Source: Natrinema sp. SYSU A 869 | GTDB taxonomy: Archaea > Halobacteriota > Halobacteria > Halobacteriales > Natrialbaceae | Reading direction: 5' to 3' | DNA length: 64,000 nucleotides | NCBI RefSeq assembly: GCF_019879105.1 | Contig: NZ_CP082249.1 | Location: 806,001-870,000, forward strand | Part shown: one piece after another, positions 1 through 64,000 of the stretch | How the letters are laid out: the number at the start of each line of letters is the position of its first letter | Numbering within the stretch: position 1 is the first letter of the stretch | Program-made: the position numbers and the translations under genes | Notes under the pieces: generated by a model | The model's database searches: none | What the model was told of the DNA's origin: nothing | What the model saw: only the letters and a program-made list of their open reading frames with translations

Positions 1-623
1 GGGAACGTCAACACGCCGATCCACGAGCCGTCACCCTGCCACTCCTCGCTCTCGAGATCGCCGAACTGACGGATCTTCGCCTGTGCGCTACCCGCGTGGT
101 CGGCTGGCACCTGCACGGCGACAGTAACCTCCTCGAACCGGATCGGGATGATCGGACGCAGTGCGTCGAGAGCGTCGTCGACCTGCTCCTGAACCGGCTC
201 CATCGGATCGATGGTAAAGCCGGCCTCCTCTAAGGCGTTCTCGATCCGTTCGGGCGGATGGGGCGCGTTGTCCATCTGCGGGTTGACCGCGTTGCGCGTG
301 ATCGTGTCGATCAACTGCTTGCGCTTCTGTTCTTGCATCTCACGGCGCTGATCGGCCGTGATCTGGATCTCCCCTTGCTTGATGACCTCGGGGATGATCT
401 CGAGTGACTCCGTGGTATCGAAGACCTTCTCGAGGTCGGCCTCAGCCGGCCGGTCGCCGCGGGAGGCGTCCTCGAAGACGTCCTCTGCGGCGATCACGTC
501 TTCGAGATCTCCCTCAAACTCGTCGCGTTTGATTTCGAGCGCCGCGTCCGGATCGACTAACACTTCGAAGCGCGCCCCGTGTGACTCGAGTCGCGCCGTC
601 ACTGCCTCGTCAAGCGAAATCAT
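1..623 (-). CDS. Ribosome maturation protein SBDS/Sdo1 (3' end cut by window edge)
   Basis: Reads leftward from the ATG at 621-623 and runs off the window after about 207 codons of a family of roughly 240, so the extreme C-terminus is missing. The N-terminus (MISLDEAVTARLESHGARFE) matches the SBDS N-terminal domain, and the helical middle carries the family-typical KRKQLIDTITRNAVNPQ near residue 100. The family works in late 50S maturation, helping an EF-2-like GTPase release the anti-association factor aIF6. It lies 213 bp behind the alpha proteasome gene on the same strand, the usual archaeal pairing of RNA-processing, proteasome and ribosome-biogenesis genes. Identification rests on sequence pattern only. 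Confidence 0.9.
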   Translation of the reverse strand, partial: MISLDEAVTARLESHGARFEVLVDPDAALEIKRDEFEGDLEDVIAAEDVFEDASRGDRPAEADLEKVFDTTESLEIIPEVIKQGEIQITADQRREMQEQKRKQLIDTITRNAVNPQMDNAPHPPERIENALEEAGFTIDPMEPVQEQVDDALDALRPIIPIRFEEVTVAVQVPADHAGSAQAKIRQFGDLESEEWQGDGSWIGVLTF

Positions 624-836
624 ACCTGACGGTTCCCCCGCCAATGAAAAGAGTGTTTCCCGAACTGATCCAGTAATCGCGGTCAAAACGTACCAGGCCG
701 TGTCGGGTCAGCGCGGTCGCCGTCTCGATGCAATCGAACCCTGATCGAACCCTTCGTCGGTTACAAATCTCGAGCGGGACGCTCCTCGAGCAGTGACTGC
801 AGAAAACGGCGTCGGAAACCGCAATTGGCGTCTCGA

Positions 837-1607
837 TTACTCGGCAGGTTCGTCGTCTGCGTCCTCGTCCTCGCCCGTATCGAGGAGGTCGTTCTCCTCG
901 AGGTGGTCTGCAATTCGATCCTGGTCGAACTGTTCGAAGGACTCGGTTTCGACGTCGATGGTCGCCAGCCCCACTTCGCTGGGGAGCAGGGAACCGTCGT
1001 TGACTGACGCGAGCGCGTCGAGTGCGAGCTGAATGCCGCCGTCAAGGTCGGCCTCGTCGTCGTAGTTCTCCTCGAGGTACGTCTGGAGTTCGCCGCGGTC
1101 GGAGCCGACGGCCAGAGCCTTCCACTCGTAGGGCGTCCCCGAGGGGTCAGTCTCGAACAGGCGCGGCTCGCCGTTGTCGATGCCGCCGACGATCAGCGCG
1201 ACGCCGAACGGTCGGGCACCGCCGACCTGGGTGTACTGCTGGATGTGGTCGGTGACTTCCTTGGTCAGCGTCTCGACGCCGATAGGCTCGCCGTAGCGCA
1301 GCTGGTTGACCTGCGTCTGGCGGCGCGCGAAGTCGATCAGCTGGCGGGCGTCGGCCACGTGGCCTGCGCTGGCGATGCCGACGTGGTCGTCAGCCTTGTG
1401 AATCTTCTCGACGCTCGAGTCCTCAAGCAGCGGGGAGGGAACTCGTTTGTCGACCGCAAGGACGACGCCGTCGTTCGTTCGGACACCGATACTCGCCGTG
1501 CCTCGTTTGACCGCCTCACGAGCGTACTCGACCTGATAGAGTCGGCCGTCGGGCGAGAAAATCGTGATGCCACGGTCGTACGCCTGCTGTTGTTGTTGTC
1601 CCTGCAT
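837..1607 (-). CDS. psmA: 20S proteasome subunit alpha
   Basis: A 256-residue protein with the alpha-type N-terminal signature YDRGITIFSPDGRLYQVEYA at about residues 10-29, the H0 helix region that gates substrate entry and seats the PAN or Cdc48 ATPase. Alpha subunits are not cleaved and lack the catalytic N-terminal threonine, and none is present. A Gln-rich leader (QGQQQQQ) and an acidic tail (GEDEDADDEPAE) are haloarchaeal features. The gene lies between rnp2 and the SBDS gene on the same strand. A TATA-like CTATTTAGG near 1756-1764 on the minus strand could give it its own promoter in the 147-bp gap after rnp2. Confidence 0.95.
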   Translation of the reverse strand: MQGQQQQQAYDRGITIFSPDGRLYQVEYAREAVKRGTASIGVRTNDGVVLAVDKRVPSPLLEDSSVEKIHKADDHVGIASAGHVADARQLIDFARRQTQVNQLRYGEPIGVETLTKEVTDHIQQYTQVGGARPFGVALIVGGIDNGEPRLFETDPSGTPYEWKALAVGSDRGELQTYLEENYDDEADLDGGIQLALDALASVNDGSLLPSEVGLATIDVETESFEQFDQDRIADHLEENDLLDTGEDEDADDEPAE

Positions 1608-1754
1608 AGTATCACACTAAATGGTAATCGAGGTCTGTCGCGCCCACGAACGCTTCATCGAGTCGCACGTCCCCAACGCCGTCCCGCAGGACAGCGACTC
1701 GCTCTTCGTTCCCGAACACGACGTTTCTCTCTCCAGAATCTTGCCCGCCGCGTC

Positions 1755-2096
1755 CTAAATAGTTTCTTCAGCGGCACGGATCGTACCACTGATACCGCGG
1801 ACCCGAACACCGACGGGAGCACCGTCGATTTCGTCGATACAGGCCAGTGCCGCCCGGGCGGGGTCGGTCTCGCCTCGTCGAACTTTAACGACCGCTTCAC
1901 CCGTTCCGTCGGCGAACTCGAACCTGACAACCGCCAGATCGGCGTCGGCGCTGCCCGGATCGCCCAGCAGATTCTGGCCCGCGTACCACAGCTCCCGCTG
2001 GAACGACCGTCGGTCGATCCGCTCGTCGGGCCACGTCTCGAGTTCGACGGCGAGATACCGCCACCGCGGTCGGAGGTGTTTGGGAAGGTGTTTCAT
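1755..2096 (-). CDS. rnp2: Ribonuclease P protein component 2 (Pop5 homologue)
   Basis: A 113-residue protein beginning MKHLPKHLRPRWRYLAVELE. The pattern LRPRWRYLAVE, followed by a beta-alpha region containing VRFEFADGTGEAVVKVRRG, is characteristic of archaeal Pop5. Pop5 pairs with Rpp30 in a heterotetramer that binds the catalytic domain of RNase P RNA and supports 5' maturation of tRNA. Its ATG overlaps the stop of the upstream methyltransferase (TCAT at 2093-2096 on the plus strand), so the two are translationally coupled. Rpp30 is encoded two genes upstream, which supports the call. Confidence 0.92.
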   Translation of the reverse strand: MKHLPKHLRPRWRYLAVELETWPDERIDRRSFQRELWYAGQNLLGDPGSADADLAVVRFEFADGTGEAVVKVRRGETDPARAALACIDEIDGAPVGVRVRGISGTIRAAEETI

Positions 2097-2721
2097 TCCT
2101 CGGCCGCGTCGACGTCCGTCGGGCTCCGTTCGGCGACCAGCACGCCCACCTGATCGTGGACGCGCTCGACGGCCGTCAGCGAGAAGCCGGCATCGGTGAA
2201 GGCGTCCGCGAGCACGCCGACGGTCGCCGGATCGTCGACCTCGGGCGAATAAAAGGGCGCGTCCGAATCCGGCTCACCGAAGAACATCACGTCCCCGAGG
2301 ACGAATTTGCGCGGCTCAAGGTCGGCAATGACTGCGATCGCCTCACGCTTTCCTCATCCGAGAGGTGGTGCAGGGCGAAGTTCGAGGTAATCATGTCGAC
2401 CGGGCCGTCGTAGTTCGGTTCCCGAAAGGTTCCGAGGTCGAACGCGAGGTTCTCGAGGCCTTCGTCATCGGCCTTTTCCTCGGCTTGGGCCATCATCTCC
2501 TCGCTGATGTCGCGGCCGACGACCTGCTTCGCATCGGGGGCGAGCGCGAGCGCGATCGCACCCGTGCCGGTCGCCAGATCGAGGACAACATCGTCGGCCG
2601 CGGGAGCGGCGTGCTCGACAACGAGGTTCGCACAGGCGTGATACTCTTCGGACTTCGACTCGTCGTATTCGCCGGCCTTTTCGTCGAACCGTGCGGCGTG
2701 CTCCTCAAGACTCTTCTTCAT
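2093..2721 (-). pseudogene. Class I SAM-dependent methyltransferase, interrupted by a -1 frameshift
   Basis: The frame opens at ATG 2719-2721 (MKKSLEEHAARFDEKAGEYD). Motif I VVLDLATGTG lies at about residues 45-54 and motif IV-like ITSNFALHHLSDEE follows. After DEE the frame is lost at an A-run (TTT on the plus strand, 2349-2351). Restoring one base gives DEEKREAIAVIADLEPRK and leads into the frame that ends at 2093 with MFFGEPDSDAPFYSPEVDD and the C-terminal part, so both halves of one protein of about 209 residues are present. The start overlaps the end of rnp3 and the stop overlaps rnp2, so it is locked between the two RNase P protein genes. Its substrate is unknown. The lesion may be a sequencing error. 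Confidence 0.8.
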
Positions 2722-3409
2722 ATCTGCCTCGTTCGACCCCCGGCTCAATGAACGACTCGGAGTGGACGTGGCGATTATGCTCGGCCAGTCGGCCCCACTC
2801 CGCGAGGCCGTCCTCGATAACTTCGGGCGCAAAGCCGATCTGCTCGCCGAGGGCTTTCAGTTCGCGGGGTGCCCGCATCTCGAGGTGCGAACGCGGATCC
2901 GCGCTGACGACGAAGGGGGCGTCGTAGTGGTCGACGATCTCCCGGAGCTTTCGCAGCGACTGCACGACCCGGACGCGGTGGCCGCCGCTCTCTCGCAGGA
3001 CTTCGGAGAGGTTGAACTCGATCCGAACGCCGTTCTCGACGGCAGCTTTCGCTAAAACGTGGTTCACGTCACCGCCCCCGGTCATCGGATGGGCGAGCAC
3101 GTCGACCTTCGGCTGTTCGACGGCGAATCGGTTCAGACCGTTCGTGCCGCCGTGGATGCCGACGATCGTCTCCGACGTCCGGTAATTCCCTACCGACCCG
3201 CTCGCCTGCTGTGGGTCGTCGGCTCGAATCTCGACACCCTCGACGACATCGATCCCGTACTCCTCGCGAATCTCTTTGGGATCGTAGTCGGCTCGAGCGT
3301 CGCCGTGATTGCGCACGACCACGCCCTCGTAGCCGTAGTCGGCCGCCGTCTTCGCGAATCTGGCGACCGTGCTCTGTCCGTCGGGATGGGCGTGGACGGC
3401 CTCGTACAT
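2705..3409 (-). CDS. rnp3: Ribonuclease P protein component 3 (Rpp30 homologue)
   Basis: A 234-residue protein with a TIM-barrel pattern typical of Rpp30: N-terminal MYEAVHAHPDG, YGYEGVVVRNHGD near residue 26, KVDVLAHP near residue 103, GVRIEFNLSEVL in the middle, and VVSADPRSHLEMRAPRELKA towards the end. Rpp30 partners Pop5 in archaeal RNase P. It is the first gene of a minus-strand run continuing into the methyltransferase (17-bp overlap), rnp2, psmA and SBDS. The region upstream of its start is the hairpin array at 3523-4125, so its promoter must lie in roughly 3410-3520 or within that array. Confidence 0.92.
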   Translation of the reverse strand: MYEAVHAHPDGQSTVARFAKTAADYGYEGVVVRNHGDARADYDPKEIREEYGIDVVEGVEIRADDPQQASGSVGNYRTSETIVGIHGGTNGLNRFAVEQPKVDVLAHPMTGGGDVNHVLAKAAVENGVRIEFNLSEVLRESGGHRVRVVQSLRKLREIVDHYDAPFVVSADPRSHLEMRAPRELKALGEQIGFAPEVIEDGLAEWGRLAEHNRHVHSESFIEPGVERGRYEEES

Positions 3410-4147
3410 ATGCGAATCGTCTCACGGCGACGACTTGGGGTTTGCGTCATGCAGATCGAACAAACGCAGCTGTCGTGGCCGGGAGCGCGGCTCGAACGAC
3501 AGTGAGGGCTGCGCGATCCAATGGAAGAGCAAACTCTTCCGAGCAGCGAGGGACCAGCAGTCCCTCGAGCAGTCGGCGCGAAGTCGTTCGAACGATCGAA
3601 GATCGTTCGTGATGCCGAAAATCGGAGATTTTCGGGCCACGCCGACAGCCTCGCGGAAACGAAGTTTCCGCTCAACGGGAGAGGGCAGGCGGTTACCAGA
3701 TTCCGACCGCGAGCGGACCCGAAGGGTGAGCGAGCGGGCCGACGACTGGCCCAGAAGCCGCGTTTGGCACGGCTGACGGGGAAGGAGGAGTGTTCTCGTG
3801 AACGAAGTGAACGAGAGTTCGGAAGACGCAAAGCGTCTTCCGGTACTTTTGATCGAAACTGAGCGGGATCGAAGATCCCGCGAGGTCGTCGGGCGGCAGC
3901 GCCGCCCGACTGCAAGCGATTCCTCCGGAATCGCCCAGTCCAAAAGAGCGCTTCGCGCTCTTTTGAAGATTTTACCGAGGGACATCGCGGTCGTGGTGGT
4001 TTGCGACCGCGATAGACCGTCGTTCGAGACGGCGAAGCCGTCTCGTGATCAAGCGAAACCGACGGTTTCGCTGACCTCGCGGAACTTCGTTCCGCTCAGT
4101 CACGAAAGACGCTTCGCGTCTTTCGAACGACAGAGTGAAATTTCGGT
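3410..4147. other. Gene-free spacer dominated by a hairpin array
   Basis: This 738-bp stretch between rnp3 and the TbsP-like gene has no credible coding sequence. Frames that stay open across it have low-complexity Arg/Ser translations and no recognisable motif. Its structure is given in the repeat entry for 3523-4125. Sequence before 3523 and after 4125 is short and shows no RNA gene. Both flanking genes run leftward, so the spacer separates the downstream end of the TbsP-like gene from the promoter side of rnp3. Confidence 0.8.
3523..4125. repeat. Array of about 15 perfect short palindromes, mostly with 3-nt GAA/TTC loops
   Basis: Consecutive perfect inverted repeats, each with a different stem: 3523-3540, 3548-3566, 3589-3609, 3615-3635, 3653-3671, 3794-3816 (weaker), 3821-3841, 3863-3881, 3888-3910, 3916-3934, 3941-3965, 3984-4013, 4025-4045, 4052-4072, 4079-4095 and 4103-4125. 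Stems are mostly 7-11 bp. Most loops are exactly three bases and usually GAA or its complement TTC, for example CGAACGATC-GAA-GATCGTTCG, GCGGGATC-GAA-GATCCCGC and AAAAGAGCGC-TTC-GCGCTCTTTT. Only the loop and the geometry are shared, not the stem sequence, so this is not an ordinary repeat family. There are no direct repeats of CRISPR type. Function is unknown. Confidence 0.85.
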
Positions 4148-4966
4148 TCAGTTGAGTATGGACTGAGCCACCGTTGCAAGCTGGCCGTTGTCGGCCTCGC
4201 TGAGGCGGTCGTCGCCGATCTTAAGACGTAGGCGCGGCCGACCGACGTCGATCGGGACCTTCTCGGTGTCGATCAGACCCATGTCCTCGAGTTTGGTCTT
4301 CGTTCGGGAGAACGTCGCCTTCGAGGCGATCCCGACGTCCTCGCCCCACTTGCTGATGTCGTAGAGCAGCGCTTCGTTCTTGGCTGCCACGAGCAAGGAG
4401 ATGGTGACCTCGTCGAGGCCGTCGCCGTCGCCGCGAGCGGTCTCGAGGGAGTTGAGGATGGCGGTGAAGTCGGCCTCGGCCTCGGGACTGATCTCGTCGG
4501 ACAGCGTTTCGCGGACATCCGTGATCGGCGGGGTCCGGAGGTTGAAGTCGGTGGCGTCCTCCCAGCGACCCGCGTAGGTGTCGTAGGTGTCTTCGACGAA
4601 GCTCTCGTCGTCCGTGGTGAGCCCGCCGACGCGGTCGCCGGCGTGGACCAGCGCAACAACGCGGTCCTCGCTGGCCAGCAGCGAGTTCTCGGGTGCCTCC
4701 TCGAGCGTTCGGAGCGACAGTGCGCCCTCGCTGATGAGGTCGGCAGCGTTCGAGGCGACGATGAAGTCGTCCATGACGTCTTTCAGGGTTCGTTCGTCGG
4801 CGAGCATGTGGACCGACGGCAGCTCGCCGTCGAACGCTGTCGCAACGGAAACGAACTCTTCGATGGCGTCCCGCGATGGGTTGACCATGTAGATATCACC
4901 GCTCGTGTCCTCGAGCACGGATTCGAGGATATCGTCAATCTGGTGGTTAAGTAAATTCGAGGTCAT
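4148..4966 (-). CDS. TbsP-like haloarchaeal transcriptional regulator
   Basis: A 272-residue protein from ATG 4964-4966 (MTSNLLNHQIDDILESVLED). An earlier in-frame ATG at 5018 is possible but would leave the likely TATA sequence inside the gene. The N-terminal part (IYMVNPSRDAIEEFV, GELPSVHMLADERTLKDVMD) resembles a sensor or protein-interaction domain. The C-terminal part (SLLVAAKNEALLYDISKWG, then GIASKATFSRTKTKLEDMG) is a winged helix. The pattern fits the DUF5821 family, which I recall as TbsP, a regulator that acts with TrmB on glycolytic and gluconeogenic genes. The family name is from memory; the winged-helix DNA-binding role is better supported. It is transcribed alone, between the hairpin array and a divergent small gene. 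Confidence 0.7.
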   Translation of the reverse strand: MTSNLLNHQIDDILESVLEDTSGDIYMVNPSRDAIEEFVSVATAFDGELPSVHMLADERTLKDVMDDFIVASNAADLISEGALSLRTLEEAPENSLLASEDRVVALVHAGDRVGGLTTDDESFVEDTYDTYAGRWEDATDFNLRTPPITDVRETLSDEISPEAEADFTAILNSLETARGDGDGLDEVTISLLVAAKNEALLYDISKWGEDVGIASKATFSRTKTKLEDMGLIDTEKVPIDVGRPRLRLKIGDDRLSEADNGQLATVAQSILN

Positions 4967-4991
4967 GCCTATACAGAAGTAATCGAGAGCA

Positions 4992-5006
4992 CCGTACTTA
5001 ATTTTG
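4992..5006 (-). promoter_or_regulatory. BRE/TATA promoter of the TbsP-like gene
   Basis: On the minus strand the sequence CCAAAATTAAGTACG lies about 30 nt upstream of the ATG at 4966. Its AT-rich core and purine-rich 5' side fit a haloarchaeal BRE/TATA, giving a transcript start close to the ATG, as for leaderless genes. This placement is why the start at 4966 is preferred over the upstream ATG at 5018. Confidence 0.5.
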
Positions 5007-5231
5007 GTGGCCGTTTGCACACCAGAACTTCTCCCCTAGGGTCTGTACCGGTAATTTTGTCCGATGATTCGTTAGTTCGCCGATGAAAAATGGATATCAC
5101 TTCTAGCGGGCCCGAGACGAAAACCCCACCCCTCTTCGGGAGGAGGGTGACCCAGATACCCAGTGGCGAGCGGGGATCTGTCTGCGTGCCAACGATAACT
5201 ATATACCGGAAACGTGTTATTACGATATCGT

Positions 5232-5369
5232 ATGGGTGTTCGACGCAACCGACTGTGGCGGGCCGTACAGGAGTTGGTCGAGAGCGCAGCAAACGGGATA
5301 GAAACCGACCGAGCGTCGCGACGGTTCACGGCGCGGGCGAAGCGAGTCAGTACGTACGGTGGACCGTAG
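5232..5369 (+). CDS. Small basic protein of 45 residues, function unknown
   Basis: ATG at 5232 opens 45 codons (MGVRRNRLWRAVQELVESAA, then NGIETDRASRRFTARAKRVS, TYGGP) and ends at TAG 5367-5369. A clear TATA sequence (ACTATATACC, about 5198-5207) is centred about 29 nt upstream, the expected spacing for a leaderless haloarchaeal transcript. That is the main evidence that it is real. The product is basic (many Arg), unusual in an acidic proteome, and would suit nucleic-acid or acidic-protein binding. The gene runs towards the CHAT gene and ends 5 bp before that gene's stop on the opposite strand. No homology is recognised. Confidence 0.45.
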   Translation: MGVRRNRLWRAVQELVESAANGIETDRASRRFTARAKRVSTYGGP

Positions 5370-5373
5370 TCGG

Positions 5374-7554
5374 TCACTGATCGAACCGCTTACTCAATTC
5401 TTTCGACCAGTAGATGTCGCCGTCATAGATTACCGACGCTTCCGTCTCTTCGAGCATGGTCGCCAGTTCCGGCTCCGCCAGCGTAAAACTCGACTCGTTC
5501 CCACAGAGGTGGGCGTACTCATTAGTCTCGGTGTGCGGGAAGTAGTATGACCCGGTCACCCGCGTCGAATAGCAATCGAGCGTCAATAGGTACTGCTGGT
5601 CGCTCTCGCCTGTCTCGAGTTCCTCGAGTCGCGCGGTCGTCGGATTGCGGTTTTCGCCCTGGGTAAGTGAGTGGGTGCCGTCGCCGACGACGGCGTAGTC
5701 TTTGCCCATCATGATCCGTCTGCGAGCGAGCGCCATCGCGCGTTCGATGCTGAAGCCGTGAACCAGTAGTTTGGCGAACGTCGATCCGACCTTGACGGCG
5801 TGGTCGTTCAACACCTTGGTGAACGTGACGGCACCGGCGACGCTCCCCTTTTCGATTAGGTTCATGCCCTCGTAGAAGGAGCCACAGGCGTTCAGGAAAA
5901 ACGTCTGTGCGTTACAGCGATCGAGGCTTGAGGTCGCGAGCGTCCCGTCGGGACAGCACAGTCCGCCGGTTTCGCAGTGGCCGATGTAGTGGACGAAATC
6001 GTGGTCGTCCTCCAAGACGCGGGCGAGGTCGGCCGTCTCGAGCGACTCCGCGACGGTGAGATCCATCGTGAGTTCCTCGGAGCGCTGACGATAGATCTCG
6101 GCGACGTCGTCGTGCTCGCCGGCCATCTCCGGATCGTTGAGGACGACACAGATCGAGGTCGAGTCGCTCGTCCGCTCGAGGAAGTCCAGCCGGTTGTGGT
6201 AGGCCGTGGGCGTCGATTTGAAGACGTCGATCGGGACACCGTCCGCGAGCCAGCCGTGGGTGCGGCCGCTCCGGAGGTCGGGTTTGACGATGTCGACCGA
6301 GGCGACCTGACCGGTAGTGGCCCGACTGGGTCCGGGGTCGCCGCCGACTCCGGCCCCGTGTCCGGCTTCGATTCCGGAGGCTAGTTCAGCGGGTCCGGAA
6401 CCGTCGCCCCGATAGAAGTCCTCGAGCGAGCGTTCGACTAACTCCTGGCCCTCGAGCTCGGAGGTTCGGGGCGTGTAAATCATGCTCAGCCGGTCGAGCA
6501 AGAAGGGGAGCGTTTCGACGCTGTCGTAGGTCGGAGTGACGTACGTCGAGAGGTGCCACTCCGGGAGGCGGTGTTTGATTGCTGCGTAGGGGACGTCGAG
6601 GTAGGTCGCCAGTCGGTCCTGTGGCGACGCGTGATACAGCACGTCAGCGTCGAGACCGAGCGCCGCGAGCAGGCTGTGCTCCGAGAGGGTCGTTCCGTGG
6701 GGACCGGCGTTCCGGACGAGGCAATCGAGGAAGAACGTCTTCCGAAGCAGTTGCTCGACGTCGCGCTCTAAGTTTGGCATCGGCGAGAGTTCCTCCTCGA
6801 TGGCGTGATCGCGGAGCCGGAGCCGCGGTCGCTCGAGGGCCGCCCCGGGTCGGTTTCCGAGTGCCTCGTCCGTCGTACGGACGGTTGCCTGCAGGTAGTA
6901 CGCCAGCGGCGCGGTCACGAACAGCGATTCGAACTCCGGCGGGACGATCAGTTCGATCCCGTGATCGGGAGTATCGGACCGAATACAGTCGGAAATCTCG
7001 AGTTCGTCGCCGCGTTCGATCAGCGACGGGTGGCCGCGGAGGGTGGGGTACGACCGGTCCGAGCGGTCGGTCTTGTGCGAGGCGGCCATGTGAGTAATGG
7101 CTTCGGCGATTGCCGACGGGGAGTCCGGCACAGTGATCGTGCCGGCGGGGAACTCGTGGCGACAGCGGACCCCGAGGATGACGCGCGTTCGCTCCGGAAA
7201 AGAAACGATGATCTCCTCGTAGTCGTCGGTCTTTTCGATCGTCGCCACACCGGCGAACCGGAGGTAGGCCTTGATCTCCGTATCGATGTCGACGATGTAC
7301 TCGCCGGGCGATAGCGTGAGCGGCTCTCCGCTGGGGTCAAGTTCGTACTGCTCCTCGAGTCCGAGGGAGAACGCGTAGACGACCGCGTGGGGGAATCGGA
7401 GCTCGTCCGTCGTCAGGGCGACCGTCTCGTCAACCGGGCGCGAAACGTCGGCGTCGGAACTGTTGACGTCGAGTTCGTCACCGTTGACCGCTAACTCGGC
7501 GTTGTCCGCGTCGGTGACGTGGAGGGTGTCGCCGTCTACCGCCCACTCGATCAT
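5374..7554 (-). CDS. CHAT-domain protease-like protein
   Basis: A 726-residue protein. The C-terminal half contains the caspase-like CHAT pattern: HYIGHCETGGLCC with the presumed catalytic His at residue 526, then TFFLNACGSFYEGMNLIEKG with the catalytic Cys at 557 and AGAVTFTKVLNDHAVKVG after it. CHAT proteins are cysteine peptidases related to separase and caspases, and some are activated by partner sensors. The first 450 residues hold no TPR array I can see; they begin with beta-rich sequence (MIEWAVDGDTLHVTDADNAE) and include a Gly/Ala-rich linker near residues 390-410. No signal peptide or membrane segment is seen, so it is probably cytoplasmic. It is monocistronic. Substrate and trigger are unknown. 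Confidence 0.8.
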   Translation of the reverse strand: MIEWAVDGDTLHVTDADNAELAVNGDELDVNSSDADVSRPVDETVALTTDELRFPHAVVYAFSLGLEEQYELDPSGEPLTLSPGEYIVDIDTEIKAYLRFAGVATIEKTDDYEEIIVSFPERTRVILGVRCRHEFPAGTITVPDSPSAIAEAITHMAASHKTDRSDRSYPTLRGHPSLIERGDELEISDCIRSDTPDHGIELIVPPEFESLFVTAPLAYYLQATVRTTDEALGNRPGAALERPRLRLRDHAIEEELSPMPNLERDVEQLLRKTFFLDCLVRNAGPHGTTLSEHSLLAALGLDADVLYHASPQDRLATYLDVPYAAIKHRLPEWHLSTYVTPTYDSVETLPFLLDRLSMIYTPRTSELEGQELVERSLEDFYRGDGSGPAELASGIEAGHGAGVGGDPGPSRATTGQVASVDIVKPDLRSGRTHGWLADGVPIDVFKSTPTAYHNRLDFLERTSDSTSICVVLNDPEMAGEHDDVAEIYRQRSEELTMDLTVAESLETADLARVLEDDHDFVHYIGHCETGGLCCPDGTLATSSLDRCNAQTFFLNACGSFYEGMNLIEKGSVAGAVTFTKVLNDHAVKVGSTFAKLLVHGFSIERAMALARRRIMMGKDYAVVGDGTHSLTQGENRNPTTARLEELETGESDQQYLLTLDCYSTRVTGSYYFPHTETNEYAHLCGNESSFTLAEPELATMLEETEASVIYDGDIYWSKELSKRFDQ

Positions 7555-7792
7555 TCGGTTGGCAGAATGTCACTGCGACAAGTTAGTTGTATCGGGCTGT
7601 GAGGATGTGGCAAATGGCATCATGGAACACTCTACTCGGATGCGATATTGACCAGTAATAGTGGATAGAATACAGGTAGTGACGAACCGTTCGCTATCGA
7701 ACAGGCCGTTGCGTTCGCGGTGAGCGCCAGACGGTGAGCGTGCGGTCACTGATCGTTCAAGCAAGTCTAGTGGCCTCACTTGCCGGGGAAGG

Positions 7793-7802
7793 GTACACTT
7801 AT
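7793..7802 (+). promoter_or_regulatory. TATA-like promoter of glyA
   Basis: The sequence TACACTTATG lies about 28 nt before the glyA ATG at 7828, a spacing consistent with a leaderless or near-leaderless transcript. It supports the start at 7828 rather than the upstream in-frame ATG at 7780. Confidence 0.4.
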
Positions 7803-7827
7803 GCAGCCGCCAGACTGCAGTTCGGAT

Positions 7828-9075
7828 ATGAACCACGATCAGGTTCGGGACGTCGATCCCGCCGTCGCCGACGCGCTCGAGGGCGAGGTAGACCGCCAGC
7901 GAGAGACGTTACAGATGATCGCCAGCGAGAACCACGCCAGCGAGGCCGTCATCGACGCACAGGGCAGTGCGCTGACGAACAAGTACGCCGAGGGCTACCC
8001 CGGCGAGCGCTACTACGGCGGCTGCGAGTACGCCGATGAGGTCGAACAGCTCGCGATCGACCGCGCGACGGAGCTGTTCGGTGCCGAGCACGTCAACGTC
8101 CAGCCCCACTCGGGCACCCAGGCGAACCAGTCGGTCTACTTCGCGATGCTCGAGCCCGGCGACAAGATCCTATCACTGGATCTGAACCACGGCGGCCACC
8201 TCAGCCACGGCCACCCGGCGAACTTCACGGGCCAGCTCTACGAGGTCGAACAGTACGAGGTCGACCCCGAAACGGGCTACATCGACTACGACGACCTCGC
8301 CGACCACGCCGCCGAGTTCGACCCGGACATCATCGTCTCGGGGTACTCCGCGTACCCGCGCGAGATCGAGTGGGAGCGCATTCAGGACGCTGCCGATAAC
8401 GTCGACGCGCTCCACCTCGCGGACATCGCCCACATCACCGGGCTCGTCGCGGCGGACGCTCACCCATCGCCGGTCGGCATCGCGGACTTCGTCACCGGGT
8501 CGACCCACAAGACGATCCGCGCCGGTCGCGGCGGCATCGTCATGTGCGACGAGGAGTACGCCGACGACATCGACGCCGCCGTCTTCCCCGGCGGGCAGGG
8601 CGGCCCCCTTATGCACAACATCGCCGGCAAGGCCGTCGGCTTCAAGGAAGCCCTCGAGCCCGCGTTCGAGGACTACGCCGAACAGACGGTCGCGAACGCA
8701 AAGGCACTGGGTGAGTCGCTCTCTGAGAACGGCTTCTCGCTGGTCTCCGAGGGTACTGACAACCACCTCGTGCTCGTCGACCTCCGCGAGAGCCACCCCG
8801 ACACCTCCGGCGGCGACGCCGAGGAGGCCTTAGAGGACGCCGGCATCGTCCTCAACGGAAACACGGTGCCCGGCGAGACGCGCTCGCCGTTCAACCCGAG
8901 CGGTATTCGTGCTGGGACGCCGGCGCTGACCACCCGCGGCTTCGACGAGGACGACTGCCGGACCGTCGGCGACCTGATTTCCCGTGTCGTCGACGCTCCG
9001 GAGGACGAAGCCGTCATCGAGGCGGTTCGCGAAGAAGTCGCGACGCTGTGCGACGAGAACCCGCTGTACGAGTAG
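7828..9075 (+). CDS. glyA: Serine hydroxymethyltransferase
   Basis: A 415-residue PLP enzyme interconverting serine and glycine with transfer of a one-carbon unit to a tetrahydrofolate-type carrier. The N-terminus has LQMIASENHASEAV, followed by YAEGYPGERYYGGCE. The PLP-binding lysine is K228 in TGSTHKTIRAGRGG, with a Gly-rich segment VFPGGQGGPLMHNIAG shortly after. Length and motif order fit archaeal and bacterial SHMT. The start at 7828 is chosen because the TATA-like element lies 28 nt upstream and the residues before it lack family character. folD lies 2.5 kb downstream on the same strand, and thyA and folA further on, so folate metabolism is well represented locally. Confidence 0.95.
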   Translation: MNHDQVRDVDPAVADALEGEVDRQRETLQMIASENHASEAVIDAQGSALTNKYAEGYPGERYYGGCEYADEVEQLAIDRATELFGAEHVNVQPHSGTQANQSVYFAMLEPGDKILSLDLNHGGHLSHGHPANFTGQLYEVEQYEVDPETGYIDYDDLADHAAEFDPDIIVSGYSAYPREIEWERIQDAADNVDALHLADIAHITGLVAADAHPSPVGIADFVTGSTHKTIRAGRGGIVMCDEEYADDIDAAVFPGGQGGPLMHNIAGKAVGFKEALEPAFEDYAEQTVANAKALGESLSENGFSLVSEGTDNHLVLVDLRESHPDTSGGDAEEALEDAGIVLNGNTVPGETRSPFNPSGIRAGTPALTTRGFDEDDCRTVGDLISRVVDAPEDEAVIEAVREEVATLCDENPLYE

Positions 9076-9204
9076 GAAAGTGGGCGGTCGGCCCGACGCA
9101 TTCTATCGGATCCGATCACCAACCCGTTCGTTTGTATCGGTCGCGATTGGCGGCCGTGTGGAACGTTCAATCGCGTCACGTCCTCGAGTATCACGGGGTA
9201 CTTC

Positions 9205-9336
9205 CTAGCCGACTAACACGACTGCAAGTAAACCGACAGCGATCGCCGCGACCAGCGTCAGTGCCACGGTGAGACTGAAACCGACGACCGGCGAGAGAGA
9301 GCTCACCGAATCGCATGTCGTCGAACTCGAAGCCAT
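9205..9336 (-). CDS. Small single-pass membrane protein, unknown
   Basis: ATG 9334-9336 opens 43 codons ending at 9205. A Ser/Thr-rich start (MASSSTTCDSVSSLSPVVG) is followed by a strongly hydrophobic helix (FSLTVALTLVAAIAVGLLAV) and only VLVG after it. That is one predicted transmembrane segment reaching almost to the C-terminus. The same frame is open further upstream, so a longer product is possible, but upstream residues look random. No clear TATA or Shine-Dalgarno sequence was found. The hydrophobic block of correct length is the main support. Confidence 0.4.
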   Translation of the reverse strand: MASSSTTCDSVSSLSPVVGFSLTVALTLVAAIAVGLLAVVLVG

Positions 9337-9469
9337 GGGTGTCTCATAGAGCGCAGATGAGAAGAACGTACGCTTCAACTCAGTTCTCGATTCGCTCTTT
9401 GACCACGTGCAACGTCGCCTGTCACTCGCCGGCACGCGGCTTTTCCGCCGGCTCGCCGTACCGCCGCCA

Positions 9470-10426
9470 ATGTCCACACGTCCGACCGGAACCATCCTGG
9501 ACGACGACAGGTTGCTCGCGCTTCGGGAGACCGACGAGACGGCGGCCTCGGCGTTAGCAGTCGAGGTAACGCCTGTGGCCGATCGCATGGGTGCCACGAG
9601 CGGCGAGCACATCGACTGGGACGTCGACGAGTACGAGGATCAGCCAATGCTCGTGTACAGCGGGATCGACGAGGCGGCTACCGCCGATGCGCCCTATCCG
9701 CGCCAACTTAGGGAGGAAAACGGCGAGATCGTCGCGCCCGTCCCCGACCCACTGGTACGGGCCGAGCCGCCCGAGGGGCTGGGCCTCGACCTCGAGACCT
9801 ACGACGCAGACGATCCATTGCTGTTCGACGCCATTACGACCGGCGAGACGATCGGACTCGTTCCGGTCCGGTTCGACGATGGAGGAGCCTTTCGTGCCGA
9901 CCCGTTGCCGGGCGTCGCAGACGACAGCGACCCCGTCGCAGAGGGGGTCATCGAACACGAGGGCCGCGGGGATCCGACACCCCGTCCCGAGACGATGAGC
10001 GCGCCGATCGATCCCGATGTGCTCGAATCAACCCTTGCTGAGACCGAGCACGATGTCTCCGAAACCGACGTGATCGGAATCCTCGAGGCGATCGAACGTC
10101 TCGGTCTCGCCGGGATGGGCGACCACGTCGCCGGTGTCCCGCCGCTCTCGGCCGATAACCGGGCTGTCTGCCTGCTCGAGGATGGCGTCTGGACGGACCG
10201 GATCGGACCCGACCTCGAGGCCGAGGACGTAGACGTCGGTCCGGACGTGCTGGCGGTCGCTCGGACGGTCCACGAGCGACAGGCTCGAGCGTTGATCGAT
10301 GCGGCCGGGACGACCGACTATCAGGGCCTCGAAGACGAGTACGCCTTGCTCGTGACCGACGCACGCGACACCGCCGAGTGGGAGGTTTCGGAATCGGGGA
10401 CCGCCGATCGAAGCGGCACGAACTGA
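9470..10426 (+). CDS. Conserved-looking acidic protein of unknown function
   Basis: A 318-residue frame from ATG 9470 (MSTRPTGTILDDDRLLALRE). The composition is strongly acidic, as expected for a cytoplasmic haloarchaeal protein. No signal peptide, membrane segment, cysteine cluster or nucleotide-binding motif is visible. Two sections can be seen: residues 1-150 with short beta-like runs, then an acidic Pro-rich linker (GRGDPTPRPETMSAP), and a mainly helical second half (TDVIGILEAIERLGLAGMGD, VHERQARALIDAAG). I do not recognise the family. It stands alone, with 237 bp before the next gene. Confidence 0.7.
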   Translation: MSTRPTGTILDDDRLLALRETDETAASALAVEVTPVADRMGATSGEHIDWDVDEYEDQPMLVYSGIDEAATADAPYPRQLREENGEIVAPVPDPLVRAEPPEGLGLDLETYDADDPLLFDAITTGETIGLVPVRFDDGGAFRADPLPGVADDSDPVAEGVIEHEGRGDPTPRPETMSAPIDPDVLESTLAETEHDVSETDVIGILEAIERLGLAGMGDHVAGVPPLSADNRAVCLLEDGVWTDRIGPDLEAEDVDVGPDVLAVARTVHERQARALIDAAGTTDYQGLEDEYALLVTDARDTAEWEVSESGTADRSGTN

Positions 10427-10643
10427 CCGGCACACGACTTGTGCTCTCGTGCCAAGTCGATCGGAGAGGGCGTCTGAGCGAGTCGCTTTACCCGTCCCAC
10501 GATGAGTTCGGTCGGTGGATTCTCGCTCGCCTTCTTCCTCAGCGGGCCGACCCGTGATTCCGCCGGCATACTCGTCGGTTCTGGCCGGTCCGAAACAGAC
10601 TGAGCGTGTCGTGTGGTTCCGCATACCATATCTTTTTCCGGCC

Positions 10644-10664
10644 AATTCACGTGAATTAGTTCAC
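10644..10664 (+). promoter_or_regulatory. Palindromic operator before the alpha/beta hydrolase gene
   Basis: AATTCACGTGAATT (10644-10657) is a perfect 14-bp palindrome immediately upstream of the ATG at 10665. Its right half also forms a second inverted repeat, GTGAA-TTAG-TTCAC (10651-10664), so three TTCAC/GTGAA half-sites stand in a row. A TATA-like CCATATCT near 10627-10634 would put the transcript start inside the palindrome, a position expected for a repressor site. The cognate regulator is not identified. Confidence 0.55.
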
Positions 10665-11477
10665 ATGATGGATGACTCTGCAACGGAGATGTATCGATCG
10701 CGGACCGACGCGCTGACGACCGACGTCGGCGAGGGACAGCCCGTCGTCTTCGCCCACGGGACACTGATGGATCGGACGATGTTCGCGCCGCAACTCGAGG
10801 CCCTGCACGATGAGTACCGGGCCATCGCCTACGACCTGCGGGCGCGAACGGACCGGTACGCGCCAGGTTACGACCTGTGGGATCTGGCCGACGACTGTGC
10901 GGCGGTACTCGACGGGATCAGCGAGGACAGCGCTGTCATCGCCGGCATGTCGCTGGGCGGGTTCATGGCGCTTCGCTTCGCGCTCGCGTATCCGGAGCGC
11001 GTCGACGGCCTCGTCCTGATCGACTCAATGGCCGCACCCCATCCCGAGGAGGAACGGGCGGCGTTCAGCGACCTCGTCGAGCCCTACGAGGACGTGCTCG
11101 AGCCGATGCCACGAGAGATCGCCGAGGGGTCAGCGGCCGAGCTGTTTGGCGAGACGACCCGCGAGGAGACCCCCGAACTCGTCGAGACGTGGATCAATCG
11201 CTGGGAGACCTATCCCGGGAAAGCAGTCTACCACGAACTCAACTCGTGGCTCGGCCGCCCGGACGTCACCGACCGCCTCTCGGAGATCGACGTCCCGGTG
11301 CTGATCGTCCACGGCGAGGAAGACCCATCGCTCCCGCCGTCGCGGGCCGAGCCGATGCTCGAGGAACTGTCTGACGCCGAGATAGAGCTCATACCAGCGG
11401 CGGGTCACACCTCGAACCTCGAGCGGCCGGAGCCGGCTAACGACGCGATCCGATCATTCCTCGACGAGCGGTTCTGA
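10665..11477 (+). CDS. Alpha/beta hydrolase
   Basis: A 270-residue alpha/beta-hydrolase fold protein from ATG 10665. The oxyanion-hole region VVFAHGTLMD lies near residue 28. The nucleophile elbow GMSLGG (Ser about residue 97) is of the G-x-S-x-G type. The acid is likely in VLIVHGEEDPSLPPS and the catalytic His in PAAGHTSNLERPEP near the C-terminus. Such proteins are esterases, lactonases or C-C hydrolases; substrate cannot be read from sequence. No signal peptide. It is transcribed alone behind the operator at 10644-10664, so an inducible role is likely. Confidence 0.88.
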   Translation: MMDDSATEMYRSRTDALTTDVGEGQPVVFAHGTLMDRTMFAPQLEALHDEYRAIAYDLRARTDRYAPGYDLWDLADDCAAVLDGISEDSAVIAGMSLGGFMALRFALAYPERVDGLVLIDSMAAPHPEEERAAFSDLVEPYEDVLEPMPREIAEGSAAELFGETTREETPELVETWINRWETYPGKAVYHELNSWLGRPDVTDRLSEIDVPVLIVHGEEDPSLPPSRAEPMLEELSDAEIELIPAAGHTSNLERPEPANDAIRSFLDERF

Positions 11478-11575
11478 GTGATTCTATTCACGTACGTGTC
11501 TATTTGGGACGAATATGACGCTGTTCTGCGCACGAATCCGGGGATTAATGAGCCTCGCGGCCGCCCACTCAGGTA

Positions 11576-12469
11576 ATGACTGAGATCATCGATGGGAACG
11601 CCGTCGCGAGCGAGATTCGAGACGACCTGACGGACGCGATCGAGACACTCGCCGACGCGGGTTCGCGGCCGGGACTGGCGACCGTGCTCATGGGCGACGA
11701 CCCCGCGAGCCAGACCTACGTCAACATGAAACAGCGCGACTGTGAGGAGGTCGGCATCGAGAGTTACCATGTCGACGTCGACGGCGACGCCTCGCCCGAG
11801 ACGCTGTACGATGAGATCGCCGATCTCAACGACACCGACGACGTTCACGGCTACATCGTGCAGGCACCGGTTCCCGACCACGTCGACTACCGCGACGTGA
11901 TCCGCCGCGTCGACCCGATCAAGGACGTCGACGGCTTCCACCCGGAGAACGTCGGCCGACTCGTCGCCGGCGACGCTCGCTTCCGTCCCTGTACCCCCCA
12001 CGGCGTCCAGAAGCTCCTCGAGTCCGCCGACATCGAGACCGAGGGCAAGGATGTGACGATCGTCGGCCGCTCGGACATCGTCGGCAAGCCACTCGCGAAC
12101 CTACTGATCCAGAAGGCCGATGACGGCAACGCGACGGTAACGGTCTGTCACTCTCGAACCGACGACCTCGCTGCAAAGACTCGCAGCGCGGACATCGTCG
12201 TCGCAGCGGTCGGCGTCCCCGAACTTATCGACGGCTCGATGCTCGAGGACGGAACGGTCGTCATCGATGTCGGCGTCAACCGGGTCGACGCTGACAACGA
12301 CAAGGGGTACGAACTCGTCGGCGACGTTGAGTTCGAGAGCGCAAAGGAGAAAGCGAGCGCGATTACACCCGTCCCCGGCGGCGTCGGTCCGATGACCCGC
12401 GCAATGCTCCTCTACAACACGGTCAAGGCCGCGAGCCTGCAGGAGGACATCAACGTCGACCTCCCCTGA
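11576..12469 (+). CDS. folD: Bifunctional methylenetetrahydrofolate dehydrogenase/cyclohydrolase
   Basis: A 297-residue FolD protein. Family motifs in order: SQTYVNMKQRDCEEVGIES near residues 41-60 with the catalytic Lys, YIVQAPVPDHVD near 94, DPIKDVDGFHPEN near 118, the Rossmann motif VTIVGRSDIVGKPLANLL near 160, and ITPVPGGVGPMTRAML near the end. It oxidises 5,10-methylene-THF to methenyl-THF and hydrolyses it to 10-formyl-THF, supplying formyl groups for purine synthesis. This fits glyA upstream, which makes methylene-THF, and purD in the same window. Confidence 0.95.
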   Translation: MTEIIDGNAVASEIRDDLTDAIETLADAGSRPGLATVLMGDDPASQTYVNMKQRDCEEVGIESYHVDVDGDASPETLYDEIADLNDTDDVHGYIVQAPVPDHVDYRDVIRRVDPIKDVDGFHPENVGRLVAGDARFRPCTPHGVQKLLESADIETEGKDVTIVGRSDIVGKPLANLLIQKADDGNATVTVCHSRTDDLAAKTRSADIVVAAVGVPELIDGSMLEDGTVVIDVGVNRVDADNDKGYELVGDVEFESAKEKASAITPVPGGVGPMTRAMLLYNTVKAASLQEDINVDLP

Positions 12470-12554
12470 GTCGCTGACTCGGGGCTTAATTTCGCTTCTC
12501 CCGCTTATCGTCGCGTTCGCTGACTCCCGCTTCGGTCACTCATCGTCTTGCCCG

Positions 12555-13325
12555 TCAGTCGATCGAATCGAACTCGAGAGCGTCCAGTCGCTCTTGGGCC
12601 TGCGAGAACGCGACCTCATCGCCGCGCAGACCGTTGGCCAGATTGCGGGTCGCCTCGACGAGCCGTTCGGCGGTCCCCGGCTCGACGTCGCCGTCGAGCA
12701 TTCGGATCCGTTTGACGTGCTCGCCGAGCGTCTCGAGGGCGCTCCGTTCGCTCGCGGTCAGGTCGCGGTTGTCGGTCCAGGTCCGAACGTCGCGTCGATA
12801 CTCGCGGACTGCATTCGCGTACGCGAGCCCGCGGGCTGCCCGAAGCGAGCGCGGGACTTCGTCGGCGGGCGGCCGCTCGCCCTGATCGGCATCGCGGAGC
12901 AGCGAGAGAAAGTACAGCTCTTCGCGGTCCTCGAGTCGGATCTCACGGGTGACGATGTCGGCGACGTGGAGCAGTTCGATTGCAGCGAGATAGGTGTCGT
13001 CGAGTTCCCGGAGGGTGCCGGCGTTGACGAACCCGCGCCGGCGAACGTACTCGCGACAGCGGTCGCCGGCCCGTTCGGCGAGTTCGTCTGGACCGGCCTC
13101 ATCAATCGCGTTCCGAACGGGGGTGAGATCGAACGCGACCTGCAGGTCCGTGTGTTCGGTGCGTTCGTCGACGCCAACGCTTCGCAGGCTTCCACAGGCC
13201 GGACAGCCGACGCTGCCGGTCTCGTAGTACGACCAGCGGGTCCCACACTCCTTGCACTCGCGCTCACCCCGGATTTCATGGACGAAGCTACGGTCGGGAC
13301 ACCAAAAGTCCCATCGACCCGCCAC
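12555..13325 (-). CDS. Zinc-ribbon protein of the haloarchaeal DUF7117 type, function unknown
   Basis: A 256-residue protein. The N-terminal 50 residues form a zinc ribbon with two CxxC pairs: ECKECGTRW at about residues 18-26 and GCPACGSLRS at about 39-48, after WDFWCPDRSFVHE, which gives one more cysteine. The rest is helical and charged, with no catalytic motif. Such ribbons bind nucleic acid or protein partners. I recall the family label DUF7117 for this arrangement, but the label is uncertain. It converges on folD with an 85-bp gap. Confidence 0.75.
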   Translation of the reverse strand: MAGRWDFWCPDRSFVHEIRGERECKECGTRWSYYETGSVGCPACGSLRSVGVDERTEHTDLQVAFDLTPVRNAIDEAGPDELAERAGDRCREYVRRRGFVNAGTLRELDDTYLAAIELLHVADIVTREIRLEDREELYFLSLLRDADQGERPPADEVPRSLRAARGLAYANAVREYRRDVRTWTDNRDLTASERSALETLGEHVKRIRMLDGDVEPGTAERLVEATRNLANGLRGDEVAFSQAQERLDALEFDSID

Positions 13326-13544
13326 GGTCAGGTGGTGTTGACCACCGTTCGGTTCGAACCGCCGGTTGAAATCATCATCGGGTACTTTCGATCCCCGCTG
13401 AGTATCGCTTCTCGTGATAATTCGGGCCCGTTGACGGTGTGAAGGCGATGATGGTCACCGGTTACGGGACGTCGTTCAATAGGTGATTAACGGGCGGCAG
13501 GTGCAGGCGACATCGAAACCAGCTGGAACGTCCAACCCGAATAT

Positions 13545-14192
13545 ATGTCCCGGAGACTGAACCGGCGGACGTTCGTGACCGCGGCAGGAACAGCAAGTGC
13601 ACTCGCGCTCGCCGGCTGTGCCGACAGCGGCCCCGGCGGTAACGAGACGGAAGACGAGAACAATACAACCGGTGACGAAAACGAGACCGAAGACGGAGGG
13701 AGCGAGACGTACACGCTGACCGTTACGGTCGAAGACGATGAGGGACCGGTCGAAGGCGCGACCGTCACCCTCGAGGAAGCGGGCATGGGTGGTATGACCG
13801 ACGATGGAACGGACAACGAGTCCGAGAACGCGTCCGAGGAGACGACGGTCGACGACGATGGGATGGGCAACATGACGGAAAACGAGACGGACAATGAGTC
13901 CGACAACGAATCGGGCAACGAGTCCGATAACGAGACCACGTCCGATATCGGCGGTCAGAGCTTCCCCATGGAAGACGAGACCGATCAGGACGGCGAGGTC
14001 GAGTTCGAGGAACTCGAGGACGGAGAATACACTGTCAGCGCCGAATCCGAGGGCGAACAAACCGAAGACGACGTCGAAATCGATGGCGGCGACGAGGACG
14101 TCACGCTGACGTTCGGCGAGGGCGGAACCGGCGGTAACGAGACGGAAAGCGGAAACGAGACCAACGAGAGCGAAGACGAGAACAGTTCGTAA
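13545..14192 (+). CDS. Tat lipoprotein rich in N-glycosylation sequons
   Basis: A 215-residue exported protein. The signal MSRRLNRRTFVTAAGTASAL has a twin-arginine motif and ends in the lipobox LAGC, so it should be exported folded through Tat and anchored by lipid. Two acidic linkers flank a short beta-rich domain (ETYTLTVTVEDDEGPVEGAT and later VEFEELEDGEYTVSAESEGE) that resembles a split carboxypeptidase-regulatory or CnaB-like fold. The linkers contain about sixteen N-x-S/T sequons (NET, NES, NAS, NMT), suggesting dense surface glycosylation. Function unknown. Monocistronic. Confidence 0.8.
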   Translation: MSRRLNRRTFVTAAGTASALALAGCADSGPGGNETEDENNTTGDENETEDGGSETYTLTVTVEDDEGPVEGATVTLEEAGMGGMTDDGTDNESENASEETTVDDDGMGNMTENETDNESDNESGNESDNETTSDIGGQSFPMEDETDQDGEVEFEELEDGEYTVSAESEGEQTEDDVEIDGGDEDVTLTFGEGGTGGNETESGNETNESEDENSS

Positions 14193-14581
14193 TCGGTTCC
14201 ACCGGGCCCAGTCAGGGCCGTGTCCCATCGATTTCGATCGTATCGGCCTCGAGAATCAAAGCGCGCGACCTTTTTTGACGCGAACGGCGAGCGGACGGAC
14301 ATCGCGTATCGAGCAGTTGCTGTTCACGATGGAAACGACCGCTCGAGATCGTTTCACGGCGGAAACCCCTCCCTTCTGATCTGAAACAACGACGCTTGAC
14401 AGATAGTGCGGAGCTGGTCGACAGCGGCAGTCAACTCTCGTTATCGAGTCACTCTCGTTCGCGCACGTGTGATCGGTCAGCAGGCCGCTGTCCGGTCGAG
14501 TGAGATTCCCGGACCGAAGGAATGGCACTGCATCCGCTCGGCGTAGCGGCTTTTTTCCCCTTTCGGTCGATAGTCACGGGT
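14193..14581. other. Intergenic stretch with T-rich stop sequences
   Basis: No gene is recognised in this 389-bp gap. A T-run after a GC-rich stretch at about 14263-14278 (GCGCGCGACC then TTTTTT) could end the lipoprotein transcript. A weak hairpin with T-run at 14534-14556 (CCGCT/AGCGG stem followed by TTTTTT) lies just before the small gene at 14582. Confidence 0.4.
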
Positions 14582-14728
14582 ATGCGTGACGAAGAAGAAA
14601 TCCGCGAGCAGTACGAGTTCCTCAAAGAGCACCTCGAGAGCGACGAGATGCGCCACGACGGCGTCGAGGAGATGTTTACGTACTATAAACGCGCGATCGG
14701 TTGGGTGCTCGAGGAAGAGCACATCTGA
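14582..14728 (+). CDS. Small acidic helical protein of 48 residues
   Basis: ATG 14582 to TGA 14726-14728 encodes MRDEEEIREQYEFLKEHLES, then DEMRHDGVEEMFTYYKRAIG and WVLEEEHI. It is almost entirely predicted helix, with charge spacing that would suit a short coiled coil or helical hairpin. Haloarchaeal codon use (mostly GC third positions) supports it. There is no signal peptide or cysteine. A stand-alone small gene; the function is not known to me. Confidence 0.65.
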   Translation: MRDEEEIREQYEFLKEHLESDEMRHDGVEEMFTYYKRAIGWVLEEEHI

Positions 14729-15166
14729 GTGCGACCGCGTGCACCGGGGTGGTACCGTCGGCCACCCTGCTCTGTGTCGTTACATTTAAGTACATCCGGC
14801 GGAACTTTTCACGTGACGCTTCGCTTGGAGGGCCGAAGCGTCAGCGGGGACCAATTCAGGGCGGCAAGCGATCGCGTGACATTTTTCCGTCACGCGATCT
14901 GCTTTCCTGTTTCGATCTTATACTTACCCAGTAGCGGTGCCGACGGTTATTATCGATAAATAATGCTATCCAAGAAAATGTCCATTCAATATAATTGTAC
15001 CGAAACGTAACTCCTGAACTGTAAACATGAACTGCACGTTATGTGTGGTTCTGCATCCGATTCGTCACGGGTGTTATGGTTCGATCGCGCTGAAAACGCG
15101 AGTCCTCACTGGTAATAGCCCCCTTTCGATCGAAACAACCCGATAGCCTTATTAAAATTCGACAGT
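14729..15166. other. Gene-free region with two hairpins and an AT-rich segment
   Basis: No coding sequence is supported in this gap before the PadR gene. It holds two inverted repeats, GACGCTTCG (14815-14823) with CGAAGCGTC (14834-14842), and an 11-bp perfect stem GATCGCGTGAC (14870-14880) with GTCACGCGATC (14889-14899) around an 8-nt T-rich loop. About 14930-15010 is markedly AT-rich for this genome. A short non-coding RNA or a double terminator is possible; neither is shown. Confidence 0.45.
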
Positions 15167-15183
15167 AAGTACAGTTGGTACTT
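15167..15183 (+). promoter_or_regulatory. Palindromic operator before the PadR gene
   Basis: AAGTAC-AGTTG-GTACTT is a perfect 6-bp inverted repeat with a 5-nt spacer, ending 5 bp before the ATG at 15189. The TATA-like CTTATTAAAAT lies at about 15148-15158. The palindrome therefore covers the expected transcript start, the usual place for autorepression by a dimeric regulator such as the PadR protein encoded downstream. Confidence 0.55.
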
Positions 15184-15188
15184 TCCCA

Positions 15189-15464
15189 ATGTACGACCTG
15201 ACAGGATTCCAGCGTGACCTGCTCTACGTCATCGCTGGCGAGGACGAGCCCCACGGACTGGCGATCAAGGAGGAACTCGAACAGTACTACGAAAAAGAGA
15301 TCCACCACGGCCGACTCTATCCCAACCTCGACACGCTCGTCGACAAGGGTCTCGTCGAAAAGGGCCGTCGAGACCGTCGAACGAACTTCTACACGCTCAC
15401 CCGTCGTGGCCGCCGCGAACTTGAGGCACGCCGCGAGTGGGAGACCCAGTACGTCGACCTGTAA
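15189..15464 (+). CDS. PadR-family transcriptional regulator
   Basis: A 91-residue winged-helix protein. The core DLTGFQRDLLYVIAGEDEPH, GLAIKEELEQYYEKEIHHGR, LYPNLDTLVDKGLVEKG and NFYTLTRRGRRELEAR has the PadR layout: recognition helix around GRLYPNLDTLVDKG and a wing ending in YTLT. It is a short PadR without the C-terminal dimerisation extension, common in haloarchaea. A palindrome at 15167-15183 next to its start suggests autoregulation. The MgtC-like gene starts 119 bp downstream with its own TATA, so the two are probably separate units. Confidence 0.9.
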   Translation: MYDLTGFQRDLLYVIAGEDEPHGLAIKEELEQYYEKEIHHGRLYPNLDTLVDKGLVEKGRRDRRTNFYTLTRRGRRELEARREWETQYVDL

Positions 15465-15583
15465 CACGATCCGGAAGTCGTTCGCTTCCATCGATATCGC
15501 CGAAGCCGTCATGAATTACAACTCTCGTTGCTCTGTCCGCCCTCGGCGCGTCGCTTATATGTGATCGTGGCGAACGATCAGCA

Positions 15584-16882
15584 GTGAACGAGGTCGCGCT
15601 GCAGGTCGCCGATGCGCCCCTCGAGGAGACGGTCGTCCGGATGGCTCTCGCGGGCGCGCTAGGGATGTTTCTCGGACTCGAGCGCGAGTGGTCCCAGAAG
15701 TCGGCCGGCATTCGGACCTTCTCGCTGATCAGTCTGCTCGGTGCGGTCTTTACTGTGCTCGTGCGCGAGGGAGGGGTCGGCGAGAGTCTGCTCCCGCTCG
15801 GCGGGTTCCTAGTAATCGTCCAAGGAGTTTTGCTCGCGGTCCAGGGACTCATGGAGGACGATCCCGAGGAGACGGGACTGTCGCTGACGACCTCAGTTTC
15901 GATGCTCGTCGCCTACGGCATCGGTGTCCTGGTGGCCGCCGGATTCATCCTCGAAGGTGTTACCGTCGCCGTCCTCTCATCGCTGCTGCTGGTGTTAAAG
16001 CGAGAGCTCCACGAGTTTGCCTGGGGCCTCTCTCGCGAGGAAATGCGCTCGACAACGGAGTTCGCTATCCTCGCGTTCGTTATCTATCCGGTGCTTCCGG
16101 CCACATACGAGCCCGAAATCGCGGGAATCACGATCCCGCTTGAGCCGAAGGTGATCTGGCTAATGGTCGTCGCAGTCGCGGGAATCGGTATCGCCAACTA
16201 CGCGATCGTCTCGACCTACGGCGGTCGCGGTATCGCGATCACCGGCTTCTTCGGCGGCCTTGCTTCCTCGACGGCCGTCGTCGGGACGATGCTCGATCAC
16301 GTCAATCAGCGGCCTGAGGCGTCCTCTTACGCCGTCGCCGCGATCTTGCTTGCGAACGCAGCCATGGCTGCTCGCAATCTAGCGATCGCGGTCGGATTCA
16401 CGGCGGGCGGCGACACCGATATCCTCATCGAGGCGATCGTCCCGCTGGGTGCCGTCATCCTGCTGGCCTTCGCCGTCGCCGCGCTCACCGCCGACTGGAG
16501 CGAATCCGGGCCGATAAATCTCAAGAGCCCGTTCTCGCTGAAAAACGCCCTCGCGTTCGGGGCCGTCTTCCTCGTTGTGCTCGTGTTCGGTTCGCTGGCC
16601 GAGACGTGGTTCGGGACGCTTGGCTTCTACGCGACGGCGGTCGCGAGCGGCTTCGTCTCGAGCGCCGGTGCGACCACCTCGGCGGTCGTCCTCTACCGCG
16701 GCGGCCAACTGGGACCGGCGGAAGCGACGATCGCCATCTTGCTTGCGACGGTCTCGAGCATCGTGGTCAAGGCCCTGCTGGCGGCCACGTCGACGGACGA
16801 CGGCTTCCGAAACCGGGTCGCGGCCTACAGCACGATTTTGCTGCTGGGTGGTGCGCTCGCATCGGTATTTCTCGTCCTCTAG
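15584..16882 (+). CDS. MgtC/SapB and DUF4010 membrane protein
   Basis: A 432-residue polytopic membrane protein starting at GTG 15584. A TATA-like CTTATATG near 15554-15561 lies about 28 nt upstream. The N-terminal section has the MgtC/SapB pattern LGMFLGLEREWSQKSAGIRT. The rest, with about ten further hydrophobic segments, fits DUF4010 (GGRGIAITGFFGGLASSTAV, then SAGATTSAVVLYRGGQLGP). MgtC-type proteins are linked to magnesium and envelope stress, and the DUF4010 fusion form is uncharacterised as far as I know. Transport is not demonstrated by sequence. Confidence 0.85.
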   Translation: MNEVALQVADAPLEETVVRMALAGALGMFLGLEREWSQKSAGIRTFSLISLLGAVFTVLVREGGVGESLLPLGGFLVIVQGVLLAVQGLMEDDPEETGLSLTTSVSMLVAYGIGVLVAAGFILEGVTVAVLSSLLLVLKRELHEFAWGLSREEMRSTTEFAILAFVIYPVLPATYEPEIAGITIPLEPKVIWLMVVAVAGIGIANYAIVSTYGGRGIAITGFFGGLASSTAVVGTMLDHVNQRPEASSYAVAAILLANAAMAARNLAIAVGFTAGGDTDILIEAIVPLGAVILLAFAVAALTADWSESGPINLKSPFSLKNALAFGAVFLVVLVFGSLAETWFGTLGFYATAVASGFVSSAGATTSAVVLYRGGQLGPAEATIAILLATVSSIVVKALLAATSTDDGFRNRVAAYSTILLLGGALASVFLVL

Positions 16883-16921
16883 ACCTCCAGTACTTTACCC
16901 ACTGGCGAGCGAAGAGAGTGT

Positions 16922-18277
16922 ATGGACCGCGCAACGGTCGAACCGCAGGTAGACGCGATTCCAGGCGAACGGGCCAGCGAGTGGGTCGACTATCACCACG
17001 AGTTCGCCGCTCCAAGTACGTACGTCTATGAGTTCGTCTGGGATACGACCGCCGAGGCTGTCGGGCCCTTCTGTACCGACGTCGACAGCAACGTCCTGCT
17101 GGACTTTACGAGTCACGTCGCGGCCGCGCCGCTGGGGTACAACAACCCAGCGATCCGCGAAAAACTCGAGGCATTCGACCTCGTCGATCCCCTGAAGATC
17201 GCGGGTCAAGACTTCTACGTCAGCGGTGGTGGCCGGCCGGACGATCCTGACTTTCCCGGTCCGACACAGCTGATGGACCGGCTGATCGCGATGACCGACC
17301 ACTACGATATGGATCGGGTCTTCCTCTCGAACTCCGGTGCGGAGGCCGTCGAGAACGCGATTAAGATCTGCTACGCTGCAGGCGGCCACCGCGCGTTCAC
17401 GTTCGACGGTGCGTTCCACGGCCGCACGCTGGGCGCGCTCTCGCTCAACCGCTCGAAGACCGTCCACCGGAGCGGCTTCCCCGAGATTCCGGGCGTCGTC
17501 AGCGTTCCCTATCCCGCGACCGACGAGGAATACGAAACCCGCTGGCGAACCGACGGTCCCGGCGGCAACGTCGTCGCCGACGCGCTCCACCCCGAGCGCG
17601 GCGTCATCGATCCGTCGGAAGTCGCCTATCTCATCCTCGAGCCGATTCAGGGCGAGGGCGGCTATCGGGTCCCTCACCCCGAGTTCGCTCGCGACCTCGA
17701 GGCGCTTCGCGATCGGTACGGTCTCAGGATCATCGCGGACGAGATCCAGTCCGGACTGGGTCGGACCGGCGAACTGTGGGCCGTCGACCACCTGGATCTC
17801 ACGCCGGACGTCATCACGAGCGGGAAGGGGCTCCGCGTCGGCGCGACGATCTCGCGCTCGGACGTGTTCCCCCAAGAAACGGGCCGCCTCTCCTCGACGT
17901 GGGGCGCGGGCGACCTCGTTGCTGCGATGCAGGGCGTCCTCACGATCGACACCATCCACGAGGAGAACCTGCTCGCGAACGTCCGCGAGCGAGGCGATCA
18001 GTTCCGGACGATCCTCGAGGACGCCATCACGGATGGCGACGCGCCCGGCATGATCGACGTCCGTGGCCGCGGGCTCATGCTCGCCGTGGAGTTCGATACG
18101 AACGACCGTCGCGACGCGGTCCTCGAACACGCGTTCCGACAGGGCCTGTTGACACTCGGCTGTGGTTACAAGACGCTGCGATTGCTGCCACCGCTCGATG
18201 TCACCGAACGGGAGATCGAGCTAGGGGCGCGCTTGCTCTTCGAATCGATCGAGCGGGTTGCGGAGGTACGTTCGTAA
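16922..18277 (+). CDS. Class III PLP-dependent aminotransferase (GABA/ornithine type)
   Basis: A 451-residue aminotransferase. The cofactor-binding region SNSGAEAVENAIKICY lies near residue 137, AFHGRTLGALSLNRSK follows, then LILEPIQGEGGYRVPHPEF and the active-site segment IIADEIQSGLGRTGELW. The PLP lysine is in ITSGKGLRVGATISRSDVF. Class III members act on omega-amino groups such as 4-aminobutyrate or acetylornithine, or on alanine-glyoxylate type pairs; no local pathway gene decides the substrate. It starts 39 bp after the MgtC-like gene and may share its transcript. Confidence 0.85.
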   Translation: MDRATVEPQVDAIPGERASEWVDYHHEFAAPSTYVYEFVWDTTAEAVGPFCTDVDSNVLLDFTSHVAAAPLGYNNPAIREKLEAFDLVDPLKIAGQDFYVSGGGRPDDPDFPGPTQLMDRLIAMTDHYDMDRVFLSNSGAEAVENAIKICYAAGGHRAFTFDGAFHGRTLGALSLNRSKTVHRSGFPEIPGVVSVPYPATDEEYETRWRTDGPGGNVVADALHPERGVIDPSEVAYLILEPIQGEGGYRVPHPEFARDLEALRDRYGLRIIADEIQSGLGRTGELWAVDHLDLTPDVITSGKGLRVGATISRSDVFPQETGRLSSTWGAGDLVAAMQGVLTIDTIHEENLLANVRERGDQFRTILEDAITDGDAPGMIDVRGRGLMLAVEFDTNDRRDAVLEHAFRQGLLTLGCGYKTLRLLPPLDVTEREIELGARLLFESIERVAEVRS

Positions 18278-18383
18278 GGGTTGAACGTCGCGGACGAATC
18301 GCCTCGGAATCGATCAGTACGCGAGACGAACAGTTCACGATCGGGCCACAGCAGTGTTCTGTCTCGGATATGTCGTGGCGCAC

Positions 18384-20648
18384 TTAGAGCGAACTGAGCA
18401 CCGCGACCGGACACGGAGCGTTCCGAACGACGTACTCGACGCGATGGCCGAGAAACGCTCGCCGAGAGATCGGGCGTATGTTCGACGCCAGAACGATCAC
18501 GTCGGCGTCGGTCCGGTCGGCGAGGTCGACGATCTCTGTTTCGGGAGTCTCCGAGAGCATCACCCTCGTCAGCACCGTTGCGCCGAGTTGCCTGCCGAAT
18601 TTCGCCTCCCGATCAACGATCTGTTCGCCGATCCGAACCTGCTCCGAGAGGTCCGGGCGGGTGGCGAACCGATCGTTAAATTGGGGCTCGTCAACGACGT
18701 GAACGATCTCGACGAGCGCGTTTTCCGCTGCGGCGATGGTGAACGCTATCTCGGCGGCGTGGCGATTGGACATTGTCCCGACCGTCGGGAGGAGGATTCG
18801 GTCGATGGGGTCATCGATCCGGTCGGTCGACGAATCCGGATCGAACGGTGTGCTGACGACCATCTTCGGGCAGGTTGCCTCCTGGATGAGACGGTCGACC
18901 GTCACGCTAAACAGGGAGTCGTTGGAATGGTCATTGGCGACCGACTCGGCGAAGACGGCGAGATCGTAGCCTGCGTTCAACTCGTTGAGAATCGTCTCGG
19001 AGATGGTCTCTCGAGTCTCGCGAACGAACGTTCTCGACGGCTGATCCCGTTCGCGTAATCGGCGTTCGATCGGTTCGAAAAGGCGGTCAGCCTCGGCCGA
19101 CGTGACGGCGGGAGCCTCCCCGGATCCGCGCTCCGCTCGTCCCAGTGCGAAGCGGCTGTTTCGGGGTCTCTCGAGGAGCCCGTTGTGCCTTCCGTTCGGG
19201 TCGTCGGGAGCGTCGCTCACGTACATTACGTCCAGGTCGATCTCGCGATTGCGAACGAGCGGATCGAGGAGGCGGGCAGCGTACTGGCTGTCCACACCGC
19301 CGCGGGTCGGCAACAGGATTCTAGTAAGATTGTTAACAAAGCTCTCCCGAAGGAACTCCTCGCGATCGATGCGCTCGCGCTCTTCCTCGCCGATCTCGAT
19401 CTTGGGGATCGACCACCGCATGATCGCCGGTGCGATCAACGAGGTCGCGATGGCAATCGCGACGATGATGCTGTACATATCCGTCGTCAAGATGCCGGCA
19501 CCGAGTCCGATAGTCGCGACGATGATTTCCATCGCTCCGCGAGCGTTCATGCCACCGCCGATTGTGATTCCCTCCCACCTCGAGAGGCCGGCCAGCCGGG
19601 ACGCGCCCATGATCCCGGCGAACTTCCCGAAACATGCTATCCCGAAGACGACGAGTCCTACGGTGAACACCGTCACGTCGAACAGGGCAGCGACGTCCAT
19701 TCGGAGCCCGGCGATCGCGAAGAACAGCGGCGCGAAGACGCCGAGCGTGATCACTTCGAGGATGTGCCGAAGATCGTAGGTGAAGCGCTTGACCTGACCG
19801 ACCAGAACCCCGACGACGAACGCACCAAGTATCGCCTCGAGCCCCATGTACTGGGTGAGCGCGCCCGCTGCGAGCGCGAGCACCATCACCGTCGAGACCA
19901 GCGCAACGTCACTGCCGAGGACGTTCCCGACCCAGCGAACGAGTGCCGCGACGAACCGACGACCGATGGTAAACGAGAGTCCGAGAAAGACGATCACCGA
20001 GAAAATAGTCGTCGCGACCGATCCGATATCGACGATGCCGGTTCGAGCGAGTCCGGCGACGGTGGCCAACAGGATCCACCCGATCGTGTCGTCGATCATC
20101 CCCGCAGCGAGGATCAGTTGCCCGATGTCGCGACGGATGACATCGAGTTCAATGAGTACTTTCGCGATGACGGGGATCGCGGAGATGCTCATGGCCGTCC
20201 CGATGAAGAGGCTGAATACGAGCCGCTGGTCGGGCGAAGCGATGAACATGACGGGGAGCACCCATCCCAGCGCAAATCCGGTCGTAAAGGGCACGATGAT
20301 CCCGCCGAGCGAAAGGATGGCCGCCGTTCGCCCCTTGCTGACGATGAGATCGACGTCCGTCTCGAGACCGGTGACGATCAACAACATGATGAGGCCGAGC
20401 CACGAGACGATCTCGAGCAGGTGGAACTGGTTTTCCGAGACCGCGAACAGCGACTCGTAGACACCTGGTGCGATGAGGCCGAGCACCGAGGGACCGAGTA
20501 GAACACCTGCGAGCAATTCGCCGACGACCGTCGGCTGGCCGATCCGACTGAACGCCTCGCCGACTGCCCGTGCGACGAAGAGCAACAGCGTGAGCTGGAC
20601 GATGACGAGAAACAGTTCGTGGTGCCCAAGCGGTTCGATAATTGCCAT
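18384..20648 (-). CDS. Kef-type cation:proton antiporter with two C-terminal UspA domains
   Basis: A 754-residue protein. The first 400 residues form a CPA2-type exchanger with about 12 membrane segments (GQPTVVGELLAGVLLGPSVL; LGLIMLLIVTGLETDVDLIV; RDIGQLILAAGMIDDTIGWI). Cytoplasmic residues from about 430 form two universal-stress-protein folds (NLTRILLPTRGGVDSQ and DRILLPTVGTMSNRHA), the second ending with VIVLASNIRPISRRAFLGHR, which resembles the Usp nucleotide-binding loop. CPA2 exchangers move sodium or potassium against protons, so a role in ion or pH homeostasis is likely, with the Usp pair as a regulatory sensor. Cation specificity cannot be read. Confidence 0.88.
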   Translation of the reverse strand: MAIIEPLGHHELFLVIVQLTLLLFVARAVGEAFSRIGQPTVVGELLAGVLLGPSVLGLIAPGVYESLFAVSENQFHLLEIVSWLGLIMLLIVTGLETDVDLIVSKGRTAAILSLGGIIVPFTTGFALGWVLPVMFIASPDQRLVFSLFIGTAMSISAIPVIAKVLIELDVIRRDIGQLILAAGMIDDTIGWILLATVAGLARTGIVDIGSVATTIFSVIVFLGLSFTIGRRFVAALVRWVGNVLGSDVALVSTVMVLALAAGALTQYMGLEAILGAFVVGVLVGQVKRFTYDLRHILEVITLGVFAPLFFAIAGLRMDVAALFDVTVFTVGLVVFGIACFGKFAGIMGASRLAGLSRWEGITIGGGMNARGAMEIIVATIGLGAGILTTDMYSIIVAIAIATSLIAPAIMRWSIPKIEIGEEERERIDREEFLRESFVNNLTRILLPTRGGVDSQYAARLLDPLVRNREIDLDVMYVSDAPDDPNGRHNGLLERPRNSRFALGRAERGSGEAPAVTSAEADRLFEPIERRLRERDQPSRTFVRETRETISETILNELNAGYDLAVFAESVANDHSNDSLFSVTVDRLIQEATCPKMVVSTPFDPDSSTDRIDDPIDRILLPTVGTMSNRHAAEIAFTIAAAENALVEIVHVVDEPQFNDRFATRPDLSEQVRIGEQIVDREAKFGRQLGATVLTRVMLSETPETEIVDLADRTDADVIVLASNIRPISRRAFLGHRVEYVVRNAPCPVAVLSSL

Positions 20649-20962
20649 CGGAAGACACTCAAATGGGTGTACCCTCGGATGGTCGTCTCCGTCGAACCGT
20701 GAGACTCCCAGGGACTTCGTTCCACGGTGCTTGACGGAGATGTGAAATTTATCGCCGCTGGACAGTCAACACACCGGACGTCCGACGCACCGATCGCGTG
20801 ACGACGGGGCGGAGCGGCGACAATAGAGAGATTCGTCGGGCTGTGCGAGGTGCAACCGGAACGGAGAGACGTCTCCGAGATACCTGGAAATCACCGGGAA
20901 ACAGCGTGATGCATGAGCGCCTGTGCGTCTTGATTTGTTCGCCGCGAGGCTCGTTGATGCCG
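20649..20962. other. Intergenic region between purD and the antiporter gene
   Basis: 314 bp with no gene recognised. The end next to purD carries an extra copy of the last 21 bases of purD: TCGCCGCGAGGCTCGTTGATG at about 20939-20959 resembles TCGCCGCGAAGCTCGTTCATG at about 20968-20988 with two mismatches. The other end should hold the antiporter promoter (AAATTTATCG near 20747 is AT-rich but too far to be sure). Confidence 0.4.
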
Positions 20963-22255
20963 TTACTCGCCGCGAAGCTCGTTCATGTGGTCGATTCGGC
21001 GCTGGATGAGAGCGGATTTACCGATGTCGTGGCGCACGCGCAGTCCCTCCTCGCCGGCGACCCCGAGCGCCTCCTCGGCGATTTCCTCGGCCTCACTGAT
21101 TGAGTCGGCGACACCGACCAGCGCAAACGACCGCGAGGTAGTCGTGTAGATGCCGTCGTCGCGCTCGTCCACACTGGCGTAGTACAGTAAGGCGTCCCCA
21201 GCACTTTCCTCGTCGACCTGTACCTTCGCCCCGGCCTCGGGCTCTGTCGGGTAGCCGTCCGGTACGGCGTACTTGCAGACCGTCGCCTGGTCGGCGAAGC
21301 TGAGTTCGGGCAGGGCTTCGCCGTCGCGCGCAGCGATCAGGATCTCGAGGAAGTCGGTCTCGAGGACAGGGAGGGAGTTCATCGCCTCGGGGTCACCGAA
21401 GCGGGCGTTGAATTCGACGACGCGAGGGCCGGTAGTGGTCAGCATGAACTGGCCGTAGAGGATGCCCCGATAGTCGTCGAGGGCGTCAACGGTGGCTTCG
21501 ATAATCGAGACGGCCTCCTCGTAGTCTGACTCGGTCATGAATGGCAGTTCGTCCGTTGCGTCGGAGTAGCTGCCCATGCCCCCCGTGTTCGGTCCCTCGT
21601 CGCCCTCGTAGGCGCGCTTGTGGTCCTGGACTGCGGGTGCGGTTCGGAACTCGCCGTTGGCGACGAACGCTTGGACGGTGAACTCCTCGCCGATCAGTCG
21701 TTCCTCGAGGACGATCCGGTCGTAGTCGGAGTCACGAATGTATTCCTTGCCCTCTTCCGCCGTTACCTGATCGCCGATGACCTTGACGCCTTTGCCGCCG
21801 GTCAGCCCGGCAGGCTTGATCGCGAGGTCGCCGTCGTAGTCGTCGATGAAATCGCAGGCCGCGTCCATGTCGTCGAACGTCTCGAAATCCGGACAGCCCG
21901 GAACGTCGTTCTCCTGCATGAAGCGGCGCTGAAATGCCTTGTCCGTCTCGATACGAGCGTCTTCTTCCTTCGGGCCGAAGGCGTAGATGCCCGTGGCCTC
22001 GAGTTCGTCCGCGACGCCGGCCTCGAGGGGCGCTTCCGGACCAATGACGGCGATCGTCGCGTCGATCTCTTCGGCGTACTCGACGACGGCCTTGGGGTTC
22101 GTCGTCTCGAGCGTCTCGAACCCGGCCGCGATGCGGGCGATACCGGGGTTTCGGTTGCCAGCACAAGCGTACAGGTCGGCCTCACTGTCCTCGAGCGCGC
22201 GGGCGATGGCGTGCTCGCGGCCGCCGCCCCCGATCAGCAGCACGTTCTCTCGCAT
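20963..22255 (-). CDS. purD: Phosphoribosylamine-glycine ligase
   Basis: A 430-residue ATP-grasp enzyme, second step of purine synthesis: 5-phosphoribosylamine plus glycine plus ATP to GAR. The start is ATG 22253-22255 (MRENVLLIGGGGREHAIARA), which gives the canonical N-terminal loop; a longer frame upstream lacks family character. Motifs: VIGPEAPLEAGVADELEATG, KPAGLTGGKGVKVIGD for the ATP-grasp, GPNTGGMGSYSD, and VEFNARFGDPEAMNSLPVLE with metal-binding residues. The C-terminus is MNELRGE. Monocistronic, divergent from the lipoprotein gene at 22444. Confidence 0.95.
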   Translation of the reverse strand: MRENVLLIGGGGREHAIARALEDSEADLYACAGNRNPGIARIAAGFETLETTNPKAVVEYAEEIDATIAVIGPEAPLEAGVADELEATGIYAFGPKEEDARIETDKAFQRRFMQENDVPGCPDFETFDDMDAACDFIDDYDGDLAIKPAGLTGGKGVKVIGDQVTAEEGKEYIRDSDYDRIVLEERLIGEEFTVQAFVANGEFRTAPAVQDHKRAYEGDEGPNTGGMGSYSDATDELPFMTESDYEEAVSIIEATVDALDDYRGILYGQFMLTTTGPRVVEFNARFGDPEAMNSLPVLETDFLEILIAARDGEALPELSFADQATVCKYAVPDGYPTEPEAGAKVQVDEESAGDALLYYASVDERDDGIYTTTSRSFALVGVADSISEAEEIAEEALGVAGEEGLRVRHDIGKSALIQRRIDHMNELRGE

Positions 22256-22443
22256 GGTCGAAAGCGGAACGCACGAACCTGTAAGCGTTGCTCTTTCCTC
22301 GAGCGGAAATATGCATCTACGTGGGTATGACGCGAACTGGACGGAGACGAACACTCAACCATTGCTCTCCGTTCGTCGAAGTGACGTGCAACAGTGTCGA
22401 ACGAATGAGGAATGTATTTGTCACGAGAGGAATACTGCAGGAC

Positions 22444-23277
22444 ATGAACCGCCGCCCGCTCCTCCAGACTCTCGCAACCGGTGGCGTACTTGCCTTGGCC
22501 GGCTGTATTGAATCGCTCCCGTTTGCCGGTGATAGTCCGGAAACGTCCGACGTGTTCGAGGACTACTGGTACGAAGAGACCGAACTCGCCGTTCGGTTCC
22601 GTGACGATGTCGACGTCAAGCAGGCTGTCCTGTTCAACTCTGACACAGATGTCGAGTACGAGACGATCGAGCGACCCGGAAACACGGTTCGGTTTTCCGT
22701 GGTTTTCCCGGATCGGCTAGAAACGTACCTCACTCACCGGCCGGCACTTCGCGTCAAAGCCGAGACGGCAAATGGGTGGGCCCGACAGTCGGTCTGGGAA
22801 CCAGTCCACGGCGCCGTGAGAAGCGTCGAACCACTTGCAGACGGCCGCGCTCGGTTCGATATCGAGAATCAGACTCCTGCACCCATTCTCGCCAGGTTCG
22901 TCGCGATCTACGGTCACGTTCCGAATCCCACGATCGACCCGCAGCACGACTCGTTCGACCGCTCGTCGTTCGACCTCGGACCTGGCATCGTCGGGGTCGG
23001 CGCCAATCGCCCACTCTCACCCTCGAGAACGGATCTCGTCGTGCCCCCCGAGGAGACGAGACCGTTCGAGACACTATACGCACCGTTCGCGTATCGGGAC
23101 GGCGCGGACGCGGAGGGCTGTCTCGGCGACGAACGAACCGGGACGACCGCGCTCGTTCACGGCTCTGGCCTGAACGCTTCCTACGGCTTCACGTACCGTC
23201 TGGAAGGCGAACCGACCGCTCCCAAGGGACGGGAGTCGGCAACCGTCTGTAGCGGCGTCGGTTCGGATGCAGAATAA
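22444..23277 (+). CDS. Secreted lipoprotein, function unknown
   Basis: A 277-residue protein from ATG 22444. The signal MNRRPLLQTLATGGVLALAG with C next is a short Tat- or Sec-type lipoprotein signal (RR near the start, lipobox ALAGC). The mature part is beta-rich and mildly acidic (EETELAVRFRDDVDVKQAVL, VRFSVVFPDRLETYL, FDIENQTPAPILARFVAIYG), suggesting immunoglobulin-like domains. No catalytic motif is evident. It is in its own unit before thyA, and no partner is obvious. Confidence 0.75.
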   Translation: MNRRPLLQTLATGGVLALAGCIESLPFAGDSPETSDVFEDYWYEETELAVRFRDDVDVKQAVLFNSDTDVEYETIERPGNTVRFSVVFPDRLETYLTHRPALRVKAETANGWARQSVWEPVHGAVRSVEPLADGRARFDIENQTPAPILARFVAIYGHVPNPTIDPQHDSFDRSSFDLGPGIVGVGANRPLSPSRTDLVVPPEETRPFETLYAPFAYRDGADAEGCLGDERTGTTALVHGSGLNASYGFTYRLEGEPTAPKGRESATVCSGVGSDAE

Positions 23278-23354
23278 CGGCTACCAGTCGACTCGCTTAG
23301 CAGTTCGACGGCTGAGTGGTAATGTTTTAGTTGGGGACTTCGAATGACGCGATA

Positions 23355-24371
23355 ATGCAACAGTACCTCGAGCTCGTCGACACGGTCCTCTCGACGGGGA
23401 CTCACAAACCCAATCGGACCGGCGTCGACACCATTTCGTCGTTCAGCGAGCACTACGAGGTGGATCTACAGGAGGGGTATCCGCTGCTCACGACCAAGGA
23501 TATGGACGGCTACCGCTGGAACTCGATGCTCCACGAAGTTTGCTGGTATCTCTCCGGCGAGGAACACATCCGCGATCTCCGCGAGGAAACCAAGATCTGG
23601 GACGCCTGGGCCGACGACGACGGGAAACTGGACACGGCGTATGGCCGCTTCTGGCGTCGGTTCCCAGTTCCGGATGGGGACGCGCGACTCGAGGGCGAGT
23701 CCTGGCCCGACGAGAGCCACCAGTGGGTCACTGAGGAAGCTGACGGCCGGCGGACGTTCGATCAGTTGCAGTACGTGATCGACACCCTCTCGGATTCACC
23801 GAACTCCCGGCGACTGGTGGTCAACGCGTGGCATCCCGCCAACGCGGCCGTCTCGACGCTGCCGCCCTGCCACTACTCGTTCGTCTTCAACGTGCAGGGC
23901 GACCGGCTGAACTGCCACCTCACGCAGCGGTCTGGCGACACCGCGCTCGGCATCCCGTTCAATATCGCGGCCTACGCGCTCCTGACGAAGGTCATCGCCC
24001 AGCAGACCGGCTTCGAACCGGGCACGTTCGCCCACACCGTCGTCGACACCCACGTCTACTGCGGCCGCGGTGACCGCGGTGACTGGTACGCCGACAACCT
24101 CGAGGCACTCCAGTCCCGACTGGCCAACGCTGACGAGCGCGCGGACTATCTGGATATCAAGGCGTGGCTCGAGTCCGAAGCGCCGGCCGAGGCCAACGGC
24201 GACGAGCGCCTCGATCACATCCCCGGCCTGCTCGAGCAACTGTCTCGAGAGCCCCTCGAGCGGCCGTCGCTCGAGGTTGCGGACGTCTCGATCGACGAGC
24301 TATCGTACGAGGACGTCGAACTCCGGGACTATGAGTCCCACGAGGGCCTCGAGTTTTCGGTGGCCGAATGA
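23355..24371 (+). CDS. thyA: Thymidylate synthase
   Basis: A 338-residue ThyA. The active-site cysteine is C172 in PCHYSFVFNVQGDRLNCHLT; RSGDTALGIPFNIAAYALLT follows, and DTHVYCGRGDRGDWY matches the folate-binding C-terminal part. It methylates dUMP with methylene-THF, producing dihydrofolate. The start at 23355 (MQQYLELVDTVLSTGTHKPN) is chosen by homology and a TATA-like TTTTAGT near 23322-23328. Its last 4 bp overlap the start of folA, which recycles the dihydrofolate formed. Many archaea use ThyX instead, so this ThyA/DHFR pair reflects a folate-dependent halophile lineage. Confidence 0.95.
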   Translation: MQQYLELVDTVLSTGTHKPNRTGVDTISSFSEHYEVDLQEGYPLLTTKDMDGYRWNSMLHEVCWYLSGEEHIRDLREETKIWDAWADDDGKLDTAYGRFWRRFPVPDGDARLEGESWPDESHQWVTEEADGRRTFDQLQYVIDTLSDSPNSRRLVVNAWHPANAAVSTLPPCHYSFVFNVQGDRLNCHLTQRSGDTALGIPFNIAAYALLTKVIAQQTGFEPGTFAHTVVDTHVYCGRGDRGDWYADNLEALQSRLANADERADYLDIKAWLESEAPAEANGDERLDHIPGLLEQLSREPLERPSLEVADVSIDELSYEDVELRDYESHEGLEFSVAE

Positions 24372-24937
24372 GCGAGGATCGGAACGCGCCGGGGGACGCG
24401 ACGCCCGCGCTCGAGGCTGACCGCGAACTCGTCGGTATCGTCGCGGTCGCCGACAACGGCGTCATCGGGAAGGACGGCGACATGCCCTGGCACATCCCCG
24501 CGGATCTCCAGCACTTCAAGGAGACGACAATGGATCACCCGGTCATCATGGGCCGGGTGACCTACGAGGGAATCCTCGAGACCCTCGGCGAACCGCTGCC
24601 CGGGCGAACGACGGTCGTACTGACGAACCGGGACCTCGAGACGCCCGACGGCGCCGTGGTCGCACACGACCTCGAGACCGCACTCGAGAAGGCGTCAACG
24701 GCCGCACAGGAGCGCCACGGTGACGCCGATCGGATCTTCGTCGCGGGTGGGGCGACCGTCTACGAGCAGTTCCTGCCAGCACTCGATCGGTTGATCGTCA
24801 CCGAAGTCCACGAGGAACCCGACGGCGATACCACCTTCCCCGACTGGGATCGCGAGGAGTGGCGCGAACTCGAGCGGGACGACCGCGACGGCTTTGCGTT
24901 CGTCGAGTATGTCAGCGCGGGATCGACGGTCGAGTAG
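24368..24937 (+). CDS. folA: Dihydrofolate reductase
   Basis: A 189-residue DHFR with an acidic 20-residue N-terminal extension. The fold is marked by ELVGIVAVADNGVIGKDGDM, PWHIPADLQHFKETTMDHPV, IMGRVTYEGILETLG and FVAGGATVYEQFLPALDRL. It reduces dihydrofolate with NADPH. It is translationally coupled to thyA through ATGA at 24368-24371, and the pair closes the thymidylate cycle. Halophilic DHFRs are usually about 160 residues; the extra length is at the N-terminus. Confidence 0.95.
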   Translation: MSEDRNAPGDATPALEADRELVGIVAVADNGVIGKDGDMPWHIPADLQHFKETTMDHPVIMGRVTYEGILETLGEPLPGRTTVVLTNRDLETPDGAVVAHDLETALEKASTAAQERHGDADRIFVAGGATVYEQFLPALDRLIVTEVHEEPDGDTTFPDWDREEWRELERDDRDGFAFVEYVSAGSTVE

Positions 24938-26048
24938 CGCGGATTCGCGCTCCGCTACTCGTCGCGGACCGTTCCGCCTCTCGGTGCGCCCAGTCGGCCG
25001 TTCGAACCGCAGTCCGGTTCGGTGCCGATAGCTGCGGGTCGTTCAGTACCTGAATGGAGGTCGATTCGACGCCGCCAGTGGCTCCGGCCACCGCTGGCAA
25101 GGCGATCTGTCGACGACGGATTCCTCGATCGAGAGGCAGCCCCGCATTGCCATCGATTACCAGAGAGGGGGAGGGGTGATTGACAGCGATAAACGATAGA
25201 GTTCGCTACCGTTCGCAACGTATCACACTGTTTGTTCCGGGCGCCGCTCGATATGCCGTCGATTACCGTTTCAAAGATCGACTTTCCTCGGCCAGCAGAC
25301 ACCGCGTCGAGTTCCGGGATCGGAATCGGCAACTGTCGGATTCGCTAGAATCGCCCGCCTGAAGGGACGTTGATACGAAACACGACGTTCACAGGAAAAC
25401 GTGGCCGAATTCCGTCGGTTGGCGTCGCCCGGGGAACGATTGCCACCACACGAGTTCGATTTTCGTCTCTCATACTGCTTGACTGTCGCAGAAATGCGCG
25501 TTCCGGTCGTGGTTCTCTCCAGCGCTATCACGTTCGGTCCGTTCGCCCGGAATGTGGCAATTATAGAGATCGGTCACGACGTGTTACCCATACCTATTCG
25601 TCGATCGATAGGTGCGGCGAAGTCGGACCAGATCGCGCCGGCCGATCGTTCACGACTACAGGTCTTTTACGACTTTTACGAATCAGTTCGATGTTCGTAT
25701 TCGTCTTCTACTCCGATTCCGACGGAATAGAGGCCCGGATTCCGCCGATATACGAAGGTTGGTTGCCGCAGCCATTCTTCCACAGTACAAACGACATAAT
25801 TCGGCCCTCCTTCTGGAGAACTATACTGCACCTGTTTCTGATACTACAGGGGCCGTGATAGGCCACCGCGAATCCGGTTTTTCGAGGACGAAACTGTCAG
25901 TACTCCTCTCTCCTCCAAACCAGCGAAACAGGTGTGATGAACCTCTTCAGAAGGCTACCACTCGAGGATACTCCCAGACTGATTAAATTAATTGATACGG
26001 AAAGAAACAGTCGATGGCGTTTATTCGATAACTCGGCAAATGTCTGTC
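24938..26048. other. Large gene-poor interval of about 1.1 kb
   Basis: I find no credible gene here. The open frames (for example plus-strand frames around 25370-25986 and a minus-strand frame near 24955-25332) give Ser/Arg-rich translations without domain patterns and with codon use unlike neighbouring genes. AT content rises after about 25180. It may be decayed coding sequence or an old insertion scar. The TATA-like TTTATTCG near 26014-26021 belongs to the gene at 26075. Confidence 0.5.
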
Positions 26049-26065
26049 CACCCCGTTTGGGGTGA
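26049..26065 (+). promoter_or_regulatory. 5' leader hairpin overlapping the Shine-Dalgarno sequence
   Basis: CACCCC-GTTT-GGGGTG (26049-26064) is a perfect 6-bp stem with a 4-nt loop. The 3' arm with the next base supplies GGTGA, a strong Shine-Dalgarno match 9-10 nt before the ATG at 26075. In this genome most genes look leaderless, so a leader with a sequestered ribosome-binding site is unusual and suggests translational control. Confidence 0.5.
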
Positions 26066-26074
26066 GAGAGACAA

Positions 26075-26626
26075 ATGAGCGAACAAGATACGACAGGCGA
26101 CTCGAGACGGTCGTTCATGGCGAAAAGCGCGCTCGCGACGGGCGCAGTAGCGCTTGGAACGCTCGGGACAGGCACGGTCAGTGCACAGGCTGAAGAAGCA
26201 GCGGTCTTCGCGTCGGCCCTCCTTCCAGGGGTGGACTTCGACGTGATCGCCGAGCTCCCGACGAGCACGACAGTCGATCTGTTACAGGCGGAAGGGGAAA
26301 CCTTGCAGACGATCTCCCAGCCCGACGAGTGGAACGGGCACATCATCCGATACGATATCGGACAGGATTCGGGATACACGACGTTCCTGTTCGTGCGCGG
26401 TGGGCGGCTGAGCACTGATGACAGCGGTTCGATCGGCGAAGAGGCGTCGGTGCTGGCCGAAGAACTGAACCTCATGAGCACGACAGTTAGCGGTAATGGC
26501 GGTAATGGTGATATTGTTGAAGACGACGAAGAAGATATTGTTGAAGACGACGAAGAAGACGGAGTGTCCGAAACCAACGTGACCGTGACCGAAGGCGGCA
26601 ACGTAACCGAGAACGGAGGTGAATAA
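26075..26626 (+). CDS. Tat-exported protein with an undescribed ~95-residue domain (paralogue A)
   Basis: 183 residues. The N-terminus MSEQDTTGDSRRSFMAKSAL has a twin-arginine motif, a hydrophobic stretch (ATGAVALGTLGTGTV) and a probable cleavage site after SAQA, with no lipobox cysteine, so a soluble exported product is likely. Residues about 43-140 form the domain shared with the next two genes: FDVIAELPTSTTVDLLQ, TISQPDEWNGHIIRYD, TTFLFVRGGRL, then SIGEEASVLAEELNLMSTTV. The C-terminus is an acidic tail with a duplicated DIVEDDEE. The domain family is not known to me. Its stop is two bases before the start of paralogue B, so the two are co-transcribed. Confidence 0.75.
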   Translation: MSEQDTTGDSRRSFMAKSALATGAVALGTLGTGTVSAQAEEAAVFASALLPGVDFDVIAELPTSTTVDLLQAEGETLQTISQPDEWNGHIIRYDIGQDSGYTTFLFVRGGRLSTDDSGSIGEEASVLAEELNLMSTTVSGNGGNGDIVEDDEEDIVEDDEEDGVSETNVTVTEGGNVTENGGE

Positions 26627-26628
26627 CT

Positions 26629-26952
26629 ATGGTTCAAGACGGAGGAGATGTCATCCTGTACACGTACCACTTCGAAGCCAACGAGAGTTTCGACGTCGTC
26701 TCAGAGCTTGAGGCGGACACGACGGTGAGAGCCCTCGTCACCGCCGATCTGGAGACCGTCCCTGAGATCTCTCAGCCGGACGAATACAACGGGTACATCA
26801 TCCGATACCAGGTCGACGACGGGCCGCGGGGACCAACGGTCTTCCTGTTCACCCGCGACGAAACCCTTGAAACTGGTGATAGCGCGACGCTCGGCGAAGA
26901 GGCACAGATGTTCAGCTCTCAACTGAACCTCATCGAAACCACGTTAGACTAG
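26629..26952 (+). CDS. Small protein consisting of the same domain, no signal peptide (paralogue B)
   Basis: 107 residues, nearly all of it the shared domain: FDVVSELEADTTVRALV, PEISQPDEYNGYIIRYQVDD, TVFLFTRDETLETGDSATLG, EEAQMFSSQLNLIETTLD. Identity with paralogue A is clear in QPDE-NG-IIRY and in the C-terminal LNL(I/M)-TT segment. There is no signal peptide, so it is predicted to stay in the cytoplasm, while A is exported. ATG 26629 follows the stop of A by two bases. Function unknown. Confidence 0.75.
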   Translation: MVQDGGDVILYTYHFEANESFDVVSELEADTTVRALVTADLETVPEISQPDEYNGYIIRYQVDDGPRGPTVFLFTRDETLETGDSATLGEEAQMFSSQLNLIETTLD

Positions 26953-27057
26953 GGCCGACCTCAATTTTTATCCACGGGTTTCGATGACTTTTCCACGGTT
27001 GACGATGGCCCGAACGCCACACCGGCGGCGACTCGAGAACGAGCGGGGGCGAGCGGA

Positions 27058-27585
27058 GTGGCGACCGTCAGCGAAAGCGCACACCGATACATGAACTCAA
27101 ACCGAGAGCGGAGCGGCTCGAGCGAGCCGGACGTTCCAGTAACTGTTACGGCTGGTGATGAATCTGATAATACCGACACAGCAGGTCGAGATTCGTTCGA
27201 GGGGTGTCCGTCGGACGACGGAGACGGGTCGGAACAGTTGGTACTAGTGCCGATGAACGAGTATCGTCCGGGGATGACTGCCCGCGTCGTCGATCGGTTA
27301 CCAGCGCCGATCGTCGTCGAACTCCTCGCGCTTCCGAACGGTGAAACCGTTCCGGTTCTGACTGAGCCCGACGAGTACACCGGCTACGTCGTCCGCTCCG
27401 AACCCAGTGGGACGCAGGTCTGGACGACGATGATCGTATTTACACGCGAATCGCTGGAGAGCGGTGTGTGCTACGCGTTCGAAGCCGGCGCGCAGGTGTT
27501 CAGTACACAGCTGTCCCTCTTGCGGACGACGGCCATTCGCATCGGCTCGGCCGGTTCGTCGTCCGAAACGACCGACGACGAGTAA
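27058..27585 (+). CDS. Third copy of the same domain with an N-terminal acidic extension (paralogue C)
   Basis: 175 residues if GTG 27058 is used; ATG 27091 is an alternative start (MNSNRERSGSSEPDVPVTVT). An unstructured acidic and Ser-rich N-terminal half precedes the domain: VVDRLPAPIVVELLALPNGE, TVPVLTEPDEYTGYVVRSEP, TTMIVFTRESLESG, AGAQVFSTQLSLLRTTA. It is more divergent than A and B (EPDEYTGYVVR in place of QPDEYNGYIIR). No signal peptide is seen. It is 105 bp after paralogue B, with an AT-rich CAATTTTTATCC near 26965 that may be its promoter. Confidence 0.7.
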   Translation: MATVSESAHRYMNSNRERSGSSEPDVPVTVTAGDESDNTDTAGRDSFEGCPSDDGDGSEQLVLVPMNEYRPGMTARVVDRLPAPIVVELLALPNGETVPVLTEPDEYTGYVVRSEPSGTQVWTTMIVFTRESLESGVCYAFEAGAQVFSTQLSLLRTTAIRIGSAGSSSETTDDE

Positions 27586-27660
27586 CACGGCGGCGATCGA
27601 TCGGCCGAGTCGCGTTCCGGGAGCCCGTGTCTTTTACCGACCGCAGACGTAGGTTCCGAC

Positions 27661-29859
27661 ATGGATTCCTCGACCGCGCGCAATCGGCTCGACGAGGAGG
27701 AGAGCCCCTATCTGCGCCAGCACGCGGACAACCCCGTCAACTGGCAGCCCTGGGACGACCAGGCTCTCGAGGCCGCGAAAGAACGCGACGTGCCGATCTT
27801 CCTCTCGATCGGCTACTCGGCGTGTCACTGGTGTCACGTGATGGCGGACGAGAGCTTCGCCGACGAGGAGGTTGCCAACGTTCTGAACGAGAACTTCGTC
27901 CCGATCAAGGTCGACCGCGAGGAGCGCCCGGACGTCGACAGCATCTACATGACCGTCTGCCAGCTCGTTTCCGGGCAGGGCGGCTGGCCGCTGTCGGCGT
28001 GGCTCACCCCCGAGGGCAAGCCCTTCTTCATTGGGACGTACTTCCCGAAAGAGGGCCAGCGCGGCCAGCCCGGCTTTCGCGATCTCTGTGAACGCATCAG
28101 CGACTCCTGGGAGAGCGAGGAGGACCGCGCCGAGATGGAGAATCGGGCCGAGCAGTGGACCGACGCCGCGACGGATCAACTCGAGGAGACGCCGGATGGG
28201 GCGGGAGTCGAGGCCGGCGCTGCCGCGGAGCCGCCCTCGAGCGACGTACTGGAGACGGCCGCCGACGCAGTGCTCCGGAGCGCCGACCGCCAGCACGGCG
28301 GCTTCGGCTCGAGCGGACCGAAGTTCCCCCAGCCGTCGCGACTGCGCGTCCTCGCCCGGGCGTACGATCGAACCGGTCAGGAGGAGTACCGCGAGGTCTT
28401 CGCGGAGACGCTGGACGCGATGGCCGCGGGCGGGCTCTACGACCACGTTGGCGGCGGCTTCCACCGCTACTGCGTCGACCGGGACTGGACGGTCCCCCAC
28501 TTCGAGAAGATGCTCTATGATAACGCCGAAATCCCGCGGGCGTTCCTCACGGGCTACCAGCTGACCGGCGAGGACCGCTACGCCGAGATCGTCGCGGACA
28601 CGCTGACGTTCGTCGATCGGGAACTGACCCACGACGAGGGCGGCTTCTTCAGCACCCTCGACGCCCAGAGCGAGTCCCCCGCGACCGGCGAGCGCGAGGA
28701 GGGGGCGTTCTACGTCTGGACGCCCGAGGAAGTACACGACGTCCTCGAGGACGAGACCGACGCCGCCCTCTTCTGTGCGCGCTACGACATCACGGAGTCG
28801 GGTAACTTCGAGGGGCGGAACCAGCCGAATCGGGTGGCCAAGGTGTCGGAACTCGCCAGCCAGTTCGATCTCGCGGAGCACGAGATCCTGAAACGACTCG
28901 ATTCGGCCCGAAAGCGGCTGTTCGAGGCCCGCGAGGAGCGACCGCGACCGAATCGGGACGAGAAGGTCCTCGCCGGCTGGAACGGGCTGATGATCTCGAC
29001 CTACGCCGAGGCGGCGCTGACGCTCGGCGAGAACGACTACGCCGAGACCGCCGTCGATGCCCTCGAGTTCGTCCGCGACCGGCTCTGGGACGAAGACGAC
29101 AAACGGCTCTCACGGCGCTACAAAGATGGGAACGTCAAGGTCGACGGCTATCTCGAGGACTACGCCTTCCTCGCGCGGGGCGCACTCGACTGCTACCAGG
29201 CTACCGGCGAGGTCGACCACCTCGCGTTCGCGCTCGAGCTGGCCCGCGTCATCGAGATCGAATTCTGGGATGCCGAGCGCGGCACGCTCTACTTCACGCC
29301 CGAGAGCGGCGAATCGCTGGTAACCCGACCGCAGGAACTAGGCGACCAGTCGACGCCCTCCGCGACCGGCGTGGCGGTCGAGACCCTGCTCGCGCTCGAC
29401 GCATTCGCCGACGAGGACTTCGAGGGAATCGCCGCGACCGTCCTCGAGACCCACGCCAACACGCTCGAGGCGAGCGCGCTCGAGCACGCGACGCTCTGTC
29501 TTACCGCCGACCGGCTCGCGACCGGCGCGCTCGAGGTGACCATCGCAGCCGACGACCTGCCGACCCAGTGGCGCGACCGGTTCACCTCGCGGTATCTCCC
29601 CGATCGGCTCTTCGCGCTGCGACCGCCGACCGAGGAGGGACTCGAAGAGTGGCTCGAGACGCTCGGACTCGAGGACGCACCCGCAATCTGGGCGGGACGC
29701 GAAGCGCGCGACGAGGAACCGACGCTGTACGTCTGTCGCGATCGGACGTGTTCACCGCCGACCCACGACGTGGACGAGGCACTCGAGTGGTTGGGAGATA
29801 ACGCCGATGCCCTCGATATGACTGAGACGACGCTGGACGAGTCAGAGAGTCCGTTTTAG
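27661..29859 (+). CDS. Thioredoxin-domain protein of the YyaL/SSP411 (DUF255) family
   Basis: 732 residues. The N-terminal thioredoxin-like domain starts RLDEEESPYLRQHADNPVNW and has the family signature SIGYSACHWCHVMADESFAD with a CxxC-like CHWCH near residues 56-60, then VPIKVDREERPDVDSIYMTV. The remainder is an alpha/alpha toroid related to cellobiose epimerase and six-hairpin glycosidases (GGLYDHVGGGFHRYCVDRDW, VPHFEKMLYDNAE, LAGWNGLMISTYAEAALT). The precise reaction of this widespread family is unsettled. It is cytoplasmic by lack of signal. A separate thioredoxin gene converges on its 3' end. Confidence 0.92.
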   Translation: MDSSTARNRLDEEESPYLRQHADNPVNWQPWDDQALEAAKERDVPIFLSIGYSACHWCHVMADESFADEEVANVLNENFVPIKVDREERPDVDSIYMTVCQLVSGQGGWPLSAWLTPEGKPFFIGTYFPKEGQRGQPGFRDLCERISDSWESEEDRAEMENRAEQWTDAATDQLEETPDGAGVEAGAAAEPPSSDVLETAADAVLRSADRQHGGFGSSGPKFPQPSRLRVLARAYDRTGQEEYREVFAETLDAMAAGGLYDHVGGGFHRYCVDRDWTVPHFEKMLYDNAEIPRAFLTGYQLTGEDRYAEIVADTLTFVDRELTHDEGGFFSTLDAQSESPATGEREEGAFYVWTPEEVHDVLEDETDAALFCARYDITESGNFEGRNQPNRVAKVSELASQFDLAEHEILKRLDSARKRLFEAREERPRPNRDEKVLAGWNGLMISTYAEAALTLGENDYAETAVDALEFVRDRLWDEDDKRLSRRYKDGNVKVDGYLEDYAFLARGALDCYQATGEVDHLAFALELARVIEIEFWDAERGTLYFTPESGESLVTRPQELGDQSTPSATGVAVETLLALDAFADEDFEGIAATVLETHANTLEASALEHATLCLTADRLATGALEVTIAADDLPTQWRDRFTSRYLPDRLFALRPPTEEGLEEWLETLGLEDAPAIWAGREARDEEPTLYVCRDRTCSPPTHDVDEALEWLGDNADALDMTETTLDESESPF

Positions 29860-29958
29860 CGCCCTCGCTCAGCCGTTGTTCGGTTCCGGACAGGACAGTT
29901 CACTATAGCAATTCGGAGACGCAATAGATACCACGCGTCGAGGCCGCAAATCGAGGGG

Positions 29959-30333
29959 TTACGCCAGTTTCGTCTCGATCTCTTCAGCGAGCCAGACCGC
30001 CGGCGGCACGTCCTCTTCCTCGACGAACCGGGTGATCTCCTCACCCGCGTCGTTCTCCACCACGATCGTCGGGATGTACTCGATGCCGTACTCCTCGACG
30101 CCCGGCCCTTCCTTGTCCTGATCGACGTTGACTTCCTCGATACGCTCGTCTGGGACCTCGGCTGCCTCGAGCGCTGCGCCGAAGTCGGGCAGGAGAGCGC
30201 GACAGTCCTTACACCAGTCGCCGGCCCAGATCTTGTACACTAGTTCGTCAGTGTGCGCTTCGAGCGCCTCGACCGACTCCTCGTAGGACGCCGCGTCCCA
30301 CGTCGGGTTCGGCTGCATGGTCTCGAGACTCAT
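29959..30333 (-). CDS. Thioredoxin-family protein
   Basis: 124 residues from ATG 30331-30333 (MSLETMQPNPTWDAASYEES). The active site is in VYKIWAGDWCKDCRALLPDF, a WCxDC motif with Lys-Asp between the cysteines, typical of haloarchaeal thioredoxin-like proteins. The cis-proline is in IEYIPTIVVENDAGEE. The frame continues upstream but into the structured repeat at 30428-30562, so the later start is right. Converges on the YyaL-type gene. Probably a cytoplasmic disulfide reductase; its reducing partner is not nearby. Confidence 0.88.
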   Translation of the reverse strand: MSLETMQPNPTWDAASYEESVEALEAHTDELVYKIWAGDWCKDCRALLPDFGAALEAAEVPDERIEEVNVDQDKEGPGVEEYGIEYIPTIVVENDAGEEITRFVEEEDVPPAVWLAEEIETKLA

Positions 30334-30427
30334 ACGCACGACTTGTCGGTCGGTGGGCTTAACCGCGATGTTTCCGGAACGGGGGTTCGCTCGAGAGTCG
30401 TCTGCCGTTTCTCGTAACTGATCAGCC

Positions 30428-30562
30428 AACCACCGCTGGGTGGGACTGAAAGGGGCTGACTCGGTCGACGAAGACGGACGACGGAAGCACTGACCGGAGT
30501 ACACATCGCGAGCGGAGGGAGGCGCGCAACGAGTCCCTCGAGTCGACCAACTCAGGGACTTC
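30428..30562 (+). ncRNA. Structured repeat element, copy A (candidate RNA)
   Basis: A short hairpin CCACC-GCTG-GGTGG at 30430-30443 merges with the conserved core GGGTGGGACTGAAAGGGG at 30438-30455. A long stem follows: CTGACTCGGTCGAC (30456-30469) pairs with GTCGACCAACTCAG (30542-30555) at 12 of 14 positions, enclosing about 72 nt. Copy B at 33301-33433 lies on the opposite strand with an identical 18-nt core and its own version of the long stem. The overall layout, not coding potential, is conserved. No function is assigned. Confidence 0.45.
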
Positions 30563-30677
30563 TACGTGTTTGCGGTCTGCTGTCCGCTATTGTCGTCTCT
30601 CTCCCGGTTACCCACTAGCCGGCACGTCCTGCCTGAGTCCAGCACGGGTTTACGTCTCGAATACCTATTGCAGGCCA

Positions 30678-31661
30678 ATGAAAGGGAGCATCCTGGACAC
30701 GATCGGCTCGCCGCTGGTCCAGGTCGACTCGCCGGAGGGCGCAACGGTCGCGGCCAAGATCGAATCGTTCAACCCCGGCGGCTCGGCCAAGGACCGGCCG
30801 GCCCGCGAGATGATTCGGGCCGCCGAACGCGACGGGCTGATCGAGCCCGGTGACTGGCTCGTCGAACCCACCAGCGGCAACACTGGTATCGGCCTCGCGC
30901 TCGTCGCGGCCGCCCGTGACTACGACCTGACGATCGTCATGCCGTCGGACAAGTCCAAGGAACGCCAGCAGATCATGGCCGCCTACGGGGCCGACCTCGA
31001 ACTCGTCGACGGCGAAATGGCCGACGCTCGCGCTCGAGCCGAGGAACTCGAGGAGCAGGGCGCGATCCAGCTTGGCCAGTTCCAGAACCCCGCGAACCCC
31101 GACGCACACTATCAGACGACCGGCGAGGAGATCATCGAGCAGGTCGGCGACCGCGAGGTCGATGCCCTCGTCGCCGGCGTCGGCACCGGTGGCACCATCT
31201 CGGGAATCGGTCGCCGACTCCGTGAGGAGTTCCCCGATGTCGAGATCGTCGCCGTCGAACCGGCCACAAACGCCGTCCTCTCGACCGGCGAAGCCGGCAA
31301 AGATGACTTTCAGGGAATGGGGCCCGGCTTCGTCAGCGACAACCTCGACCTCGACCTGCTCGACCGCGTGGAAACCGTGAAGCTCGAGGACGCCGAGGAA
31401 GAGTGCCGTCGGCTCGCTCGCGAGGAAGGCGTCCTCGTCGGTCAATCCAGCGGCGCGACGAGCCTCGTCTCCCAGCGCGTCGCACGCGAAATCGCCGAGC
31501 CGGACCTTGAGTGTCCGGAGGTGCCGACGGCGTTCGACGAGGGACAACAGCCGGCCTCGCCCGAAACCGATGGCGGGCAGGCAGTCGACGACTGCCCGCT
31601 TATCGTCACTGTCTTCTGGGACAGCGGCGAACGGTACCTCTCGACCGGCCTCTTCGACTGA
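30678..31661 (+). CDS. cysK: Cysteine synthase (O-acetylserine sulfhydrylase family)
   Basis: 327 residues from ATG 30678. The PLP lysine is K38 in ESFNPGGSAKDRPAREMI, the substrate loop is EPTSGNTGIGLAL near residues 63-75, and the phosphate-binding glycine loop is GVGTGGTISGIGRRL. The C-terminal SSGATSLVSQ segment also fits. A C-terminal extension (CPEVPTAFDEGQQ onwards) with DCPLIVTVFWDSGERYLSTG contains two extra cysteines. It makes cysteine from O-acetylserine and sulfide, or may act on O-phosphoserine. Transcribed alone between the two repeat-element copies. Confidence 0.93.
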   Translation: MKGSILDTIGSPLVQVDSPEGATVAAKIESFNPGGSAKDRPAREMIRAAERDGLIEPGDWLVEPTSGNTGIGLALVAAARDYDLTIVMPSDKSKERQQIMAAYGADLELVDGEMADARARAEELEEQGAIQLGQFQNPANPDAHYQTTGEEIIEQVGDREVDALVAGVGTGGTISGIGRRLREEFPDVEIVAVEPATNAVLSTGEAGKDDFQGMGPGFVSDNLDLDLLDRVETVKLEDAEEECRRLAREEGVLVGQSSGATSLVSQRVAREIAEPDLECPEVPTAFDEGQQPASPETDGGQAVDDCPLIVTVFWDSGERYLSTGLFD

Positions 31662-31795
31662 CGCACTCGTTCCGCTCGGTCCATTGGCGGCGCTCTTGCC
31701 GCCGGCTGACCGATCGAAACGCGATCGGCGTAACAAAAAGGACTCTTTCAGCTAGCCGAACCACCTTTAGTCACCCTTGCGTACGTTCGGGTACG

Positions 31796-32502
31796 ATGAT
31801 ACGCACCTCGAGACGCGCCCTGCTTTCTGGAACTGCTTCTGCGGTCGCGCTCTCCGCCGGTTGTATCGCCGACGGCGGTGATACCACGCCATCGAACGAT
31901 ACCGAGAACGATGATGATAGCGGCAATCCCGGAACCCCGTCGAGCGGTGACGATGGCGGCGACGGCGAGACCGACGACGACGGTGATGACGGCGACGATC
32001 AGTCTAACGGGTTGGCTGACTCCGAATCCCGGACGTATCAGTACTCGACGCGATCGACATCACCCGACGTGGCGAGGCTGTTCGATCGCGACCGCGCGGA
32101 GCGGTGGCTCGACGACCACGAATCGCTACCCGAGACGGTCGCCGACCTCGTCGACGAGACCGATTTCGAGACATCGACCCTCGTTCGACTCGAGGCCGGC
32201 GCTCCCAATCCCTGTCACGAGATGGCGCTCGAATCGATCGCCGCCGAGGACGACCGGCTCGTTCTCGAGGGGCGGTACGCGAGACGAGCGACGATGGCGA
32301 GTTCTGTGCCACCCAAGAAGCGACGGTAGGACGTCTCGTTCGGGCGACGTTTGATGGAGAGCCCCTGACGGACATCTCGGCGAGCATTGTGGACCGAAAC
32401 GGAGACAAATACTCGATGGCGATGGCGAGCGAGAGCGAGTCCGGCAGTGCGAGCGCCGAGCAGTCGAGTAGCCAGCAGGACGAGGAGACTGACGACGAGT
32501 AG
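31796..32502 (+). pseudogene. Tat lipoprotein interrupted by a -1 frameshift
   Basis: ATG 31796 opens MIRTSRRALLSGTASAVALS with A, G, C next: a twin-arginine lipoprotein signal with lipobox SAGC. An Asp/Gly/Ser-rich linker follows, then a folded part (YQYSTRSTSPDVARLFDRDR; AGAPNPCHEMALESIAAEDD). After RLVLEG the frame fails at a G-run (32269-32272). One extra G would continue into AVRETSDDGEFCATQEATVG, RLVRATFDGEPLTDISASIV and end at 32502 with an acidic Ser/Gln-rich tail. Cysteines in NPCHE and EFCATQ, on either side of the lesion, would suit a disulfide. The lesion may be an assembly error. Function unknown. Confidence 0.7.
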
Positions 32503-32563
32503 GTTCGTCAGTTCGCTGAGAAAATCGTCGGGACGACCGTCGATATCGGCATCGAGAGTCGAC

Positions 32564-33196
32564 TTACGAGTATTCGGCTTCGGTCAGCCGGACGACGAGG
32601 GTCTCTTCGACGTCTCGGAGATCGTATTCAGGCAAGTCACCGTCGACCCGGCGAACGTACAACGGTTCGACGAGTCGATACGTCGGCTCGGCGACGCCTG
32701 GCCGCTCGGCCCCGCTCGAGTCGCCCGTCTCTGTATCCGTTTCGCTCTCGGTCTCTCCCTCGCTCCCGGAGCCGGGAGGCGTCTTCGAGTCGCCGTCAGC
32801 GTCCGGTCTCGAGTCGGCGGCCCCGGCGGGGTTGTCAGGAGCCGATTCGGGATCCGAATCCACTCGCTCGAGGCCGTAGATCTTGCAGAATTCGGCGGTG
32901 GCGTCGGGCTCGAGGTCGCCGTTTCGGAGCTGTTTGGCCAGCGGCCGCGAGAGCCACTCCTCGTCACTGATGCTCGGCTCCTGGACTAGCACCTCGTCGA
33001 CGAACCGGGTGAGATACCAGTTCAGGTCGTTCAGCAGCGAGACGGCAGCGCCGACGCTGACCGTCCGGACGGCGAGTGAGTTCTCGAAGGGCCGCTCCAA
33101 GTCGTAGGTCGCTAGCGCTTCGCGAGCCGTTTCGCGGGAGAGTAGCTCGTACTGGAGGTTGGTCCCGGCCTCGCCGATAAGACAGACGCGGGTCAC
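32564..33196 (-). CDS. Haloarchaeal conserved protein (DUF5804-like)
   Basis: 210 residues starting MTRVCLIGEAGTNLQYELLS. The first 110 residues and the last 45 (VAEPTYRLVEPLYVRRVDGD, LPEYDLRDVEETLVVRL) are conserved-looking. The middle, about residues 115-165, is a low-complexity acidic linker (SGSEGETESETDTETGDSSG). The layout recalls DUF5804, a haloarchaeal family without assigned function; the family name is from memory. No catalytic motif, signal or membrane segment is seen. A TATA-like sequence lies just upstream near 33199-33206. Confidence 0.7.
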   Translation of the reverse strand: MTRVCLIGEAGTNLQYELLSRETAREALATYDLERPFENSLAVRTVSVGAAVSLLNDLNWYLTRFVDEVLVQEPSISDEEWLSRPLAKQLRNGDLEPDATAEFCKIYGLERVDSDPESAPDNPAGAADSRPDADGDSKTPPGSGSEGETESETDTETGDSSGAERPGVAEPTYRLVEPLYVRRVDGDLPEYDLRDVEETLVVRLTEAEYS

Positions 33197-33300
33197 TATA
33201 TTGTGGTGGGAGCGACGGTGTAATGTCGGTTTCGGCTTCTAGACGAGTTCCGTGAGAGCTTCCACACTCAAAACGCGAATTCCTCTGCGACGACAGCGTT

Positions 33301-33433
33301 GAAAGCCCCTGATCCGTTCAACTCGAGGGGCTCGCTGCGCGCTTCGAGGATCACTACGTTCACCTCTCCAGTGCTTGCATCGCCCGTCTTCGGCGAACGG
33401 ATCAACCCCTTTCAGTCCCACCCGGCGGTGGCT
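33301..33433 (-). ncRNA. Structured repeat element, copy B (candidate RNA)
   Basis: Read on the minus strand, it has CCACC-GCCG-GGTGG, then the core GGGTGGGACTGAAAGGGG (plus-strand positions 33406-33423), then a stem in which TGATCCGTTC pairs perfectly with GAACGGATCA (plus-strand 33395-33404 with 33310-33319), enclosing about 75 nt. Compared with copy A, stem positions change on both sides (T-A to C-G and G-C to T-A), so pairing is kept while sequence changes. It lies in the gap between thiI and the DUF5804-like gene. Confidence 0.45.
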
Positions 33434-33479
33434 AGCTGCGTCAGCTACGAGCAAACGGGAAGATGGTGAGTCGAAGTTG

Positions 33480-34658
33480 TTAGGGCTCGACGAGTTCCGC
33501 CCGCTTTGCCGCCTCTTCGGCCCGCTCGAGCAGGTCGTCGGGCTCCGCTTTCAGCAGCGGTTTCAGTCGGGCGTTGGTCTCGACTTGATCGGGGGTGACG
33601 CGGTTGCAGCCGGCGTCCATCGTCGAGTCGGTGAAGGTGCCGATTTCGCGGGCCTGGGCGACGATGTACTGTTTGTCCCGGGTCAACAGCGGGCGGTGGA
33701 TCGGCAGTTGCGTGGCGCGGCTGGTGACGCCGAGGTTTCGGATCGTCTGGCTGGACTTCTGACCGGCAGCCTCGCCGGTGACGATGCCGTTCGCATCGAC
33801 GCGTTCGGCCAAGATTTCGGCGGCGCGGTAGAAGAACCGCCGCAGGGAGAGCATACGGCCCTGTTCCATTTCCCGGACGAGGAGATCGACGGCCTCACCG
33901 CCCGGAATCCGGTAGACCTGCATGTCGAAGTTCGGCGCGTATTCGGAGAGCAGCCGCACCGTCTCCATCGCGCGGGCCTCGTGGTCGATCCCGCCGTAGT
34001 CGCCGAGGTCGACGTAGGCCGGCACGACCGGGCTGCCGCGTTTCATCATCTCGTAGGTCGCGACCGGCGAGTCGATTCCGCCGCTGACCAGCGCGATAAC
34101 CGGCTCCTGAGAGCCGAGCGGAAGCCCGCCCGGCCCGTCGACCTGCTCGAGGTAGACGAACGCGACGTCCTCGCGCACCTCGACGCCGAACGTGAGATCC
34201 GGATCGTCGAGATCGACTTCGGGCTCGAACTCGTCTTCGACGGCCTCCCAGATCGCCGTGCCGGCCTCGCGAGCCAGGTCCTCGCTGTCGTAGGGCAGAC
34301 TCTTGTCCGACCGGCGAGCGTCGACCGCGAAGGTCCCGCCGTCGTAGTGCTTGCGGGCCGTTTCCGTGACGGCCTCGAGAATGCGCGCTTTCTCCGTGCT
34401 GACGGTCAGAGCGGGACTCGCGGAGACGACGCCGAAGGTATCCGTCGCGGTGTCAGTCGCGGCCTCGACGGCGTCTTCGCTCGTGTGAATCAGCGGCCGG
34501 TTCCACCGGCGCTCGACCTCGCCGGGAATCGACCGGTCCGCGAGGAGGGCCTCTATATTCTCCGCGAGGAGGCCCTCCATGTACCGCTTGACCGTGTTGC
34601 TCTTTGTGTTGAGGTCCCCGTGACGGACGAGGACGGTGTCGGCTCCCGGAGGGTGCAT
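33480..34658 (-). CDS. thiI: tRNA 4-thiouridine synthase
   Basis: 392 residues. It begins MHPPGADTVLVRHGDLNTKS, the N-terminal ferredoxin-like region, followed by a THUMP domain to about residue 165, then the PP-loop ATPase motif VIALVSGGIDSPVATYEMMK, and later GIVTGEAAGQKSSQTIRNL. There is no C-terminal rhodanese domain, as in archaeal and short bacterial ThiI. It adenylates U8 of tRNA for sulfur insertion. A TATA-like CTTATAGCC at about 34680-34688 lies 27 nt upstream of the ATG. A cysteine synthase gene is nearby, but there is no operon link. Confidence 0.93.
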   Translation of the reverse strand: MHPPGADTVLVRHGDLNTKSNTVKRYMEGLLAENIEALLADRSIPGEVERRWNRPLIHTSEDAVEAATDTATDTFGVVSASPALTVSTEKARILEAVTETARKHYDGGTFAVDARRSDKSLPYDSEDLAREAGTAIWEAVEDEFEPEVDLDDPDLTFGVEVREDVAFVYLEQVDGPGGLPLGSQEPVIALVSGGIDSPVATYEMMKRGSPVVPAYVDLGDYGGIDHEARAMETVRLLSEYAPNFDMQVYRIPGGEAVDLLVREMEQGRMLSLRRFFYRAAEILAERVDANGIVTGEAAGQKSSQTIRNLGVTSRATQLPIHRPLLTRDKQYIVAQAREIGTFTDSTMDAGCNRVTPDQVETNARLKPLLKAEPDDLLERAEEAAKRAELVEP

Positions 34659-34730
34659 GGGCTGTGATAGACGGTTGTGGCTATAAGGGGGTTACGAGGT
34701 CAGGATCAGGCCGAGCGATTCGAAAGCGCC

Positions 34731-35990
34731 TCAGACGACCGATTCCTCGACCGTCGGACTCAGCCTCCCGGTGTAGGAGTAGATGCCGGCAACGAGAACG
34801 GCCCCGGCTATCAGCGGAATGATCGCGCTGAGTGCGTACAGCACGTCGTAGCCGACCGCGTTGGCGAAGGGCAACGATAGCAGCGGACCGAGACCGCCGC
34901 CGACGTCACCGAAGATGTTGTTGGTCCCCATCGCCCTGCCCATCCGATCCTCGGGCGTGAGGTCCGCAAGGAGGGCCGTCAGCGGGCCGCCGACGCCGCC
35001 CTGTCCCGCGCCGATCAGCGCACAGGCGAAGACGACGGCCCCGAACGAGGGGGCGACCGTGAGCACGACGAATCCGGTACAGCTGATCACCAGAAATCCG
35101 ATTAGGACGGGCATGCGAGCGCCGACGGAATCGCTGATCTTGCCGCCCGAGATAGTAAAGACCGCTCCCGAGAGAGCCGACACTGCCATCAACAGCCCGG
35201 ACGTCCCCTGTTCGCCGTAGTCGATGCCGTAGCCCGCGACCTCGAGCGAGAGCGTCAGTGACTCGACCTCGAGGTAGAGGACGAGTGTCGAGAAGAGGAC
35301 GCCAATATAGGCGAAGTAAAGCCCGAAGTTGACCAGGCCGACGGTAAGCGCAGGCAGGGTCGTCTCGAGGTCCCACGGTTTGATCGACGAACCGGGGGTG
35401 TCGACGTGGGTCTCGGGAACGATGAAGAAAGCGATGATGCTCGCGAGGCCGGCGAAGGAGGCCGCGAGAACGAACGCCGTCGCGTTGCTATACACTTCGC
35501 TGACGATCCCGCCCAGTACCATGCCGGCGGGGAAGCCGAACGTGATCCCGGCGCGGACGATGCCCATGCTCGTCCCCCGCGAGCTGGCCTCGCTGACGTC
35601 GGCGGTGATCGTGTACGCCGTCGCGAACACGAGCGCGCTGCCGATCCCCCACGTGATCCGCGCGAGAATGAACCAGACCTCCGGCATCGCGGCCCTGATT
35701 GCGATTACGTAGCCGAATGTCGCGAGGCCCTCGATCGCTAGCCCGACGACGAACGGTTTTCGGGTGCCGATTCGGTCGACGAGCACGCCCGCCGGCCCGT
35801 TCGCCACCAGTCGCGTCCAGCGGTTCGCCGAGAGGATGACGCCGACCATGAACGCCGAAATCCCCAGTACCTCGCCGAGGTTCGGCAGGATTGGGAAGAC
35901 GACCCCGCCGCCGAAGCCGACGAAGAAGGTACTCGCGACAACGGCGTAGACAACGGCACGTGAGTTCGATTGCTCGCTCGAGTCGGACAT
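34731..35990 (-). CDS. Major facilitator superfamily transporter
   Basis: 419 residues with about 12 hydrophobic segments. MFS signatures include GVILSANRWTRLVANGPAGV with the loop VLVDRIGTRKPFVVGLAIEG between helices 2 and 3 (a DRxGxRK-type motif A). The second half repeats the pattern in GGKISDSVGARMPVLIGFLV. Substrate is not readable; sugar, drug and metabolite exporters share this layout. Only a short gap separates it from thiI, and both genes are on the minus strand, but thiI has its own TATA, so co-transcription is uncertain. Confidence 0.88.
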   Translation of the reverse strand: MSDSSEQSNSRAVVYAVVASTFFVGFGGGVVFPILPNLGEVLGISAFMVGVILSANRWTRLVANGPAGVLVDRIGTRKPFVVGLAIEGLATFGYVIAIRAAMPEVWFILARITWGIGSALVFATAYTITADVSEASSRGTSMGIVRAGITFGFPAGMVLGGIVSEVYSNATAFVLAASFAGLASIIAFFIVPETHVDTPGSSIKPWDLETTLPALTVGLVNFGLYFAYIGVLFSTLVLYLEVESLTLSLEVAGYGIDYGEQGTSGLLMAVSALSGAVFTISGGKISDSVGARMPVLIGFLVISCTGFVVLTVAPSFGAVVFACALIGAGQGGVGGPLTALLADLTPEDRMGRAMGTNNIFGDVGGGLGPLLSLPFANAVGYDVLYALSAIIPLIAGAVLVAGIYSYTGRLSPTVEESVV

Positions 35991-36126
35991 GGGAAGTCAC
36001 TACGTGTTTCGATTCGTAACGCCGTACACTGGGCCGGTCCTTGACTATTCCGACGGCAGACGCGGATGCCGGTTTCGGCTCGTCGCTACGGGCAGCTCAT
36101 CTGGCGCGAGAAAATTCGGTGGCCGC

Positions 36127-37332
36127 TCAGAACGTCGAGAGTTCGCCCTCGATCACACTACGCGTGATTTCGGTCACGTCCGCGAGCTCCCGGTTGACGA
36201 TCACTTCGACGTCGTCGGCGACATCCGAGACCGCGATGCTGTCGTCGGTGACGACCTGCACGTCGGCGACGTGGGGCTGATCGATCGGCCGGCCGATCTG
36301 GGAAAGGAGGCGCACGCGCAGGTCGCGGATGCCGTTGACCTCACTGACGACTTCTTCGGCGATCTCCGTCGAGAGCAGGTTGTAGATCTTTCCGATGTGG
36401 TTGACCGGGTTCTTGCCGCTCGTCGCTTCCATCGACATCGAGCGATTGGGCGTGATGAGCCCGTTCGCGCGGTTCCCGCGGCCGACGGAGCCGTCGTCGC
36501 CCTGCTCGGCGGAGGTCCCCGTCACCGTGAGGTAGATCGAACCCTCCTCGTAGTCGTCGGCCGTATTGACGTGGACGCTAACTGCGCGGTCGGTATGCTC
36601 GCGCGCGACACCGTCGACGAACTCCCGGACGGACTCGACAGCCTCGATGTAGCCGTCCAGATTCGGAATGTACTCATCGACCATCGCTGCCGCGACGGTG
36701 ACGTCGATCTCGTCACCCTCGCGCTTGCCCATGATCTTCACGTCCGGACCGAGTGCCGGATTCTCGGCCGCGTACTCCCCGTTCAGTCGTCGCTCGGCCT
36801 CGAGAACGATCTGTTCGGTCTCAGTCAGCGGCGCGTGGCCGACGCCGAAGCTCGTGTCGTTAGCCATCGGAACGCTGACTTCGTCCTCGCCGAAGACCTC
36901 CTGGAGGTCGCCGCTGCCCTCGCCAAGCTTGACGTCGACGACGATATCCTCGCCGACGGTTAGCTGCGGGATGTTTTCCTCGAGGTATTCGCGGGCGGCC
37001 CGCAGTGCGATGGTCTCGGCGGGGATGGTCTGGCCCTCGTAGTGTTTGGTCGCGCGGCCGACGATCAGCAGATAGATGGGGTCAACGACTTCGCCGCCGC
37101 CGAATGCGGGTGCCGCCTCGCCGGCGACGAGTTGCGTCTCGTCGGTGTTGAAGTGCAGTACCTCGCCGACGCGGTCCAAGTACTCGCGTGCGAGCGCCCC
37201 GGCGACGCTCTCGGCGATCCCGTCACAGATGGAGTCGGGATGTCCGATTCCCTTTCGTTCGACGATTTCGACTTCCTGATCCTCGACCGCTTGCCGGTCG
37301 ATAGACTCGATCCGGATGTTCCGCTCGCTCAT
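36127..37332 (-). CDS. mat: Methionine adenosyltransferase, archaeal type
   Basis: 401 residues from ATG 37330-37332 ([20 protein letters not shown]). Archaeal AdoMet synthetase motifs: [20 protein letters not shown] near residues 25-44, [38 protein letters not shown], and [20 protein letters not shown] with [14 protein letters not shown] after it. It makes S-adenosylmethionine from methionine and ATP, releasing phosphate and diphosphate, and supplies methyl donor to enzymes such as the methyltransferase at 2093. The N-terminal frame could start earlier at 37380, but those residues are unlike the family. Monocistronic. Confidence 0.95.
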
Positions 37333-37427
37333 TGGCGGAACTTGTCGGAGCGAGTTCGTATAACTTGCGGAAACAGACACGGGTCAGAAAATGCCCGTGG
37401 GTTATGCAATCAGCCGAGGCCGGGCGA

Positions 37428-37970
37428 TCAGGACTCGAGTAGCAAGCCGAGATACGAGGTCCTGAGCTGATCGTTCGGATCGAGATTCAGTCGCTCAAGC
37501 ACGTCGTAGGCCCCCTCTCGAGCCGCCTCGAGATCCGACTCGTCCGCGATGTCAGTCTCGACTTCGACGTACTCGCCGACGTCGTCGACCGAATCGAGGG
37601 TGATGGTGTACCCCTCAAGCGTGAACCGCTCGCGTTCCTTGCGGACCGTCGCGGCGGCCTCGAAGCCGAGGTTCGTCAGGATCGCATCCGTCTTCTCGTG
37701 ATCCGCGACGGCAGTCTCGACCTCCTCGCGGGTCTTGGACTCGTCGTCGACGAGCGGCCCCTTGTAGGTGACGCGGGTTTCCTCGGATCCGCTTTCGGGG
37801 CGCTCCGAGCGGATCCGCAACGCCTCGTCGGTCTCGGCGAACTCGCGGTGGGGGGCGTCGTAGTAGGTGTCGACCTGCACGACGGCTCCTTGGGGCCGCG
37901 CCTCGAGGGCTTTGAGGCGTTCGCGGACGGCCGCGAGATCGGCAGGGACCTTCACTTCGACCTCGTACAT
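37428..37970 (-). CDS. cyaB: CYTH-domain protein, class IV adenylate cyclase type
   Basis: 180 residues with the CYTH signature MYEVEVKVPADLAAVRERLK (the ExEVK element), then QVDTYYDAPHREF, EALRIRSER, ETRVTYKGPL and DVGEYVEVETDI. CYTH tunnel-fold enzymes bind triphosphates with divalent metal; members include CyaB-type adenylate cyclases and thiamine triphosphatases. In archaea the true substrate is unproven, so the name reflects fold more than reaction. It is divergent from the FKBP gene, and the two share an 88-bp promoter region. Confidence 0.85.
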   Translation of the reverse strand: MYEVEVKVPADLAAVRERLKALEARPQGAVVQVDTYYDAPHREFAETDEALRIRSERPESGSEETRVTYKGPLVDDESKTREEVETAVADHEKTDAILTNLGFEAAATVRKERERFTLEGYTITLDSVDDVGEYVEVETDIADESDLEAAREGAYDVLERLNLDPNDQLRTSYLGLLLES

Positions 37971-38058
37971 GCCCGGGGGAACGGACGGCGGTCGTAAGTA
38001 TCGGTCGCTCTCGCTCGAAAACGTCGTACTTAAATGTCGACGGCGGGACGTACAACGT

Positions 38059-39018
38059 ATGACTGAGGATCAAGAGGCCGAGCTCGAGGAGCAGGCCGAT
38101 GACGTCGACGAAGAAGTAGCTGAAGAAGACGCCGACGGACTGCAGGAAGGCGACTTCGTCGAACTCGAATACACCGCGTACACCACCGAGGACGAACAGC
38201 TGGTCGACACGACCGACCCCGAGGTCGCCGAGGAAGAGGGCGTCGATCAAGAGGGCCAGGAGTTCAAGCCGCGAACGATCGTGGTCGGCGAGGGCCACAT
38301 CTTCGAGGCCGTCGAGAACGACATCATCGGCTCCGAGCCCGGCGACTCCGGTACTGTGACCGTCCCCGCCGAGGACGCCTTCGGCGAGTACGATCCGGAC
38401 GATGTCCAGACCGTCAGCGCCGAGAAGATCGACGAGGACGACCGCTACCCCGGTGCGAACGTCCAGATCGAGGGCGAGCAGGGCTACATCAGCACGATCA
38501 TCGGCGGCCGCGCCCGCGTCGACTTCAACCACCCGCTGGCCGGTGAGGACGTCGAGTACGAGTACACGATCGCTGACGAGGTCGACGACCGCGAGCAGCA
38601 GGCTACCGGCCTCTTCGAGATGTACCTCGAGATGGAGCCCGACCTCTGGATCGAGACGGACGAGGTCGAGGAAGAGGTTCCCGTCGAGCCTGACGAGGAC
38701 GACGAGGACGCAGAGCCCGAGTTCGAGACCGAGACCGTCGAGAAGGAGACGCTCTACCTCGAGGCCACGCCCCAGATGACCATGAACCAGCAGTGGATGA
38801 TGGGCAAACAGCAGATCGGGCAGGACATCATCGAGAAGGTCGGCGTCGACCGCGTTATCGTCCAGGAAGTCATCGACGGCATGGGTGGCATGGGCATGGG
38901 CGGTATGATGGGCGGCATGGGTGGCGGAATGGGCGGCGGCGACATCGAGGAGGCCCTCGAGGACGCCGACGTCGATGCTGACGAGATCGTCGAAGAGCTC
39001 GAAGGCGCAGAGGAATAA
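38059..39018 (+). CDS. FKBP-type peptidyl-prolyl isomerase with Met/Gly-rich insert
   Basis: 319 residues from ATG 38059, with TATA-like TACTTAAATG at about 38027-38036. An acidic leader is followed by the FKBP core: GDFVELEYTAYTTEDEQLVD, then TIVVGEGHIFEAVENDIIGS and TVPAEDAFGEYDPDDVQTVS. A SlyD-like insert-in-flap region follows (GEQGYISTIIGGRARVDFNH, PLAGEDVEYEYTI). The C-terminal third carries QMTMNQQWMMGKQQIGQDII and a run of Gly and Met at residues about 275-295 before an acidic end. Long archaeal FKBPs act as folding helpers and chaperones. The Met-rich run could bind copper or hydrophobic client segments, which is speculation. Confidence 0.92.
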   Translation: MTEDQEAELEEQADDVDEEVAEEDADGLQEGDFVELEYTAYTTEDEQLVDTTDPEVAEEEGVDQEGQEFKPRTIVVGEGHIFEAVENDIIGSEPGDSGTVTVPAEDAFGEYDPDDVQTVSAEKIDEDDRYPGANVQIEGEQGYISTIIGGRARVDFNHPLAGEDVEYEYTIADEVDDREQQATGLFEMYLEMEPDLWIETDEVEEEVPVEPDEDDEDAEPEFETETVEKETLYLEATPQMTMNQQWMMGKQQIGQDIIEKVGVDRVIVQEVIDGMGGMGMGGMMGGMGGGMGGGDIEEALEDADVDADEIVEELEGAEE

Positions 39019-39120
39019 GTAACGCCGCGATCGCCGGCCGTTTTCGGCCCGCTGACGACGACCACGAACGTGCGTGGCTCGACTTTTTCGCAGCCGGGAC
39101 TGTAGGCCCGAGCGACGACG

Positions 39121-40113
39121 ATGGTCGGTTCGATAAGCGACGGCCCGGGTCCCGAGTCGGACACTGAGAGCGGTAGGCTCAAACAGTGGTTGCTCCTCGA
39201 CGGCAATCGGTTCGTGGTCGCTGCCATTCTCGCGGCCGCCTTCGGGATCGCGTATCTCGTGCTCTCGGTCAGCGGCGTCGCCCCGATTGCGGACGCACAG
39301 CCGCTGTTCTACGCGTTCAGCGGGTTGATCTCTGGAAACTTCACGCTGATTACGGTCGTCGTCTCGATCAATCAGCTGCTGCTCTCACAGGAGCTGCAGT
39401 CACCGGGCGAACTCGAGTCGGAGATCGAGGAGACCGTCGACTACCGCGAGGAGGTCGAAGCGGTATCGAACCGGACCGCACCGGCGGAGCCATCGGGCTT
39501 TCTCCGGCTCGTCGTCGAGAGCGCGCGCCGGGACGCCCAGCGACTCGGCGGCACCACTGCCGGGTCGCTGTCCCCGGACGCCCGCGACGAAATCGACGAG
39601 ATCGTCACGGAGCTCACCGACGAGTTCGATCGGATCGATGGGCTCGTCGAGGAGTCCGACTCCGGCATCTTCAATACGCTCTCGACGACGCTCGAGACGA
39701 ACTTCGCCCACGAGGTACAGCGACTCAAGGAGTGTCGTCGGGAGTACGGGGAGGACATCCCCGGGGACGCGGACGCGGCGATCGACGATCTGCTCGATCG
39801 GCTGCGGGAGATGGACATCGCTCGGCAGTACTTCAAATCGGTCTACCTGCAGATCGAACTCTCTCGGCTCTCGCGGTACCTGTTCTACGCCGGGGTTCCA
39901 GAGGTCGGCACCGCGATCGCCGCGCTGTTCGTGATGACCATGGCATTGGGGCCGCCGTTCGGACGACCCGTCCGTGCGGTCGTCTTTCCGGTGGCCGTCG
40001 CGGTCGGCCTGTGTCCGCTCACACTGCTCTTCTCGTTCATCCTTCGAACGGCGACGGTCACCGAACGGACCGCCGCGATCATGCCGTTTACGACGCCCGA
40101 ACAAGAAATATGA
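39121..40113 (+). CDS. Haloarchaeal membrane protein, function unknown
   Basis: 330 residues. Two hydrophobic segments near residues 32-55 and 66-90 (VVAAILAAAFGIAYLVLSVS; LFYAFSGLISGNFTLITVVV), a charged helical cytoplasmic or external region of about 150 residues (LESEIEETVDYREEVEAVSN and more), and two further segments near the C-terminus (GTAIAALFVMTMALGPPFG; VVFPVAVAVGLCPLTLLFSF). The layout of four membrane helices around a coiled middle suggests a sensor or channel-like protein, but no known domain is recognised. Monocistronic. Confidence 0.75.
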   Translation: MVGSISDGPGPESDTESGRLKQWLLLDGNRFVVAAILAAAFGIAYLVLSVSGVAPIADAQPLFYAFSGLISGNFTLITVVVSINQLLLSQELQSPGELESEIEETVDYREEVEAVSNRTAPAEPSGFLRLVVESARRDAQRLGGTTAGSLSPDARDEIDEIVTELTDEFDRIDGLVEESDSGIFNTLSTTLETNFAHEVQRLKECRREYGEDIPGDADAAIDDLLDRLREMDIARQYFKSVYLQIELSRLSRYLFYAGVPEVGTAIAALFVMTMALGPPFGRPVRAVVFPVAVAVGLCPLTLLFSFILRTATVTERTAAIMPFTTPEQEI

Positions 40114-40147
40114 CGGAACCGGTATGGACGGCGTCCGGCGTCGACAC

Positions 40148-40774
40148 TCACGCGATGTCGCGGCTCGTGTCGATCGCTACTTCCTCCGTGAGCTCGAGTT
40201 TGATCGCGTCGGTCGGCTGACTGCCGCCGCGGAACTTGGGGATCGTCAGGTGGCTCTCGAGTTCGGAACCGGCGATTTTGGTTCGGAGATCGAAGACGGC
40301 GTCAGCGGCGTGGAAGGTCCGCGCTCGGTTCCCGGGCTCGTGATCGCTTTTCAGGCAGTGGAGGACGGCGATACCCCCTGTCTCGAGCATCTTGGCTTGG
40401 AGATTGTTACAGAAGGTGATGTACTCGTCGGTATCACACTGCTCTAAGACGTCCATCGTGTCGATGATGAGGTTGGCTCCGTCGGGGAGGGCTCCGATGA
40501 GCCGGGTCGCCTCCTCAAGCGGCGTGTCGCTGGTGACGTGTCTGACTGTTGGGCTGCCGACCGAGGACGGCGAGGCCTCGACGGCGTGGCGGACGGCGTC
40601 ATCGGAGCGTTCCGTCGAGAGGTACAGCGTTCCGCGGGCAGCCGTGAGCTCGTAGAGCAGTAGCTCGGATTGGCTGGCCGGGTCGGCGGTGTACGCAACG
40701 ATACACCCCGGTGGGAGCCCACCGTCGAGTTTTCGATCGAGTACGTCGATTCCAGTGTCGAGCCGGCCGACCAT
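40148..40774 (-). CDS. RecA/KaiC-fold HTR-like protein with degenerate Walker A
   Basis: 208 residues. The start MVGRLDTGIDVLDRKLDGGL, PPGCIVAYTADPASQSE, then GANLIIDTMDVLEQCDTDEY gives the KaiC/RadA-type layout with a Walker B-like LIIDTMD. The Walker A position reads ADPASQSE and lacks the GK(S/T) needed for normal ATP binding. Haloarchaea encode many such small RecA-like proteins, some called HTR-like for their place near transducer genes. No transducer lies here. A non-catalytic regulatory role is likely. The ATG at 40774 has a TATA-like AGTTATACAG around 40800-40810. Confidence 0.75.
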   Translation of the reverse strand: MVGRLDTGIDVLDRKLDGGLPPGCIVAYTADPASQSELLLYELTAARGTLYLSTERSDDAVRHAVEASPSSVGSPTVRHVTSDTPLEEATRLIGALPDGANLIIDTMDVLEQCDTDEYITFCNNLQAKMLETGGIAVLHCLKSDHEPGNRARTFHAADAVFDLRTKIAGSELESHLTIPKFRGGSQPTDAIKLELTEEVAIDTSRDIA

Positions 40775-40939
40775 ACAGTTATGCCCAATTGCTGTAGTAT
40801 CTGTATAACTCTTTGCCTTAATGTCTCAATATCTGATATCCAGAGGCGGTGACCGCCCCGCTCGAGTCACGCTCGACGACCGTCCTCACTCGTATCGAAT
40901 GGAGAGATTCAAGGGGCACGCCACAGCCTACACGAACGA

Positions 40940-41884
40940 ATGCGCCACGATCACCTCATCACGAGCAAACAACTCTCTCGAGGAGACATCGAGACCGTCC
41001 TCGACTACGCGGCCGAGGTTGACGCCGATCCGTCGGCCCTCGCCGACCGCCACGCCGGTACCCTACTCGGGTTGCTCTTTTTCGAACCGAGCACGCGGAC
41101 GAAGATGAGCTTCGAGACCGCGATGAAGCGACTCGGCGGCGGCATCGTCGACATGGGCTCGGTCGAATCCTCGAGCGTGAAGAAGGGAGAGACGCTCGCC
41201 GACACCGTCCAGGTCATCGAAGGGTACGCCGACGCGCTCGTCCTGCGCCACCCCAAACAGGGCGCGGCGACGATGGCAAGTGAGTTCGTCGACGTTCCGC
41301 TGTTGAACGCGGGGGACGGCGCGGGCCACCACCCCACCCAGACGATGCTCGATCTCTACACGATCCGGGAGAACGCCGGACTGGACGATCTGACCATCGG
41401 CATCATGGGCGACCTGAAGTACGGTCGGACCGTCCACTCGCTGGCCTACGCGCTGACGAACTTCGATACCCAACAGCACTTCATCAGCCCGGAAAGCCTC
41501 CAGCTACCTCGCGAGGTCGTCTACGATCTCCATCAGCAACAGGACGGCGCGGGGATCAAGGAACACGACGCGCTCGAGGAGGTGCTGCCCTCGCTGGACG
41601 TCCTCTACGTCACGCGGATCCAGCGCGAGCGGTTCCCCGACGAGAACGAGTACCAGAAAGTCGCCGGCGAGTACCAGATCGACGCCGAGACGCTCGAGGC
41701 CGCAAGCGACGACTTGACGGTGATGCACCCGCTACCCCGCGTCGACGAGATCGCGCCCGAAATCGACGAGACCGACCACGCGGCCTACTTCGAACAGGCG
41801 CACAACGGCGTCCCGGTCCGGATGGCGCTGCTCGATCTCCTGTTGAGCGACGACAAGTCCATCGAAGGTGGAAGCGATGAGTAA
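40940..41884 (+). CDS. pyrB: Aspartate carbamoyltransferase catalytic subunit
   Basis: 314 residues. Carbamoyl-phosphate binding motif [13 protein letters not shown] at about residues 47-59, [13 protein letters not shown] near 78, [13 protein letters not shown] near 97, [18 protein letters not shown] near 128, and [20 protein letters not shown] near the C-terminus. It condenses carbamoyl phosphate and aspartate in pyrimidine synthesis. Its final bases overlap the start of pyrI by 8 bp, consistent with production of a catalytic-regulatory holoenzyme. Confidence 0.96.
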
Positions 41885-42365
41885 CGATCACGATCACCAC
41901 GACGGCAACGATGACCACGAATTGCGGGTGAGTAAGATCCGCGACGGCACCGTCATCGATCATGTCCACGGCGGGCAGGCGTTGAACGTCCTCGCGATTC
42001 TGGGCATCGACGGCACCGAGGGCGAAGAGGTGTCCGTCGGGATGAACGTCCCCTCCGATCGGCTCGCGCGCAAGGACATCGTCAAGGTCGAGGGCCGAGA
42101 GCTGAGCCAGGACGAGGTCGACGTCCTCTCGCTGATCGCGCCCGACGCGACGATCAACATCGTCCGCGACTACGATGTCGTCGAGAAACACCGCGTCGAA
42201 AGCCCCGACGTCGTCGAGGGCGTGCTCTCCTGTCCCAACGCTGGCTGTATCACGACCGGTGATGAACCAGTTACCTCTCGGTTTTCTGTGCTCGAGGACG
42301 GCGTTCGGTGTTCGTACTGCGAGACGATCATTCGCGAGGAAATCGCGGAGCTGATCGACACCTGA
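41877..42365 (+). CDS. pyrI: Aspartate carbamoyltransferase regulatory subunit
   Basis: 162 residues from ATG 41877. A His-rich leader ([20 protein letters not shown]) precedes the nucleotide-effector domain ([40 protein letters not shown]). The C-terminal zinc domain has four cysteines, [20 protein letters not shown] and RCSYCETII. PyrI binds CTP or ATP and ties catalytic trimers together. The His-rich leader is longer than in enteric bacteria and could bind metal. An in-frame GTG at 41868 is an alternative start. Confidence 0.95.
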
Positions 42366-42455
42366 GCCACGAGTCGGTGCTGCGCGGCTCGGTTTTCTCG
42401 CTGAGATTACTATCCAGAATACCTAAGTAATTGCCGGCCGATTCTTCGGACGTAC

Positions 42456-42569
42456 ATGTCACGTACCGTCAAGATTGCGCTCGCCCTGTTCGCCATCGCC
42501 GTCCTCTACAAGGTCGCGTTTAGCGGCTCGTCGGACGTCGAGGTCGACTACGAACCGACCGAAGAATAG
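42456..42569 (+). CDS. Small single-pass membrane protein of 37 residues
   Basis: ATG 42456 encodes MSRTVKIALALFAIAVLYKV, then AFSGSSDVEVDYEPTEE, ending at TAG 42567-42569. A basic start, one transmembrane helix and an acidic tail give a clear topology. A TATA-like CCTAAGTAATTG at about 42422-42433 is centred about 29 nt upstream, fitting a leaderless transcript. It lies between pyrI and a divergently unrelated TIM-barrel gene. Function unknown. Confidence 0.65.
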   Translation: MSRTVKIALALFAIAVLYKVAFSGSSDVEVDYEPTEE

Positions 42570-42615
42570 CGCCCGATTCCGAACGGCTTACGGGGACGGC
42601 GGCGTACACTGAGTT

Positions 42616-43461
42616 ATGTACGGCGTCGTCACCCGGAACGCCGAAGAAGTACGGTGGCCGGAGTTCGACCGCGGGTTCTACGAAGTCAAGGACGTGACCG
42701 GTCGGTCCGCCGAACCGATCGCAGACGGGGTGAACATGGTCTCCTGTTTCGGCGACAACGCCGCCGCCGACGCAGACCCGTCGCTGATTCCCGTCGACGA
42801 TATGGGTCGACCGGCCGACCGAAAACAACCGTACTTCGACTGGGCCTATATCTGTCCCTCTCGAGAGGACTACCGGGAGGGGCTACTCGAGATCATCGAC
42901 GATTGCGTCGCCGAGAACGAGGACGTCCGTCTCGACGATATTGGCTTTCCTCGAGCGGAGTACTGCCGCTGTGGCGTCTGCGAACAGAAGTTCGAAGCGA
43001 GCGAGTATGACGACCGCATGGCGTGGCGTGCGAGCGTCATCACCGAATTCGTCGAAGCGGCCGCAGACCGAATTCCCGGGACGGTCTACATGACGCTCTA
43101 TCCCGATCCCTACCCTGGACATCTCTCCGAGCGCGCCGGTATCGATATCGAGGCAATCACGGAATACGTCGACGAGTTCGTCGTCCCGCTGTACGATACG
43201 GCCTACGGCACGACCTACTGGCTCGAGACGATCGCGAAGGGGTTCGAGAGCGCGCTCGAGACGCCGTTTAATATCGAGTTATACGCGGTAAATATTGATG
43301 TCGACAATCTGATCCATGCGGTCGAGGTCGCCGAGGAGTACGCCGAGGGTGTCTTCTTCGGCTACGAGGCGAGCAAGGGTCGCGCGGCGCTGCGCCGGAT
43401 GCAGGCTGACGAGCGCGAGGGCGTGACACATGGCGAACCCGGTAGCGATTCGGAGACCTGA
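42616..43461 (+). CDS. Predicted TIM-barrel protein, possible glycosidase relative
   Basis: 281 residues. The run YFDWAYICPSREDYREGLLE, VRLDDIGFPRAEYCRCGVCE and DFVVPLYDT-like DEFVVPLYDTAYGTTYWLET resembles uncharacterised glycoside-hydrolase-like barrels in which an (I/L)DxIxFP motif precedes a C-x-C-x2-C group. The conserved DD in LDDIGFP would sit at a strand end near a putative active site. No signal peptide, so the substrate would be cytoplasmic. Family relation is inferred from motif resemblance and no substrate is proposed. A clean 46-bp gap separates it from the small membrane protein gene. Confidence 0.65.
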   Translation: MYGVVTRNAEEVRWPEFDRGFYEVKDVTGRSAEPIADGVNMVSCFGDNAAADADPSLIPVDDMGRPADRKQPYFDWAYICPSREDYREGLLEIIDDCVAENEDVRLDDIGFPRAEYCRCGVCEQKFEASEYDDRMAWRASVITEFVEAAADRIPGTVYMTLYPDPYPGHLSERAGIDIEAITEYVDEFVVPLYDTAYGTTYWLETIAKGFESALETPFNIELYAVNIDVDNLIHAVEVAEEYAEGVFFGYEASKGRAALRRMQADEREGVTHGEPGSDSET

Positions 43462-43729
43462 CGGGGGCGACGCCACCGCCGGATTTCGTTCCAACAGTCG
43501 CTTCTGCCGTTCGCAAGTACCGCTTACGAACCCGTATAACGATATTATCCCGAATTACCCTGGCACGACGCAGTGGTATTGCCGTGCCGGAGACCGAGCG
43601 GGAGGGGCATCATTTATGTGTGATTGGGCCACGCGACCGACTGGAACCGACGACGGCCTTTATTTGCGTCTCGGTTGCCTGCAGTCGTGACCGAGGATCG
43701 ACGCGTCCGCAGATCCTCAGGTGATGACT

Positions 43730-45048
43730 ATGAGAGAACAACAGACCCAGCAGTCCACCGAGATGAACACGGAGCAGATGGCGGAGTCCACGATGAATCA
43801 GAGCCAGCAGACCATGGAACAGCTGATCGATCTCCAGCGGAACGTGGCTCGGATGACACTGAGTGCGCTCAAATGGCAGGAAACCGCCCAGCAACAGGGT
43901 CTCGAGATGACGAAATCGATGCTCGAGAGCGTGCCGGGCCCGCAGTTCACGGAGTCGATGATGCAGAGCTATCTGCAGGGAATGGAAGCCATCATGCCGG
44001 AGATGGAACAGGTGATGGAACGAGGGATGCAGGCCGCCGCGCAACCCCAGATGGCGCAGATGGAGCAGATGGGAAATCAGATGACTGGTCAGGGTCGGAT
44101 GACCGAGCAGGGGATGAGCCAGCAGGGGATGGGCCAGCGCGGGACGAGCGGCCGGATGGACAGCCAGCAGATGGGCGGCCAACAAGCCGGTAGTCAGCGG
44201 ATGGGCAGCCCGATGCACAGTCAGCAAGGAATGAGCCAACAGGGGATGACCGGCCAGCGAACCGGTCACCAACAGACTGGTGGGGGGATGCGGGCACAAC
44301 AGGGGATGGACAGACAGCCACAAATGCAGACACAGGCCCAGATGGGCGGGCAGCAGGGCTCGAGCGGGCGCTCGCAGTCCCAACAGTATCCACAGACCGG
44401 CGAGTGGGTCACGCCACAGGAGTACGGTGGCGAATCGACCGCTGCATCCGGCTCCCGGCAAGAGCCGATGACGGCTGCGCCCGGCCACTCGAGTGGAACC
44501 GAGTCCGAGCAGTTTGGTGGCCAGGCACAGGGGGGCGGCCCCGGCCGATCACAGCGGGGATTCGAAGGAGGGCCGGCATCTGGTCAGGGCCAGTTCGAGC
44601 AGGGACGCCAAGGGGACGACAGTCCCAATCACAGGGGTCACAGCCACGAACTGGGGCACAACAGGGCCCTGGACAGCACGGCAGTCAGCCCCGAAGCAGT
44701 GACCAGACTCGGCGCGGGAGGGAGTACGAGCAGCCGACGCAGCGCCAGCAGTCATCCCCGGGACGGACCGAACAGGGCCGCTTGCGAGACCAGTACTCAC
44801 AACGGATCGACACCGACCGTCGCGAGGGAGGAGAGCGGGGACAACAACGACGCGGCGAACAGTCGACCACGCGCGGCCGACACGATCAGGAGTCGGAAGC
44901 GGACACTGGCCGCGATCAGGACCGCGATGAAATGAATCGGTCCCCCGAGCGGCAGGTGATGGAGGAGACGGACATGACGTCGGAGCAACCCCAGCGGTCG
45001 ACCGAGGCAAGTCGTGACAACGAGGAACAGGGATCGAACCAGGAGTAA
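43730..45048 (+). pseudogene. Phasin-like protein with long Gln/Met/Gly-rich tail, interrupted by a -1 frameshift
   Basis: ATG 43730 follows a Shine-Dalgarno AGGTGA (43719-43724). Residues 1-100 are a phasin-like amphipathic helical region (TMEQLIDLQRNVARMTLSAL, KWQETAQQQGLEMTKSMLES, SYLQGMEAIMPEMEQVMERG). After that comes a very low-complexity Gln/Met/Gly/Ser tail. The frame fails in a G-run at 44612-44615. Adding one G continues a matching Gln/Arg/Glu-rich tail to the stop at 45048 (SEQPQRSTEASRDNEEQGSN near the end). Without the change, the frame ends at 44935 in unrelated-looking residues. Phasins coat polyhydroxyalkanoate granules; granule binding here is inference. Confidence 0.7.
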
Positions 45049-45200
45049 CTACGGTCCATGCGCTTTTCTCTCGAGTCGCCACTCGAGGAGCGTGCTGCCA
45101 GCGATTACTGCGGCTCGAACTCGGAGCCAGTGTCGCCGAAACAAAAACGGAATCGGAATCGCGGTCGCGCCGTCGGCTTGAGGGGGTCGAAGAACCTGGA

Positions 45201-45641
45201 TTACCGAGCGTTGTCGTCGTCACCGATGAGTTGATCGTCGTCATCGTCGCGGATCACGCTCTCGTCGTCCCGACCGCTGATATCGTTTTCATCCCGGTCG
45301 ATCCCGCGGTTCTCGGTTCCGGTTCCGGCCCCGGTGTCGGTCATTCCGGTATCGCTACCCGCGCCTGAACCACCACCGGTTGCTCCCGTATTGCGACCGG
45401 AGAGGTCGTTTTCGAGGTGGATCTCGTCGTCTGTCACACGACTGACTGCCTCCTCCTGGAGCGGGTAGGTGCTCTCGCCGCTATCGCTCCAGCCGAGCGT
45501 CGCTTTGATCGAGTCCGTGATTCCGGGGTCCGGTTCAACGTGGGCTGTGCCGTGTTCGACGTCGGCGACCATCCCGACCTCGTCACCGTTGGCGTTGACG
45601 ACGCGCTTGCCGACGTCGTCGTCGGTAAACTGTGGGGACAT
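45201..45641 (-). CDS. PRC-barrel domain protein with disordered acidic tail
   Basis: 146 residues. Residues 1-75 form a PRC-barrel: FTDDDVGKRVVNANGDEVGM, VADVEHGTAHVEPDPGIT, and YPLQEEAVSRVTDDEIHLEN. PRC-barrels mediate protein interactions in RNA processing, photosynthetic and cell-division proteins. The second half is Gly/Thr/Asp-rich and probably disordered, ending DDDDDQLIGDDDNAR. It converges on the phasin-like gene. The pair resembles genes seen near haloarchaeal stress or granule functions, but a link is not shown. Confidence 0.8.
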   Translation of the reverse strand: MSPQFTDDDVGKRVVNANGDEVGMVADVEHGTAHVEPDPGITDSIKATLGWSDSGESTYPLQEEAVSRVTDDEIHLENDLSGRNTGATGGGSGAGSDTGMTDTGAGTGTENRGIDRDENDISGRDDESVIRDDDDDQLIGDDDNAR

Positions 45642-45739
45642 TGCACTCTAATTGAGGGTCGATTCGTGCAAGGTCGTGGTGCTTGCGGGTGCTTGCGAAC
45701 TGTCCGATCGAGTGACGGATCGAGAGCGAGTGCGCGGAC

Positions 45740-46504
45740 CTACTCGAACGCCGGGTCCCGGTCCTCGAGGAAGGCGGCAACACCCTCCTTGTGGGCGTCG
45801 GACGTACGGGCCTGTGCCTGAAGCAGGTTCTCGTAGTCCAGCGCCTCGTCCCAGGGACGGCTCAGGTTCTCATGCATAGCCTGCTTCATCATCCCGATCG
45901 TGGCCGTGGGGCCGTCGGCGAGTCGCTCAACGGTCTCGGCGACACGGTCGTCGAGTTCCTCGGCGGGAACCGCCTCGTTGACCAGCTCGAGGGCGGCCGC
46001 TCGCTCGGCGTCAAAGAACTCGCCGGTGAAAGCGAGTTGTTTCGCGGCCCGCAGCCCGACGATGTGGGGGAGCATGACGGTACCGCCGGTGTCGGGGATC
46101 AGCCCGACCCTGACGAACGCACAGGAAAACGTCGCGTCGGCGGCAGCGTAGGCGATATCGGCAAGCGCGACGAGCGAGAGGCCCGCGCCGATGGCGTCAC
46201 CGTTGACCTTCGCAACGATCGGGACGGGACACTCGAGCATCGCCTCGACGACGCGGCCGAAGGTCTCGGTGACTTCCTCGTAGGCCGCTTGAGATGATTC
46301 GGGAGTCTCGGCCAGTGACTCGAGGTCGCCGCCGGCGCTGAAGGCCGCTCCCTCGCCGGTGAGGACGATCACGTCGTCCTCCTCGGGGGTGGCGGCTTCG
46401 ATTGCGTCGGCCAGTTCGTCGGCCGTTTCCATCGTGATCGCGTTGAGCGCGTCCGGCCGATCGAAGGTCAACCGGAGAACACCGTCGTCGCTGTCGATCT
46501 CCAT
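45740..46504 (-). CDS. Enoyl-CoA hydratase/isomerase family protein
   Basis: 254 residues from ATG 46502-46504 (MEIDSDDGVLRLTFDRPDAL). Crotonase signatures: NAITMETADELADAIEAAT, the first oxyanion-hole segment GEGAAFSAGGDLESLAE, and PIVAKVNGDAIGAGLSLVAL. The catalytic region FVRVGLIPDTGGTVMLPHIV has a Pro-Asp where canonical hydratases have a Glu, so the reaction may be isomerase-like or another crotonase reaction. A role in fatty-acid or amino-acid breakdown is likely. The neighbouring phasin-like gene would suit a polyhydroxyalkanoate connection, but evidence is positional only. Confidence 0.85.
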   Translation of the reverse strand: MEIDSDDGVLRLTFDRPDALNAITMETADELADAIEAATPEEDDVIVLTGEGAAFSAGGDLESLAETPESSQAAYEEVTETFGRVVEAMLECPVPIVAKVNGDAIGAGLSLVALADIAYAAADATFSCAFVRVGLIPDTGGTVMLPHIVGLRAAKQLAFTGEFFDAERAAALELVNEAVPAEELDDRVAETVERLADGPTATIGMMKQAMHENLSRPWDEALDYENLLQAQARTSDAHKEGVAAFLEDRDPAFE

Positions 46505-46642
46505 GCCGCACGCGTCGCACGCCCGGCTATTAACTCTTCGAGGTCGTCTCGTCTTCGGCTGCAGTGTCACTCTGCAGCGGTCGAGTGGTCAACGAAAAAC
46601 ATCGAGTCAGGCCGTCAACTGGTCGCTGGGTGCTCGACTCCC

Positions 46643-47311
46643 TCAATTGGTCGGCATTGGCGGGGCGGCGGTGTCCTCTTCGGTCACGTTGAGTTCGGAT
46701 GTGACGAGCGCGCGGTAGGCTCGGCGCAGACGCTCGGAGAGCGCCTGATGGGAGATGCCTAGCTCCTCGGAGAGCTCTTGCATTGAGACTTCGCGGGGGA
46801 TCTCGAAGTAGCCGTGATCGATCGCCGCGACCAGCGTCTCATACTGGCGAGTCGTCAGGCCACACTGGGAGTGGGTCTCTTCGGCGAGGTCGAAGAGTCG
46901 AACGATCGTCGGCGTCACGTCGTTGTCGTCGAGCCGGTCGTACAGTGAACTGACGCTCTCGCGGTCGACGACGCGGATGCTGAGCAGCCACGTACCGTTG
47001 GAGGCCGAAGCGCTCAGTACCGTCCCGTTCTCCTCGAGGATGATCTCGAACGGGTCGACGGTATCGGGCTCGAACTCGATGTCGTAGAGCCAGCGGTCCT
47101 CGTCGCTGCTGATCTGGGAGTAGTTGCCGATCGCCGAGGCCCCATCGATGGCCGATTCGATCTCCGGTTGGGAGGGTCCCGACAGCCAGAGTCCGTGACC
47201 GCTCGAGGCGATCACCCGCTCCATTTCACACGTCAGCGAGGGGACAGCCTCGAACAGCTCGCCAGTGCCGGTTCCGTCGGCCGGAATCTCGATGTCTGCG
47301 ATGGATGTCAT
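46643..47311 (-). CDS. HTH-10 (bacterio-opsin activator type) transcriptional regulator
   Basis: 222 residues from ATG 47309-47311. The N-terminal 150 residues form a BAT-type sensing region (CEMERVIASSGHGLWLSGPS; DRWLYDIEFEPDTVDPFEII). The C-terminal HTH-10 domain has the haloarchaeal signature LTTRQYETLVAAIDHGYFEI, PREVSMQELSEELGISHQAL, SERLRRAYRALV. These regulators respond to unknown cues, often oxygen or redox. It lies 134 bp downstream of the importer permease on the same strand, in the place where the importer's ATPase gene is expected. Confidence 0.9.
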   Translation of the reverse strand: MTSIADIEIPADGTGTGELFEAVPSLTCEMERVIASSGHGLWLSGPSQPEIESAIDGASAIGNYSQISSDEDRWLYDIEFEPDTVDPFEIILEENGTVLSASASNGTWLLSIRVVDRESVSSLYDRLDDNDVTPTIVRLFDLAEETHSQCGLTTRQYETLVAAIDHGYFEIPREVSMQELSEELGISHQALSERLRRAYRALVTSELNVTEEDTAAPPMPTN

Positions 47312-47444
47312 AAGTCTCAGCTGTGGATAGAACGACGATGTCCATAACCCCACTTCCAAACCACTTAGAAGCGGTTAGATTGAATTACAGGGATTCTGAC
47401 CAGTTCGAAAGGTAAAATCCCGACAGCATTGCAGACGCGGCAGT

Positions 47445-48317
47445 TCAGCGGCGACGGGGGGTTCCGACGAGCAACTGGACGGCGACGACGACGATCACGG
47501 CGACGGCGAGCAGGGCGAGCGCGATCGGTACGATGGCGTCGATCCCGCGGGCGATGAACGAGACGCGGATCTGGGTCGGCATAGTCCGCGGCGTGTACGC
47601 GACCATCATCGTCGCGCCGAACTCGCCGATCGCCCGGACGAACGTCAGCACGATCCCCGCGGCGATGGCGTTGCGGGCGAGCGGCAGCGAGACCAGTCGC
47701 ACTGTCCGGATTCGGCCGTACCCCATCGTCCGCGCAGCCTCCTCGAGGCGGGGATCGACGCCGTCGAAGCCCGCACGGGCGGTGACGACGAGAAACGGTG
47801 CGGCGACGAACGTCTGGGCGAGGACGACCCCGGCGCGGCTGTCCGTCAGTGGCATTCCGAGCGCGGCGGCGGCCGCGCCGATCGGCGTGTATCGACCCAC
47901 GACGGTCAGTAACATCACGCCGCCGACGATCGGCGGGACGACGAGCGGGAGCAAGACGAGCGCTTCGACCAGCCGCTTGCCGCGAAACGAGGCCCGCGAG
48001 AGGACGTATGCCAGCGGCACGCCGAAGACGGTCGCAATGGCCGTCGAGATCGGGGCCGTCACCAGCGAGGTCCCGATCGCGTCCCGAACCGTCGGGTTCG
48101 CGAGTCCGGCGACGACGTCGACGTCTCGCATTCGGACCAGAAAGACCGCGAACGGGACGACGAAGGAGGCGAACAACACCGCACCGAGCAGTGCCGGCAC
48201 AGCGAGTCCGCTCGAGAGCCACTCGCGGCCCGCGTCGAACCGAGCGGTATCCGTATCGGCCCCGGACGCGTCCACGTCCCGCTCCGACTCACCGCCCCGG
48301 CTCCGGGTGCGACTCAC
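47445..48317 (-). CDS. ABC transporter permease, tungstate/molybdate type
   Basis: 290 residues with about six membrane helices after an acidic start. A binding-protein-dependent permease is indicated by the EAA-type loop EEAARTMGYG followed by RIRTVRLVSLPLARNA near residues 190-215. FGVPLAYVLSRASFRGKRLV and GEFGATMMVAYTPRTMPTQI resemble WtpB/ModB-type permeases. The start overlaps the stop of the binding-protein gene by 4 bp, so expression is coupled. No ATP-binding protein gene is adjacent on either side, so an ATPase must come from elsewhere. Confidence 0.85.
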   Translation of the reverse strand: MSRTRSRGGESERDVDASGADTDTARFDAGREWLSSGLAVPALLGAVLFASFVVPFAVFLVRMRDVDVVAGLANPTVRDAIGTSLVTAPISTAIATVFGVPLAYVLSRASFRGKRLVEALVLLPLVVPPIVGGVMLLTVVGRYTPIGAAAAALGMPLTDSRAGVVLAQTFVAAPFLVVTARAGFDGVDPRLEEAARTMGYGRIRTVRLVSLPLARNAIAAGIVLTFVRAIGEFGATMMVAYTPRTMPTQIRVSFIARGIDAIVPIALALLAVAVIVVVAVQLLVGTPRRR

Positions 48318-49267
48318 GGCTTGATCGCCTCCGGTGGCTCCCCGTGAAATCGGGGCAGCGAATCGCCGACGCGAAGCCCGTGATCGGCGAGCAGCGCGTC
48401 GTTCTCGAATAGAAAGGAGACGAACGACCGGCCCGCGTCCGGGGCGTCCGCGTCGGTTCGAACCGTTGCGTTGTAGACGACGGGTGTTCCCTCGACCGTG
48501 TGACCGCTGTCAGTAGTATAGCTCGCCCGCGCGTACCGGTCGGCGGACGCGGGATCACCGAAGTTGTACGCGTCGTCCAGCCGCTGGACACCGACGTCGC
48601 GTTCGGCCGCCATGTTGCTATAGGCGACCGCACAGGCCCGGTCGCTGTTCTCGAGGCCGGCAAGCAGTTGGGGTTCGTCGGGGACCGTTGCGACTCGGTC
48701 GGCCATCGCGTCCCGAAAGCCATCGAGACCATGCTCGCGCTCGGCGAGTTCGAAGAGGAGGAGTGCCCGGTAGCCCAGTGGATCGAGGTCCGGGTCGCTG
48801 ATCGCAATCGTATCCTCGTCGGCGTCTGCGAAGACCTCATACCACGGCTCGCCGGCCGCGAGCCGCGCACCGAGATCCGTCTCGGGCGCGTAGGCGATCA
48901 CGACCTCGTTGGCCGCGAACTCGGCGTCCCAGTCGGCGTGGTTGGGATAGAATCGGTCACGCAGGAGTTCGGCGTCGGCACCGATCACGACGTCCGGATA
49001 CTTCGTTCCGTCCTCGACCAGCCGCAACACGGCGTTGGTCCCGTAGTACTCGCCCGCGTACTGCAGCCCCGTCTCGGACTCGAACGCCGGTCCGATACCG
49101 TTCTCAAGAGCGACAGCCAGACTGCCTGCGGCGAGCACACGAACGCCGGCGGTACTGCCGAGACAGCCCGCGGTCCCGACCAACCCCGCCGTGAGCCCGC
49201 CCGCCGCGGCGAGGATGTCTCGACGGCTCCTCGAGGCAAATCCGGTACAGCCGTCGCGACTGTGCAT
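48314..49267 (-). CDS. Tungstate/molybdate-type solute-binding lipoprotein
   Basis: 317 residues from ATG 49265-49267. The signal MHSRDGCTGFASRSRRDILA has RR, a hydrophobic stretch and a lipobox VGTAGC. The mature protein begins VRVLAAGSLAVALENGIGPA, then YYGTNAVLRLVEDGTKYPDV, ANEVVIAYAPETDLGARL and ISDPDLDPLGYRALLLFELA, the layout of WtpA/ModA-like oxyanion binders (AGSL-x-A near the ligand, SDPDxDPxGYR later). Oxyanion choice cannot be read. It is coupled to the permease gene. A remnant of a molybdenum enzyme lies immediately upstream. Confidence 0.85.
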   Translation of the reverse strand: MHSRDGCTGFASRSRRDILAAAGGLTAGLVGTAGCLGSTAGVRVLAAGSLAVALENGIGPAFESETGLQYAGEYYGTNAVLRLVEDGTKYPDVVIGADAELLRDRFYPNHADWDAEFAANEVVIAYAPETDLGARLAAGEPWYEVFADADEDTIAISDPDLDPLGYRALLLFELAEREHGLDGFRDAMADRVATVPDEPQLLAGLENSDRACAVAYSNMAAERDVGVQRLDDAYNFGDPASADRYARASYTTDSGHTVEGTPVVYNATVRTDADAPDAGRSFVSFLFENDALLADHGLRVGDSLPRFHGEPPEAIKP

Positions 49268-49409
49268 ACGTCCCGTTGGATCGCCGGCATAAATACAACT
49301 GGTTTCGGTTCCAATATTGTAGGAAAACAACCGAAAGTGGTTACATTCGGCGGTCGCCGTCGTGTACAACCGACGCACAGATATCGTCTTTACCGGCTAT
49401 TTAATCGAT

Positions 49410-50012
49410 TCAGGCGTCCGGTTCCGAGTCGTCGGTCGACTGGTCATCGGTCGGTCGCTCGAGCCCCTTGAGCGAGCGGATCGTTTCGACGAGGTCGAGT
49501 TCGCGATCGAAGTCCCCGCGGATCTCGTGAGGCGTCTAGCTGCTCACCCCGAAGAACGCGAACACGTAGCCGGGATACATCCCGTAAGCCGAGTTCCCGT
49601 CGGGGTTGACGTAGGAGGGGGAGCCGTCCAGCAGCTCGATTTTGTACTGGCCGGAGTAGTTGTAGTAGCCCGCCCCTCGCTCGCCGATGTTGCCGAGCAT
49701 CGACTGGACGAAGAAAATCGTCCGCTGGAGCGAGTCGTTGGAGTGGAACCAGTGATTGATCCCCTCGCCGGTGAACCACTGCCCCTTGTCGGCCGCCGCG
49801 AACTCCCGGGCGGTCGTCCGGAGCGCATCGGCCGGGATCGTCGTGATGTACTCGACCATCTCCAGAGCATAGTTTTCCAGGATGTTCGCCTTCTGGCGGA
49901 CGAAGTCGGTGTGGACCGCGACCGACCCGCCGTCGGCCAGCCTGACCTCCGTGTCGACCTCGAGCCCGGTGAATCGACGACGGCCGAGGTGACAATCTCG
50001 AGGCTCGATCGG
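49410..50012 (-). pseudogene. Remnant of a molybdopterin oxidoreductase (NarG/DMSO-reductase superfamily) catalytic subunit
   Basis: One continuous minus-strand frame carries recognisable coding sequence with no start codon of its own: HLGRRRFTGLEVDTEVRLAD, HTDFVRQKANILENYALEMV, ADKGQWFTGEGINHWFHSND, FVQSMLGNIGERGAGYYNYS, GQYKIELLDGSPSYVNPDG and NSAYGMYPGYVFAFFG. An in-frame TAG at 49536-49538 breaks it. The same frame then runs TPHEIRGDFDRELDLVETIR to a normal stop at 49410, looking like a fused C-terminus. About 200 codons remain of an enzyme normally 800-1200 residues long, so it is non-functional. GEGINHWFHSND and LGNIGERGAG recall type II DMSO-reductase enzymes such as nitrate reductase. 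The 5' end is cut near 50012, next to the metallohydrolase gene. Confidence 0.65.
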
Positions 50013-50038
50013 GCGGCACGAAAAACGGCTCGGCGGAG

Positions 50039-50713
50039 TCAGAACAGTTCGACGCGAATTCCGTCGTTCTCGAGGTCGTTGGCGAACGCCTCGGCATCGG
50101 TCTCAATCGGGTCGAACGTGTCGTAGTGCTCGGGCAGGACTAGTTCGGGATCGACGTTCCGGGCGAACGCTGCGGCCTCGCGTCGATCCATCGTGAAGTG
50201 GCCGCCGATCGGCGGGACGAAGACGTCCGCGGTGATCGACTCGTGATGTGGGAGGAAGTCCGTGTCCGACGGGAAATAGACTGTCGTCCCCTCGAGTGTC
50301 AGCAGGAGGCCGATCACCTCGCCCTCGGCGTGGAACGGCTCCCCGTCCTCATCGAGATGGTCCCCGTCGGGGTCGTTGTAGGCGGGTATCGTCCGAACGT
50401 CGATTCCCGCGACGGTCGCCTCGCCCTTGTGGGGCAGGTCAATCGCATCGAACGCGAGGTCGCCGGTGTCGATCGCCTCGTAGGCTGCGACAGTCGCGTC
50501 CGGCCCCGCGACGGCCTCTATCGCCGCTGGATCGTAGTGGTCCATATCGTCGTGCGTGACGAATACGACGTCGCCGTCGGTCGGTTCACTCTTGAGCACC
50601 TCGCCCCACGGATCGACGTAGACGACGAGGCCGTCGTCGGTCTCGAGACGGACGCTCGCGTGCCCGATTCGATCGAATCTCAGTCCCTCGTAATCGACGG
50701 TATTGGGGGCCAT
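50039..50713 (-). CDS. MBL-fold metal-dependent hydrolase
   Basis: 224 residues from ATG 50711-50713. The start RFDRIGHASVRLETDDGLVV is UlaG-like, followed by the metal motif VVFVTHDDMDHYDP (HxDxDH type with Asp replacing the first histidine), DLPHKGEATVAGIDVRTIPA, VYFPSDTDFLPHHESI with a metal-binding Asp, and a late His in VLPEHYDTF. UlaG-like proteins are lactonases or nucleases, with many uncharacterised members. No signal peptide. A separate unit with the beta-helix gene divergent from it. Confidence 0.82.
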   Translation of the reverse strand: MAPNTVDYEGLRFDRIGHASVRLETDDGLVVYVDPWGEVLKSEPTDGDVVFVTHDDMDHYDPAAIEAVAGPDATVAAYEAIDTGDLAFDAIDLPHKGEATVAGIDVRTIPAYNDPDGDHLDEDGEPFHAEGEVIGLLLTLEGTTVYFPSDTDFLPHHESITADVFVPPIGGHFTMDRREAAAFARNVDPELVLPEHYDTFDPIETDAEAFANDLENDGIRVELF

Positions 50714-51035
50714 GATCGCTCGGACGTACGTCGTGGGTCGTCTTATAGGTCGGTTCATTCCGTGCCCCGATACCCATCGACGGCCACCGCTCGAGGGAGC
50801 GATCGCCGCGTGGGCCACCGCTGCTCCGGCAACGTCCTTGATTCCCTCCCTGTCGGTCGTTCTCGCGGCCTGGAGCGGATACTGTCTCCCGATTTAACGT
50901 TCCATGCAGATGCAACCGTTCTATACATCACTTCACCCGGGTTCGGGATGATTTCGAGACAGTTAAGATACCGGTACTATCTCGAACGGAATTACATCGA
51001 ATATACGTAAGAACATCCCCTGTCCATCAGCGAAT
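50714..51035. other. Divergent promoter region between metallohydrolase and beta-helix genes
   Basis: 322 bp without a gene. AATATACGTAAG at about 50998-51009 is a TATA-like sequence about 30 nt before the GTG at 51036. A short palindrome TACCGGTA lies inside GATACCGGTACTATC near 50968-50982. The metallohydrolase promoter should lie near 50740. Nothing else is recognised. Confidence 0.4.
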
Positions 51036-52535
51036 GTGACTTCGAACGATTCACGAGATCTGCAGTTCGGTCGGCGATCGTATCTGAAAGGGTGTGTCGT
51101 CGGGCTTGGGACGACGCTCTCGATCGCCGGTGTGGCATCAGCAGACGAACACGAAGACGGATACGAGACCGTCGTCAACGTGGTCGAGGCCGGGGCGGAC
51201 AACGAGGGCAACGAGTCCGTCACGCCCGTATTGCGTGAGCACGTCGACGACGACACGCTTCTCAAATTCCCTGAGGGGCGGTACTACATGGACGAACAGC
51301 TCCGGCTCACCGGATTCGAGAACGTCGGGTTCGTCGGCGAGGATGCGACGCTGATTCCGGCGAACTACCACGAGTTCGACGGGCCGCAGTATCGCCTCTT
51401 CCGGATGGGGACCAGCGACAATCCTGGACGAGACCTCCGCTTCGAGGGATTCAGCGTCGATCAGACGGCGTCGGAGACGGGGATTCGCGTCCTGAGCGCT
51501 CAGGTCGAAGATGGCCTCGTCGTGAAGCGCGTCTTCGTCCACGGCGTCCACGACAGCGGAACGTGGGGGCCGGGGCTGTTCAACATCACCGACCCTGACG
51601 GGCGCGGTGTCGTCGAGCGCTTCTGTGCGTCCGACGGCGGCCTCCACGCCGACGAGACGCCGAACGTGGAGAACATGTGGCGCGGGCCGACCGGCATCGT
51701 CGTCAACCCGGCCCACCGCGGTACGATCGTTTTTGACGACTGTATGCTCGGCGGCTTTCCGGACAACGGGCTGTACGCCTCGAACGAAACTGGCCGGATC
51801 GGCGTCAACGGCGGCTGGTTCCAGAACAGCGGTACCGCCTCGATTCGCCTCAGCGGAACGACGGGCGAGATCAGGGACGCGACCGTCGTCGTCGACGAGG
51901 ACCCGCACGACTCGAGCGGACAGCACGCGATCCGACTCGATGGTGGGGACCAGTTCGACCTCAAGAACATCACTGTCGACGTGCCGCGTCCGAACGGCGA
52001 TGCGATCAGGATCATGAACAACGTCGACACCACCTCGATTACGAACTCGGAGATCTCCGTCGCCGACGGTTCGAACAACGGAATTCGGATCGATCCCGAG
52101 GCGGGACCGACATCGATCGAAGACGTCGACATCGAGATCGATGGAAGCGCCAACGCAGTTCAGATCCGCGGGCAGGACGCCGGAGCGGTCGACCTGCGGG
52201 ATGTTCGAATCACCGGTGACGCGGACGGATCGACGATGCGCCACGCGATCTTGTGCGAGCGGAACGGGTGTCGGTTCGACCGGCTTTCAGTCGAGCAGTT
52301 CGGATCCGACAAACGCCGCGGCCTCGAGCTACGAGGGACGGATTACCGCATCACCGACAGCGAGTTCGAGACGACCCACACGCCGATCGTCGTCAACGGC
52401 GCGAACGACGTTCAGGTCGAGAACAGTTACGCACGGTCCGAGGGAGACGGGTACTCCCTGCGCATTATCAACGACTCCGGCTCTGTCTCACTCACGAACA
52501 ACGAGTTCCCTGACGGCGTTCGAGACGATCGGTAA
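51036..52535 (+). CDS. Tat-exported right-handed beta-helix protein
   Basis: 499 residues from GTG 51036. The signal MTSNDSRDLQFGRRSYLKGC has a twin-arginine motif and a hydrophobic stretch (VVGLGTTLSIAGVASA), probably cleaved after ASA. The mature protein has the parallel beta-helix pattern of pectate-lyase-like proteins: repeated units such as DLRFEGFSVDQTASETGIRV, GTIVFDDCMLGGFPDNGLYA, FDLKNITVDVPRPNGDAIRI and VDLRDVRITGDADGSTMRHA. Such folds act as polysaccharide lyases, hydrolases or surface adhesins. No clear catalytic triplet is identified. There are few cysteines (ERFCAS, DDCML, LCERNGCRF). No carbohydrate operon lies beside it. Confidence 0.85.
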   Translation: MTSNDSRDLQFGRRSYLKGCVVGLGTTLSIAGVASADEHEDGYETVVNVVEAGADNEGNESVTPVLREHVDDDTLLKFPEGRYYMDEQLRLTGFENVGFVGEDATLIPANYHEFDGPQYRLFRMGTSDNPGRDLRFEGFSVDQTASETGIRVLSAQVEDGLVVKRVFVHGVHDSGTWGPGLFNITDPDGRGVVERFCASDGGLHADETPNVENMWRGPTGIVVNPAHRGTIVFDDCMLGGFPDNGLYASNETGRIGVNGGWFQNSGTASIRLSGTTGEIRDATVVVDEDPHDSSGQHAIRLDGGDQFDLKNITVDVPRPNGDAIRIMNNVDTTSITNSEISVADGSNNGIRIDPEAGPTSIEDVDIEIDGSANAVQIRGQDAGAVDLRDVRITGDADGSTMRHAILCERNGCRFDRLSVEQFGSDKRRGLELRGTDYRITDSEFETTHTPIVVNGANDVQVENSYARSEGDGYSLRIINDSGSVSLTNNEFPDGVRDDR

Positions 52536-52993
52536 CGCGTCGTCGCGCTATCTATTGCTTTCTAGTATTGCCCACTACATTGTGTTAACTCTCGTGCGGG
52601 CGAATGGTGACCGTTCCGTCCGAATATCTGTCGCTGTCCGCTCTCTCTGTGCGCTCCGACAGTCGCTCGAGTTCGTCGTTACCGTCTGCGCTCTCGTCTC
52701 CCACTCGAACTGCTCTTCGTCGCGATCGTTGAACTCGTTCACTGTCGACTGCGTGCAAGCAGATTCATCGACGACAGAGCGCTGTTCTCGACGATATCAA
52801 CCGACTCCGATCGACCTGTTGACGCGCTCCCCCTCGAGATCGATACTACTCTTGGACAGATTTTTTCTCTTTGAGGCTCTCTCATTACCTGCTCTTCGTG
52901 GCTCCGAAAACGGGACGCGATTTTCTATAGAGGTTGACAGTCTCCGCTGAGAACAGGCTATCTTAGTAGAGCTATAAATGGGATGTTATCCGA
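52536..52993. other. AT-rich gene-free interval next to the tRNA-Lys locus
   Basis: 458 bp with lower GC than its surroundings. No gene is recognised. A T-run at about 52860-52866 (GATTTTTTCT) could end the beta-helix transcript. Together with the small gene at 52994 and the tRNA 3'-end copies it forms an unusual patch that may be an old integration scar. Confidence 0.4.
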
Positions 52994-53344
52994 TCAGTCG
53001 GAGTCTTCGATTTTAGTGACTTCCGCTGCTTCGATTCTGAAGCCGTACGTAGTGGCGCTGGCAGAGCAGTGGCCCCCTGTGAGCGCAAACTCACCTGTTT
53101 CACCCGGCTTGAGATCACGTGTTTTGTGTTGATACTCACCGTCCGGCCCTCTCACAGAGAGACGATAGTCCCCAGAGCCGTTTTTTACTGTCGCGGACTT
53201 ATTGCAGTAATCGCTACCGTAGGACGGAAGTCCATTTGCGAAGTTAAGCGAGTGATCCGTGATCTCGAGTTTTCCTTCAAGTTCAGAATCCAGGTTGAAA
53301 TCGCCCTCCCGCTCGTCGACTGGCACAGGAGTGTCGAAGTGCAT
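52994..53344 (-). CDS. Small protein of unknown function
   Basis: 116 residues from ATG 53344 (MHFDTPVPVDEREGDFNLDS). Beta-rich with two cysteines (GSDYCNKSATVKNGSGDYRL and LTGGHCSASATTYGFRIEAA), suggesting one disulfide-capable pair in a compact Ig-like fold. No signal peptide is visible from this start; the frame stays open about 100 bp further upstream without a clear start codon, so a truncated 5' end is possible. The region is AT-richer than core genes, as would fit imported DNA. No homology is recognised. Confidence 0.5.
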   Translation of the reverse strand: MHFDTPVPVDEREGDFNLDSELEGKLEITDHSLNFANGLPSYGSDYCNKSATVKNGSGDYRLSVRGPDGEYQHKTRDLKPGETGEFALTGGHCSASATTYGFRIEAAEVTKIEDSD

Positions 53345-53475
53345 GAATTCGATTGCATACTCAGATGCGTCCCCTTGTCTGCTACATAATCGCTCGAATA
53401 CACTCGACTCTCTCCGTTTGAGATGGACACGACTCCGTCCCCCGATTAGTGCGACTCACAATCCAGAAGTAAGAA

Positions 53476-53715
53476 AGTGGGCCGGACGCGATTTGAACTA
53501 CGCGAAGACGGTCGCTCGCTTCGCTCGCGCTGCGACTTCTCTACTTCAAATCGCTTCGGATCCGTGACCTGCTGCTCACGATATTGTTCGCGGCGAGAAG
53601 CGGGCCGGGCGCGATTTGAACACACGGTCGGACGTGCTCACTCCGTTGCGCGCGACCTCCCTGCGATTCAAATCGCGATGACCGTTTTGCCACTCGCGAA
53701 TTTGCTCGTGGCAAA
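53476..53715. repeat. Two tandem ~120-bp units each starting with a copy of the tRNA-Lys 3' end
   Basis: Unit 1 (53476-53598) begins AGTGGGCCGGACGCGATTTG and unit 2 (53599-53715) begins AGCGGGCCGGGCGCGATTTG. The real tRNA-Lys 3' end follows at 53716. Copy 2 matches the tRNA over 25 nt with no mismatch; copy 1 over 23 nt with two. Units are 123 and 117 bp. In each, the reverse complement TTCAAATCGC appears downstream (53545-53554 and 53667-53676), so the tRNA segment is flanked by its own inverted copy, and a further imperfect hairpin ends each unit. They cannot make tRNA because the D and anticodon arms are missing. Confidence 0.75.
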
Positions 53716-53717
53716 AG

Positions 53718-53791
53718 CGGGCCGGGCGCGATTTGAACACGCGACCGTCTGATTAAGAGTCAGACGCTCTGCCGGACTGAGCTACCGGCCC
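53718..53791 (-). tRNA. tRNA-Lys, anticodon CTT
   Basis: On the minus strand, a 74-nt tRNA: acceptor GGGCCGG (53785-53791) pairs with CCGGCCC (53719-53725), discriminator G at 53718. The D arm is GCTC/GAGC. The anticodon stem TCTGA/TCAGA encloses CTCTTAA with anticodon CTT. The T arm GCGTG-TTCAAAT-CGCGC pairs with one G-T. No intron. A promoter with TATA-like ACGTATTTGAACG lies at about 53817-53829. It reads AAG codons for lysine. The 3' end adjoins the repeated partial copies. Confidence 0.95.
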
Positions 53792-53816
53792 TGTACCTCC
53801 GACTTTCCCTCGGTCG

Positions 53817-53829
53817 TTCAAATACGTTT
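53817..53829 (-). promoter_or_regulatory. TATA-like promoter of tRNA-Lys
   Basis: ACGTATTTGAACG on the minus strand lies about 30 nt before the first base of the tRNA at 53791. A purine-rich GGGAA stretch upstream could be a BRE. This is consistent with usual archaeal tRNA promoters. Confidence 0.45.
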
Positions 53830-53956
53830 CCCTTGGCAGGCGGCGTGGCAGTGATCCACGCGCGTGATTCACGGTCCTCGAGTCGTCCGGTCAAGAGTTT
53901 CACAGCGTATCACGCTTCGGGACCGTTAAGTGCGACCGGTCCGACCACTCGGTCAT

Positions 53957-55417
53957 ATGAGCACGGGGGTTACGATTTCGTCGATTTCTGACTACGCTAT
54001 CTTGGGCTGTGGAAGTGTGGGGTACGCGGTCGCGGAGGAACTCGTTGAGCAGGGCAAGGACGTCTCTATCATCGACCGCGACGAGAGCCGCGTCGAATCA
54101 CTCCGGGATCAGGATTTAGACGCCCAGACGGCCGACATTCGCGAGTCCAAAATTGCTGACTTGGTCGTCGACCGCGATGTCGTCCTCATTCTCGCCTCGG
54201 ACGTCGAATCGAACAAGCGCGCCGTCGAACATATCCGCAAGAGCGGTGCCGATCAGTTTATCGTCGCCCGCGCGAGCGATCCCGTCTCCGGCGACGAACT
54301 CTCAGCGGTCGGGGCCGATATCGTCATCAATCCTTCCTCGGTCATCGCAGAATCCGCACTGCGAGCCCTCGAGTCGGGAGAACTCGAGTACAACGCCGGG
54401 AAACTCGCCGATATCGTCGAACAGACGTCGACGCGACTGGCGATCGTCACCCAGGACAGCCCCGATCCGGACTCGATCGCCAGCGCGGCGGCGCTGCAGG
54501 CGATTGCCGACCATCTGGGCATCGAATCTGACATCATCTATCTGGGTGATGTCGGCCACCAAGAGAACCGGGCGTTCGTCAACCTACTCGGCATCGACCT
54601 CGTCCAGTGGGACGAAATCGAGGACCACTCCGTCTACGACACTGTCGCACTGGTTGATCACGCGACCTCTGGCGAGATGGACCTCCCGGTCGACATCGTC
54701 ATCGATCACCACGAAACGGAGACTGAGGAGGGGTTCGAACCCGAGTTCGTCGACATCCGGCCGAACATGTCCTCGACGTCGACGATCATGACGAAGTACA
54801 TTCAGGAATTCGACATGAACGTCTCCGAGGAGGTCGCCACTGCCTTACTCTATGGCATCCGCGCGGAGACGCTGGATTTCAAACGCGATACTACTCCCGC
54901 CGACCTCACCGCTGCCGCCTACCTCTACCCGTTTGCGAACCACGACACGCTAGAGCAGGTGGAGTCGCCGTCGATGTCCCCCGAGACATTAGACGTGCTC
55001 GCGGAGGCAATTACGAACCGCGATGTGCAGGGGAGTCACCTCGTCTCCAACGCTGGCTTCGTCCGCGACCGCGAGGCATTGACGCAGGCCGCCAGCCACC
55101 TCCTGAATCTCGAGGGCGTCACCACGACTGCGGTCTTCGGCATCGCCGACGAGACGATCTTCCTCGCCGGCCGTTCGAAGGACATCCGCATCAACATTGG
55201 GAAGGTTCTGGCCGACGCCTACGGTGAGATCGGCGAGACGGCCGGCCACTCGACTCAGGCCAGCGCGGAGATTCCGCTGGGCATTTTCACCGGAATCGAA
55301 ATCTCGGAGGATACCCGGGATACGCTGCTTGACCTGACCGAGGAGGCCGTCAAGCGGACGCTGTTCGATGCGATGGGCGTCGAAGGCGGTAGCAGCGAAG
55401 GATCGAACGGGAGCTAA
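53957..55417 (+). CDS. TrkA-N plus DHH/DHHA1 phosphoesterase
   Basis: 486 residues from ATG 53957. Residues 1-130 form an NAD-binding TrkA-N fold: ISDYAILGCGSVGYAVAEEL, VSIIDRDESRVESLRDQDLD. A DHH domain follows: IVTQDSPDPDSIASAAALQA, IIYLGDVGHQENRAFVN, DTVALVDHATSG and VDIVIDHHETETEEGFEPEF, then DHHA1 to the C-terminus (VFGIADETIFLAGRSKDIRI, INIGKVLADAYGEIGETAGH). DHH-DHHA1 enzymes cleave short RNA or cyclic dinucleotides; a c-di-AMP phosphodiesterase role is possible because TrkA-like domains sense nucleotides and control potassium, but it is not proved. It converges on the CdpB-like gene. Confidence 0.9.
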   Translation: MSTGVTISSISDYAILGCGSVGYAVAEELVEQGKDVSIIDRDESRVESLRDQDLDAQTADIRESKIADLVVDRDVVLILASDVESNKRAVEHIRKSGADQFIVARASDPVSGDELSAVGADIVINPSSVIAESALRALESGELEYNAGKLADIVEQTSTRLAIVTQDSPDPDSIASAAALQAIADHLGIESDIIYLGDVGHQENRAFVNLLGIDLVQWDEIEDHSVYDTVALVDHATSGEMDLPVDIVIDHHETETEEGFEPEFVDIRPNMSSTSTIMTKYIQEFDMNVSEEVATALLYGIRAETLDFKRDTTPADLTAAAYLYPFANHDTLEQVESPSMSPETLDVLAEAITNRDVQGSHLVSNAGFVRDREALTQAASHLLNLEGVTTTAVFGIADETIFLAGRSKDIRINIGKVLADAYGEIGETAGHSTQASAEIPLGIFTGIEISEDTRDTLLDLTEEAVKRTLFDAMGVEGGSSEGSNGS

Positions 55418-55425
55418 CGCGCGGA

Positions 55426-55719
55426 CTACGCGAGCAATTCGTCTTCTTCCTCGTCGGGATCGCGGACGCGCTCGACGACATCGTTGATGAGGATGACGTC
55501 GCCGACGGCGCGAACCCACCGGTAGGGAACGATGATGCCCTGTCCGCTGCGGGCTTCCTCAGCGAATAGTTCGGCGTTTAAGTTCGCCAACGCCAGTCCA
55601 GTGACGGATTCGCCGTTGACGTTCAGTCGGAGATCCTCGACTTCGCCGACGAAGACGCCGTTATTCGAGTACACCTCGCGGCCGACGAGAGACGTAATTT
55701 CCTGGGGAATGTCGTCCAT
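55426..55719 (-). CDS. PRC-barrel protein, CdpB-like cell-division factor
   Basis: 97 residues from ATG 55717-55719 (MDDIPQEITSLVGREVYSNN). Nearly all of it is one PRC-barrel: VFVGEVEDLRLNVNGESVTG, LALANLNAELFAEEARSGQG, IIVPYRWVRAVGDVILINDV, plus an acidic tail. Halobacterial PRC-barrel proteins CdpB1 and CdpB2 bind SepF and take part in cytokinesis. The N-terminus and size agree with CdpB1 as I remember it, but CdpB1 against CdpB2 cannot be settled from one sequence. Converges on the TrkA-N/DHH gene with an 8-bp gap. Confidence 0.7.
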   Translation of the reverse strand: MDDIPQEITSLVGREVYSNNGVFVGEVEDLRLNVNGESVTGLALANLNAELFAEEARSGQGIIVPYRWVRAVGDVILINDVVERVRDPDEEEDELLA

Positions 55720-55851
55720 AACTGGCCTCATGCGTGGCGGACTCTTAACTTTTGGTCAGACGCGATAGTCACCGGACCGGATACGACGCGTCCGATTCGC
55801 TCGAGCGCGGGCCCGGGCCGGGGCGGTTCCCAACCGATCGACACTCGAGTC

Positions 55852-56988
55852 CTACCCCAAGATCGAGTCAACGGCCGCGTGATCGGACAACAGCTGTTCT
55901 ATCCGGTCGACGGTCTTGGCATCTCGAGTGCGCCCGCTGCGGACGATATCCTCCGCGCGCTCGACGGTGGTGAGCGTGTCCGTCTGGACCAACAGGATCG
56001 GGACGCCCGTCTCACTGGCTTGGCCGAGGATCGCCCCCGAAGGACGGTGGCCGCCGGTGAGGATGAGACAGCGAATGCCAGGGGCCTCGAGCGCGGCAGT
56101 GTGGATCTCGGCCCGGTCGCCGCCGGTGATGACGGCGGCGTCTTTCGTCCGCCGGAAGTGTCGCAGGGCGCTATCGGGCCCCATCGCGCCGACGGTAAAG
56201 CGTTCGACGTAGCTATCTCGACCGTCCTCGACGAGCATCGACGCGCCGAGTTCGTCGGCGAGTTCGGCGACTGTCACGCCCGAGAGTTCCCGCTCGCTAG
56301 GGAGGACGCCGTGGACCGAAATCCCACGTCCCTCGAGGAACGGGACCACGTCTGTCTCGAGTTGGTCGTAGGCCGCGTCGGGAACGTTGTTGAAGACGAC
56401 GCCAGCCAGTCGATCGCCGAACGTCTCGGCGGCGGCGAGAACGTCGTCGATGTCAGCGGGGACCTCGTACGGCGCGACCAGCAGGACGCGCGCGTCGAGC
56501 AGTTCCGCGATGTCGGCGTCCGCGAGTTCCACGATCCCGCCGACATCATACCGGCCGCCGCCCTCGACGAACATCCGGTCGTGGTCGGCGGCGAGCGTCT
56601 CGAACGCCTCTTGGACGCGCTCGCGGAGTTCGTCGGGCTCCTCGCGGCCGCGGATCGCCTGCTCGATAAACGTGGGCGAGTAGACGACCGGCTCGAGGTC
56701 GTGCATTTCGGCCTCGAGCTCGAGCAGTTCGCGGGCGAGCAGCGGGTCCTCATCGAGGGTTTTCCCGACGTTGCTCTGCAGCCGGGTTCCCTTCGGCTTC
56801 ATGTAGCCGACGCTGTCGCCCTCAGCCGCTGCGAGTCGGGCGAGCGCCAACGTGATTGCCGTCTTGCCGGTGCTCTCCTCAAGCGAGCTGACGAGCAGCG
56901 TGTCGGTGTCACCACCGGATGCAGTGGGGTCGGTGTCGGTCTCGGGTTCGGTGTCCGCCGGTTCGTGTTCTGGATCGGTGTCGGTCAT
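55852..56988 (-). CDS. DRTGG-domain protein, phosphotransacetylase N-terminal/BioD-like
   Basis: 378 residues. An acidic Asp/Thr/Glu start is followed by a P-loop NTPase of BioD type (TLLVSSLEESTGKTAITLAL with a modified Walker A, VGYMKPKGTRLQSNVGKTLD, FVEGGGRYDVGGIVELADAD), then a DRTGG-type domain (RFTVGAMGPDSALRHFRRTK, AAVITGGDRAEIHTAALEAP, GIRCLILTGGHRPSGAILGQ). This pair resembles the N-terminal regulatory part of large phosphotransacetylases without the catalytic domain. Its start overlaps the end of the acetate-CoA ligase gene, so they are co-expressed. A role regulating acetyl-CoA/acetate flux is likely. Confidence 0.85.
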   Translation of the reverse strand: MTDTDPEHEPADTEPETDTDPTASGGDTDTLLVSSLEESTGKTAITLALARLAAAEGDSVGYMKPKGTRLQSNVGKTLDEDPLLARELLELEAEMHDLEPVVYSPTFIEQAIRGREEPDELRERVQEAFETLAADHDRMFVEGGGRYDVGGIVELADADIAELLDARVLLVAPYEVPADIDDVLAAAETFGDRLAGVVFNNVPDAAYDQLETDVVPFLEGRGISVHGVLPSERELSGVTVAELADELGASMLVEDGRDSYVERFTVGAMGPDSALRHFRRTKDAAVITGGDRAEIHTAALEAPGIRCLILTGGHRPSGAILGQASETGVPILLVQTDTLTTVERAEDIVRSGRTRDAKTVDRIEQLLSDHAAVDSILG

Positions 56989-59096
56989 TGTTCCTCCGTG
57001 TCGAGTTCGTCCGTATCGACGGTGAGTCGCAGGTCGATCGCCTGTACGCCATCGGGGCCCGCCACGAGCGGGTTGATATCGAGTTCGAGGATCGACGGGA
57101 AGTCAGCCACCAGCTGCGAGAGCCGCTGAATCGTCTCGACGACGCCGTCGACGTCCGCGGGTTCGCGGCCGCGAGCACCGCGCAACAGCGGCGCAGCTTG
57201 AATTTCGTCGACCATCTCGCGGGCCTCTTCCTCGCCGATCGGGGCCACGCGAACCGACGTGTCCTCGAGGATTTCGACGAAGATGCCGCCGAGCCCGAAC
57301 AACAGCAGCGGGCCGAACTGCGGGTCGCGGTTCATCCCGACGATGGTCTCGGTCGAGGCCTCGAGGTCGAGCATTGCCTGGACCTGGACGCCGATGATCG
57401 TTGCGTCGGGCTGGTAGTTGCGGGCCCGGGAGATGATGTCCTCGTAGGCATCGTAGACGTCCTCGTCAGCCACACCGACTTTGACGCCGCCGATGTCCGA
57501 CTTGTGGGAAATGTCGGGGCTGACGATCTTCAGGACGACGTTACCCTCGATCTCCCCGGCGACCTCGCGAGCGCGGTCGGGATCGTCGACGATCTCCCCC
57601 TGTGGGGTCGGGATGCCGTAGGCCTCGAGCAGTTCCATCGACTCGACGCCGAGTCGGTTGTCGTTCCGCTGTCGGGCCCGCTCGAGCACCTCACGAGCGC
57701 GCTCGCGGTCGACGTCGAACGTCTCGGGTTCTTCGACCGTCCGCTCGCTGATATCCCGATAGCGAGCGAGCGCGTCGAGTCCCGACACCGCCCGCGAGGG
57801 GTCGAAGTAGTTCGGGATGCCGGACGCCCGCAGCGTCTCTTCGGCGTTGCGGGCCCGCTTGCCCCCCATCAGGCAAGTGACGACCGGCGTGTCGTGGGCC
57901 TCGAGCTTCTCGATCACCGTCTCGGCGAGGTCGTCGTAGGACAGCACCGCGGTCGGCGCGGCGACGACGACCGCGCTGCCGACATTGGGATCCTCGAGCG
58001 CGATCTCCAAGGCCTCGCCGAAGCGCTCGACGTCGGCGTCGCCGATCGCGTCGATCGGGTTGTAGATGTTGGCCTCGTCGGGCATCGCCTCGCCGAGTCG
58101 GTCGATCGTCTCGTCGGTGAAGTCGGCCATCTCGAGGGTCGAATCGCCGACCGCGTCGGTCGTGAGTACGCCAGGGCCGCCCGCATTGGTGACGACGGCG
58201 ACGCCGTCCGATTCGGGCTGGGGCAGTCCCGCCAACGCCCGCGCGTAGTCGAACAGTTCCTGGACCGAGCGGGCGCGGAGCACGCCGGCCTGCTCGAGGC
58301 CCGCTTCGTAGGCCTGTTCACTACCAGCGATCGCACCGGTGTGCGAGGAGGCCGCTTGCGCGCCGGCATCCGTTCGACCGGACTTGACGAGTACGATCGG
58401 GGTGTCCGTCGTCACCTCGCGAGCGGCCTCGATGAATCCCTGCCCGTCGTCGATATCCTCGAGGTAACCGATGATGACGTCGGTATCAGGGTTGTCGCCC
58501 CACTCGCGGACGAAGTCCGTCTCGTCTAAGACCGTCTTGTTACCCAGCGAAACGACGTCCTGAAAGCCGATCCCCTGCTCGTTTGCCCAGTCGAGGACGG
58601 CAGTGATGAACGCGCCCGACTGGCTCATGAAGGAGATCGAGCCCTCGAGGGCGTCTTCGGGGCCGAACGTGGCGTTCATGCCTTCGGGTGTCGACATGAT
58701 CCCGAGGCTGTTCGGGCCGACGACGTTGAGGTCGTTCTCGTCGGCGATCTCGCGCAGTCGTCGTTCGCGCTTGGCACCCTCACCGCCTGTTTCGGAGAAT
58801 CCGGCGGTGATGATGACGACGTTTTCGGTGCCCGCGTCGGCGAGTTCGCGGATCGATTCGAGCACGATATCGGGCGGGACGACGACGACCGCCAGATCGA
58901 TCGGCGGCGCTCGCTGCGCGTCCTGGTAACACTCGAGCCCGAGCACCTCGTCGCGCGAGGGGTTGATCGGCACGACCTCGCCGGCGAACCCGTCCCGCAG
59001 GTTCTCGAGGATCGCCCGGCCGACTGCGCCCTCGCGGTCGGTCGCGCCGACCACGGCGACGGTCTCGGGATCGAAGAGTGCGGATAACCGTCCCAT
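56985..59096 (-). CDS. Acetate-CoA ligase (ADP-forming), fused alpha-beta
   Basis: 703 residues. The alpha part (residues 1-450) has a CoA-binding Rossmann domain (FDPETVAVVGATDREGAVGR; VPINPSRDEVLGLECY) and catalytic-region features LVKSGRTDAGAQAASSHTGA, containing the likely phosphohistidine, and GGPGVLTTDAVGDSTLEMAD. The beta part, from about residue 465, is an ATP-grasp domain (LLEAYGIPTPQGEIVDDPDR; VLKIVSPDISHKSDIGGVKV; GRLFGPLLLFGLGG-like QFGPLLLFGLGGIFVEILED). It makes acetate and ATP from acetyl-CoA, ADP and phosphate, the archaeal route for acetate formation. Followed by the DRTGG-domain gene with a 4-bp overlap. Confidence 0.95.
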   Translation of the reverse strand: MGRLSALFDPETVAVVGATDREGAVGRAILENLRDGFAGEVVPINPSRDEVLGLECYQDAQRAPPIDLAVVVVPPDIVLESIRELADAGTENVVIITAGFSETGGEGAKRERRLREIADENDLNVVGPNSLGIMSTPEGMNATFGPEDALEGSISFMSQSGAFITAVLDWANEQGIGFQDVVSLGNKTVLDETDFVREWGDNPDTDVIIGYLEDIDDGQGFIEAAREVTTDTPIVLVKSGRTDAGAQAASSHTGAIAGSEQAYEAGLEQAGVLRARSVQELFDYARALAGLPQPESDGVAVVTNAGGPGVLTTDAVGDSTLEMADFTDETIDRLGEAMPDEANIYNPIDAIGDADVERFGEALEIALEDPNVGSAVVVAAPTAVLSYDDLAETVIEKLEAHDTPVVTCLMGGKRARNAEETLRASGIPNYFDPSRAVSGLDALARYRDISERTVEEPETFDVDRERAREVLERARQRNDNRLGVESMELLEAYGIPTPQGEIVDDPDRAREVAGEIEGNVVLKIVSPDISHKSDIGGVKVGVADEDVYDAYEDIISRARNYQPDATIIGVQVQAMLDLEASTETIVGMNRDPQFGPLLLFGLGGIFVEILEDTSVRVAPIGEEEAREMVDEIQAAPLLRGARGREPADVDGVVETIQRLSQLVADFPSILELDINPLVAGPDGVQAIDLRLTVDTDELDTEEQ

Positions 59097-59284
59097 CGCT
59101 CTGGGGTTGGCTGAGTAGGCTGTTAAGGATATGGCATGTTTCCGCCGCCGGGAAAACCGAGTCGGCGTTCATGTGACGACCCTCGGTTCACGGGCGGGTA
59201 TCGGTAGACCGAGAGCGCTATGCTCGAGCCCCATTGGCTGCTGTGGTCGATACCGTTATTATGCGACCATCTGAAAACGAACCG

Positions 59285-59749
59285 ATGTCCCGTCTGTCCC
59301 GCCCTCATCCTCGACCCATCGCTGCGACGACTGCACTGCTGGGCGTGATCAGTCTATTGACTGCAGTGCTGTACTTCATTACGATCCCGGAAAACCCGCC
59401 CGGGAGCGGGTTCGCAGCCGGCCTCACCGGCCTCTTCGTGATGTTGTGCATACTCGTCGGTACCCTTGCGCTCATAGAGGCGGGGCTGCTGTTCCTCGTC
59501 ACTCGACACTGGGTCCCGGCGGAACGGCCGCGACGGTTACTCGTGACCGGGGCCGTAGCCGGTAGTCTCTCCGTTATCTTGCTGGTCATCCCCATGCTGG
59601 TCGCATGGGTGTTCGAGGGTCTCGTTCCCAGTTTCGTCGCGTACGGGACCGGTATCGGGCTCGTTCTCGTCCCAATCGGGATCGTTTGTTCCGGACTCGG
59701 CGCAATCCTCCAGCTCGTCGACGAGGTGCGCACCGACCCTCGTGCATGA
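59285..59749 (+). CDS. Four-helix membrane protein, unknown
   Basis: 154 residues from ATG 59285 (MSRLSRPHPRPIAATTALLG). The TATA-like CGTTATTATG at about 59251-59260 suggests a transcript start near 59283, which favours this ATG over one at 59261. Four hydrophobic segments: VISLLTAVLYFITI, GLFVMLCILVGTLALIEAGL, AVAGSLSVILLVIPMLVAWV and GIGLVLVPIGIVCSGLGAIL. No known transporter motif. Converges on the metal permease gene with 7 bp between stops. Confidence 0.7.
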   Translation: MSRLSRPHPRPIAATTALLGVISLLTAVLYFITIPENPPGSGFAAGLTGLFVMLCILVGTLALIEAGLLFLVTRHWVPAERPRRLLVTGAVAGSLSVILLVIPMLVAWVFEGLVPSFVAYGTGIGLVLVPIGIVCSGLGAILQLVDEVRTDPRA

Positions 59750-59756
59750 TGAACGG

Positions 59757-60773
59757 TTAGTGCGTCGAAATGGCGGCCGCCGACCGGCTCGAGGCGAGGA
59801 TCGCGAGCAGGTAACAGGCGATGGCGACGACGACGATCGAGCCGCCGGTGGGCAGCCCCTGCGAGATCGAGAACGCGAAGCCGCCGATGACCGACACCTG
59901 CCCGAAGAGGATCGAGAGCAAGAGTGTCTCCCGGAAGCTGTGGGCGATCTGGGTGGCGGCCGCGACGGGGACGACGAGCATCGCGGCGACAAGAATGACG
60001 CCGAGGATTTGCATCGCGCCGACGACGACGATCGCCGTCATCACGATCAGCAGGGTGTTGTACCAGGTCACGTTGAGCCGCGCGACGCGGGCGGCCTGCT
60101 CGTCGAAGGTGATGAAGAGCAGTTGCTTGTACGTTGCAACGATGACGACGACGACGAGAACGCTGATAACGGCCATCAGTCGCGCTCCCGACGGGGTGAC
60201 CACGGAGATGCTACCGAAGAGATAGTCCCGGACGTTGATCCCGGTCGTCCGGTCGTAACTGATGAGGAGTGTGCCGACTGCGAAGCTGCCGGTCAGCATG
60301 ATCGCGATCGGCACGTCGCCGTAGGTGTCGGTTCGCTCGATCAGCCACTGAACGCCGAGTGCGCCGAGAACACCCACGACCAGCGCGACGAGCATTAACG
60401 AACCGTTCCAGCCCGTTATCGAATTCACGAGGAGGCCAACCGCGACCCCGGCGAAGGCCGTGTGGGCCAGCGTCTCGCCGATCAGGGCCATCTCGCGGTG
60501 GACGAGATAGGTGCCGACCAGCGGCGCGACGACCCCGATCAGAATCCCCGTCGCGATCGATCGCCACATGAACGGATGGGAGAAGACGTTCGTCCCGAGA
60601 TAGTAATCGAGCCACCAGCCCGCGATCCGGGCCTGGTCGTATGCGCCGTCTGCGATGGGGTAGGATCGCAACGCATCGACGGCGAGCAGGCAGATCATCG
60701 CGACCGCGAGGATAGCAGTCAGTCCGATACCGACAAGCTCGAGCCGCCGTCGGAGGGATCTGGACTGATTCAT
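59757..60773 (-). CDS. znuB: Zinc/manganese-type ABC transporter permease
   Basis: 338 residues with about nine membrane helices, ABC-3 (ZnuB/MntB) type: SIATGILIGVVAPLVGTYLV, MALIGETLAHTAFAGVAVGL, LFGSISVVTPSGARLMAVIS and LGVILVAAMLVVPVAAATQI with FSISQGLPTGGSIVVVAIAC near the end. It carries metal ions across the membrane with ZnuC and ZnuA. Its ATG overlaps the stop of the ATPase gene at 60773. The metal is not proved; zinc or manganese are both possible. Confidence 0.88.
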   Translation of the reverse strand: MNQSRSLRRRLELVGIGLTAILAVAMICLLAVDALRSYPIADGAYDQARIAGWWLDYYLGTNVFSHPFMWRSIATGILIGVVAPLVGTYLVHREMALIGETLAHTAFAGVAVGLLVNSITGWNGSLMLVALVVGVLGALGVQWLIERTDTYGDVPIAIMLTGSFAVGTLLISYDRTTGINVRDYLFGSISVVTPSGARLMAVISVLVVVVIVATYKQLLFITFDEQAARVARLNVTWYNTLLIVMTAIVVVGAMQILGVILVAAMLVVPVAAATQIAHSFRETLLLSILFGQVSVIGGFAFSISQGLPTGGSIVVVAIACYLLAILASSRSAAAISTH

Positions 60774-61510
60774 CAGTGGTGGTGATGGACGACCTGGCCC
60801 GTCGCGCCGTAGGCCTCAGTCAAGGCGTCGCTTTCGACGAACGATTCAGTGTCACCGTGGTGGTAGAGTTCCGTGTTGATACAGGCGATTCGATTCGCAC
60901 GGTCCGTGACGACGCCGATATCGTGTTCGATCAGGATGATCGTGATCCCCGACGCGTTGAGCGACTCGAGCAACTGGTAGAACGCGTCGCGGGACTCGGC
61001 GTCGACGCCGACGGTCGGCTCGTCTAACGCCAGCAGGTCTGCCTCGGAGGCCAGTGCGCGTGCGATGTAGGCTCGCTGGCGCTGGCCGCCCGAGAGTTGG
61101 TTGACCTGTCGGTCGGCCAGTTCGGTGATACCGACCGTCTCGAGTGCGTCGTCGACGGTCGCGCGGTCCTCGTCGGTCAGCCGTCCGTGGCCCACGTGGG
61201 CGAACCGGCCCATGGTGACGGCCTCGCGGACGGTGACCGGCATCGAACCGCCGCGGCTGGTCGCCTGCTGGGAGACGTAGCCGATCCGTTCGCCGTCGTC
61301 AAACGCGGAGACCGGCTCGCCGAAGAGTTCGATCGAGCCGCTGTCGGGACTGTGCAGGCCGAGCATGAGATGTAGGAGGGTCGTCTTCCCTGACCCGTTG
61401 GGACCGACCAAGCCTAGAAAGTCCCCCTCCTCGACCGTCAGCGAGACGTCCTTGACGGCCGGCTGCTCGCCGTAGGCAAACGTCACATTCTCGAGAGTTA
61501 CGACGGTCAC
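60773..61510 (-). CDS. znuC: Metal ABC transporter ATP-binding protein
   Basis: 245 residues. Walker A LVGPNGSGKTTLLHLML near residue 34, Q-loop GYVSQQATSRGGSMPVTV, signature QVNQLSGGQRQRAYIARALA, Walker B LLALDEPTVGVDAE and H-loop IILIEHDIGVVTDR. The protein ends VHHHH, a natural His tail common in metal-handling ATPases. It powers the importer formed with the neighbouring permease and binding protein, with both junctions overlapping by 1-4 bp, so the three genes are one operon transcribed from 62562 leftward. Confidence 0.92.
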   Translation of the reverse strand: MTVVTLENVTFAYGEQPAVKDVSLTVEEGDFLGLVGPNGSGKTTLLHLMLGLHSPDSGSIELFGEPVSAFDDGERIGYVSQQATSRGGSMPVTVREAVTMGRFAHVGHGRLTDEDRATVDDALETVGITELADRQVNQLSGGQRQRAYIARALASEADLLALDEPTVGVDAESRDAFYQLLESLNASGITIILIEHDIGVVTDRANRIACINTELYHHGDTESFVESDALTEAYGATGQVVHHHH

Positions 61511-62562
61511 TGTGCGCCTAGTGCTTCTCTGAACGCGGGGACGTTTATTTCTTCCATTTGTTCACGGTAGCCCCAGCCCTGCTCGTTCCACTTCGCGAGG
61601 GTGCCCGAGAGGTGGGTCAACGGCATCGCGTCGGTAGCGTCGCTGCCATCGAGGATGTTTTCGACCAGTTGATACGATCCGTCGGGCGCGTTGAACGGGT
61701 CGTAAAGGATCGTCTCGATCCCCTCCTCGTCGACCAAATTGATCGTTTCCGCGATATCACTGTGGCTCGGATCGGCCTGCGCAGAGACGCCTACGGGCGT
61801 GTGGATCTCGAACCCGTATCGCTCCTGCAGATAGGTAAACGAGTCGTGGCCGGCGAAGACGGCGATTTGACGATCGGCTGCGTCGATCAGGTCTTCGAAC
61901 TGCTGGTCGAGCGACTCGAGTTCCGACGTGTACTCGTCGGCGTTGGTCTCGTAGGTCTCGGCGTTGTCCGGGTCGGCGTCGGCGAGCCCCTGTGCGATGG
62001 TATCGACGATATCCCGTGCGAGGACGGGATCGAGCCAGACGTGCGGGTCGAACGACGAGGGATCGTGGTCGTGCTCGCCCTCGTGGCCATCCTCGTCGTT
62101 GTGATCGTGAGATTCACTGTCGCCGTCGTGGCTGTCGTTTCCGTTCTCATGGCCCCCAGCATCGACCTCGTGATCCCAGCCGAGCAGCTGGTCGTCGAGC
62201 CCGCTGAGTCCGTCGATGACGGTGACCGTGTCGTAGTCGGCCTCGAGCGTCGCCGCGATGTCCTGCGCCCACGAGAACTCGGGCGTATCGAAGTAGATGA
62301 ACGCACCGGAATCCGCGATCTCTCGAGTGAGGTCACCGCTTGGCGACCAGCCGTGTCCAGCTTCACCGGTCCCGACCGGATTCTCGAAGCTGATCGCGTC
62401 GCCGCTGACCTGCTCGGTCCAGTCCCAGAGCGTAAAGAAGGCGGCGTAGCCGGTATCGAGGCCCGTGGTCGCACTGCCGACGTCGTCAAGACACCCGGCG
62501 ATAGTGCCGGCAGTGGCCGCGCCGGCACCCGCCCTCACCAGCGCGCGTCGTGTCAGATTCAT
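61507..62562 (-). CDS. znuA: Metal-binding lipoprotein of ABC importer (ZnuA type)
   Basis: 351 residues from ATG 62560-62562. The signal MNLTRRALVRAGAGAATAGT continues to lipobox IAGC. The cluster A-1 fold is shown by VTVIDGLSGLDD, DPHVWLDPVLARDIVDTIAQ, a long helix near GLADADPDNAETYETNADEY, and AVFAGHDSFTYLQERYGFEI. A His/Asp/Glu-rich loop at residues about 145-180 (ENGNDSHDGDSESHDHNDED, then GHEGEHDHD) is the mark of zinc-binding ZnuA proteins and favours zinc over manganese. First gene of the znuABC-like operon, with a TATA-like sequence near 62586. Confidence 0.9.
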   Translation of the reverse strand: MNLTRRALVRAGAGAATAGTIAGCLDDVGSATTGLDTGYAAFFTLWDWTEQVSGDAISFENPVGTGEAGHGWSPSGDLTREIADSGAFIYFDTPEFSWAQDIAATLEADYDTVTVIDGLSGLDDQLLGWDHEVDAGGHENGNDSHDGDSESHDHNDEDGHEGEHDHDPSSFDPHVWLDPVLARDIVDTIAQGLADADPDNAETYETNADEYTSELESLDQQFEDLIDAADRQIAVFAGHDSFTYLQERYGFEIHTPVGVSAQADPSHSDIAETINLVDEEGIETILYDPFNAPDGSYQLVENILDGSDATDAMPLTHLSGTLAKWNEQGWGYREQMEEINVPAFREALGAQ

Positions 62563-62582
62563 AGTCGAGACTGGTCCCACTG

Positions 62583-62665
62583 AAGTATAAGGGTTATTAT
62601 CCAGGTGGGAGATATTATTAACAGGCAGGTTCAGTAGTCGGCCATGTTAACAACAACTGGCCATA
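62583..62665 (-). promoter_or_regulatory. Promoter and possible metal-regulator operator of the znu-like operon
   Basis: A TATA-like CTTATAC at about 62585-62591 on the minus strand lies 26 nt before the start. GTTATTATC near 62594-62602 and GATATTATTAAC near 62612-62623 form an imperfect inverted repeat around it. A direct GGCCAT pair (62641 and 62659) brackets GTTAACAACAAC. AT-rich dyads in this position suit a DtxR- or Zur-like repressor; this is inferred. Confidence 0.35.
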
Positions 62666-62746
62666 TAGCGAGCTGAGTTATTACCAGTGTCGAGAGGAAC
62701 GATAGCGATCGCGTCTCGACGGCGAGTGTGCGCCCGCTCGAGGTGC

Positions 62747-63169
62747 CTACTCGAGGGACACCTTGAGTTCGATCCCGTCGAGCCGGCGGTACGTCGGTTT
62801 CCGATCGGGATCGGCGTTGCGAACGATGTCGAACGCGTCGAATCGGACGACGAGCCGTCCCGGCTCGATCGTCGCGCGAAGCACGGGGCCGCAACTCGTC
62901 ACGACGACGTAGGGCGGCCCTGGGACGGGGCGGGCCTGGAGCTCGTGGCCGGTCGCCTCGACCACGTCGGCAAGCACGTTCGGCAGGAGTTGAAGGATCT
63001 CCGCCTCCTCGAGGGCCCGGTTGAGTCCGTCGGCGACCGCGTCGCCGTCGGTCGTTCGGGAGGTATCCCAGGGGTCGGCGATCGCGTCGGCGCAGGCGTC
63101 GATCCCGTCGACGATCGACACGTGTTCGGCCTGAATTCGACGCCGAGCGGCCCGGACTGAATGGGACAC
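62747..63169 (-). CDS. Haloarchaeal protein of unknown function
   Basis: 140 residues. MSHSVRAARRRIQAEHVSIV, a helical section (LNRALEEAEILQLLPNVLAD) and a beta-rich C-terminal part (PPYVVVTSCGPVLRATIEPG, RLVVRFDAFDIVRNADPDRK, PTYRRLDGIELKVSLE). One cysteine, no signal, no membrane segment. The pattern looks conserved and not random, but I do not recognise it. The start is ATG 63167-63169. It is divergent from the cupin gene at 63313. Confidence 0.65.
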   Translation of the reverse strand: MSHSVRAARRRIQAEHVSIVDGIDACADAIADPWDTSRTTDGDAVADGLNRALEEAEILQLLPNVLADVVEATGHELQARPVPGPPYVVVTSCGPVLRATIEPGRLVVRFDAFDIVRNADPDRKPTYRRLDGIELKVSLE

Positions 63170-63312
63170 GGTATTCGGTCGAACGGCGACTCACTAAGAT
63201 GTCCCGACTCGGTCGTGAGCATGTCACCGAGAGCAACAGTTAGTCACGGTGAATCGCCGACGAAGTGGTGTCGATAGTATAGTTTTACTGTTGCCCTCGT
63301 GAATGAGGCAAT

Positions 63313-63687
63313 ATGACATACCGAAAGGTCAACTACGAGGATGTCGAGCAGGTCTCGAGCGCGATGCATGTTCTCAGCGATCCCCTCGAGACCGAGCAGG
63401 TGGGGGTTACGGTGGCCCGTTGCGACCCCGGCTGGAACAGCAAGCCTCACGATCACACCGACAACGACCACGAGGAGGTGTACGTCCTCATCGAGGGAAC
63501 GGCGATGGTCGTCGTCGACGACGAACCGATCGCAATGGAGACCGGTGACGCGCTGTGGATCCCGCCCGAATCGACGCGCCAGATCCGCAACGGCGACCAC
63601 GAGAGCGCGTTCGTCCTCGTGAGCGCGCCGAGTATCGCGGACGAAGACGGCGACGACGAGTGGTCGCTCTCCGGCTTCGCCGGCTAG
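63313..63687 (+). CDS. Cupin-domain protein
   Basis: 124 residues with one cupin barrel. The first metal motif is WNSKPHDHTDNDHEEVYVLI (H-x-H with Glu spaced as in cupins). The second half is EGTAMVVVDDEPIAMETGDA, LWIPPESTRQIRNGDHESAF. Small single-domain cupins bind a metal and serve as isomerases, dioxygenases or sensors; no reaction is indicated. A TATA-like AGTTTTACTG lies near 63280-63289. Confidence 0.85.
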   Translation: MTYRKVNYEDVEQVSSAMHVLSDPLETEQVGVTVARCDPGWNSKPHDHTDNDHEEVYVLIEGTAMVVVDDEPIAMETGDALWIPPESTRQIRNGDHESAFVLVSAPSIADEDGDDEWSLSGFAG

Positions 63688-63772
63688 TCTCGAGTCGCCA
63701 TCGGGCCGGTTGCGGACCACCAACCGACATTCGGCGGGACGATTTAGTAGCCCGCGTGGTCGTCGGTGGTAG

Positions 63773-64000
63773 GTGACTCTCGATTTACTCGAAACACCAC
63801 GCGGTCGTGTCGCTCGTCGTCGCTGGGGTTCTAACCGCTCTATTGCCACCGGTTTCCCTGTTCGGTGACACCATTCCGGCTGCAGTCGTCATCGCTTACG
63901 GTACCGCCGTCGGCGTCTTTATCGATCTCGATCACTTTCTCATCGCCCGGTTCAAGACCGGGCGCTGGGACGCTGTCCGATTCTGTCTGTCGAATCCGCG
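63773..64000 (+). CDS. Membrane protein, 5' end probably frameshifted, cut by window edge
   Basis: A TATA-like GATTTAGTA near 63742-63750 lies about 28 nt before GTG 63773, which encodes VTLDLLE and then fails in an A-run (63792-63794). Removing one A gives HHAVVSLVVAGVLTALLPPV, SLFGDTIPAAVVIAYGTAVG, VFIDLDHFLIARFKTGRWDA and VRFCLSNP to the edge. That is a two-helix start with a HH pair and an IDLDH motif, recalling membrane-bound metal-dependent hydrolases. If the A is real, translation could start only at GTG 63807. Family identity is uncertain. Confidence 0.55.

Follow-up and report, generated by a model that had tools for sequence, protein, structure and literature searches.

A hairpin array in a Natrinema genome as a probable nest of mobile double-hairpin elements

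The hairpin array and its surroundings

The window that we analyze here is a stretch of 64,000 nucleotides from Natrinema sp. SYSU A 869, part of a 3.9-Mb contig within a genome of 5.67 Mb. Between a regulator gene and rnp3, it carries a region crowded with perfect hairpins. A sequence-only reading had described about fifteen of them at 3523–4125, most with three unpaired bases, and a search for inverted repeats (stem of 7–11 bp, loop of up to 5) agrees well: there are 14 perfect inverted repeats, 11 of them with 3-nt loops, and 7 of those 11 loops are GAA or TTC. The hairpins do lie within those limits, but the element that holds them is longer, about 3476–4147, and reaches from the stop codon of the regulator almost to the start of rnp3.

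This whole element, a dispersed host element with hairpin insertions, is on the minus strand and ends in a conserved 3′ sequence, CTCCCGGCCA; its boundaries are common to the orthologous intergenic regions and to paralogs. The 5′ arm of an outer stem, P1 (ACCGAAATTTCACTCTG, 4131–4147, minus strand), comes directly after the stop codon, and P1 covaries in 73 copies. At 4019–4131 there is a double-hairpin unit of the form GTCGTT(D)TGATCA...TCAGTCA(A)AACGAC with a second pair of hairpins, C and B, inserted in its linker, as seen from a comparison of linkers and from matches to a covariance model (R2, see below) at 4019–4078 (50.7 bits) and 4086–4131. The inverted-repeat search places hairpin A at 4103–4125 (10 bp, loop TTC), B at 4079–4095 (7 bp, loop TTC), C at 4052–4072 (10 bp, loop A), and D at 4025–4045 (9 bp, loop GAA). 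Together with the relatives, it also places hairpin E, with a 10-bp outer stem, inside P1 at 3984–4013.

A block of four hairpins at 3863–3965 sits in the 3′ arm of P1, with the pair F/I split by the pair G/H. The same block is found in paralogs, and relatives differ in whether this site carries such a pair (L010/L017, L025/L018). The inverted repeats are F (3941–3965, 11 bp, loop TTC), G (3916–3934, 8 bp, loop TCC), H (3888–3910, 10 bp, loop AGC), and I (3863–3881, 8 bp, loop GAA). A further pair at 3792–3846, between AAAAGTAC and ACTCCTCC, consists of an imperfect hairpin (3793–3817) and one of 10 bp with loop AAA (3820–3842); it comes from comparison with relatives and a weak R2 match of 22.7 bits. 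The same inverted-repeat search gives hairpins K (3653–3671, 8 bp, loop GAA), N (3547–3567, 8 bp, loop CAGCA), and O (3523–3540, 7 bp, loop CAAA), as well as L and M, which form the nested unit described below.

Could such an array arise by chance, or from the composition of GC-rich intergenic DNA? We found nothing in favor of that explanation. A third-order Markov null produces 21 triloop hairpins with a stem of 8 or more bp in 464 kb, or about 0.03 per 603 bp; the 603 bp of the array hold 11. The DNA fold of 3523–4125 has z = −11.9, with 0/20 shuffles as good, and a reversed control pattern has near zero matches. The two checks that had been proposed, folding against shuffled controls and counting hairpins in randomized sequence of the same composition, both come out on the side of the array. 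It is genuine and lies far beyond chance expectation, and we give the chance explanation practically no credence.

Two plus-strand open reading frames, of 113 and 122 aa, overlap the array element, and neither shows any sign of being a genuine gene. We rejected a coding origin of the array for lack of such signs and because a related insertion in a tnpA gene, described below, carries a stop codon. Elsewhere in the window, the minus strand has a predicted protein of 726 aa (5374–7554) that looks CHAT-domain-like by eye.

A dispersed host element

Used as a query against its own genome, the array matches 100 places at E ≤ 10, and the best match off the locus is 89% identical over 307 bases. The hairpins at 3863–3934 reappear with their order unchanged at G000:C3:877851-877994 and in other places, and the intervening linkers (GACCTC, TCAGTCA, TCATCA, TTGCA, AACGAC) are conserved. 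The sequence-only reading had regarded the stems as unrelated to each other and duplication as unable to explain them. Neither statement holds at the scale of the genome, where stems recur and the array appears to be a combination of mobile double-hairpin units with a dispersed host repeat.

In 70 of 78 copies, which fall in 15 locus groups (L002-L029, L107-L166), the host element starts 0–5 nt past the stop codon of a co-oriented gene. These upstream genes, which we named by eye, presumably include those for the polD large subunit, ribosomal protein L10e, an Lrp-like regulator, and an acyl-CoA dehydrogenase. The suggestion that arrays might occupy the same locus in relatives is right for the host and less so for the hairpins: most of 28 congeners have the host element at this intergenic site, but with few or different hairpins. 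In the 3′ domain of the host, identity is 0.848 between copies at the same locus, 0.806 between copies in the same genome, and 0.792 between copies that share neither. Since orthologs are more alike than paralogs of one genome, the host loci are old, and concerted evolution between the copies of a genome is unsupported. Many host elements also sit at fixed loci across the genus, which indicates that most copies are old and have not moved recently. A model of the host 3′ domain has matches in 91 of 391 haloarchaeal genomes, mostly within the window's family. The host is thus an older dispersed element, with a conserved core, at the 3′ ends of housekeeping genes; it might act as a terminator or 3′ UTR element, or be an old mobile element. 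In other genera, double-hairpin units are seen within larger repeats of another kind, whose ends are, for example, CAGCCAGAAAGCCCC...GGGGCTTTCTGGCTG (L186, L209, L224, L365-L376).

The double-hairpin element

The hairpins of the array are modules of a dispersed family that we call the double-hairpin element (DHE). In a DHE, a conserved 6-nt linker connects two perfect hairpins, and the ends, T(G/C)GT(T/C)...AACGA, are conserved as well. The commonest unit has 54–62 nt and the consensus GTGGTT-hairpin-TCATCA-hairpin-AACGAC, which is biased because the genome scan from which some unit counts derive prescribed part of the second hairpin.

The covariance model R2, whose E-values are rough because its calibration was shortened, finds DHEs in 357 of 391 haloarchaeal genomes and in 84 of 86 genera. 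When a phylum-wide sample is searched with R2, 75 genomes match, all of the same order, and none of 300 others does (those listed are all of other classes). Counting both strands, the model has 56 matches in the genome of the window. A BLAST search with the consensus gives only haloarchaeal plasmids among the records listed, with almost no annotation beneath the matches in the plasmid records, and no match to phage records. The array itself has nothing above the curated threshold in Rfam, the best hit being at E 0.041 (21.2 bits, for a threshold of 100). No paper in the open collection searched, which takes in few subscription journals, has the hairpin sequences that we looked for; an element present in almost every surveyed haloarchaeal genome thus appears to be undescribed.

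The stems, in contrast, are not conserved in sequence: when all genomes are pooled, the 546 clustered hairpins have 213 different arms. Hairpin pairs of a second type, joined by different linkers (ATGCGA, GAGCAG), also occur, sometimes beside the first (L034:640-800, L190 around 3874, L216 around 1866). The metagenome-assembled genome (MAG) QS_8_65_32 (L179, L183, and others) has 64 triloop hairpins in 112 kb and the window's genome 54 in 400 kb, a comparison that is biased because the loci were chosen for holding a unit.

Insertion and nesting

The clearest case of mobility is in the window's own genome, where a 54-bp DHE interrupts a tnpA gene (G000:C2:335797-336210, L309). The insert, TCGTC(CGAAGATC..)TGATCA(CGAGAGAC..)AACGA, sits at CTGTCG^CTCCA without any duplication or loss of target sequence; it is in frame and brings a stop codon. 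A second tnpA copy, about 93% identical by eye in the alignment, is an intact, uninterrupted transposase gene free of DHE. The stop codon that the insert adds, together with the intact state of the second copy, marks the difference as a gain and not a loss. We found no donor of this insert in the genome within 3 mismatches. The right-end hairpin of TnpB elements provides another set of filled and empty sites: it holds a clean DHE in Halorubrum and Halegenticoccus and is empty in Halolamina, Halobellus, and Haladaptatus. The DHEs inside this hairpin (L184, L187, L194) lie where the guide RNA would be encoded, and may inactivate it.

The sites of insertion have much in common. The flanks of 95 oriented units are nearly all of the form G^unit^C. 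Where the flanks complement each other, 16 of 20 cases have the offset that a unit entering 1 nt 5′ of a triloop would produce, and they represent about 7 distinct host hairpins. The array contains such a nest. A host hairpin, GTCGGCG..CGCCGAC (3572–3646, minus strand, GTCGGCG^CTTCGCGCCGAC), is split one base 5′ of its triloop by a double-hairpin unit, GTGGCC(CGAAAATC)GCATCA(CGAACGATC)AACGAC, at 3583–3640 on the minus strand (R2 match of 48.7 bits, E 7.7e-11), whose two hairpins are L (3589–3609, 9 bp, loop GAA) and M (3615–3635, 9 bp, loop GGA). Equivalent nests are found in L043/L086 and L044, that of L043 being the same nest in inverted orientation, and nesting goes deeper in L069 and L073. 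Relatives gain or lose hairpins in pairs at fixed points, as in L025/L018 and L010/L017. Through repeated entry one base 5′ of another hairpin's triloop, arrays grow by nesting.

By eye, the arrays in L064 and L073 seem to adjoin partial tRNA 3′ ends beside an intact tRNA gene, an arrangement that looks like an integration site.

Structure probably maintained at the DNA level

All pair and loop counts given in this section come from copies related by descent, and are not independent. About 97–99% of arm pairs are Watson-Crick, with 1592 of 1613 in a set of 88 units. At positions that the search pattern left free, 60 of 64 pairs are complementary. Comparing stems with their nearest neighbors, we count 54 paired versus 23 single changes. 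The few mismatches present do not favor G.U, with 3 G.U versus 3 A.C in 407 pairs; a larger set of 741 pairs has 9 versus 4, with arbitrary orientation.

The loops carry a signal of their own. The preference for GAA and TTC that had been noticed in the array is genuine and belongs to a broader GNA/TNC rule, which holds for 421 of 546 clustered triloop hairpins against a background of 11–17%. Locally, 53 of 85 triloop hairpins have such loops (same background), and the closing pair is C-G in 84 of 85 unique ones. The DNA mini-hairpin d(GCGNAGC) is extraordinarily stable, with GAA its best-known member. Loops of the GNA and TNC forms occur about equally often, and in 504 pairs of hairpins with the same arms and the same flanks, the loops differ by exact reverse complement. 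Paired changes in the arms, the lack of a G.U excess, the GNA/TNC loops, and loop inversion together lead us to favor a structure maintained at the DNA level, as opposed to an RNA gene.

Weighing the explanations

The position of the host element just after stop codons, the paired changes in P1, and the fact that RNA families can gain and lose helices would all suit a structured non-coding RNA or 3′ UTR element, in which selection acts on the RNA helices, some of them optional. The stems, however, have no G.U excess, the Rfam search is empty above threshold, and the triloops are of the DNA type with GNA and TNC about equal, a balance that a strand-specific RNA would not give. Units also occur in either orientation, and one lies within a tnpA gene. 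We find this explanation quite improbable. If instead selection acted on DNA, for a protein that binds cruciforms or hairpins in chromosome organization or at a replication or recombination site, with mobility incidental, one would understand why pairing persists amid free sequence change with no G.U bias, why units are in almost every haloarchaeon, and why some host loci are conserved genus-wide. It is harder to reconcile with the strong variation among relatives in the presence, number, and nesting of hairpins at the same locus, or with insertions into a transposase gene and TnpB ends that look selfish, and we regard it as unlikely.

Among known mobile elements, REPINs and GTAG REPs move by RAYT transposases, and the GTAG REPs often have GT pairs (PMC3116915, PMC3733652). 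DHEs are likewise non-autonomous two-hairpin mobile units, dispersed and often clustered, without target duplication; they insert in IS605-type ends, and their genome has 7 matches to Y1 transposases, one of them interrupted by a unit. They differ from REPINs in their feet, GTGGTT, TCATCA, and AACGAC with no GTAG or CGTC tag, in the absence of GT pairs, and in stems that are not conserved in sequence and vary by paired changes. A Y1 transposase does not stand out as the partner: no units flank any of the 7 Y1 matches, and no Y1 transposase was found in the unit-rich MAG QS_8_65_32, which can be incomplete. No linked RAYT was found in these same two places, and no mobilizing enzyme was identified. 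That DHEs are REPIN-type elements moved by a haloarchaeal RAYT or Y1 transposase has, in our view, a small chance of being correct. The explanation in which we have good confidence takes the array to consist of small mobile DNA elements nested in one another. Observed directly are their dispersal, clean insertion and nesting, pairing that survives changes of sequence, and loop inversion.

How the arms stay perfect and what moves the unit

Template switching can homogenize the arms of inverted repeats and invert their spacers (PMC8604942), and it can make or repair perfect stems, which has been raised for RNA genes as an alternative to stepwise compensatory mutation (PMC8794818). Both hallmarks, arm homogenization and loop inversion, are seen in DHEs, which makes template switching between the arms the likeliest process keeping them perfect, a choice that we favor by a modest degree. 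The sequence-only reading had named, as one of two options, a mechanism in which one arm is copied from the other by switching at the triloop, and the paired arm changes, the lack of G.U excess, and the exact loop inversion fit it best. Selection for pairing at the DNA level would likewise yield no G.U excess. In one genome (G160), the arms, at a divergence of 0.317, have changed about as much as some of the flanks (0.10–0.31), a result that gives no support to faster-than-neutral arm evolution and fits either process.

The mechanism that we propose for the nest of mobile elements would then be as follows. An enzyme acting in trans would insert units into single-stranded DNA folded into hairpins; the units would enter between G and C without target duplication, repeatedly just 5′ of an existing triloop, so that they pile up. 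The arms would be kept perfect, and also diversified, mainly by replication template switching from one arm to the other, presumably helped by the very stable C-GNA-G triloop. As an alternative mobilizer, a hairpin nuclease such as Mre11-Rad50 could possibly open the tips. In its widest form, which we hold tentatively as a little short of an even prospect, the idea is of a selfish DNA, spread through the whole haloarchaeal class, that acts at the level of hairpin structure: it targets tips and nests recursively, its arms are repaired and rewritten by replication template switching, and its form is inherited while its sequence drifts. DHEs provide a dense natural record for testing template switching versus stepwise compensatory mutation in perfect stems.

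Known relatives

The closest resemblance is to the SMR-A repeats of Haloquadratum walsbyi (HqIRS42, HqIRS43, HqIRS55), transposase-free elements of about 110 bp with prominent terminal inverted repeats and an enigmatic mobilization, which insert without target duplication within the near-terminal palindromes of IS605-type transposons (PMC3119063). DHEs are also haloarchaeal, transposase-free, and dispersed, and comparison of filled and empty sites shows no target duplication. They too insert in IS605-type near-terminal palindromes, at TnpB right ends, but most DHEs are elsewhere. At 54–62 nt they are shorter, their ends are only imperfectly complementary, and their arms are variable and perfectly paired; and they occur in 84 genera, as opposed to the one species from which SMR-A, known to us by description, has been reported. 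Given the differences in length and terminal repeats, and a comparison made from the description only, we do not file DHEs as SMR-A. R2 has no match in one Haloquadratum plasmid, PL47. By analogy, DHEs may work like SMR-A, and they may link these enigmatic repeats to a general hairpin-targeting process. The PATEs (palindrome-associated transposable elements) of Haloquadratum, which derive from IS605-type ends (PMC3119063), are similarly haloarchaeal, transposase-free palindromes without target duplication. DHEs, in contrast, insert into IS605-type ends, and we saw no similarity to such ends in them.

Outside the archaea, double-hairpin elements have been described in Allomyces mitochondrial DNA (Paquin 2000, as cited in PMC7218506), and yeast mitochondrial DNA has GC clusters with AG/ACT flanking duplications (PMC4478555). 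Like these, DHEs are short mobile units of two stem-loops, dispersed and merging into clusters; unlike them, they are in archaeal chromosomes and plasmids and have no AG/ACT flanking duplications, and the likeness is one of behavior. DHEs differ from MITEs in having no target duplication, with shared transposon ends sought at the Y1 loci only. In its lack of target duplication and its preference for hairpin tips, DHE movement resembles the single-strand transposition of IS200/IS605.

Follow-up and report, generated by a model that had tools for sequence, protein, structure and literature searches.

Two E. coli complexes, HybOC and PaoABC, exemplify Tat export in hitchhiker mode, in which one subunit carries the Tat signal and the genes of its signal-less partners lie adjacent, the partners being described there as cofactor-bearing enzyme subunits (PMC4273604). 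The gene pair A-B reported here is laid out in the same way, whereas its two products are paralogues of one small barrel, whose association we infer. Two groups of haloarchaeal proteins offer further comparison. Halocyanin-domain proteins (TIGR03102) are exported, as is predicted for most members of the present family, and one exported member (L112:1896-2819, minus strand) joins the shared domain to a halocyanin (type 1 copper) domain within one protein (TIGR03102, E 9.5e-38). This one informative fusion is a weak hint at redox chemistry in the envelope; A, B and C lack the copper domain, which no other member was seen to have. The antagonistic precursor HFX_0892 of Haloferax mediterranei is, like the predicted state of A, a secreted haloarchaeal protein, and is set apart by its description, which places the activity in alpha helices (PMC12893001), in contrast to the predicted beta barrel of our family. 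Our literature search found no work on the family itself.

Three adjacent paralogues of a small domain

The stretch of DNA analysed, hereafter the window, comprises 64,000 nucleotides of the Natrinema sp. SYSU A 869 genome. A sequence-only reading had pointed to three adjacent genes at positions 26075-27585 that share one undescribed domain, and a check of the open reading frames found these coordinates to be correct. The features are as follows.

26004..26027, plus strand: promoter-like element preceding A (GAAACAGTCG ... TTTATTCG), with conserved counterparts ahead of many A-type genes
26049..26064, plus strand: leader hairpin CACCCC-GTTT-GGGGTG, directly ahead of the A start, its G-C stem conserved among relatives
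26075..26626, plus strand: gene A, predicted Tat-exported paralogue, 183 aa (ORF, TIGR01409)
26075..26185, plus strand: predicted signal peptide of A (SRRSFMAK ... TVSA, followed by Q); TIGR01409 18.8 bits, cut-off 16.7; cleavage site by eye
26204..26482, plus strand: shared domain of A (family profile match)
26483..26623, plus strand: low-complexity acidic tail of A, 47 residues, with two N-V-T sequons (from the sequence)
26629..26952, plus strand: gene B, paralogue without signal or tail, 107 aa (ORF, AlphaFold model)
26650..26940, plus strand: shared domain of B (family profile match)
27091..27585, plus strand: gene C, third paralogue, with an acidic N-terminal extension of about 50 residues and no signal (ORF)
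27241..27528, plus strand: shared domain of C (family profile match)

The common domain spans about 95 residues and links all three proteins, with 43 of 86 residues identical between A and B (50%, E 3e-24), 35 of 98 between B and C (36%, E 1e-16) and 30 of 105 between A and C (29%, E 3e-11); a search of the whole genome found these three copies and no fourth. Genes A and B are indeed two bases apart (26627-26628, between the stop of A and the start of B), a gap from which we infer their co-transcription. The three N-termini differ much as had been proposed. The signal of A passes the TIGR01409 cut-off, export itself being predicted, and its putative signal-peptidase site was assigned by eye to VSA/Q after residue 37. 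Neither B nor C matches TIGR01409, and B starts with MVQD, the counterpart of the mature N-terminus of A. The acidic extension of C precedes the domain from ATG 27091, judged the likelier start; the alternative GTG at 27058 would give a protein of 175 aa. A short upstream ORF (27005-27094) overlaps the likely start of C with an ATGA-style end. It was dropped as a conserved feature, as the ATG starts of 19 other C-like genes examined have no counterpart; a 22-codon upstream ORF lies at one alternative GTG start among them (G397). The one Rfam match in C, to che1, is below threshold and was taken as chance.

The sequence motifs proposed for the domain fared less evenly. The strand TT-x-F-(L/V)-F-x-R is present in loose form (TTFLFVR in A, TVFLFTR in B, TTMIVFTR in C), and the closing motif was found with its spacing corrected to L-(N/S)-L-x-x-TT, with two residues rather than one before the threonines. 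AlphaFold models of B and C, built with 40 natural sequences (mean pLDDT 86 for B; 81-96 by ten-residue blocks for the domain of C), agree in how their strands and single helix follow one another in a predicted small beta barrel, so that the modelled pair did not yield the differing folds which the sequence-only reading had named as evidence against a shared domain. We assume the fold of B for A as well, given their 50% identity. Foldseek returned no match under 0.001 in the PDB for either model, nor in a viral library for that of B. The best structural alignments of the two models are to OB-like barrels (EutN/CcmL, S28e, Pf3 ssDNA-binding protein), among them EutN (Z 4.8, rmsd 3.0, 66 aligned) and the Pf3 protein (Z 5.3, rmsd 3.0, 73 aligned), values below what the tool calls meaningful and under the level that shows kinship.

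No family in Pfam, NCBIfam, PHROGs, PADLOC or the PDB sequences covers the domain, and the label 'undescribed' thus holds for the libraries searched. Weak matches to bacterial SH3 models were found in 3, 5 and 7 of 40 members (PF08239, PF18348 and TIGR04211, respectively; best E 0.0013). The bacterial SH3 domain is likewise a small beta barrel, but it has a strand at the position where the predicted family model has a helix; as the curated PF08239 cut-off was not reached and a search of the window's genome with that model (SH3_3) gave nothing at E <= 0.001, this identity was not upheld. PADLOC gave two chance-level matches, each in 1 of 40 members (best E 0.0078). Members of the family showed no recognisable toxin, enzyme, receptor or immunity domain; the sensor, inhibitor or immunity function suggested for the locus drew no support from these searches, which a toxin of an unfamiliar kind might escape. 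Two relatives (L094 4382-5318, L095 3878-4309) carry the public label 'calcium-binding protein'; scans of the domain region in 40 members, and of the tail of A, revealed no recognisable calcium-binding domain. Taken together, this is an undescribed family of predicted small beta-barrel proteins, whose usual form is predicted to be secreted through Tat.

Distribution, operon and the pairing of exported and signal-less copies

A profile of the domain alone finds the family in 66 of 391 genomes of the class, all within two haloarchaeal families. An earlier profile of the three full sequences had reached 73 of 391 genomes and two further haloarchaeal families, which disappeared with the domain-only profile and were taken as signal-peptide matches. 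In the window's own taxonomic family the domain is present in 72 of 125 genomes, which represent 22 of 29 genera, and the other family contributes seven genomes. Named records with relatives include Natrinema, Haloterrigena, Natribaculum, Halovivax, Saliphagus, Haladaptatus, Halomicrococcus and Halorussus, and nine plasmid records carry a member; none of 17 candidate stretches on viral contigs was confirmed as one, and phages gave no match.

For the analysis of export we used the 199 copies from the 79 genomes with matches (72 of the window's own family and 7 of the other), matches under 71 residues having been dropped. Export labels were set by a script from the twin arginine and hydrophobicity, with five corrected by eye and one more in the tree. 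By these labels a twin-arginine signal is present in 120 copies, 39 have no signal, and the remaining 40 show a hydrophobic stretch that lacks the twin arginine. A twin-arginine copy is kept in every one of the 79 genomes: the 20 single-copy genomes all carry this form only, and 52 of the 59 multi-copy genomes hold a copy without twin arginine in addition. When labels were shuffled, with kinship ignored, a mean of 12.8 genomes had no twin-arginine copy (minimum 3 in 50,000 shuffles), against none observed. Most copies without the motif (71 of 79) have a motif-bearing copy on their own strand no more than 1.6 kb away; the other 8 do not. On the tree the twin-arginine state changed at least 12 times, at least 7 of them on supported branches. 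The coexistence of secreted and cytoplasmic forms, which the sequence-only reading had remarked upon here, is therefore no accident of this locus, as the pairing is conserved and evolved repeatedly.

The tree was built from 129 domain sequences over 97 columns and has many unresolved forks. Partial or frameshifted ORFs (L067_16311, L069_6840, L069_6887) were left out beforehand, as were five low-scoring ORFs of L079 and L093 and eight duplicate rows (137 reduced to 129). The window's A falls within a clade of 19 rows, all exported (SH-aLRT 99), B within a clade of 18 signal-less rows (SH-aLRT 96) and C within a clade of 19 non-exported rows (SH-aLRT 99); A, B and C are therefore old paralogues. 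Synteny of the tandem copies is likewise conserved: B follows A within 40 nt in 24 tight pairs from 19 genomes, C comes next in 18 of these pairs, and several genera have retained the A-B-C operon. The signal is borne only by the A-type copy in these pairs, so that the arrangement by which a hitchhiker is recognised, a signal on one partner and adjacent genes, is found in all 24. A and B are not matched by sequence similarity, identity being 0.526 within operons versus 0.525 across them (P 0.43). In two genomes, G047 and G411 (L066; L152/L153), A and B are 77-85% alike as against the usual 46-63%, which suggests that B was recently re-created from A or that gene conversion took place.

The window's operon is flanked by thyA-folA (23355-24937) and by DUF255-thioredoxin-cysK (27661-31661). 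G143 has the operon in the same thyA-folA ... DUF255-thioredoxin region, several genomes have a different pair or triple of the family in this slot, and others keep the A-B-C operon outside it. Aconitase often lies beside different family members in the slot of other genomes.

Upstream of A, the promoter pattern of the window occurs just once in exact form in the 5.67-Mb genome, with one further match at one mismatch and one at two, and thus does not mark a genome-wide regulon. Of 101 upstream regions, 45 contain a TATA-like box, and these boxes cluster 50-62 nt ahead of the start; the leader is for this reason probably short and made up mostly of hairpin and ribosome site. A conserved G-C hairpin, placed ahead of the ribosome site, accompanies about half of the signal-bearing copies: when stems of 4 bp or longer that include at least 4 G-C pairs and lie in the 45 nt ahead of the start are counted, 53 of 101 non-redundant upstream regions possess one, whereas shuffled sequences gave a mean of 12.2 (sd 3.2, maximum 22 in 200 shuffles).

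Loss of the export signal and its possible explanations

Locus after locus, a duplicate keeps the domain and lacks the twin arginine or the whole signal. The B proteins begin with M-x-Q or M-A-L-Q in 24 of 24 cases, and mature A begins with Q after AxA; B therefore equals mature A with a new start. In several genera the region upstream of the domain in C holds a hydrophobic remnant without twin arginine, such as MKRGVIAAGALAAGASALD in L061; the acidic extension of the window's C accordingly looks like a worn remnant of the Tat signal region. A further class of 29 copies without twin arginine retains both the hydrophobic core and the AxA/Q site, with varied residues in place of the motif (SRH, SRQ, SRD, SKR, SSG, SQR) and a hydrophobicity of 1.58 versus 1.55 in Tat copies (P 0.26). 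Purifying selection acts with similar strength on orthologues of A, B and C (median dN/dS 0.30, 0.31 and 0.32, respectively, from 66 pairs per gene in 12 chosen genomes), and B and C are therefore not decaying.

The exported and non-exported forms also differ in tails and composition. Tails of at least 20 residues are present in 92 of 120 twin-arginine copies, being short in the other 28, versus 15 of 79 others; on independent pairs the association of export with tail presence was not significant (7 pairs, median p 0.25). The 91 distinct exported tails contain 87 N-glycosylation sequons where their composition predicts 38, a count that 2,000 shuffles never reached; 54 of the tails have at least one, and the exported form is probably N-glycosylated on its floppy tail. 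Cysteine, missing from all 23 B cores, was found in 3 of 118 cores of twin-arginine copies, in 1 of 29 cores with a motif-less signal and in 8 of 27 C-like ones, and arginine makes up 8-9% of C-like cores versus 3%, both comparisons being uncorrected for kinship.

Three readings fit the pairing rule: B may be a Tat passenger, B may be an inside guard against A, or the domain may be active on both sides of the membrane. We favour the first, tentatively and at a probability well short of even: B, itself without a signal, would assemble with A inside the cell and then accompany it through Tat as a passenger. The reasons are that B equals mature A, is coupled to it and, like the exported cores, has no cysteine, and that passenger export makes a second signal needless. 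A would be exported through Tat and cleaved by signal peptidase at AxA/Q; B, translated directly after A from the same mRNA, would fold with A into a hetero-oligomer in the cytoplasm and be carried outside by the Tat signal of A in hitchhiker mode; C, with its arginine-rich and cysteine-tolerant core, would more likely remain inside. The absence of any higher A-B identity within operons counts against passenger export, and the 29 motif-less but otherwise intact signals, which it does not explain, suggest another export route for those copies. The fuller version, in which exported A takes out its own signal-less sibling, an arrangement recreated several times by stripping of the twin arginine, with C kept inside as a control copy, appears to us rather doubtful.

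The main rival holds that B, and also C, are cytoplasmic guards which bind the target of A or unexported A and thereby shield the cell, in the manner of an immunity protein, inhibitor or chaperone. It would account for the lack, in 79 genomes, of any that holds a non-exported copy without a twin-arginine one; a toxin and its antidote would give the same tight A-B coupling, and the cysteines and less acidic core of C are as expected inside the cell. However, neither a toxin or immunity domain nor a PADLOC family is recognised, a dN/dS of about 0.3 in all three genes speaks against fast evolution of A, and a protector that is a copy of its attacker would be unusual; we regard a guard as rather unlikely. 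Much the same doubt attaches to a dual location, by which one task is performed on both sides of the membrane and duplication split it into an outside A and an inside B and C that never meet. The correspondence of B to the mature form of A, the separate old clades under equal constraint and the missing sequence matching between A and B are all in keeping with such a split, which nevertheless leaves unexplained why the single-copy genomes all have the exported form and why no genome has inside copies alone.

Loss of the motif need not have ended export, and the copies with hydrophobic core and AxA/Q site may have moved from Tat to Sec, members of a pair then leaving folded and unfolded, respectively. 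There are 29 such copies, as hydrophobic as the Tat copies and with many different replacements of the motif. Sec signals are usually more hydrophobic, though, and no such shift was seen; B and most C proteins have no usable signal, and the class was defined partly by the same traits that were then counted, all of which makes this switch improbable in our view. Least probable is ordinary decay of duplicates, the signal being lost by drift after duplication without any special role: the decay series visible in the N-terminal regions of C would fit it, but equal purifying selection (dN/dS about 0.31), retention of the A-B-C operon across several genera and motif changes on at least seven supported branches argue against it.

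None of the libraries searched has a name for this protein family. It is common in one taxonomic family of haloarchaea and offers numerous natural replicates in which a protein loses its export signal next to a sibling that retains one. What permits such a loss thereby becomes testable, as passenger, guard and dual location predict differently within one small operon. If A does carry out its own sibling, the two would constitute a hitchhiker pair made of paralogues, in archaea.
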